The notes beneath the pieces were generated by a model. The model saw nothing but the letters and a program-made list of their open reading frames with translations, was not told where the DNA came from and did no database searches. Shown in pieces: positions 1 to 64,000 of a stretch of DNA of 64,000 bases. Both the position numbers and the translations under genes were made by a program. The stretch comes from Citrus sinensis (taxonomy: Eukaryota > Streptophyta > Magnoliopsida > Sapindales > Rutaceae): NCBI RefSeq assembly GCF_022201045.2, contig NC_068558.1, positions 2,108,001 to 2,172,000 of the forward strand, read 5' to 3'. Position 1 is the first letter of the stretch. Every line of letters starts with the position of its first letter.

Positions 1-352
1 GGCTAGTTAGTAACATATGAGAGATCTGCTTGTGCAGTTAGTGTAGGACGATGACATTGGTACCTGTGTAATGCTGTGTATAGATTAACAAAGCAAACGG
101 AAAGAAACACAATTTCATGGCACCAGCAGAAGGCTAGGTATCTCTGGGAAAAAAATGCTTGAAACTTCAATGAAAGTTTGATGTAAATACTTCTCTAGGA
201 GTGTCCACGTCCACCTTAAGCAATAAGCAAATTGAGTTCTTTAGTTTATTAAATGCCTGGAAATATTGAAGTGGTTTCACTTGGATAGTGGAGTTGCATA
301 AAAAATCTTTTTTTAACTAACTTGGATGTCTGAAAGCTGTTTTATTGTGCAG

Positions 353-1351
353 GCATTGTCCGACCAAAAAGAATAAGAGCAGAGTTCCTAAACGAGTTCA
401 CAAGGCTGAGAGGGAGAAACTGAAGCGCGAGCATTTGAATGATCTCTTTCTTGATCTTGCCAATGCTGTTGGTAATTTAGGACTCTTTAATTGGCTTCTT
501 TGCCATCCTTCTCCATACTGTGTCAACAAAATTGTCTGAAGTTCAAACCTGTTTCTCCTTAATATGTCACCTTTTTATTGGTTTTATAAACCAATCCTTT
601 GAATTATCTTAATTAAGGACATCCCTTGTACAGAAGTGAATCAGCCAAACAATGGAAAGGCCTGTGTGTTGAATGAAGCAGCTAGACTATTGAAGGACTT
701 GTTTAGCCAGATTGAGTCACTAAATAAGGAGAATGCATCTCTCTTGTCTGAATCTCACTACGTAAGGCCGCTGGACTTAATTTTGTAGCTTCTTTACTAA
801 ATAGTCTTCCTACTAATATGCATCCCGCAATACCAGCAGTTCTCCAATTTGAATATGCTATATGATATTTTGTCTGCTGGTTTATGTGATTTAGTTTATT
901 CCCTTCGGCTACAATTTATTTAAGTTGGATGAAATTTTTACAGGTCACCATTGAGAAGAATGAATTGAAGGAGGAAAATTCTTCTCTTGAATCTCAAATT
1001 GAAGTTCTGCAAAGCGAACTACATGCAAGGGTGGTACAATCTAAACCTGACTTGAATATACCTCCTGAATTTCAGCAACCAGAATTGTCTTCACATTTCC
1101 CGGGAGATAGCTATGGATTTCCTGCTGCTGTAGAACCAACACTATCTCAAGCGCCTGCTGTCCTTGTCGTCCCCATCCATTCTGACCTTCAAGCTTATTC
1201 AGCATCTGATGTTGCTCAACTCACATCTAAACCCGCCTCAAATGTAAGCAAACCGCATGCTAGGTATCCCAACCCTGCAGATTCCTGGCCTTCCCAACTT
1301 CTTGGGGAGAACGTTTCTAGTACTAGGGAAAATGCTGATAGAAACAAATAA
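353..1351 (+). CDS. PYE: POPEYE/bHLH47-like transcription factor, 3' part (first exon outside the window)
   Basis: Three coding exons are readable: 353-471, 634-761 and 944-1351 (stop TAA 1349-1351), with GT/AG borders and phases that join cleanly. The first carries the basic region and helix 1 (HKAEREKLKREHLNDLFLD), the second the loop and helix 2 (NNGKACVLNEAARLLKDL), and the third the end of a leucine-zipper-like coiled coil (EKNELKEENSSLESQIEVL) and a Pro/Ser-rich tail. In Arabidopsis PYE is a nuclear, iron-deficiency-induced bHLH repressor of iron homeostasis genes that pairs with ILR3-type bHLHs. The basic region and coiled coil are diagnostic of this small subfamily. The start codon is not in the window: no coding segment joins upstream of 353, so positions 1-352 are probably intron. 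The gene is partial at the window edge, not broken. Confidence 0.85.
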
Positions 1352-2851
1352 GCTTAAACCTTGTAGCTCCTTACCTTGTTTTTAGTTAATTGGCGGAGTT
1401 TGTATATTTTGATGGATGATGATGGTTGTTATAGTGTTTTTGATGTGCATCGGTTGATTTTGATGCTTGGCGTTTGGTAGATGATGGTTGGTAACCAATA
1501 TAAACTAACGATTTTGGTACAATATGAAAACTACACATTTTAGGATTGGATACTGAAACAGTTGAAACTTGAAAGATGTAAATAACACAATCGAATTTTC
1601 AATTTCCTTTTTTTCTTTTTTAAGTAATAGCGGTTCAAGACTTCAAGTTTTTTAATGAAGCAATACTTACTACTTAGGTTAGGTAGCTGCTTCTGAGGAG
1701 TTAATGGTGCATTTATTTTTTGAATTAGGAAATCAGAATGCTAATATTTATTTCATAAAGTAGAGCTGGGAATCGGAATTATAGGGCTCATCTTATTTTG
1801 GGATTTGGAATGGGGAATACGAGGTTGATTCTAAATTTCAAGAGGGTTAGAAATCCCACTTTCTAGGTCAAATTATTTTACCTCTCAATAAAATAAAAAA
1901 TGTCTATTTGTCCTCAATTTAGAAAAAAAAAAAAAAACCGAACATGATTGGATTTTTGCGGGATTGATTTGTAGTTGACGAAAAGTAGTAGTCATGACCG
2001 TCGCATGCTGGTAGTTGAATGCAGCGTAGTCGATTGTCGAGCATCACCTTCGCACGTGATGTAGATCGCCAGCCTCGCTCCTTGTCGACTAATAATAATA
2101 ATAATAATTAAGGGTATTTTAATAACTTAAATAATCTATTTTGATTCGAAAATAAAGTAAATGGGTTAACGGCGGTTTAGTTCATTCAGATTCTTATATT
2201 TTAAGTAAATAATTTATTTTTATTTTTATTTTTATTTTCATTTCTATCAATTCTGATTCAAAATTAATTTGATTCTTATTTAATAAACATACCATAACAT
2301 TTTTCAGTCCCCACAAATACAAAATCGGGGGATTAAAGAGTAACTGTTGGTTAAAATATCGGTCTTACAATTTTTTTAAAGTTAGAAACTACTAGAGAAG
2401 GATATCACTGAAAGAAAGGGTTAGCTTTTAGAGATTCCCCAAATTATTTGTTGAACCAAACCCAACCCCCACCCCCACCGCTTGGGCGCTCGGTGGAATA
2501 CTTGCTGCATCAGGAACTCAGTTGTACCCTACTCGTCCTTTTTCTCGAAAAACAAAGTAATTGGAGTTTAGGGGCTGCGTTGCAAGAACTTGACAAATCA
2601 GCTTTAACGTTTAATCATATTTAACAACTCCGCGAAGCACCCAATATTTATCCCGCAACCGGCTTTTGGCTCTTTTGTAAAAACATTTTATACTGCTTTT
2701 TGCGCTCTTGTCCGCTTTTCCTTTTCCTCTCTTAAACAGAAAACAGCAACCACAGTCTGACTAGAAAAACCAAAAAAAGCTTGTAACTTAGGCAAATATT
2801 TCGAGATCAGAACAAGCTAAATAAACGAGGAAAACGCTTTGAAGATCAGAT
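1352..2851. other. Intergenic: PYE 3' flank, TE-like AT-rich DNA, HVA22 promoter
   Basis: There is no gene. About 1737-2310 resembles a decayed nonautonomous transposon: it has scattered GGAAT/ATTCT motifs and a right part (2245-2300) rich in ATTCTGATTC and TTATTTAATAAACAT-like words, but I could not pair clean terminal repeats. An (ATA/AAT)n microsatellite lies at about 2087-2108. The last 200 bases are the HVA22 leader and promoter, A-rich and without an obvious TATA box. Confidence 0.35.
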
Positions 2852-5051
2852 ATGGGATCTGGGGCTGGAAGCTTCTTAAAAGTTTTACTTAAGAACTTTG
2901 ATGTTCTTGCTGGGTATGCATATTTCTCTTTCTCAAAGTTTGAGATTTTTCAACAATTTGGTTCGGTAATCCTGGAAAATGAAAAATACAGTTTTAGGGT
3001 TTCAATAACAAGACCTTTCGTTAACGGGTACCGTGAATAGAACTCACTGATATCATTTGATGTTCTTGCTTGGGAGATTTTTCTTGTGAATGGAATTTTT
3101 TTCCCTGTTTTTATTATGTAGGTCAATTAGATGGCGCTATTTTTTTCCCTTTACTACTAGATTCTTCTATTTGACATTAATGTGAGGCAACCTCAAAGTT
3201 GAAATTTTTTCGCCTAGGATAAACTCTCTCCGAACTAATTTGGTCTAGTACAAACGGAATCATTGTCAATTGAAAACAGGCATTTTTTAATTTTTTTTTT
3301 TATATTCGCGTTAATTTGGTAAATGCTGTGCTTTTTAAGGATTATATTCTAATTTAATTTCTGGCTTTTGTATTGCAGGCCTGTGGTCAGTCTTGTTTAT
3401 CCTCTGTAAGAGCGCCATCTAATTCTTTATCATTTTATTTTAGTGAAATTGTAGCAACCTCGATTTTATTGTTTTAGCTTTCCTGCTTATATGTATTATG
3501 CTGTGTTTAGACGATCAATCCTTTTGATGGCTACTTGTGTTATTCCTTGTTTAAGATTAATATGGGTGTTTTTTTTCATTTGGGTCATCTTCTCAGGTAT
3601 GCCTCTGTTAGGGCAATTGAGACCAAGTCTCCTACTGATGACCGGCAATGGCTTACTTACTGGATTCTCTATTCTATGATTACCCTTGTTGAACTCACCT
3701 TTGCCAAAGTCATTGAATGGTAAAAATCTTGCTCTTTGCCTATCTATCTCTCTGTCTGTCTTTTTAGCCAAGTCCGTTAAATGTGTTCCATTCTTAATTT
3801 GAGGCTTAGTTTCTTTTTATTTGGATTTTTCTTGTTCTATTTTAAGTATCTCCTGTAGTTTGTTACAAAATACAGAGTTTCCCAAGCAAATAAAAATGTC
3901 ACGTGTATACCCATACAATTTTTCCAAAACCACTGCTATCTATTTGTGAGGCAAAAAAAAAAAAAATACTTTGTTTCAGTTGACTAACTAATGAAAAATT
4001 GGTTATTGAGCCCATACATTCGACCAAAATTTAACAGAATAGCAATTTTCTCAAAAAATGTGCCTTTCTACCATTATCAAAGTATATATTTTCCAAAAAC
4101 ATATAAATTGATCCTTGTTCTCTCGATGTCTTGATGCAGTTATTGCATTATGTAAACTTGTAGATTCTATTCTGTTCTCCAAGAAATAATTCAAAGAAAA
4201 ACATATGGAGCCATCCAAAGATTCACATTGATGTAGTTTTTCCATGATTTCACCTCAAAATCTCCTGCTTGTTCTTTTAGCCATTCTAGAGAACTCTTTA
4301 CTCTTAATTCAGTCGTGGGAAAAACAAAATGTGAGTATTGTAGTTCAAGCTATGATTTCAAATATCTCCAAGCCTCATAGGTTTGGTGGTTAGATTATGG
4401 TCGGTACACCTTATCTTGCAGGGATTCTTTATGACATAATTGCTTCTTAATTTATTCACAATTGTAGAGTAGCAGGAGCAGATATAGAGTCTAATCTAAA
4501 CCCTTTGTGGCAGGATTCCTATTTGGTCGTATGCAAAGCTGATTTTTACCTGCTGGCTGGTCATCCCGCAATTCAGTGGTGCTGCATATGTTTATGAGCA
4601 TTATTTGAGACCTTTCTTTCTCAACCCTCAGACTATTAACATCTGGTATGTCCCAAGAAAGAAGGATGTCTTCAGTAGGCCAGATGATATTCTTACTGCT
4701 GCAGAGAAATATATGGAAGAGAATGGGACAGATGCTTTTGAGAAGCTCATTCACAGGGTATGCCATCTTTGACAATCATTTTCCACGTACTAGGTCCTAA
4801 ACTCGTATATTGATGATAAAATTTATTAAAAGAAAGAGAAAAAAAAGAAGTATCCTCTGGAATTGAGGAAATCATGTTGTCTCTACTTGGCATCAAGCAA
4901 ATCGGATGGTGTTATATTATAGAACCAATGGTTTTTCTTTGAAGACAATATTTTTCCACCACTTGCTTATCATTTTTCTCTTGTTCTTCAGGCTGACAAG
5001 TCGAAGAGGAATTACGACCACTCTACTTACGAATATGACAATGTTTATTGA
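2852..5051 (+). CDS. HVA22-like protein (TB2/DP1/HVA22 family)
   Basis: Five exons: 2852-2913, 3379-3405, 3597-3719, 4514-4757 and 4992-5051, together 516 nt and 171 residues, with all phases consistent. The protein starts MGSGAGSFLKVL, as HVA22 proteins do. It has hydrophobic hairpin segments (around PVVSLVYPLY and WLTYWILYSMITLVEL, then FTCWLVIPQFSGAAYVYEHY) and a conserved tail with NIWYVPRKKDVF and the DDILTAAEKYMEENG stretch. HVA22/REEP/Yop1 proteins shape tubular ER membranes; in cereals HVA22 is ABA- and stress-induced and affects vesicle traffic and autophagy. Length and exon number match the family. The gene lies between PYE and the PRAF gene on the same strand, with no sign of damage. 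Which HVA22 letter (a-k) it corresponds to is not assigned. Confidence 0.93.
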
Positions 5052-5284
5052 GTTTCATGGCCCGTGTTGAGTTGCGTGGCAGCAGAATGAAAAAGACGTC
5101 TTTACTGTTACTATAATGCTTTTTGTTGTGGATACTTTTCCTCTTGTGTTGCAGACTTTTTTTTTTATTTTTTATTTTTATTTTGGGGTTTTGTAAGAGA
5201 ACTGAATGCTGTATAAGATTAAACGCTGTAATTATAATAGTTTGTGTTGCTTTTTCACTAATTTTCTTATGTTTCGTGGAGGAT

Positions 5285-5650
5285 TAAGAGTCTGTTTGGT
5301 ATGACTTATTTAAGAGCCATAAGTGCTTATTTAATTGTATAAGTGCTTTTTAAAATTTTTTATGGTGTTTGGTTATTTTTTTAATAGAGTTTTTTTAGCT
5401 TAAATAAACTAATTTACTTCTACTAGGAAAAGCCCAAAATCTGAGCTTTTGGGAGTAGAGGTTATAAAATTTTTTTAAATATATATAATATAAAAAATAT
5501 TATATAGTTTAATGGTTCAAAAGTATTTTTTTTATTGACAATCAAACACCCAATGACTTTTTGTCCAAAAATTCTATTGGTATAAGTTCTACTGCTATAA
5601 GCTTTATTGTTATAAGTTCTATTTAATAAGCTGTACCAAACGGAGCCTAA
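5285..5650. mobile_element. hAT-like MITE
   Basis: A roughly 365-bp element with inverted ends: the left end reads TTAAGAGTCTGTTTGGTA and the reverse complement of the right end reads TTAGGCTCCGTTTGGTA; similarity continues inward (ACTTATTTAA against GCTTATTAAA). It has no coding capacity, is very AT-rich inside, and has internal copies of an ATAAGTTCTA-like word. The GTTTGGTA termini are common in plant hAT-type MITEs. A clean 8-bp target duplication was not identified. It lies 230 bp downstream of the HVA22 stop codon. Confidence 0.6.
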
Positions 5651-5651
5651 G

Positions 5652-6688
5652 TATTGCTCCCTTATCCTATGTCCTTACATTTATTACATTGACGACACTG
5701 ATTAATGATCATCATGTGTGAGCCACGTGATGCCAGAAATCGACGGCGCAGAGGAAGTGCATTGCAGCTTCAGTTACATTTACACATCAGGGCAGAGGAA
5801 GGACGTAAACTAATTAACGTGAGTATTTAGATAAAGAAGAGGACATAGTTGTAATTTCTAACGAAATGATTCGGTTGGTGACGTGGAGTAAAACGAATCA
5901 GGATTCTTTTGTTTATTTTGGAATATAGAATCTTCAAACTCCGAAAAATCCAGAGAGATGGTAATAAAAAATAAATAAATAAATAAACAGTTAGAACTGG
6001 AGGAGGGAAAAAAGGGGGAGAGAGAAGCGCGCGTTAATTTTGAGAAATGATTGCATTAATCTTATGATTTCAAACGAAGCGAGCTCTGAACCTCATCAGA
6101 AATAATATGATTAATTGAAATTGCAAGCTCTTTATTAGGCCCCGTCGATCGCTCTCTCGTAAATTCATCCAGAAGCGAGATCCACCACAGACTCTCGGAA
6201 GCCCCAGTCTAATTCCTGATTTGTTTTTGTTAATTAGAATTCAGGTTAATATTATCCACATTGCCTTGTTTCCTTAAATTTCTGGCGCTTTTTTTTTTTT
6301 TAAAAAAAAAAACTTTTCCGTTTGATTACCGAGAAAGAAAGCATCGAATTCTTCTGTTTGTAAAGAAAAACGTAATGTAGAAGAATTGGATTCATTAGAT
6401 GTGTGTTAGAAGGTTTGAATTAAAATTTTTTGAAGAGATTCACTAGATGGCATAATACTATAGATTCTCATTATTGGCAATTTTGGATGAAATAGAGGGA
6501 TTTTTGAGCTGGGGATTGGAAAGATGTTTGTGAAGCTCTCGTGATTGAATAGATGAATTTGATATTTCAACTTCTGGTTGTGGAACTGTGGAGAAGTTTT
6601 ATATGGGGAGAACTCGGGCGTCGTTTTGTTATCTTCTAGAATTTCAGTTTCGCTTGCTTTGGCTGGACTTGATATTTCTGCTACCTGG
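5652..6688. other. Intergenic and probable 5' leader of the PRAF gene
   Basis: There is no ORF of interest. The segment has AT-rich runs, an (AAAT)n stretch at about 5965-5988 and a T-run/A-run junction at 6290-6311. The part from about 6100 likely holds the PRAF promoter and untranslated leader, because the predicted start at 6689 is the first in-frame ATG of its exon. Confidence 0.35.
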
Positions 6689-9600
6689 ATGGCTTCTTTT
6701 CAGCAGAATATTCTTGTTGAGAGGGACACTGAACAGGTATTATGTTTTCTTGGATGTTAGTTTTTTTTTTTTTTTTTTGGGAATGATTTTGTCATTTTTT
6801 AGTATTTCAGTTATTAACCTTAGTACAATTTTTAATGAAAAACAAGGGGCTAATGCTGATAGTTAATGGACCAGCAATTGATAACCTCATTTGATAGTCC
6901 GAAAATCATTTTACATCTGTGTTGCCATCAAGGTCTGCCAATGATCTTGGATTGGTTTATTTATTATTTAAGAATGGTTCCTCAACATTTTCTTTAGTTA
7001 TCTTCGTTCGATTCAACAATGCTTTACGGTATTCATAAACAACCTTTTTTCTTTTCCCCTCAATTTATTCCTTGTCTTATTCCTATGAATTTTTCTAATG
7101 GTTTTCCTGTTTGAACTGGGGTAAGTTTTTCTTCAAGGAAAGTTAGCTCATGTTATATATTTCTTATTTGAATTATGGATATATTTTTCATCTCTGCAGG
7201 CCGTTAGAGTCCTTAAGAAAGGGACATATCTGCTGAAGTATGGGCGTCGAGGAAAGCCTAAATTTTGTCCATTCCGGCTTTCTAGTGTATGTTTCCATGC
7301 ATATTTGAAATTTTAGTACAATTTCTATGCTTCAGTGCATTCCTCTCACTGAATTGTGTTGATGATGTGTTTCAATGATAAATTTCAAATGTCAATTACC
7401 ATATTATGCTGTTTGCATCATGATGTGTTTGATCAAGCTGATTACTAGGTATATTATCTTATGTTTTGAAGCAGTGTCTCATTCTAAATTTGGGGTCCAT
7501 AAATGTGCAAGTTAGAATCATTTGAATCATCATGTATTCTCTTTCTTTACGCTCAAGTCCTCTGTCAATTTTTCAGGATGAGAAATTGTTGATATGGTAC
7601 GCTGGCAAGGAGGAAAAACAACTAAAATTAAGCCATGTTTCAAGGATTATACCCGGACAGCGCACTGTAAGTTTGTGCGTTCCTTCAAATGAAATGAAGA
7701 CAGTATCTTCTTCTTTTTTTACGAGGGACCAATTGTGTTACAAGCTTCCTCTTCATCGTCTTCTTCTTTTGTGTGATTTATTTTCAAGACATACTCAAAT
7801 GGTTCATTTATAAGTGTATTTCTGGTTATCATTTTTCCTTGGAGGTTCTGTATTTCTGGTTCAATTTGATTTGTGTTTTCTTCAAAACCATATTGGTTTT
7901 GCTGCATGCATCTACCTGTATCTGCAACCAATTGATTGAACCTTAAAGGAAGAACCTTGGTTCTCATTCAACTTATTTGTTTTCCAGCAATCAATAATCA
8001 TCCCTGGGCATTTCCAACTTAAATTACAGTGACTCACTTAATGGATGAAAGCTACAAATCCCCAATAGATCCTCTTTAAACCTTCAGCATAAGTGTTAAC
8101 CGTGAACAACTAATAAACGTTGTTGTGTACCATTTGCAGGCAGTTTTTCAGCGATACCCTCAGCCTGAGAAAGAATATCAATCATTTTCTCTTATATACA
8201 GGAACAGGTCCTTGGATTTGGTGGGTACTTTAGCTTCTCTTGCTATAGCACAAAATTTTTTCTTCAACAAAGTACATTGATGTTCCACTTACATTTTCAT
8301 TTGGAATTTCAATGATTCATATTCAGTTATTAATTAATCCTGGTCAAGACATAAAAATTCAAATGGTCCACTTTATTGTCGTCATGGTGGTTTTCTCTTG
8401 AGTACACATCTATCTGCAACTGTCAAATCCTATTATTTGTATTGAAGCAGAGTCGTCAATTAAGCAAAAATAAGAGACACAGGGTTTTCATGTTGTATTA
8501 TGTTTTTGAACATCCATCACCGTCCCTATCCCAGCCCAAGCAAGTCCCAGCTTTTGTGAAAAATAGGTTAGACCAGTTTCTCACTTCTGTATTTCTTCCT
8601 TAGTATCATATTATTTGTAAATCATTTCTGTGAACATTAGTGGTATTGTGTGTGTCTGCACCCCTATGTTTCTGCGTGTGTGTATGTGCGCAATGGAGAG
8701 AGAGATGCGTAAAGAATGAATTCTACTTTCCTCTATTTCTGATTTCCTGTCTCTTTTACTTGAACTCTAAATGTAGAGGTTCTTGGAAGAGTTGGGAATT
8801 GTATTTGAGTTATGCTTAATCATTTAATTTAAGATGAAAACTGATCATTAATACTTTTTGTTGTCATATTTCTTTTTGATGAATCCCCTCCAGTAGTAGT
8901 TTTCTGGTTTGGGATTTTAAGGTACAGGAAAAATTCGGGAAAGCTTTAAAACTGTGGAGTCTTAGAGGCTTAAAACTTAAAACACTTAAATTGCACGGTT
9001 TATACATTTTCCCAGACTTTCCCGCACTTTAAAATTTCGGATTGGAACATTTCTACCCCATCCAGTATCCCTTTTCACACCTTGAAGATAATATAAAATA
9101 ATTGGGTTACAGTTATGTAACCTTATCTTTCATTTCTCTTTTTCCATTTTTTTCTTTTTTCCCAATGAACGTTTTTCATTTTAAAACATCAAACATTCTC
9201 TTGCAGTGGTAAAAATATTATAACTACCTGTAATTATTGGGTTCCTTGAGCAGATATGCAAGGACAAGGACGAAGCTGAGCTCTGGTTTACGGCCCTTAG
9301 AGCCTTAATTTCTGAGGATAACCGCTGCAAATCAAGAAGTGATAGTATATCATCTGATAGCCCACGTAGCCATACTCAAAAGAATTCTCCATCTCATGTG
9401 TCATCTATCAGCAGTGACTTAACCAACAAGGTTTCTTGCATGATGTCCGTTAAAATCATATTATCTGCTACTTTCTTTGAGTTAATCTTCTCTATGTGTT
9501 TCACTTGTCCCAGGATTCTGGAGACACCCAACCAATTCTGGTTGCTCATGAGAATTCTCCACAGAATAGATTGGGAAAAGCCTTCTCTGAGGTTTTATCA

Positions 9601-12542
9601 TTTACAGCAGCAGCAAAGGCTTATACTCGAGCTGAGTCAGTTTCCAAGTCCCTCAACTTTGTAGCCTCTGGTGGTTTAGATGATGCAAATAGTCGTAGCT
9701 CCACAGCTGATTCCTTTCGAATTAGTTTATCCAGTGCTGTAAGCTCATCCAGCCAGGGATCTTGTCATGAAGATTTTGATGGTTTGGGTGATGTTTTCAT
9801 CTGGGGAGAAGGATTCGGCAATGGGCTTTTGGGTGGTGCTGTCAATGGGGTTGAAATTTCTTCTGCTGACAGGAGGGATGCTCTTTTGCCTAAGGTCCTG
9901 GAGTCAACTGTGGTCCTTGATGCCCAAAGTATTGCTTGTGGGAGTAAGCATGCTGTGTTAGTCACCAAACAGGGACAGATCTTTAGTTGGGGTGAGGGAT
10001 CTGGTGGCAAGCTTGGGCATGGAGTGGAAGCTGATGTTTCTTATCCGAAGCTCATTGATGCTCTCAATGGATCAAACATTCATATGGTGGCTTGTGGGGA
10101 ATTTCACACCTGTGCTGTAACATTTTCAGGTGATCTTTATACATGGGGTGATGGTATTCACAATCTTGGTCTTCTAGGACAAGTTAGCGAAATTAGTCAC
10201 TGGATCCCCAGAAAAGTAAGTGGTCAGATGGAGGGGTTGCAAATATCATCCATCTGCTGTGGACCTTGGCACACAGCCGCTATTACATCGGCAGGGAAGT
10301 TGTTTACATTTGGTGATGGAACTTTTGGAGCCCTGGGCCATGGAGATCGTAGCAGCACTAGTGTGCCTAGAGAAGTTGAAACGCTGAAAGAATTAAAAAC
10401 GGTGATGGCTTCTTGTGGTGTTTGGCACACTGCTGCAATTGCTGAAGTTGCTGGTAAAACTTCTGGTTCCAATGGACTTTCATCAAAAAAGCTATTCACC
10501 TGGGGGAATGGGGCTGAAGGCCAACTCGGACATGGTGATGCAGAACCTAGAGTAGTTCCACTTTGTGTCAAAGTTTCAGATGACATTAGCTTTTGCAAAG
10601 TAGCCTGTGGTCACAGCATCACTATTGCTTTAACAGCCACAGGACAAGTATTTTCAATGGGGAGTGCTGATTATGGACAATTAGGAAGTCCAGGAAGCAC
10701 TGGTAAGTTTCCCACTCGCATTGAAGGAAACATCAAACACAGATATATTGAAGACATAGCATGTGGTTCTTATCATATCGCGGTTGTAAGTTCAAAATCT
10801 GAGGTTTACACTTGGGGAAAGGGAGCAAATGGTCAGTTAGGCCATGGGGACAATGAAAACAAACAAACTCCTACACTTGTTGAAGCTTTGAGGGACAAAC
10901 AAGTAAAGAGTGTGGTTTGTGGTTCCAACTTTACTGCTGCCATATGTCTTCACAAAGGTGTTTCTATTGCTGATCATTCCATATGTTCTGGTTGTCGTTA
11001 TCAATTTAATTTCAGAAGGAGGCGTCATAACTGCTACAACTGTGGGCTAGTTTTTTGCAAATTGTGCAGCAGTAAGAAGTCAATGAAAACTGCTTTGGCT
11101 CCGGAGATAAACAAGCCTTACCGCGTGTGTGATGATTGTTTCATAAAATTGAATACAACCTCAGAATCTGGATCAAATTCACAGATTCCAAGGAATTCTA
11201 GTGGATTATTTCAGAACTGTAAGAGGGTAACTGAGAAAGAAAACATGAATTCTAGATCTGTTGGACGACTTTTGAGACTTGCATCTTTTGAATCATTCAA
11301 AGAGGCTACCGATGGACAATCTAAGCCCAAGGGGAAAAGTTATCATGCCTCTCCCTCTTTAAATGGAAAATTCCAATGGGAACCAAACTCTGACTTCATT
11401 AAGTCAAACAAAATATCTGCTTCTCCTCCTGGCTCAAGGAGGGTTTCTCGAGCACCATCCCCTATATCAAGGAAGTCAAGTCCTGCTTGTTCCATTACAA
11501 TGAATTCTTTTACTGATCTTGCAAATTCAGAAGTCATTTTTGAATACTCAAAACAAACAAATGACAACTTCAACCAAGAACCAGATGTTTTAAGAGCGCA
11601 GGTAAATCCACACATAACCAAAAGTAATACGTCCTGCCATGTATGTAGGCTATTATATCTTAAGAAATTTAATGATATATGGAAATTATAGGCAAACTAC
11701 ATTGACCAAACCTAATGTGAAAGTTTGCTTGCCTCTTCAATTTTCTTGAATGTCACAGTGATTGTGACTGAACTGATGTAAATTCTGAATGCAGTTGGAG
11801 GATCTTACTCGCAAATCACAATTCCTAGAAGTAGAACTTGAAAGGACGTCAAGAAAGTTGAAGGAGACGACTCAAATTGCACAGGAGGAAGCTGAAAAAA
11901 ACAAAGCTGCACAGGAAGTAATCAGGTCTCTAACTGCGCAGGTGAGAGGCCTGATCGTTGGTTCAAATCTTGCATTGTGGCTTGAATTTAGAATTGCTGC
12001 AACACAATTTATTGTTCCCCTCTGTAGATTTGATTGAAGTCACTTCAAAGTTTGATTTTGATAGGCATAGGCTCGACCTGGTTCAGCATTGGGGATTGAA
12101 ACATAAAACGGGTCAAATATCAGGATGAAGGATAGAAAATTAGATGCCAATAAGTCCAGGGTTGCATGCAATCCCGACATTTTCTTACTAACCATATGAA
12201 TGCAGGGACCTAGTTTGTTTAACTGTATATATGATTGATATTGATATAAATGTTTATCATAATATGATTGCATATATACATGGAGGTAGAGGTTGTGTAT
12301 TTATCAAACATCTTGACACAGTTGGATATGAGTAAGACTGCAGACTGTTCATAGGAATATAAAAAGAGAACATTCATCAAATATCCTTCATCTTGCACAT
12401 TCTTGGATTGCGATTCTAGAGTTCATCTGACAATCATTTGGTGATTGGTTCAATTCTTTGACAGTTGACGGACATGGCTAAAAGAGTACCCGAACAGTCA
12501 TATACAGGCACAATATCCCATTCACATGCTTATTGTAGCTGA
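6689..12542 (+). CDS. PRAF-type protein: PH, RCC1 repeats, FYVE zinc finger, coiled coil
   Basis: Eight exons: 6689-6736, 7200-7286, 7577-7666, 8140-8220, 9254-9430, 9514-11601, 11795-11941 and 12465-12542, coding for 931 residues, with every internal exon in phase 0. Order of domains: PH-like domain about residues 17-125 (LLKYGRRGKPKFCPFRLSSD), seven RCC1 propeller repeats about 253-641 (recurring WGEG/WGDG/WGNG and LGHG), FYVE finger about 653-707 with paired cysteines and the plant variant RRRRHNCYNCG, a Ser/Pro-rich linker, then a coiled coil at 858-906. PRAF proteins bind phosphoinositides and act as guanine-exchange-like factors in membrane traffic and polarity. Family members often end in a BRX domain near residue 1000-1100; here a stop follows LTDMAKRVPEQSY and no BRX sequence was seen by eye down to 12830. 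The last exon is the least certain; the rest is clear. Confidence 0.93.
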
Positions 12543-14346
12543 AACTGAGAGTTGTTTGACCAGACCACCTTATCTTGATCATGAGTATACTGACCAACAT
12601 ATTAGTTCCAATTTTGTAAGGCAAGAGTGAAGGAACAACTGGAATTTAAAGCGGATGGTGACTGACTGGACAGCAACCTGAGGTGTAAATGCTTTTTCGC
12701 TCATCTGGTTGAGTTGAACATAACAATCCTTCATTTTGACATCACCTTGGAAGGATGAAATATAGAGAAATAGCCAATAGGAAACAGGAAAGTGAAAAAA
12801 CATTAGATGAGAAGCATACAATATTTTTAACTAATGTAAATATTTTAACTTATTAGATGAAAAGTTGTTGTATCCTTGAGAGAAGATGGTTTTGGAATTT
12901 TTTTTTTTTTAAAGCACTTGCAAATTGCATGTTTTATTCCTTCCTGTTCTCAAAGGTAAAAATAGCTTTTTGGCTCCCAAGATCCTCTTATTCTGTGACT
13001 CGAAGACCGGTGTGGAACTTCGGTGGCACCGTTTAAAGCAAAAGCTTAAACACGGTTAGAAGCTTATCTATACATTAAATGAATTTATTATATATATATA
13101 TATATATGAATGAGTAATTTTTCAATTAGGAATTCCTGACTTTATTATCGGTTAAAAGATAAAAAAATTTAGATTTTAATACATTACATGATAAAATACA
13201 GTGTATTAAAATTTATATTTATTTTATCTCTTATTTAATTACTTAAAGTCAGAGATCCCTAATTGAAAAATATTAGTATATACATAAAGGATTTTAGTTT
13301 TTGGGCTATTTTTTGCTTGCCCCAAATGTTTTAAAAAATTTTGGCGCACACCCTAATCTTTCAACAACTATCATCACACATTCTAATTAGTAAATTTTTA
13401 CCATTAACTTTGACGGAATTGTCAATTATTTGAGTAAAAGACTTGTTTGCTCTTTATTTCAAATGTTATTATTGAAATATGAAGATGCAGATGAGGAAGA
13501 TGTGTATTCTTAAAAGTTTTTATTCTTTACTCGAAGCTAGTGAAAGGGAAAATTCATTTGATTATTTGATTGGATGTGGCAAAGTCTGTTGCAATCACAA
13601 CACTTCCTCAAGAAACCGTGCAACAATTGAATGGGATGGAATTTTCAGTTATTTGAGAAATTTTGAAAAAAAAAAATTCCTCGGTCATTCGTTTCAAGTG
13701 TTATTTTTACCTGAGCAATGATACAGTGGTGTGGTCAATCCCACCTTGACCCCGAAGCCTACGACGTCGTCTCAATCTTTAAATCCAAACGGCACTGTTT
13801 AACCCAACACAAGCGCGAACGAAATAGCACACCAATGTTTAATCATCCAAGGCCTCTCCACCAAACCAATCTTCTCATTTTCCGAACGAAATAGCTAATC
13901 GAATTCGCCAAATCATTTTATCCACCATGCTGGAACGCCTGAAAACTAGCAAATCAATTAATTTAACCAAGTGAAATCATACTCAAATCAACCGATCGGG
14001 TTTGTTTTCTGGCCGTAGTACGAGAGGTGTGTGGGTGCTCCGTGATATGGGGGCCTAGATGTTTGGTGGCGGTGCTTGTGGTCACGAACTGACGATGGTG
14101 ATGGCGGATGAGATTGGAATTAAGTGAACACATTTTCATAGCTCAAATTTTAAGAAAGTAGAAATGACAACTGAAACTTTTTAAAGACTTTTAACTGATT
14201 TCGACTTTTATTAAGAAGCATGCTCTTTTTGTCAAAGTAGATATCCAATTCAAGTCAAAAAGTCTTCCCAGCATGAGGGGCATGAAAATTGAGCATGTAT
14301 TATATATACGTCATCAGCGTTGAATTAAGGTTCCACAATCTTCCAC
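12543..14346. other. Intergenic with a palindromic MITE at about 13110-13280
   Basis: This is the 3' flank of the PRAF gene. Between about 13110 and 13280 the sequence folds back: TAATTTTTCAATTAGG near 13115 is mirrored by CCTAATTGAAAAATATTA ending near 13274, and CCTGACTTTA is mirrored by TAAAGTCAGA. It is a short, noncoding hairpin of MITE type directly beside an (AT)n run at 13088-13107. From 13290 to 14340 I see no coding sequence; ORFs there have no recognisable content. Confidence 0.5.
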
Positions 14347-14471
14347 GGATCCCACTACCTTACAATCAATGTATGGTACATCCCTCACTCATGAACAGTA
14401 AATGAATCCCACTCATTCACTGTTCATGAATGAGAGATGTATCATACATTGATTGTAAGGTGGTGTTTGTC
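14347..14471. mobile_element. 125-bp hairpin MITE with 9-bp target-site duplication (Mutator type)
   Basis: The element is nearly one long palindrome: the left arm contains CCTTACAATCAATGTATG and the right arm its complement CATACATTGATTGTAAGG, and pairing continues through the centre (CTCATGAACAGT against ACTGTTCATGAATGAG). It is bounded by perfect copies of ATCTTCCAC at 14338-14346 and 14472-14480. A 9-bp target duplication is the hallmark of the Mutator superfamily. It lies about 480 bp downstream of the EB1C stop codon (EB1C is on the minus strand), in the EB1C 3' flank. Confidence 0.75.
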
Positions 14472-14948
14472 ATCTTCCACTCAACTTGGCGAAACCAGGG
14501 TTTCGTTAAATGACGTGAATCAACACGTGGCTAAAATCTAGTCCTTGAATCACCCATTTCCGTGAAAATTGAAAAAAAATAAGGGAAAAAAAATGAAGAA
14601 ACGAGTGCTTCTTCAACAAGCAATAAAGCACCTTGGCAAGCAATTTGCTACATGGTGAAAGGTTAATTAGATCGAAAAAGAGAAGTGATTTCTGAGTAAT
14701 AATCCAGCAGCAGTGCTAACTGCCAATAAATCGGTCATATACTTGAGTTCACAATCATTTTATTCACCAAATAAAGGAAATGAAAAAGAAACAAAGCCTA
14801 CACAATGTTTTCATCAGGTGGTATGGGAATCTGAACACAGCAAAAACATCCCCTGCATCTTGCGATCAACGGACGCCCTAAGTTCATTACACCGGGCCCT
14901 GTAAGTTTCTCATCGTTTGATTGCAAGGGCTCCATTGCAAGTCAAAAT

Positions 14949-17914
14949 TCAATCCTCTTCTGCTTTGCCTTCGCCAGCTTCCAAAGTTTGGGATAGATAC
15001 TCCTGGGCTTCTGCTAGAGCTGACTCCTTGGCATCAGCAGCATACAATATTTTCTTGATTGCTACTGCCACCTGCATAAATATTAATGGAAGACTTGAAT
15101 AGATTTACAACTTCAAAAGGTAAAACAGTATACCCAGCGCAACAATGTGGTTAGCAACCATGGCATTTGTTCTTAAATCAGAGAAATACCTGTAGAAACA
15201 AGTTCTAATCGGTTGAATTTCAACTTTTTTCTTGTGGTTAAAACCAAGTTTTAAGATGTGAATAAAACATGATTGATTATAGCTCATAATCCCAAAAAGC
15301 ATCAGATATATTGCTTCAGTACATTACAGAACTTGTAATCCATAAATTTTCGTAAAACTTCAAATTTCAGTTCCTTGGGTCCTTGGGGATCCAGGCAAAG
15401 AGAGAAACAGGAAACAAATCATTCCAGAAAAAAAAAAAAAAAGAGAAATGTAATATGATCAAAATAAGAAGTCCAGAAATCCTTACAGGAAGATTTTCCA
15501 ATTCTGGAGTTTGACAAAGTATTTCTATATCCCGTAATTTTGCAAAGTAAAAATCTCTCTCCTTCTCCAAAAGGTCCACAGAGAGCTTGAGATCTGTAAT
15601 CTACATCATAGTAGCACAGTACAAAATATTTCAGGACCGAGCACAAAAATTGGCATCTACACAAACTGGAGTAAAGCATAGAATTTCACTTTAATGGCTT
15701 TCTGATAAAGGGCAATCTGAGAACTAGTATAGACAAAGAGTTCTCTGGCTTAAAACGCAGATGGTAAACTTTTTCAGCTGCAGGATGCATATATCATATG
15801 ATTATGCATCCAAGAATTGGGGGACTGACCAATGCCAGAACAAAGGTAGTAAATGGCGTCAATGTTAATATTTTCATTTCCTTTAAATAACTGAAACCAA
15901 CATGCAAATATGCCATCAAATCCCAGCTAAATTTTCACCACCAAGTATCTTTCAAATAATTGAGAAAGGGAGAATGATCAGCTCATTTAGCATTGGTCAA
16001 GTTCCTCGGACTTGAAATTTCAAACGAGGGGGAGAAATACAACAGAATGCCAATACCTCCTTAGACAATGCTTGAACCTCTTGTGCAGAGTTAGCTCCAT
16101 ATATCTTTGCTTGCCTGGGCCCTAAACAATGTGCATCAAACAGCAACAGTAAGAATTTACAGAAATAGAAATAGGACTACAAGGTGCAAGCATAGAAGAA
16201 ATTGTTGAAGGCAACCAGAAATTTTACTGTGGCCAATGTCACCAGAGCCAGCGTTATGCATATTGTTTGTTTGCAGTGATTTTGAAATCTTCTGAGAACC
16301 CCTAGAGCTCCGTTCCTTCCCACCCTTGCATCTACGCTCCACAGGATTGTAGTTCCTACAAGAACAACAATGTCATATTATTAGAAAAATTCACAAATGA
16401 AATAAGGTATTACAACCATATTTGCAACCAAAAGTCTTAAGATGGTGTAGGGAGGAGACTGAAAGAGTGAGCAGCATACTCATTCATGATGCCACCATTT
16501 ACAGAATCACAGTAACGTTTCAGCCATTGTAAGAACTCTAAGTTGTCCAAAGGTCGGCCTTTGACAAGCTTATTGACTTCAATATGCTGCCACAGAGCAA
16601 AATTGTCAGTGACTCAAGGTAAATGTCTTGATTTAGCTTGTAAAGCTTGTGATACAACTCATAATAGACAATAGAACATATATATTGGCAACCAGGAGCA
16701 TAAGCAAAGGGTGAAAAGAAGGTGGCTCTCATTTGCTAAAGTGTGCTGAAAGAGAAGTTGTGACGGAAAATGATTCATGAGACAACCACAAGTCTATTTT
16801 TCCAAGGCCTTGTTGATGTGAACTGAGTCAGTCGTTAAACTGTAGCAAAATTAAATTCCTCTAATTGAGGTAATGTTAAGAAGAACTGGGAACGAGATCC
16901 TCTCAACTATGGAGAGAAACACCCTCCTTCAAAAAGTTAAATGGCACCAGGGTTTTTATCAAACCTTAGAATTCAAAGGTCGAATGTAAATGCTGACATA
17001 AAAATATATGAACAAAGCAGCAAAAATTTCATCGGCCTTGTAAGGAAAGACAGTATTACCTTGTCAATTTTCAACTTGTTAAATACATCCTGCAGGACCT
17101 TGTAATTTTGGATCATGTCATATTCGGTCTTCGCATCAAAATTTACCTAAAGCAAAAAAAAAAAAAAAAAAAAAGGCAAAATTCTTCTATGATTAAAATA
17201 AATTAATTAAAGAAATGACAACGCATACAATAAAAAAATTGTGAAGTTCAGAGTTACCTTGTGCATTGGAACAACTCCTGGGTAGGTCATGTCCAACATT
17301 TGACACTGCACTGCCCCGGACGCAGCCTGAAAATAATGACACACATGAACAAAAATAAAAGAGGTAATCAACATTTCAAAGCCACACCCAAAAATGAGGA
17401 AACAGGGACGTCCAGTTTCATATACATATAAACTCTATCTTCATTAGGTCAATGAAATATTGATATCATTTACCACACTCTCAGCCAATTGATAATACAT
17501 CATCATCACATACATTGCAAAGCAAATTCTGTCCATTGTTATATCCACTGGCTTTCAAAGCAAAAAGCATTCCCTTTACACTGCATTTAATTCTAGGTGA
17601 AAAACAAACAAGCCATAATTTTTTCTACAAAAAAATTCATTTATACGCAAAAATGAAGCAACCCATCAAGTTCAAACAGCAGCAACAGCAACAATAATGA
17701 CGATAAGCAAAAGACAGTGTTTTTTTTATAAAAAGAAAAAGAAAAAAAGAAAAGAAAAGAAGAATTGGTATTCTTCCCAGATAACAAAAAGGGCACGAGA
17801 TGTGACCTCTTCAATGCGAGAGAGATGAAGCTGAAGCCTGTTGTTGATCCAAGTCAATAGCTCATTTCTTCCAACAAAATACGCACTGTCCATCATTCCA
17901 ATGTTGGTTGCCAT
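14949..17914 (-). CDS. EB1C: EB1C-type microtubule plus-end-binding protein
   Basis: Eight exons read on the minus strand: 17914-17807, 17326-17258, 17146-17060, 16586-16480, 16355-16228, 16121-16057, 15600-15487 and 15071-14949 (stop TGA), coding for 266 residues. Residues 1 to about 125 form the calponin-homology domain that binds growing microtubule ends ([38 protein letters not shown]). A basic Ser-rich linker follows ([25 protein letters not shown]), then the EB1 dimerisation coiled coil ([19 protein letters not shown]). The basic linker is closer to EB1C, the nuclear/spindle isoform, than to EB1A/B. The tail ends in an Ala/Glu-rich stretch (GEGKAEED) and lacks the EEY/F end of animal EB1, as expected for EB1C; it is short compared with the roughly 330-residue Arabidopsis protein. 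Confidence 0.93.
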
Positions 17915-18680
17915 ATTTATCTTAATCAATTTCTTCAAAGCTTCAAAACTCGAAAAACAAAAATAATAGTAATTGACAGGAAGACTTTTGAAAAACAAGA
18001 TTTATTTTTTAAAAAAAAGAAGAAGAAAAGAGATGATTGATAATGAGAAGAAGAGAGAAACCGAAAGAAGACAGTAGAGAAAAAAGCTGGCAACCGGCCC
18101 TTCTTTGAAAATTGAATGTGCGGTTTTTATTTTAACTTTTAACGTTCACTCATTTTTTTAAACAAAATAAGAAGATAATTAATTTGTTTTTCTCTTTTAC
18201 CATTTCCTAATTTGCTCACTAATTTCGTTATTAAACAAAATTGGGCTGATGATCATCTAGTCTTACTAAGTTATAATATATATAATTTACATCAACTCAT
18301 AAATATATATTTTTTTTCATGGCTCTATTGTTATCAGCTAAAAAATTAGAAAGTTATGAAAAATTATTTATGAATTCATATAATAATATAAATGAGTAAC
18401 TTAGCCGTTGCCAATCATCCAATACAAAACATTTCGAGATTTTATAAGATATCCAATTAGGAGGTTAATAATTAATATAATATTTAAAAGTTACTTTTTT
18501 TTTGCATTTTATATAATTAAAATCATTTTTTAACACTGGTTAATTTAATTTAATTTTTTTAGATGGGAACTTAAATCAATTTTAAACGAATATAAATTTA
18601 ATGTGGGCCATTAACATTGAGATCACTGACTTTTTAATATTTTTATAAACAATCACATATTTTTTGTACTTTTAACAAAA
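17915..18680. other. EB1C leader/promoter and AT-rich spacer
   Basis: About 150 bp of purine-rich leader lie upstream of the EB1C ATG (A/G runs at 18005-18090 on the plus strand), followed by AT-rich DNA without coding signal or clear repeat. Confidence 0.35.
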
Positions 18681-19030
18681 GGGTGGCTCTCGGTGTGTGG
18701 GTCACAGTTCAAGTCCCACAAAAGCATTGTGAGGGCTGTGAGTCCTTCCTTAATTGTAATATATAATTGAGTGGAGGCAATCTTCTCCCTTACTCATGTG
18801 AGTGGAGTAAACGTCCTTCGAATATTAGTGAGGGTAAAAATCAGTGTGAGTGGAGTAGACGTTCTTTGAATATTAATGAGGGTAAAAATTGAGTGGAGTA
18901 GACGTCTCTCAAAAATTGAGTGGAGTATACGTCTCTCGAATATTAGTGAGAATAAAAATTTGGACAGTGTTTTATAAGAATTATGTATACTAGTCTTAAT
19001 AATAGTCTCATGTAAATATGAGTTATAGTT
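18681..19030 (+). mobile_element. tRNA-derived SINE with an internal 27-48-bp tandem repeat
   Basis: The head reads GGGTGGCTCTCGGTGTGTGG and carries a canonical pol III B box, GTTCAAGTC, at 18707-18715; the A box is weaker. Downstream, a unit starting TGAGTGGAGTA(A/G)ACGT and ending GTAAAAAT is repeated about four times (near 18799, 18847, 18890 and 18917); the third copy is short. The 3' part (ACTAGTCTTAATAATAGTCT) recurs at 44.9 kb in a copy that is 5'-truncated and ends in poly(A). The combination of head, B box and a dispersed second copy supports a SINE. Its exact 3' end is not certain. Confidence 0.6.
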
Positions 19031-19413
19031 TAATTGGCATAATCAGTTAAAAACAAAAAACAAAACAAACGGATGGCTGGCCAGTCACCCTATAAATTAT
19101 AAAAGTTGTACCCTTATTGTGAGAAGAAGAAAAACTCCTGAACATTAATGCCAGTAAATGAATTATCTGTTGAAATATTGGGCTGCTCAGATACTCGTAT
19201 TGGAACAAAATGTTAACGGACACCGTCCTAAAAAGATATACAATATTAAAGAAAAGTGTTAAGGCTAAAAGAACAAGCTTAAAAACATTTTGGATTCGTC
19301 GTAACACTTGTATAACTAATGATCAACTTTCTAAAGATTGCTTATCATGACACTCATGATTATCAACATTGCTTCATAGCATTGTTCCAGACAAACCCTA
19401 ATTTATTTCCATC

Positions 19414-19515
19414 ATGTCTCCGCCAATGAGGCCAACGCTCATTTCTCCTTCATCTCATTCTAAGAATTTGGAGAAAAATAGCAGAAGCCCAGACGTAAAA
19501 TTTACCTCTCCATGA
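19414..19515 (+). other. Short ORF of 33 codons, unrecognised
   Basis: This begins MSPPMRPTLISPSSHSKN and is richer in GC and in Ser/Pro codons than its surroundings. It matches no family I know and may be a leftover gene fragment or chance. Confidence 0.15.
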
Positions 19516-19710
19516 TCTATCTACCAACCACCAACGGACATCAATTATACACATATAGCCAAATGGCCGGCCGGATAAAGCCAACAAAATATCTTGCGAT
19601 TTTTTTTTTCATTCTTCACGGTAAGAAAGAAAAGACAAATATAATAGTCCCAGCAAAATTCTTTCTAAAACATGGTACAGTATTCTTGTCGAGTGAAAAA
19701 GTTAAAAAGG

Positions 19711-20300
19711 AGGGGTGGGCACTAATCAGTTCACTTCAATTTTAAAGTTTTTAAATCGATCGGTTTCATATTAATTGATTTAAGAAATTTAGTTTTTTTT
19801 TTTCTTTCATATTAACCAAAGTTTTAGATTTTTCACTTGAATTTAATTTTTTTAGTCTAGTTTAATTGTAATTACTAACCGTTTATGCTTTATACAAAAC
19901 ACTAATATAAAATAATTTTATAATAAACAAGTACTATATATATAGTAACACAATGAACCAATATATTTGTTCGGTTCATTTCATTCAAACCTATTAATTT
20001 AATATTAAAAATATTATAGATCACGAGCTTTAGGTTAATCAGGTTAGAAAAAATAAAAAATAAACTCAACCCGAACTTATAATCCAATTCGAATATAGTT
20101 CGGATCGAAATGAATCAAAATTTTGTGTTTCTGTATGCAGTATTATTCAAATAAAATCTAATCAAAATAGATACAATCAAAATACATTCTGATCGAATTG
20201 ACCAAAATTCAATCCATTCGAATTAAATTCTTCATTAGCATCCGATTTAAACCTAAAATTTTCGAATTAAATTGGGTTGGGTTGTATTATTTGCCCACCT
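19711..20300. mobile_element. Degenerate nonautonomous transposon with AGGGGTGGGCA-like ends
   Basis: The left end AGGGGTGGGCAC matches the complement of the right end TTGCCCACCT, and Asn/Ile-coding AT words (AATTCGAA, TTCGGTT) are spread through the 590-bp interior in both orientations. The shape and the GTGGGCA ends fit plant hAT-like MITEs. A target duplication was not found, so the borders are approximate. Confidence 0.45.
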
Positions 20301-20608
20301 GTAAGTTATCCTACGCATTGTATGTGAGCCTATGCTAAACTTGTATTTTCGTTCATATATAACAGTATATTATTGACTACCTTGACCCTTTTATTGAAAG
20401 GTTTTCACTCCTTTTAAAATAAATAAATAAAAAGAAAGTAGCAAATGCAAAGCATTATATAAAGTTACGTAATTAAATATATATACATATATATATATTT
20501 ATCATTATTGGCTTCGGGCTTCTTCTCTGCACCGTCGTGACTGTAGTCAACTTCATTTTTGTCAGAAACCTTTTCCTTCGTCTTTTAAAGAGCAGAGCAG
20601 ATAATAGG

Positions 20609-22187
20609 ATGACAAGCCAGTTTATACAAAACCCGGAGTCAATTTTTGACTTATCTGTCAAGGTCTGTTTCTTCTTTCTCCAATTCTTTTCATCTACTTT
20701 TAGATTTCTTTTTATTTTTTTTTCATTTTTTTAACGTTTTAATTTCCATTTGGGTATGCTTGGAATCACGCCATCTTACTAGAGGAGGATAGATGGTTCA
20801 TACGTGGTTCTGCTTGGTGTGGTTATGGGGTCGTCGCTTCGGGAAAGAAATAAATTAAATCTTAAATTTAATTGATCAAAAATCATCATTTATTTCCTAT
20901 TACAGTAATGTTTTTAGGAGTTTTATTTATTTATTTATTTTATTATTATTATTATTGGCCACTCGCAGGATGCCAGAGGCCATGAGGTAGATCTCAGCAC
21001 ATACAAAGGCAAAGTCTTACTCATAGTTAATGTTGCTTCAAAATGGTATTGTGTAATGTGTATGCTTTGCTTCTCAATGTTGTTAAACTCGGTTTATTGA
21101 TTGAGGAGATTGTGCAACTGAAATATGTATACCCATCTTTAAGTCTTAACCCTTTGGTACGTTGTCATTGATTCTGGCAGTGGGATGACCAATTCGAATT
21201 ACATAGAGCTAAGTCAGTTATATGACAAATACAAAGATCAAGGTCTGCATTTTGATCTTGCAATTATTTGATGCTTTTGTTTCCATAGTGTTTGCTTATT
21301 TGTACAATTGCTTAAACTGAAATATGTTTGCGGTAATTTGATAAAGCATTGTACTGATTGGTCTTTGGAGCGAAACTGGAAGACATGGATTTCGTATTTA
21401 AAAGATGATATTGGTGGTTTATCATATGAAATATCCTTTTTGAGAGATATTTAATTAAAGACATGGCATTTCATTTTTCTTGGTGCAGGCTTAGAGATTC
21501 TGGCATTTCCATGCAATCAATTTGGTGAAGAGGAACCAGGAAGTAATGATCAGATCGCAGATTTTGTCTGCACTCGCTTCAAATCAGAGTTTCCAATTTT
21601 TGAAAAGGTAGATATGTGATATCTAGTTGCTCTTAAATCTGAATGCTCCTGAGTCCTGAAGTGCTCGGCAATACAAGGGTTGTCTTAGATATTGACTATT
21701 AGTTCTAGATTTGCATGTATTGTGTCATTTTAGTTACTCTACTAGCTTTAACCAAATCGGTTTTCCTGTCATTTGGATTGTTGACTAGTAATGTTGGACA
21801 TTGTTGTATGATTTTTATTTTTTGTGATTAATAACTATTGACCTTGCTGGTTTTGTTTAAAAGATTGATGTAAATGGTGAACATGCTTCTCCACTTTACA
21901 AGCTCTTGAAGTTGGGTAAATGGGGTATTTTTGGGGATGATATTCAGTGGAACTTCGCCAAGTTCCTAGTTGATAAGAATGGAGAAGTTGTTGATCGTTA
22001 CTACCCCACAACTTCTCCGCTTAGCCTTGAGGTAATCCTATAATCTTGCAACTTTAAAGTTGATTTTATGGTTTGCTAGCAAGTAATTATCACCCAGATT
22101 CCCAAATTGTCATATAACAAACTCATTTAGCTTCATCAAATATTGACATCGCAGCGTGACATCAAGAAGCTCTTGGGCCTCTCGTGA
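20609..22187 (+). CDS. Glutathione peroxidase (thioredoxin-dependent plant GPX)
   Basis: Six exons: 20609-20662, 20969-21045, 21181-21242, 21489-21607, 21864-22031 and 22155-22187, coding for 170 residues. The peroxidatic Cys44 lies in NVASKCGMTN, the second Cys73 in LAFPCNQFG with Gln75, and the resolving Cys92 in ADFVCTRF; Trp133 in IQWNF and Asn134 complete the active site. As in all plant GPX, cysteine replaces selenocysteine. Such enzymes reduce lipid and hydrogen peroxides using thioredoxin rather than glutathione. There is no transit peptide (starts [18 protein letters not shown]), so a cytosolic or membrane-associated form like Arabidopsis GPX4/GPX5 is most likely. No frameshift or odd splice was seen. 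Confidence 0.95.
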
Positions 22188-22890
22188 CTAATCAAATGAG
22201 GATTATTAGTGAAAGGCGTGTTGGGCAAGATTGTATCCATTGCTTCAAGTTTCTTTTAACCTCAAGAATATGCTTTATAAAATTGTTTATGATTGGTGAA
22301 CCGAGGGCCGTTAGGAGGGGTGGGTTGCATGCAGCAAAAGTCAAGAATCAGATATTTCGTTTGTCTTTCGGTGAAAGATCATCTTGTACGAAAAGGAGAT
22401 TATACATATCCAGTGCATGAAGGAACGGCCAACTTCTTTTTATATGTGTTTGCCGTAAAATCAAAATTTGCACTTAATTACTACTAGTTTTAGTTGCCTT
22501 CTTTATATATATGTATATTAATTAATGTTACATAGAGAGGCTGCTTTCAGTTCCTTGAATGATAATTGAGTTAGTGGGCCATTGTATTTGGCCCAATATT
22601 AAATCATGGCCCATTCTAAAATTTCATAACTGGTTAAGTAACTACTTGGGCATCTTGATTCTCGAGTCTTGACCTCTTCAACTTCAGTTTAACCTCATCT
22701 CTTCAGCTGCAGAAAACAAAAACCACGTCCATCCATGGAAATAGAATTGGAAAATAAAACCCAGGGAATTTCAACAGTATTTTTTAATTAAAAATTTTAA
22801 TATTTGCTATTTATTGTACTTATTTCCTTCTAATCTACGCAAAAAAGAAAGAAATATCCACACGTCCAGAAGGACCAAACAAGCACGAAG
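22188..22890. other. GPX 3' flank and PMEI promoter
   Basis: This contains the 3' untranslated region of the GPX gene and AT-rich promoter sequence with a (TA)n-rich spot at 22504-22520. There is no further coding signal. Confidence 0.35.
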
Positions 22891-23592
22891 ATGGATGCTA
22901 TCAATGTCATGAAAGGCTACGACAAAGTCGATCACCACCAACACCGCGCAGGAATTCATTCCCTTCGGACACATCAGCGTCTGAAAATCGCCGTCACCAT
23001 CTCAGCCATTGTTTTGTTGACCTTGATCATCGGTCTGATGCTTGCAGTTCTCATCCGGGAATCAAACACTGAAGAACAACAGCAACTGGACGCTGCCAAG
23101 TCGATCAAAACGGTGTGCAGCGTTACCCAGAACCCGGATTCATGCTTCACCGCCTTATCTTCTTCTCTCAACATCTCATCGACAACGACAAAACCAGACC
23201 CAGAAGTGATCTTGAAGCTCTCTCTGCAAGTCAACGTCAATCACTTCTCAAACATCACTTCTTCGATTAAAAGTCTTTACGGTAATCACCTTGAGGTTGC
23301 TTTACGCGACTGCGTGGATCAGCTGCGGGACGCGTCGAGTCGACTCAACGACTCCATGTCTGAGTTGAACGCCACGTTGACTGACAGGACTGTCAACGAC
23401 ATCCAGACGTGGATCAGCGCGGCCATGACGGACGAAGAAACTTGCTTGGACGGATTGGAGGAGATGGGATCAACGGTGGCTGATGAAGTCAAGACCATGA
23501 TGAAAAAGTCAAAGGAGTTACTCAGTTACAGCCTGGCTATTATTGCTAACATCCGAACACTTCTTCAGAAATTTGGCCTCCATATGCATTGA
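22891..23592 (+). CDS. Membrane-anchored PMEI-domain protein (pectin methylesterase/invertase inhibitor fold)
   Basis: A single exon codes for 233 residues. A basic cytosolic N-terminus is followed by one transmembrane or signal-anchor helix at about residues 32-55 (IAVTISAIVLLTLIIGLM). The PMEI four-helix domain covers about residues 70-225 with the four conserved cysteines at 76, 85, 141 and 185 (TVCSVTQNPDSC, ALRDCVDQL, DEETCLDGL). Several NXS/T sites suit a secreted protein. In such proteins the domain inhibits pectin methylesterase or invertase in the Golgi or wall. The end (LLSYSLAIIANIRTLLQKFG) is typical of the pro-region of type I pectin methylesterases, but the catalytic domain does not follow: a stop comes right after. 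It is either a free PMEI or a PME that lost its enzyme half. Confidence 0.88.
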   Translation: MDAINVMKGYDKVDHHQHRAGIHSLRTHQRLKIAVTISAIVLLTLIIGLMLAVLIRESNTEEQQQLDAAKSIKTVCSVTQNPDSCFTALSSSLNISSTTTKPDPEVILKLSLQVNVNHFSNITSSIKSLYGNHLEVALRDCVDQLRDASSRLNDSMSELNATLTDRTVNDIQTWISAAMTDEETCLDGLEEMGSTVADEVKTMMKKSKELLSYSLAIIANIRTLLQKFGLHMH

Positions 23593-24544
23593 TTGAAATT
23601 GAACACTCAAAAAAAAAAATCTCCGAATTTCAGAAATATTCGTTTGTCGGTGGGCATCAATCAAGACCATGTCAATCACTTGTGTATTCTGATAAATTCG
23701 TTTCACCTCTTTGTTTTTATTCTCTTTGGCCCGAGCTTATTGTCAATATGTTGTCCACTTTTATGTTTTGGGAATGGGCTCGGTGGGAAACATATGCCGA
23801 CCCAAGGTTATTCAAATAAATAATGAATTTTGATCCTCTACATTTAATATTTAATTACATATTACTTGTTATCTAATAATTATGGATCACAATATTATAA
23901 ATAAATAAAAAAAACTCAGTTCAAAACCACAAGATCTAAATCCAAAATGAATATATTATATAACGTGTATCACTACTAAATTATTAATGTAATATATATC
24001 CAAATATTAAGCTAATTGAGGCTTGATATTCATTTTTAAAAATGTTGAGAATTTTTATTATTTATTTTTAAATAGTATAGTCTAATTGTACGTTGAGACG
24101 CACCTTAGTTAGTTATTTAGGTATCTTCTTCCTGAAAAATAAGAATTCTAATAGCAGACCCAAAGAAATATACACTACTTACAGTCCTCTCTCTGTTTAA
24201 CTGACACTGTTTGTATTAACATCTTTAATTTTTTATTGTCGAATATTTATTGTTAATAATTATTTTAATTGTATAAAACAGTTGTTAGGCACCTTGGATT
24301 TTCAGTAGATTCAAATGAAATATGGATCATTTTTATTCTTTTTACTGTTTATTCTGTCACTCACATTTGAATACAATAAAGTCTTACAATTTTTTAGGTT
24401 TATATTAAGGTGAAACACCTCAATCACTAACTCTCTATTTTTGCTAACTTTAATATAGAGAAGGGAAAAGAAAGTAATAAATAACAAATCTCGGTTATTA
24501 TTCACTCGGGCTGCGGCACCTTCCCTTTCTCTTTTAAGTAAATA
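23593..24544. other. Intergenic, AT-rich
   Basis: This is the PMEI 3' flank and AT-rich DNA. ORFs on both strands here have no recognisable content. No clear repeat structure was found. Confidence 0.3.
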
Positions 24545-25260
24545 ATGTTGGATCCAACATGTAATCTGAGCTGTTGTCAGACCCAAACACATCCGGGTTG
24601 GACTCGTATGATTTTGATCAATTGTGAGGTGGATGAAACTGCCAAATTGAGTTAGCCCATTTGCCCTCCATTGGGATTTTACCCAAAATATCTTGTGAGA
24701 TGAATGAATCAAGTTTTGGTTCCAGAAACGACCACGTTTTGGAGCTGTAAAGCTTCACTAAACTCACGTGCTTCTCAGCTGGTTATCAACAGAAAACGAA
24801 CTGATCAAAACGACAGGACTTGAGCGCGTTTTGCACATCAGTTTAAGTAACCACGTGAGGAAGCATGTGACGAAGGTTATCAAAGTTCGTTAAGGTTGTT
24901 AAACCACGTGTCATCGAGCTGCTTATTCTGGAATTCAAGCTGGCTGCCCAGAACAGAGTATAAAGGCTGGTTTTCTGGGGTGATTCAGGTACGATTTTAG
25001 TGAGTCTTGCAGAGAGGGTTTGTAGAGAGACAAAGGGTTAATCTGTTCTCTGTAACGTCTGTTGTAAGGCTCTGTAACAATCTCCATTGTAATATCAACA
25101 AAGCTCATCTTGAGGCTTCTCCCGTGGATGTAAGCTGAGCATTCCATACTCAGCTGAACCACGTTACAATTGGTGTCTGTGGTTCTTTTCTTGGTTCTTG
25201 TTTCAGTTTCTTGTTTGTGTTCTTAACTATTGTTCTTTGTTGTTCTTAGGTGAATTCGTC
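24545..25260 (+). mobile_element. Copia-like solo or partial LTR
   Basis: The segment opens with TGTTGGATCCAACA and contains a TATA box (TATAAAG at about 24959) followed by the R/U5 signature of plant Ty1-copia LTRs: CTTCTCCCGTGGATGTA, a short stem-loop (AGCTGAG/CTCAGCT), GAACCACGTTACA and GTGTCTGTGG. No gag or pol ORF and no primer-binding site follow, so it is a solo LTR or a remnant. The 3' border and a target duplication were not found; the end may extend to about 25356. The region upstream of the TATA box has three perfect CACGTG G-boxes (24765, 24852, 24904). Confidence 0.5.
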
Positions 25261-25439
25261 TAAGTAAATCTTGGGGGTGTGCAACTTGCATTGACTAAAT
25301 CATAAGCATCCTAGGGTAGTGGTCAGTTTAGCTTGGTTATAGGCTTGCTGAATCACTACATATCTCTTAGCTAGAGCTGCCGTCGATGTTGATCATACTT
25401 GCTTTTGCATGATTAAAAAATAAAAAAGTAAAAAAATTA

Positions 25440-25740
25440 ATTTGTTTTTTTGAGTAGGATTCAAGCTTTATTTTTATATGCAAATTGGATCGTAGCGCAT
25501 TGACAATTCGTGCGTCCAATAATCTTGGGCGCATGAGTTCGAGTCACAGTCATTCCTTTTCTGATAGGATTTTATTTGGTTTTTCATTTTGGGGTAAAAT
25601 AATTTTCTTTCCACTATTAATTGAGGGTCGTTGTTTGGGCTGTGGTATACTAGAATCATAAAAGAGAGTCTCGATTGCTATCTGGTTGTGAATATTAGTA
25701 GAATTCTGATTGTAATATATTAGTATTTTAAAAAAAAAGT
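25440..25740 (+). mobile_element. Possible tRNA-derived SINE
   Basis: A pol III-like promoter is visible: an A-box-like TAGCGCATTGA at about 25493 and a good B box GTTCGAGTC at about 25538, spaced as in a tRNA. The 3' part ends near an A-run at 25730. Borders are vague and no target duplication was found. Confidence 0.35.
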
Positions 25741-26383
25741 TATGTTTTTTTATTGAGGTCGAGTAGTTATAATTTTTCTAAACTTTAGTACTAAAGTATT
25801 TAAAAGATTTTTACTGCTGTAATTTAAAAATTAAATTATTTTAATCCTGCATTGTGTGGTGTATAATCTATAATATTTTGATAATTACATTTCTCCTCAT
25901 GCGTCGTGTGCAAGTCGTCGGCAAATGATATTTCTATGGTGGCTGTTACGTTAATTAGTTGTTGGCATCTATGTTATTAAATTGACTTATTAATAATAAT
26001 AACAACAACAATTCTTGTATTGTTAGCCACAGACAAGCACAGGCCAGAATCTGACCTTAGTGTTCCTTTCTTAATCTTTATAAATATTAACGTTTGGGTA
26101 TTGTTCCAATCATCAAATCAGATAACACACACACTCCAGTGACTTAATGCAAGGAAGACCCAGAATAAATAATAAATAAATATTATGTCTGCACGTTATT
26201 ATTTTATAATTGGCGTTGGAACATCGCTAATTAACATGTACGGATGAGGACAAAAGAGGAGGAGAGCGACAGAAAGAGGACATGAAAAGGCACAAGACAA
26301 GCAATTTTCTCTATCTATCTGCTGGGAAGTGGGAACCAGCTAGCTAATAGCACAAAGAAATTGACAATTAGGGCTCTTGTTAA
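25741..26383. other. Intergenic, AT-rich; 3' flank of the first PRE gene
   Basis: There is no coding sequence. Short (AAT)n and (AAC)n runs lie near 25991-26010 and an (AAAT)n run near 26165-26183. Confidence 0.3.
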
Positions 26384-27120
26384 TTAATCCTGTTGCTGCA
26401 GCAAATTTATTATGAGCGTTATATCGACACCATTGCTGTCCGTTGAACCCAAAAGTTGAGATAGTCTTTCACTCAGATCATCGGCTTCGCTCTGCAAACT
26501 CCTGATGTAATTGCATGTCTCCTTCACAACTTCCGATGCCGGGACCTACATGCGCCATTTTAATTTACACAAACATATATATAAAGGCTTTGGCACAGCA
26601 ATAGCTAGCACAAAATAAAATATATGCGTGTGTGGTTGGCATTAATCAAACAAATAAAATTGGATATGCATTCGGTGTACTTGGTTCTGCTGAGACCTAC
26701 TTCTCAATGGATTATTTTTGCATGATGAGCCATTATTTATTTCTAAATAAATAAATAAATAACTGAAGTACGCATAAGTAGAGGCTATATATGTTATCAC
26801 TGCTAAATTGTAATTGAAGCACGGCTCTGTCTCTCCATGTTGGCACTGCACGAATGCCGCTATTAACGCCCTAATGATATATCATCACCACACCATACAA
26901 TACATTAAGCATTGATAATACGTAAATAAAGACAAACAGCTAGCATTGGAAACAAATAAATGAAAAAGTAGCAAAGTATATCTATATATATATATATATA
27001 TACCGTTCCATTTCTCCTTTGATTAAGCCGCGGTAACAATGGTCGTAGCTTCATGATGAGATTATTAATCTCATCTTCTGTAATTTTTGAAGCACTTGAT
27101 GATGTCCTTCTGCTAGACAT
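26384..27120 (-). CDS. PRE/ILI1-type atypical (non-DNA-binding) bHLH, copy 1
   Basis: Two exons on the minus strand, 27120-27004 and 26545-26384, code for 92 residues; the intron is phase 0 after RRNGT. The protein starts MSSRRTSSSASKITEDEIN, has a helix-loop-helix with no basic DNA-contact residues (LIMKLRPLLPRL, then [17 protein letters not shown]) and a short C-terminal helix ([12 protein letters not shown]). PRE/BANQUO/ILI proteins bind inhibitory HLH partners such as IBH1 and HFR1 and thereby release growth-promoting bHLHs downstream of brassinosteroid, gibberellin, auxin and light. Length and exon structure match the family exactly. The small size and clean splice make this secure; which PRE number it matches is unclear. 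Confidence 0.93.
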
Positions 27121-27206
27121 AGCTGATCTTTCTCTCTCTTGAATCTTGATCACTCTCTTGTAAGTTGTGATGTGAGTTGCCACTGGACAGGGGGAAGTTG
27201 CAATGG

Positions 27207-27390
27207 AGGCATATATAGGCAAGCTTTATAAAGACAGTGGATGTTGGATGATCCACACAAAGAGCATTGTTAATTAGTTGATTGATATGTATAATATAAC
27301 TTATAATAACAGGGAAAAAGAAAAATAAATAAATATTTTGATGTCTTCAATCAGAGAGCATTTGTCCCACAATTCTCCATCACGTGGGGG
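27207..27390 (-). promoter_or_regulatory. Putative promoter of the first PRE gene: TATA box and G-box
   Basis: On the minus strand CCTATATATGCC (27209-27220) lies about 90 bp upstream of the ATG and fits a TATA box. A perfect CACGTG G-box at 27381-27386 lies about 165 bp further upstream. G-boxes are bound by PIF and BZR1-type factors, which are known to control PRE genes; binding here is inference. Confidence 0.5.
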
Positions 27391-30317
27391 ACCTTGCTGT
27401 ATAGATTTGGACTATTGGCAACCCCTTCTAAAATCTCTTAAAATCCCTTTAGCATATTTACAACTTTATCCTTTATAATTGCATTCAAAGACAAACATAA
27501 TCTAATTAAACCCACATCTTTTATTCTTTTTAAAGGAATAATTTTCATTTGCTAAAAACTCTTTGCACCAACATACATGTTATAAGTATTACAATTCCAA
27601 CTCAAAATTTATTATTTCAAAACCTTCATGGTTAATTGAGTCTATGGCTTTATGCAAGCCCCTCATTGATGGCCAGCAAGTATATCGAACTGGAAAATAA
27701 TAATGATGATGATGATGATGCAGTGGCTCGCAGAATATGCAATCTTCATGATCGAGCTTGGAGAATAATTCTTTTAACCAAGATTCTACGAGCAAGATAG
27801 ACGAACAACTCCATTGATTTGAGGTTTGAACAGTAATAAAGAAGATTAAAAGACTGAATTTTATGAGAAATAATTTTAAGATTAATTTTGTCATTTAAAA
27901 AGATGTTATTAGAAATTTATAGTATTGTTTTAATGGGGTAAACAAAGAAGAGGGTTTAATAGGTTTATGGAGGGCGCCAATAGTCCACCACATTCATTTT
28001 CTAGAAAGAAATGGAACCCATCAAATTTTGTCAACAGCTTTTATTGAATTCGATTTAATTTCACAAGAATTTTACATGCGCACACACATACATAGTGAGG
28101 ACATCTTTATTTTGTTAAAGTGAGAATGTTAACAGAATACAAAAAATGACAGATTTCAATACAACGAAGACTGTATTTTTTTGGCTGTTAGTGCATTGAA
28201 ATTTATGTTTTTATTAACATTTTAAAATAAAATGTTTTACATGCTACCAAATATGTTGGTGGTGTATTTGGTTGACGCGTTTTTCCTATTTGTCTATAGC
28301 ATTAGTATTTGTTCCTACTTTTGTAATTGATGAAGATTTGTTTTAGGTTCACACTTAACTGCATTGACAGTAAGGTAGAATTTACTTTTTATATTGGACT
28401 AAGAATCGTAAGGAGTGATAATCTTGCGATTGAGAGTACAAAGTGTGAATGAGAATAAATTGTTTATTTATACAAAAATGAGAGTATGAAATAGAAATAA
28501 AAAATCTTATTTATGTGTTTACTTTATGTTGGATTAGGAGTGAATTATTTCAAATTATAATTTATCTTTATTTAAAAAATTATAAATTTTTATTACAAAG
28601 TGAATAAAAAAATATTTGTAAAATAATTTTTTATTATTAATTTTAATTATATAAACTAATAACACTTATTAATATTCTTAATAATGTAAATCATATTTTT
28701 TGTTAATTTTAATTTTAATTATGTAAATGAAAAAATAATTGATAAGAGCAACACAAATGAAAAATTATTATTAATAATATAATACAAAATTAATATTTTC
28801 TTAAAATAGACTATTTATTATTCTTAATTATTAATATTAAATAAACATAATACTATTATTTTCAAATACATATAATAATATTATGTTTTTAAATATATTA
28901 ATTCTCTATGAATATAAAAATATTATTTTAAAGTAATTTTAGCTTATAATAAGTGTAAATTATTAATTTTAAATAAATATAATATCATTTTATTTTAATA
29001 AACATAATTATATTAAATTTAATAAGAATGGTAAAAATAAAAACGACATTCTCTATAAGAATAGAAATCTCACTTCTCACTCCAAAAATAAATGAGATCT
29101 ACGAAATGAGACTCTCATTCCTCTTCTTAAATGAGTTAGTAGGCGCTGGACTAGGGGAATCCAGACTCCCGGCTCTTACTCCTCTAAGTAAACACCACAT
29201 AAGTGTACGTTGTTTCGAATTAGATTGGTCGGTTCAGAGACGAGCAATTGCAAATGATAAGAGTAAGTACTGCTCGGTGATGAGAAGATGCATACAAAAA
29301 GAAGAAAAGAAACCAGACAGACATATATATGTTTATGAAAACGCCACAATGAAGGTGACCGAGCAGTGAGCACTGACGTCTCAAGGCAGAAAGAAAAAAG
29401 CCCTAATAATAAGATGTTTTGGCATCATTTACCAACCGCTCTCAATTTGGCCCCGATTTCCGGTACCTGATCCTGATTGATGAGTATTGTTCATACAAAT
29501 GACGTTTGTCTTGTACGCCACGTGTCAGTGCTAAAACCAGTAAGTGAATACTGACACATCATGCTCAACCCTTGCTTGTGATTCTCTAGATGTAGGTATT
29601 ATGCGTTAGCTAGTATACTGTATACCACAATCATCAGCTAGAATTCAAAATTCATACACCCACACTACTATTGCCACTGACTTTATAAAGATTTGGGACC
29701 CTCAGGTTGCTGTCCTTACCCCTTTACTCCACATTAAGCTGTCGACACTTGACAGTTGATTAACTATATGAAAAATGCTGTTAAGATTTTATTAAGATTA
29801 AGCAGCAACAAAGAATGTTCTAAAGTTATTTCCATACCTCTGTACTTAGTATGAACCTGATGGTCCATGGTAAGATGAAAGATCTGGGGACAGCAGTATA
29901 CAGTACCACGCCACAACAGTCAACTCATCAAGCGTAGCAGACAAGGTAGACGAGACTCCTCTCAGATGCTATGCAACGCAAACTAAAACTACCACCAACT
30001 CGAATAATGTGCACCAAAAAGTTATTAAGATCAAAATTCAAAAATATAAAATGTAGAATAACTGTTCAGCAAATAGAACTATTCCACCACAAATAAAAGA
30101 ATTTGATTTGATTCCTTTTTTACCCTCGAGGAAACGAACGTTAAAAGAAAGGTCCAGGAGTCACAGTCCCAGTTCCAGTGTCGTGCAGTAAAAATCCTAA
30201 AACTTACTATTATATCATGACCTAAGTAACCTCCCTGTTCTGTTCCACATCCTAGTCTGTAGTACCTCTCTAAACAAGAATTGAGAGGGAAAAAAAAGAG
30301 TTGAATTTCAAAAGCTT
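27391..30317. other. Intergenic: extremely AT-rich block and MAG2 3' flank
   Basis: There is no gene. A GAT/ATC microsatellite lies at about 27705-27720. From about 28480 to 29030 the DNA is almost pure A/T, with many TAATATT and TTATTA words in both orientations, and has GGATTAGGAGTG on one side and CATTCTC...CTCATTCC on the other, so it may be a decayed AT-rich transposon. An ORF at 29028-29369 has no recognisable content. The last 200 bases are the MAG2 3' untranslated region. Confidence 0.4.
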
Positions 30318-33300
30318 TCAGTTCATGAATACCCTATTTTTTTCTATCTTTTCTGCCTCAGCAACACTCAAATGTGTTATTCCACTCTGTTTCATCCATT
30401 TCTCCCCTCCCAACACACCACCTTGAAGTTGTTCCTCCCTCATTTTCAACAATTTCAAGCCCTCACTTGTTTTAGGAAAGAAGCCTTCAGGCCTTAAACA
30501 CCAAGCCCGGAAAACACCAAACAAGACCTCCATATCACAACCAAACCTCACAACACCACCATCATAAAATTTTGCATTGCTCATAAAAATGCCTCTAAAG
30601 AGCAGCCTATCCACTCCCATTGCCAAGCTTCTCCAAACCATAATAAAGTCCATTGCATTCAAACTTCCCTCTATTATTGACATTTTTCCTTGCAAATAAT
30701 CTAGAGCCCCAACCAACATTTCGGACACCAACCAATTTTCTTCACTCTTTTCCTGCCATTGCCTCCTGTTTTTCACATAATCTCGAGATAGAGCATCAAA
30801 TCCCCTCAAAATAACAACTGATATTTTCTCAACCCACTCAGTTCTGAATTCCTCCAACTTTTTGATCTCCTCATCAAAAATACCGCTTCTAGACCCCCCT
30901 ACTGACCACTCTGAACGGCTATTATCACTGAGAGATGTTTCCAGTTGATTATCCTGATCCAATGCCATCTCCAGGAAGAAGACATCCTCACACCATTCCC
31001 TTAAAACAGATTCAAAATAGTGAGCAGCATTAATACAGTTTGCCACTTTAAGCAGCCCATCCTCATCTGTTAAGGCAGTCATGCCTTCAGCTTCTTGGCA
31101 CCTCAGAAGGACACAATCCAAAAACTTTTGTATGACAGGTGCACCAGCCAGCCTGAGAAACCTTGACCTCAAAGAAACAATTGGCAGTGATCGACATCGG
31201 TCAACTACAGATGATAGACGTTGAAGAAAGGCACTGGATACAGTAGGAGATCTGTAATCTTCTGAACCAAACAGCAGAGCCCCCTTCTGAACTTTCATTT
31301 TCCAATTTCTCTCATCATCTACATCATGCTTTAGCTTCTCTAGGGTGTCAGCAAGCTCTATTTGTGCCCATATATCAAGCCAGTCAGGTCGATCACAGAA
31401 GACAGACAGAGATGAAATCTTCTGCAAGTTCCCATCTTCTTGAAGGGAAAACAAGATTCCAGACTGTTCAACCAGAGACTTAATTCGTTTGTCAAAAGAG
31501 ATCATCAAATCAACAAGGTGAAGCCACGATATCCTAGCCTGTGACTGAACGCCAGAAATGCTCTCTTCATCCAATTGATCAACATAAACGGGGAATATTT
31601 CTTTTGCCAAGTACGTCAATAATGCAGTCACCATTGCTGAAATCCATTCTTCTCGGCAACTGTACCCTACTAACAATGCTTCATCCACCAGGGGTTGTAA
31701 TAACTCATCCATAGAGTCAACATAATCCCTGGTAATCTTATATACAAGAGTGAAAATGAACTCCGGCTGATCAGTCCACTTTGAGAAATGGCGTTGGGAT
31801 GCAACTGCTATTGGATTGACTAGCTCTTCAATTGCCCAAAGTGGCTGGTGGAGAGCAAGCTCCCGATTATGGCCTTCAAGTTGCCTAGATTTTCTCTGTC
31901 TCTGCAACTCCTGAAGCCTGCATAAGGCAAGAAAGTTTTCACAGTATTGGTGCTTGAGGTCCCCTCGCATTGTGAAAAGAGGGTTTGAGACTTCAGATGA
32001 TGCTCTTGTCTCAGGATTAGAGGAAGCCAAAATTGAAAGTGGTGGTGGCCATCCAAGGGATGAAAGAAGGGCCCGGTGATCTGCAATTGCCTGGGGTCTC
32101 AACATTGCGAGAGCACGATCTACTCTGTGATCAACAGCAGCCACAAGACGTGCCCACTGAGGACGTGTCTTTGTAACTGAAGTTAAAATATCTTCTGCCT
32201 GTTTAAGTGCTTTAATGGCGAGCAATCGCATATCCTACAATAACTAAAGACTTTTAGAAAATAATAATAGTATTAATAAGCAACATAATCGAATTATTTT
32301 GTTAACAGCATGGAGTTTCAAGGACAGTCAGGTGCCCACTTCTGAATCCTGTGTAGAGTTGCTCCTCCGGTTATTGTTCATAGCAGAAGATACAGCATCT
32401 TCAATATCACCAACCAAACTATCCAGCTTCAAAGCCGTCTCTGAAAGCCATATTTGAGAAAAACTAAAGAGCTTACTCAGCAGTAAATGTAATAGTGGAA
32501 AAGTTGTTTTAAAAAAAAAAAAATTTAGTTCGTTCCAACATAAAAGCATAATATGAAGGAAATGGGAAACATTTACAAACCATCCATTTGGGATTTGTAA
32601 AACACCAACTCTACACAACTATATAAAAACACTACTGCAGGGATTGAACACATAAGAATTTCAACAATGACAAAAATCAGTCATGAATAATCAAATTATC
32701 ATGCCCTAACCTGGTAAACACTTCCAAAACAAGCAATGAAAAAACTCACCAGCATAAGCTCGAACCATATCCACCCTCGCCACCTCCTTGGCCAATGCTG
32801 GCAGCTCTTCCCCCAGTATCTGCTTTGCTCGCACTCCTCCATCTAAAAACAAATTTAATCATAATTACAAATAATTCAACAAACATGGAAAGACATCCAA
32901 AATCATAATAATCCTAAAAACTCATTTGAAAAAAAGAATTGAAATCTTCACATATTCAACAGATATAAAATGTACAGAACTTTCAAAAATAACCACAGAA
33001 TTTGAGCAGAATCATTTGTATGTACGCATTGAAATTTCAGAAACCTTTAAAATTTTCATGCCACAAACAATACAAAACCAATAGAATGATGAGATATTCA
33101 AATGCATTTGAAGTAATAAGAAGTTAAACTAACCTGAAACAGAGCTAGGAGATCTAGAGGCGGAGGCGAGATCGGTCAGCTTAACATTGACGTGAGTAAA
33201 GAGACCGCTGACGCGATCGGTGAAGGAAGCGTAAACGGAAAGCTTAGATTCGAGGTTGCGATTGAGCTCCACCAAGCTTTGATCCAAGTGGCTGCACTGA

Positions 33301-33428
33301 GTTTCAAGCTCACTGGCGAGACGCGCAGCGCGAGCGTGATATTCCTTGTTTGTGAGGTTATCGTTGAGAAAGGAGAGTGTTGTGGAGGATATGGCTGAGA
33401 CTGGAGGTAGAGTTTTTGTTGAGTCCAT
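30318..33428 (-). CDS. MAG2: MAG2, RINT1/TIP20-type vesicle tethering factor
   Basis: Four exons on the minus strand: 33428-33134, 32842-32750, 32440-32340 and 32234-30318, coding for 801 residues, close to the Arabidopsis protein. The N-terminus has an extended helical, coiled-coil part (LASELETQCSHLDQSLVELN); the large last exon holds the RINT1/TIP20 domain (PQWARLVAAVDHRVDRALAM, ALLSSLGWPPPLS, and the conserved YFESVLREWCEDVFFLEM). MAG2 is the plant Dsl1/NRZ complex subunit, which acts at the ER in Golgi-to-ER retrograde transport; the Arabidopsis mutant accumulates storage-protein precursors. The exon-exon phases (1, 1, 0) close exactly. No damage was seen. Confidence 0.94.
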
Positions 33429-33864
33429 GATTTTTCAGGTCATTTGTGACCAATGACTCTGAATCCGTGAGGGTGATTATCAATGACCTGATTCATGGTT
33501 CTTCCCGTTTTGCTTTACACGGTGGGTGGCAAACGAGTCAAAATTCCGGTATCGTTATTGGGTCGGGGACATCTGTAATCAGACCCAATTAATTGCTGAC
33601 GGGTTTCTCATTGGGCTGGATTCAGACCTATGGCTCGGCCCGTACAAATTAGATAATCGCGAGAGAGTACACTTTTTAGTTTTTTTTTTTTTTCATTTTT
33701 AACTTTGTAAGATTATTAAACGACAAACGACTGGACCTATTTAACATTTTTTTTTTCAGTTGGGCTAAATCAAAAGTACAAAAAATTAATAATTAGCGTC
33801 AGTTTGGTACAATTTGAGCACTAGTCAAAAGGAATTTTTTTAATACTTTCTTCATGCACGCCCA
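33429..33864. other. MAG2 promoter region
   Basis: This is the upstream flank of MAG2, with no other feature than short T-runs. Confidence 0.3.
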
Positions 33865-34486
33865 GTTATTTTATGGGTAATTTTTAAAAACCTCCCCTGA
33901 AGTTTGGACTTGTTGCAAGTAGATGGCGAGAATTGATTTATTTATAAAAAATCTCCTACCGTCAGTTAAGTTTAACATTGACCGTTAGTTGACCGTACAA
34001 AGATAATATTACCCTTAACAATAGTTTATAAACGAAAATAACTAAAATTATTAGTTATTTTACACTTTTTAAATTATTGATATTTTTTTAAAGTTTCTAT
34101 AAAAAAATTAAAATTAAAAAATTAAAAAATCTTCTTTAAATTATTGATATTTCCTTAAAATTCTTACAAGAAAGATAAAATTAAAAATTTAAAAATGAAA
34201 TAGTCATAATCTTTACCTATGATATTGTAAATTTTTAGAATTGACAAAGATAAAATTATCAAAAAATAGGATTTGTGCTTTTTGCACCAATAATTTTGGT
34301 TTTTTTTTAGTTATTTTCGTTTACAAACTATTGTTAAGGGTAATATTGTCTTTGCACGGTCAACTAACGGTCAATGTTAAACTTAATTGACGGTAGGAGA
34401 TTTTTTATAAATAAATCAATTCTCGCCATCTACTTGCAATAAGTCCAAACCTCAGGGAAGATTTTTAAAAATTACTCGTTATTTTA
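33865..34486. mobile_element. Foldback MITE with 9-bp target duplication (Mutator type)
   Basis: The element covers 33874-34477 (604 bp) and is flanked by perfect 9-bp copies of GTTATTTTA at 33865-33873 and 34478-34486. Its arms are long inverted repeats of about 174 bp (33874-34047 against 34304-34477): GGGTAATTTTTAAAAA pairs with TTTTTAAAAATTACTC, GACCGTTAGTTGACCGT pairs with ACGGTCAACTAACGGTC, and CCTACCGTCA pairs with TGACGGTAGG. The centre is AT-rich and noncoding. The 9-bp duplication and long terminal repeats point to the Mutator superfamily. Confidence 0.85.
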
Positions 34487-34757
34487 TTGCCGTGTCCTAC
34501 TACCAATGTTGATTTCTTTTTAATTTCTTGTTTTCGTTTCATTCAAATGTAAATTTTACAAGTGATGCCTTTGTCTTATTATTAAAAAAAATAAAAATAA
34601 AAAATTATGGGGGTGTCATGATCACTAAGAACAGGATAAAAAGTGTTCTACCGTCACGCCATTTCCAACAAATGAACCCCAGAAGGTTAGGCTTTAATTT
34701 TATGGCATGGACATGGACCTTTCGGAATGTGTGAACTATATTTATTTATTTTTTATT

Positions 34758-34758
<1 letters not shown>

Positions 34759-34790
<32 letters not shown>
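34759..34790. repeat. Homopolymer of 32 cytosines
   Basis: Thirty-two consecutive C are followed by G and a nine-A run. It is the only long C/G homopolymer in an otherwise AT-rich window. It could be genuine or an assembly or sequencing artefact. Confidence 0.9.
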
Positions 34791-34800
<10 letters not shown>

Positions 34801-37800
34801 AGAAAGAAAAAAAATACACTCGTCGTATGTTGAGTAGACCAATAAGGATTTGATTTGAAAATTAAGAACACGTGAAGTCCGAAAACAGCACAAATCGCTT
34901 TCGTGCGTGATTGTGATGGCTTATCCCAATCCAATGTTTCTTCTGCATTAGTCGTTCACCGAAAAGGCGAAAACCAACCAGTTAATGAAAAAGCTACGAG
35001 CAGTCGTGGTTACTGAGGCTTAAAAACTACAGCAGCATTAATTTGGCACAAATATTTATACAAAGGCTTTTTAACTCACAGATTTGTTAGGTTCTGATTT
35101 CTGACACACAGAGTACATCCAAAAAGATTTACACAATCTAACAGCATCTTCTTCACACTCAGAGACAACACAGACATGCGTTAAATGCATGACGCACAAT
35201 GCCCGCGTGAGCCGCATCCAGTCTCACCCTCTTTAGCCGGTGGCCCCTGTCCACAAAATTTCTCATTAAGAACCCCTTTTCACGACACCATCGTGATGCG
35301 CTTCTCTTGCGGGTGTCCAATAGAGGATCTAGAGAGAAAATAAAAAACCAACTTTTTAAAACCCCGAAACTGAAGTGCAATTTTTGCTGAAAAATTTTTG
35401 AGGGAAAAAAAAAAAAGGTGAAATTTCACATGCCCAATCAGTAAAGCCAAAACTGGTAGAACGTAGATTAAGAATTATCATCGTAATCAGAAAGATAATT
35501 ACATACAAGTAAAGATGAAATTGTTGTATCGTAAACACAAACGAGACTTGAATGTGGCTAAAACGAAAAGCAGGCAACTTCCTTCTTGGCATTTTGTTTT
35601 CTCACGTCACGTCTCACATGCACTAAAATCCATTCCTGGCAGTCAAATTCAATTTCTTTTTAGCCAAAAGAACCCAAAAGGGCCAAAACATTTCAGCTAG
35701 TTACGACTAGAAAGGATTTTTCATGCTTCAATGGCCTATTTGCTGCTAAAAATATTGAAAAAAAGATAAAAGGTGTGAAATTTTTCACACCCAGCAAACC
35801 AAAACCATGGATTTTATTACCATTTTAATCGGGAAAAACTCATGTACAGAGAAGATGAAATTGCTGTGAAGTAAACGCAAATGAAATGAGACTAGTATGT
35901 ACATGTGTAACAAAAAAACAAAGGCAGGCAACTTCCCTTTTGTCATTTTGCTTTCTCATATGCACTCAGATATCATAAGCCAAGAATTCCACCGCAAGTT
36001 CTTGTTGTTATTGTTGCACGTACCTAATGTGATGTCACAGCTAAAAGACACAAATCAAATGTAACGTTATATTTGCAAATGACGATGACATACAGCTTCT
36101 ATAATAACAACAAAAATCACCTCCGAAAATTCTTGTTGAATGATTTGTCCACTTTCCCGTCTTTCTGTACACAGAATCCACAGCTGGTGAAGTACAATTT
36201 TGAAAGAGATTAGTTTAAGCTCTTGCATAATGAATTGCTCAAAATCTAAAGAACAGATTAACTAATAATGATAATAAAGATCCCCAGAGATTGCCTAATC
36301 CTTAGCCTTGATTTTGGTCAAGAAATTGTGAGAACAGAAATGATTCTAACTATCTACTTAGTTGTCTATCTAACAGCAGATATACTAAACTCAATGATGC
36401 AATTGACAGATTTACACATTAAGCTCATAACAACTGGTTATAAACCATATCAACATGAAGCAAACAAGGTGAATGCCAAAAGATGGATAAATTAATTATA
36501 TACAAAATGCAGTTTATTATCAGAAACATCCGCGATTCAATCAACAACACAATTAGAGGCCCAAGAAAGTCAACGAAGGTGACATACCCCTTAATTGGAT
36601 CCAGCATAAGCAGGGCAGAGGAAGAGGAAAACCCTACGGAACACATCTAACCTACCTTATAGGAGAGACTAATTACCTTGTTGCTTTAGGCTCATAAAAT
36701 TTGCAGGCGATTATGAACTAGTGAACTGTTTTTTATTATAAAAATATAGCACAATTTTTCTGCTAAGCATGACTGCAGAAATAAAAATCAGACAACTGCA
36801 CAAGATACAGAAAGGACAACTTATCAAGGAAGAGAACTCGATTGTGTAATTTAAGAATGCAGATTTAAAAGGTTACTAAGCTATGTGAGCCAAACCCTCA
36901 GGAAACTCTATCTTAGGAACATGATACTCAGAAAAAGCAAAAATGTAAACTTGAACTTTCTTGTAAGAATATTACAACAGCGAATAATTCAGTTAAGCAA
37001 ACCTGACAATTTCTGAGACTATCTTAAACACAAGGCAGTGTTTTACTGCCTTAGGTTATCAAGATTGTATAAATGCTCTGACAGCTACACAAAGAGAGCC
37101 GAGGAACAGTCCTAGGAGCCAATAATCAGGTTATGAGGTGCACAAATCAAATTTTTTTTAGCGCACTTATACTATTTGAATATTCTAATAATTTATCATT
37201 TTCAGTTTTCATGTGTTTTAAACATATTTTGAAATTGTATTTTTGATGCCAAAATCATCCTTTAGTCTACCAATCAGTACTTAGTGTACCATACAAAACC
37301 AGTATTGGCCCGTCCATTCTTCTTTCTTTTTCCTCTTTTACTGCACTACTATTCTGTGCTCCAACACGCATAAGATTAGCATATTCAGTTCACTTAAATA
37401 TTGTAGAAAGGAACATCACTACTTCAATTTCATTACAGCATATTTCAGCTCACTTAAAAAGATTGCAGAAACAAACATAACTGCTTTAATTTTATAACAG
37501 CACATTAAGTTATGGATAATGTGACGTGTCAGTCAGTCGGTGAACTCAAAAATGAAATCTATTTAGACGCGTTAATAGAGTGAGCATGGGTGTGTTTGAT
37601 GTATAAACTATGCTGTATGAACAGTTAAAGCTTTTGCGATGAGCAGGCATTTTGTTTTAAATGTAATTACAATAACAACAACAGATAATTATGAAAACAG
37701 TTGCATGATTTATGAGATCTAAATAAAACTATGCAAATATTCAAGACTTCTAAGCATCTACCAGATTTTATTTATTCACATGTACCTGCTGTACATATTG

Positions 37801-38091
37801 CCAACTTCGGAAAGCTTGTCATGGTAGCCCCACCCACAAGATAAACAAGTAAAACAGAATGCTTTAACTAATAGAGAACAAAAAGATGCAATGCAATAAA
37901 AAAAAGAAGAACATTAAATAGCTAGACACTTTGTACTCCTAAAACTGTCTATGATTCTATATGTAACCTTAAACTGTCCCCAGAAAGGTAACAGAGATTA
38001 CCCACAGTCCTGAACCCCATCTCCTTGCCATAGTTGCGAATTCATATCAGTAGGGCTTCATACGGCACTATGGTGTAACCAAAGCTATATC
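34791..38091. other. Intergenic, including a diverged tandem duplication (35417-35968)
   Basis: There is no convincing gene. A unit at about 35417-35624 (GGTGAAATTTCAC ... AGATGAAATTG ... CAGGCAACTTCC ... ATTTTG.TTTCTCA) is repeated with changes at about 35772-35968. The remaining DNA to 38091 is AT-rich, includes the 3' flank of the kelch gene, and has only short unrecognised ORFs. Confidence 0.4.
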
Positions 38092-39456
38092 TCAGCATCC
38101 CATTACAGTACAATTAAATACAAAACCGCACATGGGCTGTCTTGCAAGCAATTTCCAATGTGGAGGACCTTCATCCGGAACCCAACCATTCAGCTCAACG
38201 ATACCTCCACCTGAATCCCTAGGTCCACCAATGACAATGAGCTGGTCTCCACATGCCCTGAAAGCTAATCCCCAACCATTCATTGAAGATGCCTGCTCAG
38301 GCAATCTCCCAAGTGTCCTCCACAGTTTCCTCCCTTTGTCAAATTTCCTCACCTCTTCTTTTTCATGATCAGCAGCATAAAGCTCATTATTAACAACAGC
38401 AAGCAAAGGTGGTGCCTCCCCTGCAGCAGATATCACACTAACCCCATCACTTCCAATTCGTGCTGGGAACATGTCAGTTATCTGAGTCCATTTCCCCGTC
38501 TCCAGATCATACATCTCCACATCTGTAAGCATCGCTGAAGAGCCTTCCCCAATCCCACCAATGACATAAAACTTCCCATCCATAAATACCCCAGAACACA
38601 TTTTCCTTGCTTTATGCATGCTCGAAATAGGCATCCACGTGCCTGTTATTGAATTATAAAGCTCTGCAGACTTCAGAAGTTTGCCTCGTGGGTCGCAGCC
38701 TCCAGCTAGGATTGCAATTTCCCCAAGACTGGCAGATCCAAACAAGCACCTAGGTGTATTCATAGTCATGCCAGTTGACCACGTGTTGGTCAAAAGGTTA
38801 TATCTATAAATGGCATTTCCATGAACTTCCTTTCCAAAAACAAGCAGTTCGGTACCAACCGCCAACGACTCTTTGTCTGCATACATGAAACAGTCACTTG
38901 CATTCATGGGTGGTAAATGCATCCATCGGTGGTGAATTGGATCAAAAGCCTCCCATTCCTTTAGTTTGCAGGAGAAATATACCCAATGTTCGATGATACC
39001 CATTTCCCGCCTAAGCCTATAAAGCTCGCCACTCTGAATGAGAGATCGGAATGCTCTATTCAACGATGCAATGGCGCCATAGTCAGACCTTGAGCAGCGA
39101 AGGAGACAGTTGATTGTGATATCTCGGCCAAGGTCAGGAATGAGTGAATTTGAGTCTGAAAGATTGCCTCCCGGAAGATGAGCCTCTGCTTGATCAGTTT
39201 GGGCAAGAGAAAGATTACTCAGACCCTTCACTGGCTCTTCTGTCTTACTTGCTTCTATGGCAGCCCTTTTCACAGCAAGTTTTTCTCCCTCTTCCAATGG
39301 ACGCTTATTGTTTGAGAGCTTCAATACACATTGAATCTGCTTGCTCTCTTGCTTCAATGAGGTCGGCAAATCCCTCGGGACGACATAAGATGGACCCTCA
39401 AACATGTTGCAGGGATTAGAAGATCCAAGAGCACAACAATTGCCTTTCTTCCTCAT
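38092..39456 (-). CDS. F-box/kelch-repeat protein
   Basis: One exon. The start is taken at ATG 39456 (MRKKGNCCALGSSNPCN), giving 454 residues; an internal ATG at 39405 (MFEGPSYVVPRDLP) is another candidate because related proteins begin there. A degenerate F-box lies near residues 105-150 (LIPDLGRDITINCLLRC, ASLNRAFRSLIQSGELYRLR). Kelch repeats follow, with the paired Gly signatures LAGGCDPRG and VIGGIGEG and blade tryptophans such as TGTWMPIS and TGKWTQIT, and a last blade LIVIGGPRDSGGG. Such proteins link substrates to SCF ubiquitin ligases; the target here is unknown. The family usually has an intron in its 5' leader, so transcription probably begins near 40.4 kb. Confidence 0.92.
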   Translation of the reverse strand: MRKKGNCCALGSSNPCNMFEGPSYVVPRDLPTSLKQESKQIQCVLKLSNNKRPLEEGEKLAVKRAAIEASKTEEPVKGLSNLSLAQTDQAEAHLPGGNLSDSNSLIPDLGRDITINCLLRCSRSDYGAIASLNRAFRSLIQSGELYRLRREMGIIEHWVYFSCKLKEWEAFDPIHHRWMHLPPMNASDCFMYADKESLAVGTELLVFGKEVHGNAIYRYNLLTNTWSTGMTMNTPRCLFGSASLGEIAILAGGCDPRGKLLKSAELYNSITGTWMPISSMHKARKMCSGVFMDGKFYVIGGIGEGSSAMLTDVEMYDLETGKWTQITDMFPARIGSDGVSVISAAGEAPPLLAVVNNELYAADHEKEEVRKFDKGRKLWRTLGRLPEQASSMNGWGLAFRACGDQLIVIGGPRDSGGGIVELNGWVPDEGPPHWKLLARQPMCGFVFNCTVMGC

Positions 39457-40480
39457 CAAAAGAAAAAACAAAGAACCGATCAATCTAAAGAGGAAAGAGA
39501 AAAGAGAAAAGGAATCACATCATATAACTAAATAATTCACAAGAAAACCATAAAATTTGCTAAATAGCATTGTTTTAAAGAAATCGATAAACCTTGGACA
39601 TTCAATTCACAAAAAGAAAGAAATCCCGTCATAATTACCTTATCAACAACAACGACAACATGGCTGTTTATGTAAATGTGTTAATTTTTAATGGAAGTAA
39701 AATATTGGCTTCCACATGCAACAGGAAATTTCCAACAATCAAAGGAAGCAAAAAGTAGAGAAACATGTCTTTTGAACCATCTCCATCAATCCAAATTAGC
39801 AAAATTTCTGCGAAAATAAAAATAATACACAGACAATGCTGGGAATGTCATTGTAACAGATCATTAACTTTACATATAAGAATCAAAACCATGCACAAAC
39901 AAAACAATCTGCATTCAGAAACCAGCAAAAAAAATTGAAAAATATAGATAAAAGAGAGACATTCCAGCGCCCAACCAATGAGAAATACAGTTTCCCATAC
40001 CAGATCCCCGTTTGTAGCTAAACATAAACAGAAGCAAAGAAAAATGCATTAGAAGTTAATCAGAAACCCATTTCAGTGAAAATGACAACAGTGAACATAA
40101 TCTTATTCATGTACAATTTTCCCTCTAAACAAAGAGAAACACAAACGGAGGAACCAAAAGCGTTGGCTTTACAAAGCCACAATCTGCAATAAAGCCGTTT
40201 CATTGCCTCCACTGACATGCCAGCAATGATACAGCTGAAAGTATAGAGAGAGCATTACGACTGCTATGAGTAAAAACGCAGCTTTAGAAAAGGAATATGA
40301 CACGACATAACAAAACGAAAAACGAAAGTGAAACAGAACTCACAGAATGTTTGGACAAAGAACAGCTTTGTGTTCAAGGGACTGAATACCTGCTTCACTC
40401 AAATTCAAAACCGAAACAATACACAATTACAGTTTTCAGCTTCTCTTCTGAGATTCTCTCTCTCTCACTCCCTCCCTCTC
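39457..40480 (-). other. Probable 5' untranslated leader and leader intron of the kelch gene
   Basis: This has no coding sequence on the minus strand. A purine-rich tract (plus-strand CT-rich stretch 40452-40500) at its upstream end is typical of a leader near the transcription start. Exact splice sites were not determined. Confidence 0.35.
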
Positions 40481-40841
40481 TCTTTTTCTTTCTCTTGTGC
40501 TGCTGCTTATATTATTTACATGTATATGTGTTACTCTTTTTTTTTTATTTTTTTATGTGCTTTTACAACGATGTTAATAGACAGTTGGTATTTATAGCTG
40601 ATAAAACAAATAATTTTTTTAACAGAAAGAGTGCTTTAGTGGGCCCCACCGTGGGTTGGGGAGGGGTTGGATAATGGGTACTGTGGGTGCTGCCACATCG
40701 GATTTTAACTCTGTTCACAAAAGGAAACCGAAACCGCTAACAGCAGTTCTTGCACGTGTTGCAACTCTACCCCGTGGATTCTAACTTCCTTTGTACATGT
40801 TGTGCGCGTATGGCTTTGGCTTCTTGCTCTTGCATGCCTTC

Positions 40842-40869
40842 CGCTCTCTCTCTCTCTCTCTCTCTCTCT
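40842..40869. repeat. (CT)n microsatellite
   Basis: About fourteen CT units lie upstream of the kelch gene, reading (GA)n in the gene's direction, a common promoter-proximal repeat in plants. Confidence 0.9.
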
Positions 40870-42139
40870 TTAAATAATTACTTTTCCATTTAATTTTGTT
40901 TAGGTCAGTAAATATTTGTCCATCAAAACCAGATTCTTCTTTTTTTGAAGAGTTCAAATACTTTACTTATGCTTGACCAACGGTTTCAATTTATCCTTTA
41001 ATTAAAATACATCTTAACCACCTAAAAAATCAAGTTTTACTTGATAATATGGAAAGAAAATTTTGTGCTCTTCAGCTATTTTTTCAATAAGATCGTTTCA
41101 CTAGTTTGGCCTTTGAAATGAAAAAGAAATTTGGATTTAAATGTGGGCTGATAAATATAGAGTCAGCTGTAACATTAAAAAAATAAAAATATTTCATTTT
41201 AATTGAACAATGGGGAAATTTATCTTATTAGTTAAAATTAAAATTGTGGGTATTTAAAAATTAAACGATAAAACAAATATGAGATAGAAGTAAATAAAAT
41301 TAGATATCCCAACTCAACGTGCTCTTTTACTTTTCTTTTAATCAATTAGTTATTAGATAGTTTAGTTACCAAATAAATACGCAATCATTTGTCGTTATCT
41401 AGAACTCTTGACTATATAAGTGATCGTCCCGAACCGTTTTTTATATGTGCATTTTTTTCTATATATTTTCTCATCTATTGTATCTCATTTTTTAACCTAT
41501 CACAAAGGTTTCTTTTTAATCAAATATTGTGGTAGAGACATTTAATATATTTTTTTTTAAGATTGATCGTTCTTGTTATCATTTTTCTTTTGGACTAGTT
41601 TTGGTTATTACCATGAGTTTTAGATTAGCCATTCTTGTTTAGTGATTTTCTTGCTGACCGTTCTTATTATTACAATGACTTTTCGATCAAATTCTGTTAG
41701 ATTTTTCATATTTTTATCTAGGTTTGTTGTTTATTTTGGATAAATTAGATTTTGTGGTAAAAAAAAATCTACTAAAAAAAAAACAATTTTTCCCTTAAAG
41801 CTTGACGCTTTCCACCCATCACTTTCACTTACTTTTTTTCATTTAATTAATAAATTAATTTTGGTCAATAATTTTTTCCCCTCAAAACCAGATTCTTCTC
41901 TGTATTTGGATTTGAAATAGTTTACGTATGCTTTACCATATATGGATTTTGTTTATAATTAGTTAAAATTATTTTCATCATCTAAAAGGGTAAATTTCAC
42001 TTTGTAATATGGAAAGAAATAATAGTCTTAGCATCCATGGTTTGTTTATTATTAGTTAAAGTTTATTTGAGTCAGTTGAAAATGAAAATTTTATTTAATA
42101 ATATGGAAAGAGATAGTAGTCTTACTGTTAAGTAAATTT
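40870..42139. other. Intergenic, AT-rich
   Basis: I see no gene here. TTATAATATGGAAAGA-like words recur at about 41045, 42005 and 42100, suggesting an old, partial duplication; AT-rich spacer otherwise. Confidence 0.3.
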
Positions 42140-42143
42140 CTTT

Positions 42144-42159
42144 GATGATGATGATGATG

Positions 42160-42201
<42 letters not shown>
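42144..42201. repeat. (GAT)n/(TTA)n microsatellite
   Basis: Five GAT units run directly into about fourteen TTA units. Confidence 0.9.
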
Positions 42202-42206
<5 letters not shown>

Positions 42207-42489
42207 TTTTTGTGATCCAAACAAATTTTAATTAAGGTTACGTTATTTTAAATTAAAGTGTTTACTTAAAATTTTTAAATAAATTTTGCTTAAAATTTTG
42301 ACACAAATTTTAAGCCTTAAAACAAGTTAACTCATATCAATAAAATTTAATTGTAAAAGGAGAAACGAAACCAAATTCTTCATTAACTATCGTTAATTTT
42401 TGTCCATTTTCCATATTTAGTTTCCTATTATCATAGATGTAAAAGCATACATGTCATTACCCATATTTAGTTTATTAATGTAAAAGCTT

Positions 42490-42790
42490 AAATGAACGGG
42501 GATTCTCTATTCATTGCCATTAATTTCCCATTTTACCTTTTACATTTACGAAAAAACTAAATATGGAATTTGAATATAAAAAAAATTAATGACACTTAGT
42601 AGAGAATCCCCTTTCATTTATGATTTTCTATCTATTACTTGTCATGTTGCATAATAATTTTTTTTGGATTTTATAATGTTTATAATAATAAACTAAATAT
42701 GGAAATATTTTTCTAAATAAGGCAGCATTTTCCTAAATATGGAAGTATTTTTCTAAATATGGCAACATTTTCTTAAATATAGAAAATGTT
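42490..42790. repeat. Inverted repeat and adjoining 40-bp tandem repeat
   Basis: The arm 42490-42526 (AAATGAACGGGGATTCTC...ATTAATTT) is mirrored at 42583-42620 (AAATTAATG...GAGAATCCCC...TTCATTT). At 42692-42771 a 40-bp unit beginning CTAAATATGG occurs twice, with a partial third copy. It could be the inside of a nonautonomous transposon; no target duplication was found. Confidence 0.55.
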
Positions 42791-44820
42791 AAACATTTCC
42801 ATATTATGAAAATATCTCCACATCTAAGACAACGTTACCGTACTTAGAAAAATGCTTTCAATTTTATGGGAAAGAAGGTTGTCGTATTTAGTTTATTATT
42901 ACAAAATGAAAAAGGTGATTTTTTATATTGTAGTATTTTCATATCATCTTTTTTCTTTTTTCTTTACTCTATTCATATTTAGTTATATTTTCCAATAAAT
43001 TGTACTTTTGTTTAGGAGTTGATCAATGGCCACGATTATCCTACATTAGGGACACCAAACCCCCTTATTTATCATGTACAAGAGCGGCTCTTCCTGAAGG
43101 TAACTTAGGTGGTTGCCTAGAGCTCCACTACATAAGAATCCAAATTTTTTTCCAAAGTTATAGCAATTCAATTATTGATTTATATTTATTATTATTATTA
43201 TTTTATAATAATATTTTTCGTAAACAAATTATCAAATCCCTACAAAATTTCTTTTCAACATTTGAATTAACAATCTTAATCCTATTTTATTCCTACAAAA
43301 TCTCTATTTCACTTTATTTCATTTAAAACTCCATAAAGCCACATATTTGTTAACTTATTGTTATCCATTAGTACTTTTTTATCAATTAAAAAAAAGCAAC
43401 GACACATTCAACGCTTTGGTGCTTATTTAAAAGAAAAAAGAACTTTATAAACCCAATTCCAAATTCCTTGTCAATTTCCGAAGGGTAAGGTTATCTCTAC
43501 GCTCTACGATTTCGCTTCATTTGTTTGAATCTCTCCTTCATCACAATATAGGTATTCTATTTTTTATTAATTTTTTTTTTGCTTGGGTATGATTGGCTCA
43601 TGCTATTCCCTTATTTGGATTTTAGGGTATGTAAACTGCTTTTTTAAATTTTTGGTTAAGAAAAAAAAATCAACTATTTTTATTGATCACTGCCACTTAA
43701 AGTTTCAATCCATCAAAGTTAAGGGTCTATTTGGTATCCTTTTCTATGCCATATTTTCATTTTCATTTTTAGATTCTAGATGTAATATTCGTTCGATGGA
43801 TTTGAATAAAAAAAACAAATTATAAAACGCATAAAACAGATTCAGCTTTATAGAAATAAATTGAGTAACATGTTATATACATTTTGGGTGAATTACAAAA
43901 CAAATTTTGAAATAAATTATAAAAGAAATTTTAAGCATTCCCCAAGAAACTTCCACTTCTTCTCTCTCCTAAAACAAAACCTTATCACTAAATCGATCTA
44001 TTCTTCTCTCTCCATTAGATCTAAACTCAAAACTCTCGTTCATGGCTTTTACTGCTCTTCTTCAACAAATATTCACCATCACTAAATATTGAATAAGATC
44101 GTTGTTGCTGCTCTCTCTCTCTCTCTCTGGGTTGCTGCTACTGCGCCCTCTCTCTCTCTCTTCCACTGCTGTTATTCTATCCCTGCCTCTCTTGTTGTTC
44201 TATCTCTGCTCCTGCTGCTTTCTATCGGCTGCTGGCGCCATTGCTTTGCTACTGTCGCTCTCTCTGCCATTGCTACTATATTTCTACTGCTGCTGTTACA
44301 ACTTTGTAATTCATAATGTTTATCATGTAATTCGATAGTTATTTTATTTAAACTGTTGTAATATTATCTTAATTATAGTTTAAGAAAACGGCAGTGCAAA
44401 ACTACTTCTTAGTAATGGTAATACTAAGTTACTTATGGTACGCTTGTTTATGTATATTTATGATTTAATAATTTAATAATTCGTTTATATTAATTTTAGT
44501 AAGGGAGAAAATAGTAGTATCCCGAACAATAATATCCAATTGGTTTAAAAATGAAATGAAATCTGGTTTAAATGAGATCAAATCATTATTATCTATTTAC
44601 TGTTGGAACTAAAATAATAGGAAGTGAGTATCATCCATTTTGTTACATGACTAAAGCACTAAGCACAAACTACAAAAAGAGTTAGAAATTTTGGCCATCC
44701 AAAGAAATTCTGATGAGGTAAACTAATGAAAATGATTACAATGTATGATTTAAGGTAGTATCTAGAGTAAAATATTATAATAAAAAAGAGCAGTAGAAAA
44801 AAGTACCATTAGCATAGTTT
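42791..44820. other. Intergenic, low-complexity DNA
   Basis: This holds no gene that I can support. The CT/CTG-rich stretch at 44110-44300 translates to Leu/Ser-rich low-complexity peptide in two overlapping frames and is not treated as coding. Around 43084-43130 a short GC-richer patch may be the end of an old transposon. Confidence 0.3.
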
Positions 44821-45015
44821 AAAAACTTAAACACAATCTTTTTCTTTTTGAAATGTGAGTGGAATAGACGTTCTTCGAATTCTTCATAAGAATTGATGTA
44901 AACTAGTCTCAATAATAGTCTGATTTGTAAATATTAGTTGTAATATTATATAATATGACTTGTACTCTTGAGCAATAGTATCATGTAATAAAAAAAAAAA
45001 AACTTAAACGCAATC
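44821..45015 (+). mobile_element. 5'-truncated SINE copy with poly(A) tail and 18-bp target duplication
   Basis: The insert covers 44839-44997 and shares TGAGTGGA(A/G)TAGACGTTCTT and ACTAGTCT(C/T)AATAATAGTCT with the element at 18.7 kb, but has only one copy of the internal unit. It ends in a poly(A) run and is flanked by AAAAACTTAAACACAATC (44821-44838) and AAAAACTTAAACGCAATC (44998-45015), which differ at one base. Missing tRNA head, poly(A) tail and long target duplication are classic signs of LINE-driven retroposition with 5' truncation. Confidence 0.75.
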
Positions 45016-47109
45016 CCTATAACATATTATGATAGATAAAAAGTGGTAGTAAAGACATTAGATAAGAGTAAAGGATCATAATCATTTTCTTCCTGATCTG
45101 AGCACTCTTGATCTTTTACATATCTCATGTCACATGTGTTTTAATGTTAGCGAATAATTAAGATTTAACTATTTTTTCTTTTTAATTTATTAACCTCTAA
45201 TTATATTAACAGAATTTTCTCAGATGAAGATCAGATCAAAAGAATATCTGATCTAAGAGTAAAAAAGAGTAAAATATGTGAATTAATTTATTAATTAACT
45301 TTTTTTTCTTTTGTAATTAGGAATGACCAACACTTCAATTGTAAAGAGTTTGTGAGAGTTAGCATGTCTGAGTGTCATTTTCCTGAGCTTGTTTATATTG
45401 GAAAATGACAAGGGAGCAAAAGTAATATAAAAATATTTAACTTTTTATGAATTTTTAAAGTTTACTTTAATGATTTCACTTTTTTCCGCACACCTTTTTA
45501 AATTGAAAAATGAAATAAAAAGTAATTTTTTTTGGTGTTTTTGTGAATTTTTAAAATTTACTTCAATAATTTCATAATCTTTTCCTTAAAAATCATCGAA
45601 ATTGAAAAAAAAAACATGGTTTTGTTATAATTAGCTAGCGTTGGCAAAACTTGGGCTCGGTATCCAATGTCCAGACGTAATTTTTAAATCTAGGTACCCA
45701 TATTTTATTTTTTTTTAATATTATATATGTATATTTTTTATTTTTTTATTTTATAAATTTTAAATTTATTTCAATAAAATTTGATATAAAAATATAAATT
45801 TTAAGTGTTTAAAACTATAGATACGTGTAATAAATGAGTCAAATAAATATAAATATTTAAAATAATATATATTTTATATTTTTTTTAATAAAATTCAGGT
45901 TCTAAACTAGGTCATGAATTTATCAAGTGATCCCTAAGATCAATCCAAAACCCGACCCACAATCCCTTGGTGTAGTCCGGGTCCAGACGGAGCGGTATTT
46001 TTACCACCCCCATGTTTAGCATTGCTCTTTTTTTTTTTTTTTTTAATTTCCTCCATCCAGATTACAATATTTCATAGCCTAAAACTAATTTGGGTAATAC
46101 ATGAGCTATCTCATTACAAGTTTCCGGGGAAATTAATCTGAAAGATAAACATCTGAAGCTTAAATCAAGCGTTGAATGATGTAATCACTAGAAAGAAAAA
46201 AGGAGAAAAAAGAAGACTTTCTACTATCGAATTACCAATAATCAAATTAACCAATAATTAAAAATTAATTATCAAAATTAATTTCAGTTTAGGGAACATA
46301 TAAACAAAGAAGGGCGAGCGACTAAGTAATATAACCGGCCAAGGGTAGGTGGTGCCGGCGTCTTGTGATCGTGAATTCGTCCGGCAGCGATCGGATCTGA
46401 CAAGACCGGTCACTACCAGACTAATTAATGAGAGTGGTTCTTAGACCAGCACAAATTCTGGTGGCAGCATGGCAATGATGATGACTCGGGCGTGACGGCC
46501 GCCGTGTGGTGTATCTTTCAATGGCACTGACGCCAGCAGTGACTGTTGAAACTCTGGCGAACTTGCATAAAAAAATATAAGAGATTAAGTATTAATTTAC
46601 TCGTCACAACTTGAAAAGAATTTAATTTGAAATAAATCAAAACATTTTTTAGAAGTTTGACCGAAAATAAAATTGTATAGTCTCAAGATATACAAGAATA
46701 TATTGCGAATTTACGAAGCATACGTGGAAATAGCCTAGCCGCGAAAATGAATAGACTTTTTTGAGCTTAATTAAGTCTAATTATATATATATATATATAT
46801 ATATAATTTCATGATATTGACATCTCTATGACAAGAACATGTACAATGACAGATAAAGAAAAAGAAAAATGTTTCATCATTAAGAATAAGCATCCTCCTC
46901 TCGCCTTTTCCAAATACATTTTAATTTCCAAACGAAACCATCAAACCCAGAACCAGGAGCTTTGATTTTACGGAAAGTTATAGAGTTTCGAAAGATTGAA
47001 AAATTATTGTTTTGTTTTGGCCCTTTGGGGTGCTATTTATTATGCATAATCAACAAATTCAGATATCAAAGTGTGGATTCCTTCGTATTTGGTGCAAATA
47101 ATAATCTTG
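45016..47109. other. Intergenic, with a GC-richer patch at 46320-46560
   Basis: This is mostly AT-rich. At about 45655-46010 the words GGCAAAACTTGGGCTCGG, CCCGACCC and GTCCAGAC suggest a hAT-like remnant related in style to the element at 54.7 kb. At 46320-46560 the base composition rises (CCGGC, GGCCGCC) without a usable ORF. An (AT)n run lies at 46784-46806. Confidence 0.3.
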
Positions 47110-47712
47110 AATAAAGGCCAAAAAAAAATCTTTTTAATCGGTTTTGGTTCTTCTTTACCCCATAGAGATATTGAATATAAGGAATTTCTTTTTTTGCCAC
47201 TGTAATTTTGCAAGCAAAAGTTGAAAGGCCCCTCAAAAGTAAGTAAATAAATTCGAAACATATAAAATGCGGTTAATCCGGCTGTGAAAAAAGCTATTGT
47301 TGCGAAAATCGGCGAATACAACCAAGTATCATTAAGAATTTCATCCTTGGACCAAAAACAGGCGAGAGGTGGAATACCACAAAGAGAGATAATATATAAT
47401 AAAAAAGTAGTTTTTGTAATTGCTACGTGCTTTCTTAACCCACCTATCGTTTTTTTTTTTTAAAAAGCCTACCTATAAGAACTATATTCTGATTCTTATC
47501 TACAAAATCCAACAATAGCTTCCATTGAATGAATAATTGATCCGGATCCTAAAAACAACAAGGCTTTGGAATAGGCATGAGTAATCAAATGAAATAAAGC
47601 GGCTCGATAAGACCCCATACCTAGAGCTAACATCATATAACCCAATTGAGACATTGTAGAATAAGCTAAACCTCTCTTAATATCTTGTTGAGCAAGTACA
47701 ATGCCGTTGAAG
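47110..47712 (-). pseudogene. ndhF: Nuclear copy of plastid ndhF (NUPT), broken
   Basis: Two minus-strand stretches match the plastid NAD(P)H dehydrogenase subunit Ndh[21 protein letters not shown] and [20 protein letters not shown] from about 47680 down to 47500, then [18 protein letters not shown] and [18 protein letters not shown] from about 47390 down to 47210. Between them a small deletion shifts the frame after HSMEAIVGF, and a T/A-rich insert of about 20 bp (47448-47467) with a partial duplication of its flank interrupts the copy. Plastid similarity fades at both ends. In the plastid this gene encodes a membrane proton-pumping subunit of the NDH complex; here it is only a fragment of a long gene inside nuclear DNA and cannot be functional. 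Confidence 0.9.
47439..47476. repeat. Micro-insertion in the ndhF copy: T/A run between duplicated flanks
   Basis: CCCACCTAT (47439-47447) and CCTACCTAT (47468-47476) flank CG, a T-run and AAAAAG. The known plastid gene is uninterrupted at this place, so this is a true insertion. Confidence 0.65.
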
Positions 47713-47974
47713 GAATGAATAAATGTCAAAAATGTCATATATTATTACACATACTCCTTTTCATTTTTTCCCAATATTTTTTTTAAACATTTACTTATCC
47801 AATTGTATTTTACTACATAGTCTCTATGAATGATTTCGAGTTTTTAGCATCGGCTATGACATTTTTATATTTTCTAAGGTAAAACCACAAAATCCACTTT
47901 CGTCACCTCCTGATAGTCTCCAACTACCCACTGTTCCCATTCCCCCCACCCCCAATTATAGAGTGCTAGTTGAA

Positions 47975-48517
47975 AAGAATGTTATATATAATATTATTTA
48001 ATTTGTACGAAATCAATAAGTTATTGAAGTCAAATGAAGAATTTTTTGCAAGATTGAAATTTGTCAATAAACTTGATAAATTGGCCAAAGAATCACCTAA
48101 CACCTTGACAAATTGTAAAGGAGTAGGTGCAGTAGTGCCATTAATTTCCTATAAATAACGGGCAATTCTTCATTTGAAATCATCCCAAAAACTTGAGAGA
48201 ATCCCAAAAATTGAGAGAGAAACAATTCAATTGTAGAATTGTTAAGAGAGTGAGTAATTAGAGAGTTTGTAATTGAGAGATTTTTCCTTTCAAGTATGTG
48301 AGAGTACCGGGTGTATATGTGTTATGGGAAATGAGGTTTCTTTACTCAAATATTGTATTCTAATAATTGTATTACTAGTAATATAATTATTTTCTCTTAC
48401 TCTCGTGGACATAGATATATTGTCAAACTATATTATATTTTGTGTCCTTTATTTTCCGATAATTATTTGGTGCCCTTTATTCCGCATTCTGCGCACAACA
48501 TAAGTACCGAGCACATA
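47975..48517 (+). mobile_element. Copia-like LTR remnant
   Basis: A TATA box (TATAAATA, 48150-48157) is followed by a leader with GAGAGA-type words and the copia U5 signature CTCGTGGACATAG (about 48402) and TTTTGTGTCC (about 48436). No gag-pol or primer-binding site follows. Start (TGTTATATATAAT) and end (GCACAACA) are approximate and no target duplication was found. Confidence 0.45.
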
Positions 48518-48986
48518 TTTCATTCAACTACTTTGATCTTTTTGTAACCGAGATTTATTTGTACTTGCTATTTGGGAGGCTTGCCCAACTACGTTGATTT
48601 GTAAATAGCATTACTTCGTTTAAACGGGTACAATTAGTTGCATGTCAAAACATTAACTAGAAGCACTATTTGAGAACCCGAAAAATTTGCAAATAGATAT
48701 GGTAGTTGATCTTTCTATTCTAACAAAGGCAAATAAGATAACTTCAGCCAACCTCATATGCTTTTGCATGCTTTGATGTTTGTATATAGCTTAATAATTT
48801 CTTGTACGTGCATGCATTTTGATTTTAAATGTCATTATTTGTACGTTTTCATGCATCATATGTGCATGTGTCTGGCATTTTGCTGCAGTCTGAACAAATA
48901 CAGAAAATTTATAGCTGAAATTTTGTTTGGTCTCTTAGATGAAAAATCAATCAATGACCTCAAGCTTTTCGTTTTCTCCAATACTA

Positions 48987-49041
48987 GCTATAGATTCAAG
49001 TCATAATTAATTGAAAAAAAAAAAGCTATAGATTCAAGTCA
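48987..49041. repeat. Micro-insertion with 17-bp duplication and A-run
   Basis: GCTATAGATTCAAGTCA occurs at 48987-49003 and again at 49025-49041; the 21-bp insert between them is TAATTAATTG followed by eleven A. Confidence 0.85.
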
Positions 49042-50218
49042 ATATTTAAATGGAGTTTTTGATTTTCTTTTAATTTAATAAATATTAAACGGAAGAAACG
49101 ACCAATATTAATCCTAAACTCTTCTATTATTGGAGAAATTAAGCATTTTTCTCTCATCTTTTAAAACTCCCCTAATATTAATGATATTCCACATTTTCAC
49201 TAACTATCATTCTTTTCTCATTCAAAATTACTTAGTGTTAAAGGTAATTGTTTTTTTTTTTTTTGCAACTATATATTAGATTGTCTTAAATATTTCTTTC
49301 TTGAGAAAAAAAAATGCTTGAGAAAGTGAATTGGTTTATTTAACATTATAATGTCAGGGGTGATTTAAACTTGGTGCAAGAAGGAGGTTTATTCTATCAA
49401 TTTATAAGAATATTAAAGGATTTTAACGGAAAGTTCAATTAATTTCTGTGATTTTTTTTTTATTTGCTTTCATTTTCAACAAGCAAGAAGGGACCACAAA
49501 TTATTATGAATGCAACAAACGATGCCCAACTAGTGGCTTTTTCGTTTCCTCTTTGATAATTACAATAAAAAAACAATTGGGAAGTGGCGCATCCAATCAG
49601 GTGGGTATAAGTAATATCAGATTCAGATGCTTTTGTCATATGAAAATTAATGATTTTTTTTATAAAAAAAAAAAACTTAAAATCAGATTGCAACTGTTCG
49701 TATACAGCGGTCCCCAAATTCATGTCGTCCCTGTCAATTAATTATTTTCATGAAAAAGAAAAATCATGCAGATCCCAAAACCAACCGATTTGATGAAATT
49801 TTTCCAAACCAACCCAGTTCATTAACTCTCTCAATTACCACCAAAATAACCTAATTTTTTATTAATTATTCACGGACAAGACAAGTACATTGGACAAAAC
49901 TAAAGACGTACGAAAGCAGCATAAGGTACGTTTAATTTTGGAAGAATTATTTCTGCATAAAATCATTTTAAAAATATTGCTATGATTTATATGCACAGTC
50001 ACCATGCGAGTACAGAGGTTGTGCGTGATTTAGTAGGTCATATCTTTTAGGCAGAACATAAAATTGCTGGCAGTGAAATTAGGTAGTAATAAAAATTTGA
50101 CCGCGTGGCTACTTGTGTACACTGACATAGGCTCGCCAATAAATATATTTGTGACGAATAAAAGCATACTTAACCGAATTTAAATGGACTACCAACTGCC
50201 ATTAACCGAATCGTCATA

Positions 50219-50257
50219 GACTTATGGTTTTTTTTTTTTTTTTTTGAGGACTTATGG
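50219..50257. repeat. Micro-insertion with 9-bp duplication and T-run
   Basis: GACTTATGG at 50219-50227 and 50249-50257 flanks a 21-bp insert of eighteen T and GAG, that is CTC plus poly(A) on the other strand. Confidence 0.8.
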
Positions 50258-50588
50258 TAGTTATAGTAAGAGAATTCTCAATATTGATGATTTTTGTACA
50301 TCTTAACGAGTTCTAAAATGTATGCGAAGGGGACAAAGATTTATAAGTGAGGCACGAATGCTTGCACCCTTTACAGAAATTTGAGAATACTAATAACAAA
50401 AATATAGGCGGTAAAGGATATGTGATCCGGTTGGCACATCGGTTTCCTTGCAATAATGTGAGATCAGGTACATGAACTGGGAATCAATTTTTGTCTGTAT
50501 CGTTATCTCTGTATTTGAAACATTGAAAATATGTTTGTCAACAAATCTATCGACTTGCTGTTGTTTTAATTTTACAAGGCACCTATTT

Positions 50589-50925
50589 AGGGTCGGATTT
50601 CTCTAATATCAGTATATCACTAAGGGGAGCAGTCAAGTGAGTCCACTCTGAATATCTACTAGTGCAACTTAAAACCCTATGACTTTGTCCTAAACATATG
50701 TTAGCCCAACATTGAATATCACTAAGGGGAATAGCCAAACAAGTCCGATTTTATATCTACTAATCCGACCTAGAAGCCCATTAACTCGACTTGAAAATAT
50801 ACTAGCCCGACATTAAATTTCTCTGATGTGATTAAGGGGAACAATCAAGTAAGTCCCACCTGAAAATCTACTAATTCAATCTGAAAGCTTATTAGCTCGA
50901 CTAAAAATCTACTAGCTTGACATGA
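50589..50925. repeat. Degenerate tandem array of about 110-bp units
   Basis: Three diverged units share (G/A)ATATCACTAAGGGGA, (A/G)TCAAG(T)(A/G)AGTCC, ATCTACTA(A/G)T and (C)TAGCCCGACAT-like words. Downstream, TATTTAAGC and an A/G-rich transcript-like stretch (51070-51110) suggest that the array lies in the U3 of an unrecognised LTR. Confidence 0.6.
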
Positions 50926-51653
50926 AAACTTATTTATCAGGTCAAATGTGGCTTATTTTTTAGGGCAGTTAAATATTATCTTTTAAACCACCCTCAACTG
51001 ATAGGGACTACCTGCAACTGCAAAGAGAATGTGTTGAAATCAATAGAAGAACCACCCATGAGTAGGAGCTTATTTAAGCTAAAGAGAAAGAGGGAATCAA
51101 AGGAAGAGGTTAGCAAATTTATCTAAGGACTCCACAAGAGATGAACTATTTGACCATTCTCCTTTCTACTTTCTACATGATCCCCAACAAAAACACCATG
51201 AATTCCATTGTATTTTATTTTAGTTTTCTCAAATCGTTTTCCTTTCCATATAAATAAAAAAAATTAACCTACACATCTGAGGATATATGCCAAAACCTTC
51301 ACCTGCATATTCTAATTGTTTTTTGTGTGAAAATTGAGTTCAGAATAGTGTTTGAGTTAGGATTTGTGCTCTTGTCACTTGGAAAGCAAATTAAGCTATT
51401 GAGATCATTTTTCGGCGTTAATAGCACTGATTAATCATATTGACTTATATCGATATGCATGTCGAACCACTACATTATTAATCACAATGTTGGTTGAATG
51501 ACAACTAAGTTTCAAATTATAGACAACCAATCACTGTTTTCACTATGTAACTTTGATGGGTGACTCTAATTTCCTATTTAACAATAATAGTACTATCATA
51601 CTGATGATTGTAATGATGTGACTCTATGATTTTTCAATTCAAAGAAAATTACT

Positions 51654-51719
51654 ATTTTTGGCAGTTTGGTTGTATACAAAAACCACTTATTTCTACACAG
51701 AAACCAAGCTGCCAAAAAT
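51654..51719. repeat. Short hairpin
   Basis: ATTTTTGGCAGTTTGGTTG is mirrored by ACCAAGCTGCCAAAAAT with a 22-base loop. It could be a tiny MITE or a terminus pair. Confidence 0.6.
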
Positions 51720-52722
51720 ATTAATTTGCTTAGAAGTAGAAAATATTGAGAATCACATTATCGTGATCTTTAGTATAGACTTGTAATCCATTTTATGTGA
51801 AATTGCCACCAAATAAACTTGTAATCTATTTATTTGAAAATTATTATTTTTAGCCGTTTGGTGGTACATACAAATCTATGATTTTAGAGATTAATTTTAT
51901 TTTTTTTGGGGGATATATTCAAATACCACCAAAAATTTCCCCACATATTAATTCACCGTCAAGATTTTCTGACAATTATATTTTATCACTAATGTTTAGG
52001 CCGTTATCATCTTACCATCAAAACCTTAACTCTGTTAAAAATTTGTGAGATCACAAAGGTATTTGAGGAATTTTAAACTGAAGTTATTTTCCTAGTTTTT
52101 CTCTGGATTTTTTTTTCTAGACATCTGATTTGGGAGCCTTTTTTTTTTCAATTATTAGATTTTTATTATATTAAAATATCCCAAAATGAAATTCTAGGTT
52201 TTATGATAGAGTGATGCCAATTGAAAACTTTTAATGCATCTATAGACAAACTAATTCATGATATTCAATTAATTATGATTAAAAAAATTAATTAATTAAA
52301 TAATTAAGGTTGTTTATATTTGCAACACCAATGATAAAATGATAAAATTAATAATAATAAAAATGACATTCAGAAAAATTTGGATGCGTTTTAAAACATT
52401 AGGGGAGTTTTGCTCTTTTTCCCCTTATATATGTGTAGAAGATTTTGTTGAGATGTCTAGCTAATTGCATAATTTATCTCATTTTTGTGTACTATTGTTA
52501 GCGGACTATTTGCTGTCGTTAATTATTAGGAGGGGAATTAAATCATGTTACCAGAACTATGTATTCATGAGAATGAAGATAGTGGAATGCAAGCGTTTAG
52601 AAAATCATGATAATCTGTTAGGCATAAATTCTCAAGATTTAAAATGGACAAGAACCATTTTTATTACGTAATGAATATTGAACTCCACCATGAACTTAAT
52701 CAAGCTTATTCCAATTAAATGA
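51720..52722. other. Intergenic, AT-rich
   Basis: There is no gene; AGCCGTTTGGTGGTA at 51852 resembles the arm of the hairpin just upstream. Confidence 0.3.
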
Positions 52723-53290
52723 TAAATTGATAGGTTAAAAGCTCGTTTAGTCCATATATTTTGAAGTTAGTGTCCGTTTAGTCCCTATATTTTTAAAAAT
52801 ACCTCAAACCATCCCTACCATTAAATTATTTACACTTTTACCATTATCTTTTGTTCCTTTTAACTTATTTTTATAATATTGCCCTATTATAATCCTTTTT
52901 TTAGACATTATTAAAAAGAAAAAAATAAATTACCAGTTTAACACCAAAAAATAAAAAAATATATATTAATTTTTGTGGAACACACTCTTGAGTTAAAATA
53001 TTAATTTTTAGACATAAGTGAGCTTCCACAAAAATTAATATATACTTTTTTTGTTTTTATTTTATTTTTGAGTTTAATTTGATAATTTAATTTTTTATTA
53101 ATATCCAAAAAAGAAACATTATTGTAAAAGTGTAATATTGTAAAAACAAGTTAAAAATAATAAAAAATAATGGCATGAGTGTCAATATTTAGTAGCAGAG
53201 ATGCTTTGAGGTATTTTTAAAAACACAAGGACTAAATGGACACTAATCTCATAATATAGGGACTAAACAAACTTTTACCCTAAATTGATA
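52723..53290. mobile_element. Mutator-type MITE, family A copy 1
   Basis: The element spans 52733-53280 (548 bp) and is bounded by TAAATTGATA at 52723-52732 and 53281-53290 (9-10 bp). The ends pair as GGTTAAAAGCTCGTTTAGTC against GGGTAAAAGTTTGTTTAGTC, and pairing extends about 150 bp inward (TTTTAAAAATACCTCAAA is present in both arms). It carries no ORF. Confidence 0.85.
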
Positions 53291-54727
53291 CTTGCTGGGA
53301 GAATTCTACCCTCCATACTACTTTATTATGGACAAAAATTGTTGGACTTAAGATGAACAAGGTATCAGTCTTGACCCAATCACCCCGATGGTAGGCTGTT
53401 TTTAATTCCCAAACGCGGGCTTTTCAATTCAAACATTTGGGCCTTCTTTTAAATAGTAAACTAATGTAACGTTTGTTTTTTTATCTGAAATTTAAATAGA
53501 GCTTAATTAATCTGAATTCTTAATAGAGCTAAATGTTTGAATCTGAATTGTATATTTATTTTTTTTGTTTGAACCACTAAAAATAAATATTAGGTTGTCT
53601 GTTTTTTCAATTTAAAAAATCTGAAAACTAATATGTTTACATTTATGCCCTCACAAATTGTAAATGTTAAATAAATAATAAACATCTCAAGGAATATAAA
53701 TAAGATAATGAATTTTCATAACATAAATCATATTTAATTGAATACAACTCTTTAATATTGTAATTTATATATGTTGATTAATTTTATTATAATTTCAAAC
53801 TTTTTATATTTAGTAAAAAGTTAAAAAAATTAGCTTAATAACTTAACGACTTAATGGGTGAAAAGTTTCATTAAGTTGAAAAAATAAACAAACTTAATGA
53901 CTTAACTGAATAAAATTAAGTCAATTAAGCCATTAAGTAAAAAAAAAAAAAGACCTCTAAGTAATGATATTTGACTCTCTCGTTTTATCTCATTAATCCC
54001 CATTTCTTAAAATTAATTCATTTTTTTTCAAAATTACCTTTAGTTAGAAAACAAAAAAAAAAAAAGATTTTTTTTTCTCTCATATACTTTCTTTGTGTTT
54101 CTTTATCATCAATTTCACTAAGCATTTATTTTCATCACCACCATATCCATCATCATCATCACTACCATCACAACACATCTTGATCATCATTATTAATCAA
54201 AGACTAACTACAACGCATGAATTTTATTTTAATTTTTTTTATTAAAGCAACCACAAGAATACCCAATGAAAGAAATAAGTTCATTATTCAACAATTCAAA
54301 TAAACAAAATGTTTAATTGCTGAATCTATTACATGCCATCAGAATTATATCAACCTACTAAGAGTATTTAGCCCCGACTATACTTAGTTTTGCAAAAATT
54401 AACCCTTGCTTTGTATCTAAGCCGCCATGGTAGATCGTTTTGAAGTAGCTGAGAGCTTGGATCTCGTCTTGCCAAACTCTCACTGAGTCTCACTACGACG
54501 CTCGTGTTATTCCTTCAACTTGACTTTTTCTTTTTCCCCTTTTTTGACAATTTCAAGTCAGGATTTTTTTTAAGGGTTAACTTTCAAGAAAGTTATATGG
54601 AAGAGGAGAATTTCATGAGCTCGTGGGAAAAAAATGAAAAAAAATATATTTTTGTATTTTTAATAAGAATAAATATTAAAACAAATAGGATTAATTGAAA
54701 AATGGGGGCTGGTGAGACAAATCGAGG
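53291..54727. other. Intergenic; AT-rich transposon remnant at about 53460-53960
   Basis: GTTTGTTTTTTTATCTGA near 53470 is partly mirrored by the stretch ending in AAAAAATAAACAAAC near 53893, suggesting an old hAT-like MITE. CATC/CACCAT-rich low complexity lies at 54120-54180. There is no gene. Confidence 0.35.
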
Positions 54728-55065
54728 GGTAAAAATAGAGCTGGCAAAACGAGTCATCGGGTCATGTTCGTGTCGTGTCAGCTTCGTGTCGTGTCAAATT
54801 TAGGTCGACCAAACCCGACCCATTTAATAATCGCGTCCAAATATTGAGACCCAAACCCGACACGAAAAAATAATCGGGTTACCCAATAACCCGTTTAATA
54901 TCTATATATTGAACAAAAATTACATCAAATATTTACACACTATCATACATACGTATGTACATAAACACATACATACATAATTTATCAATATTATAAAATA
55001 TACATATCTACCAATATATTACACATTTACACTATTGAGATTTAATTATATATATATATATATCA

Positions 55066-55098
<33 letters not shown>

Positions 55099-55482
55099 TA
55101 TATCAATATTATAAAATATACATGTCTATCAATTTTTACACATTTACACTATTGAAGTTCTAAATGTATGTAAAATTTTATAAATAAAACACTGTGTTTA
55201 TATTCACCCTTTTAAAGAATAAAAAAAGAAAATCATCTCTAATATTTGAGTTTTAATTATAAGAATATGTAAATTATTTTAAAATAGAAAATATAATCGG
55301 GTAATTGATCGGGTAAATGGGTTAAGAATTTTAACCCAAACCTGACACGGAAAAAATCGTGTTGACCCGGACCCAACCCATTTAATAATCGTGTTAAATT
55401 TGACAACCCATACCCATTTATTTATGTCGTGTTCGTGTCGGATAATCGGGTCGTGTCAAATTTTGACAGCTCTAGGTAAAAA
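54728..55482. mobile_element. hAT MITE with 8-bp target duplication
   Basis: The element spans 54736-55474 (739 bp). The 8-bp duplication GGTAAAAA is present at 54728-54735 and 55475-55482. The ends pair as TAGAGCTGGCAAAAC against TAGAGCTGTCAAAATTTGAC. The arms are built from GTGTCGTGTC, CGGGTT and AACCCGACCC words in opposite orientation, and the centre has long (TA)n runs (55039-55092). The 8-bp duplication identifies the hAT superfamily. Confidence 0.9.
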
Positions 55483-55560
55483 GATCACTAGTCTAGTAAA
55501 ACTCTTGGGCCTGACTCATTTTACACGGGCGTTGTCCGTTTAATAAGCTTTTGTTAGAAC

Positions 55561-55573
55561 AAAAGCCTACCTT

Positions 55574-55606
<33 letters not shown>

Positions 55607-55612
55607 CTACCT
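55561..55612. repeat. Micro-insertion with 12-bp duplication and A-run
   Basis: AAAAGCCTACCT at 55561-55572 and 55601-55612 flanks a 28-bp insert of TTCTTT and an A-run; some A residues may belong to either. Confidence 0.75.
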
Positions 55613-57600
55613 GTTTTATAATAATGGCATTTGGCAAGTCGTTCATATAGTTATTTAACAGTCGACATGTGATTTATATATTAAGTTACCGGCCTACATG
55701 TCTTCTCATTTGTTTGGGGGAGAAAAAAAAAAAGCAACAACTATATATTAGCAGGTGGAAGTATTATTATGAAAATAGCATGTCGGTCATACATCATTTT
55801 GAATTTCTACTTTTATCTTTAAAAGGGAAAAATACATATAATTAGAAGGGAATACCACATTGACATACTTGTCCCAATCCCAAATTTAGAGCTCAACCGA
55901 AGCCAAATTTTAAAAGTTTTGTTATTTGTATGGTATAACAAATATATTTTTTCAAATTAGAAGGAAAATCAAATATATTTTTTCAAATTCAAGACTCGAG
56001 TTTTGAATTAATGGGAGCTTCTTGTTTTGCTTTACTTTCTTCAGTTAATTGTTTCAATCATTTTAAATTATATAAACACACGCGCACGCACACACACAAT
56101 AGCTAGCATGCAGGTCGTAGTCTTGCCGGGGAGCATGAATGTTTCAATATATGCATGAAACGTACGTCGTTCCAGTAGATTCCCGCAAACTCTAGTGGAA
56201 TCGAAAACAAGATTTGAGAGATCCAATGTTCTTAGATTGTCAGGCACAACGTTACCAAGTTGCAATTTAGAATTATTGCAATTTGTAATCATGTTTATTC
56301 AATGCTAATTCTAGTTATAAATATAATGCGATTGATCATCTTGATTTATAACGTTCTGACTTATTAATTTAAAATAATCCCAACAATTAATTAATTAAGT
56401 TGTATGACATAGAACATGATCTTTGCGCCTTTTTAGGAGCTGCCAAGTATCATAAACAAAGTTATTGCCTTTACTCGTGATAATAACTTAAGTTATAAGT
56501 GTCTAATTTGTGCTTATAGTATACTTGTTGCGCCTTTTTAATAAACTGTTAAGTATTATAAACAAAGTTATTGTATTTACTCCTAATAATAACTTGAGCT
56601 ATATGTGTTTATTTTGTGCTCATAATATATTATTTGAGGCTTATGTAAATACGAATGTATATGTTTATTATAAGTCGTAAACAATCAGTGAATTATTTTC
56701 AAATTCTACTATTTTTAGGCCCATATTCACCTGTGGAAATTAGGGAAAGTAATTTCTTTTCATATTTTTTTTCAAACTTTGAATTTAAGGTTTTTTTTTT
56801 TCTTATTTCAGTTATTAGAAATTTATTCTAGTAAAATAATTTGCATATCAGAGCTGTCGTCAAAAAATGAAATTCAAACCCTATTCGTGAGACTGTTGAT
56901 TGAATTAAACAAAATTTCTCTTTGAAAATTTGTACGTGTGTTATTTCTTGCTTCAGTTTTGCGTCATTGTAGCAAGTTGCAATTGGAACGTCCCTTGCTA
57001 AATCAACCCTACAGAGTAACTCCATGCTCAACCATAGGAGGATTCGATACGAACATAAACGTTTTGCACATAAGCAGAATAACAAGTGAGTGAGCCTGGA
57101 AACAGTGATGGAGCCACATGGAGCACGCAGCGCAGTTACCCCCCAAGTCTTAACTTTTTTAGAATATATTTTTTTTAAATTTAACTAATTTTATTTTTCT
57201 TCAATAAAATTTTTAACGTATCCCTACTGATTTTGAATTATATATAAAAATGTAGGCTCAAAATTAAATTATGATCATTAAAATCACTTTAAATAAGTAT
57301 GTCAAATCCAAAATTATTGAATAACATTTTGAGGGAAATTAAATTCTTTAGGAAATTAAATTTGCCCTCAATTTGAATCATGGCTACTAGAAACTTGTCT
57401 CTTTAAATCAAAAGATCTTATGGTGTATTTATCAATTGGTAATCGGAATAGGTTAGAATAAGAATAGGGAATGAGAATTAAAAAATATATTTTTTTGTCT
57501 TAGGGATCGGAATCAACATAAGTTGTATTGATATTAATGTGTTTACTTTATCTTAGAATTGAAATGTATTGTTACAAGTTAATAATAATAATAATAAAAA
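55613..57600. other. Intergenic, AT-rich
   Basis: There is no supported gene. A minus-strand ORF at 56068-56292 contains NLRTLDLSNLVF, which resembles a leucine-rich repeat but has no second repeat. A two-fold repeat around CGCCTTTTTA (56428 and 56530) is a local duplication of about 100 bp. GTGATGGAGCCACATGG at 57103 looks like the end of a transposon. Confidence 0.3.
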
Positions 57601-58139
57601 GAGTAAATGCTTATTTAGTCCCTATATTTAAAAAATACCCGAAGACACTGTTGTTGTTAAATATGTTACATTCCTACACTTACTTTTTTTTAAAGAATAA
57701 TACCCTTTTAATGATATTCTTAGGGATATTTATAAACAAAATGATAACTTGTCAAATTAATCCTTTTATGATTAATTTGGTAAATTAATTTTTTTAACAA
57801 AATAATTTATCATAAGATTGTTATAAGGATTTTAAATATTTCTTTAAGTTGACTGATATTATATTTATTTATAAATAATTATTAATAAGATTATTGCATA
57901 TGTATATAAAAATACCAATTCTTTGACACTAATATTTTTTGATCAATTTGTTAATTAAATTTTTTCACAGATAAATTAATTAATGTTAATAGTTAGAAGA
58001 GTATTATCATAAAAGGAAAGAAAAGGTAAGGGTAAGAATGTAACATATTTAACTTAGGGATATTTTGAGATATTTTTTAAAATATAAAGACTAAACAGAC
58101 ACTTAAGTCAAAATATTGGGGCTAAACGAGCATTTACCC
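57601..58139. mobile_element. Mutator-type MITE, family A copy 2
   Basis: The ends pair as GAGTAAATGCTTATTTAGTC against GGGTAAATGCTCGTTTAGCC; AATATGTTACATTC and GAATGTAACATATT pair further in. It shares TTTAGTCCCTATATTT and the overall plan with the element at 52733, so both belong to one family. The target duplication has decayed into an A/T-rich flank. It seems inserted into an older AT-rich element whose halves lie on either side (about 57420-57600 and 58140-58470). Confidence 0.75.
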
Positions 58140-59254
58140 AATAATGAAGATAAATAATAATATTGATAATAATGATGAAGATGATTTTATTATTATTAAC
58201 AAATACAAGAATAAGAATAATATGATAATATTTTAATTGAAGATAAAAATGAAATTATGAAATTTGTGTGGGTAAAATGAGGAGTTCAAGTAATGGAAAC
58301 TTAGTTCCTAATTCCCATGGGAATCTAAGTTTCCATTGCCTAATCCCAAAAATATGTGAATTCCACATATTTGATTCTCATTTTTATTTTTATTTTAACA
58401 AGTGAATACCATTAATCATTTTCATTTTAAATTCTAATACTCCAATTCCATAAGGAAACGCAGCATTGGAGTTTCAGTTTGTTTCCACATTCTTTGATCG
58501 ATGGAGTCATGACTCATTTATAATTTATTAATGCCTTTTCAACTCTTTGCTTTCGCTGTTCAGCAGGTAGCTAGTAGCTCACTCATCCATTTTAACCACA
58601 GAGGCCAAACTAACGTCTCGTAAACTAATATAGGATATAATATCTCAATTAATAGAGTACTGAGCACAAGACTAGGATTAATATATATCATGTTTAAGCT
58701 TAATTGATTTATTTTTAATTATTTTGTCCCTATAGTTTGATAGTGTGAAATTGTTTAAAATTGTTTCATACTTGCCCACATGTAGGATATTAAGACTCTT
58801 GCTTGCATTATTATTATTGAACGAAAACTACTCTAGTTGTCAGTGAATATTCTTGATAGTTGTGAAAAATAAGTGGTATTACTAAAGTTGCGGGTGTTTA
58901 TTAGCGAATAATTTGGCTGCTAAACTTCTGCAGCATAGTTACCAAAATGTAAGTAAACTCACTGAATCCAGATCAACTGCGACCATTTGATTCGTTGAAG
59001 CTGCTTATGAGGGAGATAATCCCACGTCAACTCATATAAATTTTTGGGGTAAGTATATAACTAAAGTTTGAGATCATGAACGAACTTTTCAGTATAAATA
59101 GTGTCTTCCTATAGTTTTTTCATTTTGTTTTATTGATACATGCACTACTTTTAGGGGAAAGATTACTAAAGGTATACACAAGGGCTACTAAATATCTGCA
59201 TGTTTTTAAATTAAGTGTATTTAGAAATTAATTGTGATTATATAGATACATACT

Positions 59255-59289
59255 AGGTAATTCTTTAAAAAAAAGAAGAAGGTAATTCT
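59255..59289. repeat. Micro-insertion with 10-bp duplication and A-run
   Basis: AGGTAATTCT at 59255-59264 and 59280-59289 flanks TTAAAAAAAAGAAGA (15 bp). Confidence 0.75.
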
Positions 59290-59508
59290 ATATTTTGAAA
59301 CCAACTTCCTAGTTAATTTTAAAAGCACTTCATTTGAGATGGGCTTGCGGTTTGGTTGATTAAATTCTATCCTACACCAATAAAAGTTGTGCTAGTCTAC
59401 TACTGAGGATACGCATTTCTAAAACTCACGTAACCATTAAACAATAAACAGTAGCATCAATCAGGTCGGTGCTAATCAGTTAATTTTGACGGTTGAAATA
59501 TTGTTTAA

Positions 59509-59970
59509 TTAGGCTTGAGCTCGGCATTTAATAAGATGTCCTTCACCGACTCTGAACGCAAGAGAGATGAAGGTTATCTTATTACATTGACACATCTGGG
59601 CAGTCGAGGAATAAATAACATTAATAAGATAATAATATTTATAATGGATTGTACAAAGCATATGTTGAGGAGAGGAGATCATTATATATCTTTCTTGAAG
59701 TTTCAAAAGTTTGTTGGCGTAATGAAGGCTAATTCTGAGAAAAAAACCAGCCCACTGGATTTGGAAACAATAAAGAAATGAGGGTTCCTCGTGACATCGA
59801 GCGGAGTCCTCGCTGTCCATTGGATCGAGATCATGTGCTCCGAGATGCACGCTGATCACCACCACCGATTTCTGATTAAAATCCCCAATGCACCCCCCGC
59901 ATCGTACTATTTGTTGATCAAAGAGCCTTATTAATCTATCAACACTGTTACTGTTTGTCTCTGCTTCCAT
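59509..59970 (-). CDS. Unrecognised ORF of 153 codons, possibly a gene fragment
   Basis: Starts with ATG at 59970 (MEAETNSNSVDRLIRLFDQQ). The first 65 or so codons are richer in GC than the surroundings and look protein-like (GGCIGDFNQKSVVVISVHLG), after which the frame enters AT-rich, low-complexity DNA. It may be a first exon or a broken gene piece. I know no family for it, and it may be chance. Confidence 0.2.
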   Translation of the reverse strand: MEAETNSNSVDRLIRLFDQQIVRCGGCIGDFNQKSVVVISVHLGAHDLDPMDSEDSARCHEEPSFLYCFQIQWAGFFLRISLHYANKLLKLQERYIMISSPQHMLCTIHYKYYYLINVIYSSTAQMCQCNKITFISLAFRVGEGHLIKCRAQA

Positions 59971-61900
59971 TAATTAATCTTCTCAAGAATCTTAGTCTCG
60001 CGTCATGCTCACGATTCATTATTGTTTTTATCATCAGCCATGTATCAGCTTGGAGTCACCCACAGTCGATGGAGCCTCTGATGTTTTCTAATAATTAATT
60101 TCTAGAAATTGAGTAATGAATTAGACTAGTGTTTATTAATTCTCCTGTGGAAAACCCTAGCTCCATGAAATGTTCGTAGTTCGAGGAAACACTTTTCTTG
60201 GCGCATCTAATGAATCGAATAGGCTTTGAAACATAGTAAGCGAAGCCAATAAATTAATTTATTATTCTGAGTGTATGTAAAGAATAAAAGAAAATCAAAC
60301 TAGCGAAAATGATTTCATGAATAAATCGTGTTTTTTAAACTTCAGATGCCTGGGAGAGTCAATTAATGGGGCTTGAAGATAAAAGGTTTTGACATATTAT
60401 CATGATTGTCGATCAATAGCTTATCTCCATTTCTCATAAGCACGTCTTTATAAAAATCAATCATGTTAAGGCCGTCTTTATGATTGACTAACAAAATTAG
60501 ATCAGTCTCACACTCACGTGAAAACAAATATTTCCGCATGCCATGTTAACTTGCCAACTCGTTAATTTGTTTTGTTGTTTGAAATATTTAGACTCTGACG
60601 AGCCAGTGTGGTACCATAAAAAAAGGTCACACGCAGAGGTACTATACGTATATTATGATACATAGAATTTGGAGAATTTTAAATTAAGTAATAATTGTTG
60701 TCATGTCAATAATATGATTAAAAAACATAAAGGAAAAAGAAGGGAAGGAAAAAAAAAATTTAGCTATCCTTCTAATTCTATTGAGTAATGGAAGAATCAA
60801 TAATGACATACACTATGACGTTATAACATAAAAATTGTAAATCTAGAGGAGCCAAGCGTAAAAATTATGTCAAAATGGGTTATATATATATATATTTCAT
60901 CTAAGACCTCTGTCTTCTTTAAATTATATTCATCCTGACCTAAACGTAGTACTAGTACCACTCTGCTTCCATATGTGCTTGATAGGAATGACAGAAATTG
61001 GAGAGATGGAAATATATAGATAAATAAATGTGGGCTAAGCTCTTTCCTTTTCCTTTCTATTTTCTATGGATCATGATCTTCTTATGATCTAGGCATATCT
61101 TTATTTTGAAGGATCCTTGAACGAGTGTGTATTTTTATTTATATATGATCAAAATTTACTTTTATATTATAGGAAAAATCTTGAATACTTGTAAAGCATT
61201 ACTCTTTTTTCATTCACTTTTTGACATGTCTATACTTTAACTAATCATAATAATAACATGCAAACACACATGCCAAGCATTAAAAAGAAAAAAATAAAGA
61301 GTAATACTCCAGGAGCACCATTGTATTCCTAATTATCAACTACCAACTGCAGTAACCATCACTGCTCAATCAAAGGAGAACCTGGTCCATTTTCTACAAA
61401 TTTGGGGGACATTTAAAGATAGAGGTGGGGTTGAAAATACGATCCTTGCTTTTTTTTTAACCACGATCTCTCTATTTTATTTTTTCACATGAATAAAGTT
61501 GTATCACATGGATCAAGTTGCAAAAAGTTGATTTGTACACGTAATCTATTTTGGAATATGTAGAATTATTAAAAAAAATTCTCAGTTTGGAATATTAGAA
61601 TTATTAAAAGAAAATTTCTCGATTTGGAAAAAAAAAATGTAATCGAACGGGATCCCATATGAATACTTATAAACTTCTACTCCAATTGGAATTAGCTTCT
61701 GTATGTACCATCAATTATGCCATCCCCTACGTTATTTGTGGTGCAATTTTTCTTTGTTACTACCACATGCAACAATGAATCCATAACGATGAGTTCAAAT
61801 CAAAGGATTTTTGACCAGGTCGTTATCAAATGGGAAATAGCCATAAAATAAAACTGAGATTTACATTGAAGCCAAAAATAGTAATCAATTATCAGTCAAA

Positions 61901-62426
61901 TAAATATTAAAATGAAAGATGTAAAAAACCTTTGCCCCAGAAGAGGGTCGGTGTAACGCTTGGGCCGCCGAGACGCCACATGTGTGATGGCATGGAGCCG
62001 GTTGGGGCAAGAACATGGAGTGTTACGAACTCTTTTGACTAGTCAACATTCACAGTGAGTGAAATTGTGAGTTTTTTTTTTTTTTTTTTGGTTCTCTCTC
62101 GCTCTCTGTGTGTATATAGATTAATTTGATTTGATATAAATCATAAGCAAACAAGCTGAGGGTGATATCCAAAATAAAATAATAACATGTGGCATTGCGT
62201 GTGGCGACTGACACAACACACGCTGGCTCAAAAAGCAAGCACATCGATCGATCTCGTGAGTTAATCTCAAGACATCAATTAAACACTTCTTCTACTTGGG
62301 AACACAAATTAAATTTAAGAAAATATAATTAGACAGTATGGCGTTGGCGTATCTCGAGAGACTTGATTCTCTCTCTTTCTCGCGAGAACCCTATTTAAAT
62401 ACCAGCTCTGCTCACTGCTTTCTCCC
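61901..62426 (+). promoter_or_regulatory. Putative promoter of the second PRE gene
   Basis: A GC-richer stretch at 61925-62040 has a CACATGTG E-box (61979). An inverted pair of brassinosteroid-response cores, GCGTGTG at 62197-62203 and CACACGC at 62217-62223, lies about 500 bp upstream of the ATG. A TATA box (TATTTAAATA) lies at 62392-62401, predicting a transcript start near 62425. Motif meaning is established for BZR1-type factors; binding here is inference. Confidence 0.5.
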
Positions 62427-62602
62427 ATGCAATTTGTCTTCTCTACTCCCCAATACCCACTACCTGTGTTCTCGTGCTCTCCCTCCCTCATATCTCCATA
62501 ACTTAATTTTCTCCGGAACTCAATTTTATTATTTTCTTTAATTTATAGTTTCCTTTTATGCTCTGTGTTCATCAGGACACTAATTTTCTTGTATCTAGTT
62601 AA
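62427..62602 (+). promoter_or_regulatory. Two small upstream ORFs in the predicted leader
   Basis: The first runs 62427-62501 (24 codons, MQFVFSTPQYPLPV...) and lies at the very edge of the predicted transcript start. The second runs 62558-62602 (14 codons, MLCVHQDTNFLVSS). Neither overlaps the main ORF at 62712. Whether they repress translation is not known. Confidence 0.4.
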
Positions 62603-62711
62603 TTTACTAGCTTCTCTTTTGTCTATTGGAGTTCTATAGCTCTTCTTCGGGTTCTATTTATTTATTAACTCTGTATTTGAGATATATAGCAAATTAAAAA
62701 TATTATATAAG

Positions 62712-63477
62712 ATGTCCAGCAGAAGATCAAGATCAAGGCAATCAGGAAGCTCAAGGATCACTGATGATCAGATCAATGACCTTGTCTCCAAATTGCAACA
62801 GCTTCTTCCTGAGCTTCGCAATAACCGCTCTGACAAGGTATATTTATATAGACGTGTACACTGCTGATATACTTCTCACTACTAATTTTCCAATTAGGGT
62901 TTACGTGTAGCTATTTTGCTCGCTTCCCTCTTTTGTAAATTTCTTTGTAACAAGCAGAAAAGAACTTCGTGTTTATAGCTTGCCGGGATTTACTTGTTAA
63001 TTAGATAGTGAAAGAGTTTATTTACATCTCTCTCAATCTTGAGTTGATACTAACAAACAGATGAGCATTTAAAACCACCTTCGTGAAAAGAAATTACTTG
63101 TTTAAAACAGGAGTTTGATATTAAAAAAAAAAAAAAAATTCAACTGTTCTGCATTTTCAGACTTTAACTAAAAGAGGATGTACTTGGTACAAACAGAAAC
63201 CGGTTACCATATTTTAATTAAGATGTTCGTTAGGCTTAAGTTTAATTAGAAAGTGTTCATATATGGTGCTATATATATAAACTCGGTTTCTGCATACTGA
63301 AAGTAATTGATCACTGATAATGTGCAGGTTTCGGCGGGGAAGGTCTTACAAGAGACCTGCAACTACATTAGAAGCTTGCACAGAGAGGTAGATGATCTTA
63401 GCGAGAGACTGTCTGAGCTACTGGCAACTACTGACACTGCACAAGCTGCAATAATCCGGAGCTTACTCATGCAATAG
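62712..63477 (+). CDS. PRE/ILI1-type atypical bHLH, copy 2
   Basis: Two exons, 62712-62837 and 63328-63477, code for 91 residues; the phase 0 intron follows NRSDK. The protein starts [20 protein letters not shown], has an HLH without basic DNA contacts ([12 protein letters not shown], then [20 protein letters not shown]) and ends in [18 protein letters not shown] and LLMQ. Function as for the copy at 26.4 kb: it sequesters inhibitory HLH proteins and promotes cell elongation and growth downstream of brassinosteroid and other signals. Its tail is closer to the canonical PRE pattern than that of copy 1, which ends in an extended INLLQQQD. Confidence 0.95.
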
Positions 63478-64000
63478 ACCTGAATCCATACTAGTTCATT
63501 TTGTTTATGCAATTAATAGACAGCCAGTCCTCTATCTTCTTCATTTCTGTGCGTCTCCAGGTCTTTGTCAAGAGAGTGATATTTTGAACTTATGTAGTTG
63601 CAGTTGATCGCTTAGAGAGAATCTTTTTCTTTGCAAAGTTGTGTTTTGAGTAACGAATATAATAAAAAGTACTTCTGGCCTCAGACACAATGTTTCTCAA
63701 ATCTCTGCACATTGCATGTCCAAGTATGGCAAGGAGGATTCGTCCATATATATAGATAGATTGGGGCATTGTGTTTAGTACCTGCATGCCTTGTCTTTCC
63801 TTTTAAACATTCTTTTTATTTAACTTTTGAAGGTAGAGAAATGTAGAAGAAAAAGGACATGCCTCAATATTGAGCCCTACTCAAGGCTTAATCATTTTAA
63901 CTCACATTCTATTAATGGTGCTCAGGGGTTAGTTGAATAGCTAGCTATGTGAAAATTGAATATAAACTTGGTTCTTGATTCAAAACAGCCTCAGACATCT
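63478..64000. other. 3' flank of the second PRE gene
   Basis: The 3' untranslated region and flanking DNA show no further gene before the window ends. Confidence 0.4.

Follow-up and report, generated by a model that had tools for sequence, protein, structure and literature searches.

Three of five short A- or T-rich inserts in the window (the whole 64,000-nucleotide stretch analysed, C3:2108001-2172000) have the anatomy of a poly(A) tail enclosed in its own target-site duplication, and as a group they probably arose by LINE-driven retroposition that stopped in the tail or just after it. This reading was adopted for the loci at 48987, 50219 and 55561 (loci 2–4) because the same arrangement recurs outside the window, because one such outside case (L063) has a SINE end ahead of an A18 run, and because LINEs of this genome have A-runs at their 3' ends. 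The original prediction had seen the pattern of tail-only retroposition in all five inserts, with slippage or templated end joining as alternatives; duplications and A-run polarity sustain it at the three loci, but those at 47439 and 59255 (loci 1 and 5) lack the clean geometry. The genome searched comprised 299.7 Mb in 11 contigs, nine of them large (C3 being the longest at 52.3 Mb) and two small (632.5 and 132.5 kb), the last two of which we take to be mitochondrial and plastid.

All five features were present at their predicted coordinates (47439, 48987, 50219, 55561 and 59255). The direct repeats, described beforehand as 9–17 bp long, were exact at four loci but imperfect at 47439, where 8 of 9 positions agree. 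Locus 2 (48987..49041, plus strand) is the best case of the five, with the duplication GCTATAGATTCAAGTCA at 48987–49003, a body of TAATTAATTG at 49004–49013, A11 at 49014–49024 and the second copy at 49025–49041; the exact repeat is 17 bp, or 18 bp if one A of the run is counted. Locus 3 (50219..50258) lies on the minus strand, with ACCATAAGTC at 50258–50249, the body CTC, A18 at 50245–50228 and copy 2 at 50228–50219; its exact repeat is 9 bp (10 bp with one base of the run), copy 2 and the run having one A in common. At locus 4 (55561..55612, plus strand) the duplication AAAAGCCTACCT (55561–55572) is followed by TTCTTT (55573–55578), A26 (55579–55604) and copy 2 (55601–55612), giving an exact repeat of 12 bp made up of AAAA plus 8 further bases. 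Locus 5 (59255..59289, plus strand) is the weaker case: AGGTAATTCT (59255–59264) is separated from copy 2 (59280–59289) by the A-rich spacer TTAAAAAAAAGAAGA, the repeat is 9–10 bp, and GAAGA stands between the A-run and copy 2. It possibly has the same origin as loci 2–4.

If a poly(A) tail is copied into a target, the run must abut copy 2 on the A-strand. This TPRT expectation holds at loci 2–4 and fails at loci 5 and 1. The expected duplication length of about 7–20 bp is found at loci 2–4 (17, 9 and 12 bp) and at locus 5 (9–10 bp), with locus 1 again imperfect. For counting, a strict geometry was defined whereby the A-run abuts copy 2, copy 1 ends no more than 15 bp before the run, and at least 8 non-run bases match; loci 2–4 pass, and 59255 and 47439 fail. 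The mirror (reversed) geometry, with copy 1 directly next to the A-run, was counted alongside. Chance was estimated by exchanging right flanks among runs in 1000 rounds, a null that is slightly conservative in that a run could receive its own flank.

The window contains 90 A/T runs of at least 8. A criterion close to the predicted pattern (repeat of at least 9 bp, spacer of 10–32 bp containing an A/T run of at least 8) returned 6 window sites, four of them among the five predicted; the other two lie at 19764, with wrong polarity (the run adjoins the wrong copy), and at 61561, within a tandem array. First-order Markov sequences in which the runs were kept (n = 60) gave a mean of 0.3 sites and a maximum of 2. 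Under the strict geometry, 3 of the 90 window runs qualified against a swapped-flank mean of 0.211, a value of 3 being reached in 1 of 1000 rounds, and none qualified in mirror orientation. The frequency in randomized AT-rich sequence, the yardstick proposed with the original prediction, is thus exceeded in the window, by 6 to 0.3 (Markov) and by 3 to 0.21 (swapped flanks).

Two sets of runs from outside the window were treated in the same way. The first consisted of 18 nuclear sample stretches (180 kb, 157 runs), one of which (L021) adjoins the window, and the second was made up of the 100 exact A18 runs that head the listing of the genome's 1500, every one of them on C1. Strict sites numbered 2/157 in the samples (swapped mean 0.272; 27/1000 rounds) and 1/100 in the A18 set (0.022; 22/1000), with no mirror site in either; the two sets combined gave 3/257 against 0.235 (1/1000), all of these being small numbers. 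An earlier count over all 247 runs had given 5 strict sites against 0.4, and no mirror site. With the body limit raised to 35 bp, the outside sets gave 7/257 against 0.559 (0/1000) with 2 mirror sites against 0.659, the A18 set by itself 3/100 against 0.104 with 1 mirror site against 0.133, and the window 3 forward and 1 mirror. At 50 bp the A18 set still gave 3/100 (0.19 expected), with a single mirror site (a T-rich 8-mer; 0.22 expected). The strict geometry was fixed when the window and sample cases were already known, and the 35-bp limit after the A18 bodies had been counted, which leaves the A18 set with its 15-bp limit as the cleanest check of the geometry. When window, samples and A18 set are pooled, 6 sites abut copy 2 and none abuts copy 1 for bodies of up to 15 bp (small numbers again), and 10 abut copy 2 and 3 abut copy 1 for bodies of up to 35 bp (347 runs).

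A looser test, based on isolated repeats of at least 10 bp with spacers of 8–32 bp, found an A/T run in 6 of 52 spacers against 1.2 expected (p = 0.0014). The signal came from the window (5/17), and no excess was seen outside it (1/35 against about 0.8 by chance), so the outside excess rests on the strict geometry.

Longer copies with the same architecture are present in the genome. The truncated SINE that had been predicted, with an 18-bp duplication and poly(A), is real (44821..45015, plus strand): AAAAACTTAAACACAATC at 44821–44838 is followed by 151 bp of body (44839–44989), A13 (44990–45002) and copy 2 (44998–45015), the duplication having one mismatch, and copy 1 starts with AAAAA and is preceded by TTT. 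It was accepted as a 5'-truncated SINE because a longer copy of its family with a tRNA-like head was found at 18684..19050 (plus strand; ends approximate, by eye), in which GTTCAAGTCCC presumably represents a box-B-like element. A first look at the whole genome gave 441 candidates for this family, the best 40 of which were scored, and one run of the A18 set (L112) is a member.

The A18 run L063, on C1, is an intermediate case, with AAGAGTGACCCAACAAA, a 28-bp body, A18 and then an identical 17 bp. A search of the genome with the final 24 bp of this body returned 18 places, L063 itself among them, with 2 mismatches at one of the others and 3 at the remaining sixteen, and 0 places for the reversed-pattern control. 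The 24 bp form the 3' terminus of a repeated family, longer copies of which lie in L007, L156 and L157; the L156 copy matches that of L007 over 223 bp and the L157 copy over 144 bp. Within the L156 copy, GGTTCGAG resembles what we take to be a SINE box B, and the L007 copy is flanked by TTTATTATTGAATA and TTTATTATCGAATA (by eye). Two more members of the A18 set show the arrangement: in L067 the 17-bp duplication AAAAGAAGAAAGCTTTT encloses 7 bp and A18, and in L115 a 9-bp repeat encloses 31 bp and A18. Bodies of 223, 151, 28, 10, 7, 6 and 3 bp thus precede A-runs in one genome, drawn from more than one family. The series from long to nearly empty copies that had been suggested exists in this sense (151 bp, 28 bp and 3–10 bp) but not within a single family. 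The bodies at loci 2–4 (TAATTAATTG, CTC and TTCTTT; 3–10 bp) are too short to be traced to any RNA 3' end, and the shortest copies cannot be assigned to any family.

For longer bodies, the first 20 A18 runs were compared with 800 bp of upstream sequence: 16 of 20 had no match of 7 bp or more, and the majority therefore cannot be recognized as retroposon tails; two had 9-bp matches at 242 and 309 bp upstream (0.27 expected for at least 9 bp). Sequence common to the 100 A18 flanks was confined to L068 and L075, which are related, and L090 in part, the remaining matches being short.

This genome has LINE machinery, including elements with poly(A) tails. The plant LINE marker PF13966 gave at least 150 matches among the best 150 of 1174 candidates, with open frames of up to 2115 amino acids, and none of 14 control genomes gave a match. 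The 3' ends of four elements (frames of 1384, 1367, 1398 and 1398 amino acids) were inspected over 2 kb past the PF13966 domain, and in all four the first A-run of at least 7 was A13–A16, located 770–785 bp after the domain. Two of these LINEs, L160 and L161, have the 50 bp ahead of the run in common and diverge beyond it, as an element end would. A search for LINE 3'-end letters ahead of A-runs turned up a terminal TTTC in two flanks (L087 and L014:7656-7663), which is not convincing. The TTCTTT before the A-run of locus 4 is similar to one LINE end, ...CTTTCTTTC-A14; six bases prove nothing.

Under tail-only retroposition, a LINE endonuclease would nick one strand of the target, and an RNA (LINE, SINE or messenger) would anneal there through its poly(A) tail. 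Reverse transcription would then extend through the tail and no more than a few bases beyond it before the complex halts or releases, and repair of the staggered break would duplicate 9–18 bp of target. The product would read, in order, target copy, a body of 3–10 bp, A-run and second target copy. We infer the endonuclease nick, the RNA template and a body that was never copied, as opposed to one deleted later; observed directly were the anatomy and polarity of the loci, their excess relative to swapped flanks, the SINE 3' end with its tail at L063 and the A-runs at LINE 3' ends. L1-type endonucleases cut at TT/AAAA-like sites. At seven sites compared (48987, 50219, 55561, L014:3109-3145, L063, L067 and the SINE at 44821) the duplication starts with AAAA or more in 4/7 and with AA in 1/7; adding the weaker sites L018 and L115, both T-initial, brings the AAAA starts to 4/9, and TT ahead of the A's occurs only at the SINE at 44821. 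The A-rich starts lean towards an L1-type nick as judged from these few sites, too few to settle it, and an A start could also be an origin for slippage.

The alternatives differ mainly in how the A-run came to lie between the repeats. In the main rival, repair of a double-strand break or of paired nicks duplicated 9–18 bp together with a short filler, and an A tract within that filler or at the start of the copy would then have grown by polymerase slippage, no reverse transcription being required. Plant break repair is known to yield tandem duplications with fillers, and of the 52 isolated short direct repeats, 46 hold no A/T run of at least 8, so break-repair-like duplications are common in this DNA. 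The near-empty cases 55561, L014 and L067 start with AAAA, from which slippage could have begun, and locus 1, the sole locus with empty homologues, is without a clean tail. This explanation predicts no polarity, however, and 6 sites against 0 (bodies up to 15 bp) and 10 against 3 (up to 35 bp) were observed, albeit in small numbers; spacers with an A-run are also in excess (6/52 against 1.2, though in the window only), and L063 has a recognizable SINE 3' end ahead of its run. We consider break repair with slippage unlikely for loci 2–4.

Loci of this anatomy would also result if longer retroposon copies had inserted and then lost their bodies, keeping only the duplication and the tail, and truncated copies with bodies of 151 and 28 bp do exist. 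Every such deletion, however, would have needed one end at the tail and the other no more than 10 bp from copy 1's inner edge, and we hold such a history to be very improbable. Chance association was also weighed: A-runs are common in AT-rich DNA (90 in the window alone at a length of at least 8), and 54/247 runs have a flank match of at least 7 bp where swapped flanks give about 27. The window figures of 6 against 0.3 in Markov sequences and 3 against 0.21 with swapped flanks nevertheless disfavour chance for loci 2–4 as a group, to the point where we give it hardly any credence; locus 5 may have arisen by chance.

Empty sites with a single copy of the flank, which the original prediction had proposed to look for in related species or cultivars, were sought here within the same genome and were found for locus 1 (three homologues without the insert) but not for loci 2–5. 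A 501-bp stretch at locus 2 matches one place, and loci 3 and 5 have one match each. For locus 4, only the locus itself spans the site among the best 40 of 319 candidates; the other 39 match 55400–55482 at most, a high-copy repeat ending about 80 bp before the site. L063 and L067 each match only themselves within the genome.

Locus 1 (47439..47476, no strand assigned) consists of CCCACCTAT (47439–47447), CGT12A5G (47448–47467) and CCTACCTAT (47468–47476); the two copies agree at 8/9 positions, with ACCTAT exact. It lies in a nuclear plastid-like fragment of 566 bp (47131..47696, plus strand), presumably part of ndhF, that is identical to the plastid-like reference sequence on contig C11 except at about 47388–47510. 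Compared with C11, 29 bp are inserted at locus 1, C11 TTAACCC-ACCCATAAG aligning opposite window TTAACCCACCTATCG-T12-A5-GCCTACCTATAAG, and two aligned nuclear copies on C8 are also without the insert. On these alignments, locus 1 is the sole demonstrated insertion of the five, and retroposition is not proven there; its A-run touches neither copy cleanly, which makes it the least LINE-like of the loci. C11 reads ACCCAT where both window copies carry ACCTAT, so the change probably preceded the duplication. Of the 19 substitutions counted against C11, 11 are C>T or G>A; all 19 fall within 47388–47503, and none lies in the flanks of the 566-bp match. Polishing the assembly too heavily with plastid reads could have produced such a mosaic.

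A T tract precedes the A-run in three of the five inserts, namely T12A5 at 47439, TTCTTT-A26 at 55561 and TTT-A8 at 59255. That such inserts are twin-primed, both strands being primed on one tail, and form together with tail-only events a standing source of A-run microsatellites in plants is a speculation we regard as quite doubtful.

Comparable insertions have been described in human genetics as simple poly(A) insertions (PMC3219598); the original prediction's remark that no name came to mind for such insertions in plants holds at most for plants. A human survey cited there counted three among 48 events, and the paper describes a poly(T) insertion in NF1 exon 25, suggested to be a severely truncated Alu, L1 or processed pseudogene. 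As at the present loci, an A or T tract is inserted, there by the L1 machinery, and the duplications reported are 6–17 bp for all but one insertion (9–18 bp here). The human cases are disease mutations and the retrotransposon tails in that study are 60–178 bp, whereas the plant loci carry A11–A26 and come from one assembly. Going by what that study describes, loci 2–4 would be of the same kind. A search at title and abstract level, partly plant-specific and without most of the subscription literature, returned no plant report of tail-only insertions, which does not imply absence from print.

Several better-known structures resemble these loci in part. Truncation at the 5' end is familiar from L1/LINE copies and processed pseudogenes, which have a duplication and a 3' A-run beside copy 2; those keep an identifiable body, whereas loci 2–4 keep 3–10 bp. 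The SINE copies found here (44821–45015 and L063) match loci 2–4 in duplication, polarity and tail but still contain SINE sequence, 151 bp and 24 bp respectively. Plant break-repair duplications with filler likewise combine a short direct repeat with a small insert, but the A-run, the polarity and a retroposon 3' end are not expected of them.

Should LINE activity in plants regularly end in tail-only insertions, annotation of repeats by their bodies would overlook them. They would then serve as clean insertion markers and show at what rate reverse transcription breaks off early, and some of the new A-runs would owe their origin to them. That share looks small: with bodies of up to 15 bp, one run qualified among the first 100 A18 runs listed.

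The nuclear plastid-like fragment that carries locus 1 (47439–47476, with a T12A5 insert) spans window positions 47131–47696 and is identical to C11, a small contig with plastid-like sequence, outside approximately 47388–47510. Relative to C11, this single divergent stretch differs by 19 substitutions, has lost 2 bp, and has gained an insertion of 29 bp, giving a sharp mosaic. Over-polished assembly is perhaps its source; clustered mutation or conversion could perhaps also have produced it. The interval C11:100001–110000 (L011) reads entirely as N, and that part of the contig was therefore unusable.

A SINE-like family was represented by L007:2209–2431, L156, and L157, as well as by L063, a 28-bp body followed by A18 within a 17-bp duplication. 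Members end at the 3′ side in CCCTCCC(C/T)AAGATACCTCGTGGTT, followed by an A-rich tail, and copy length varies widely. The bases bordering the first 100 listed exact A18 runs (L032–L131, all on contig C1) were set against those of the 247 A/T runs of at least 8 in the window and samples: C directly preceded 51 of the 100 as compared with 57 of the 247, and T directly followed 29 and 132, respectively.

Locus 1 (at 47463–47474) and locus 4 (an A26 insert within a 12-bp duplication, 55561–55612) have AAAAGCCTACCT in common, in both cases directly at the end of the A-run, which may reflect chance or a common source. Approximately 80 bp before locus 4, a high-copy repeat ends at 55400–55482, for which 319 first-look candidates were obtained in the genome (40 of these were scored); parts of it are also present at 54761–54836. 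A tandem pair of a 106-bp unit, with copies ∼80% alike, lies at 56423–56641.
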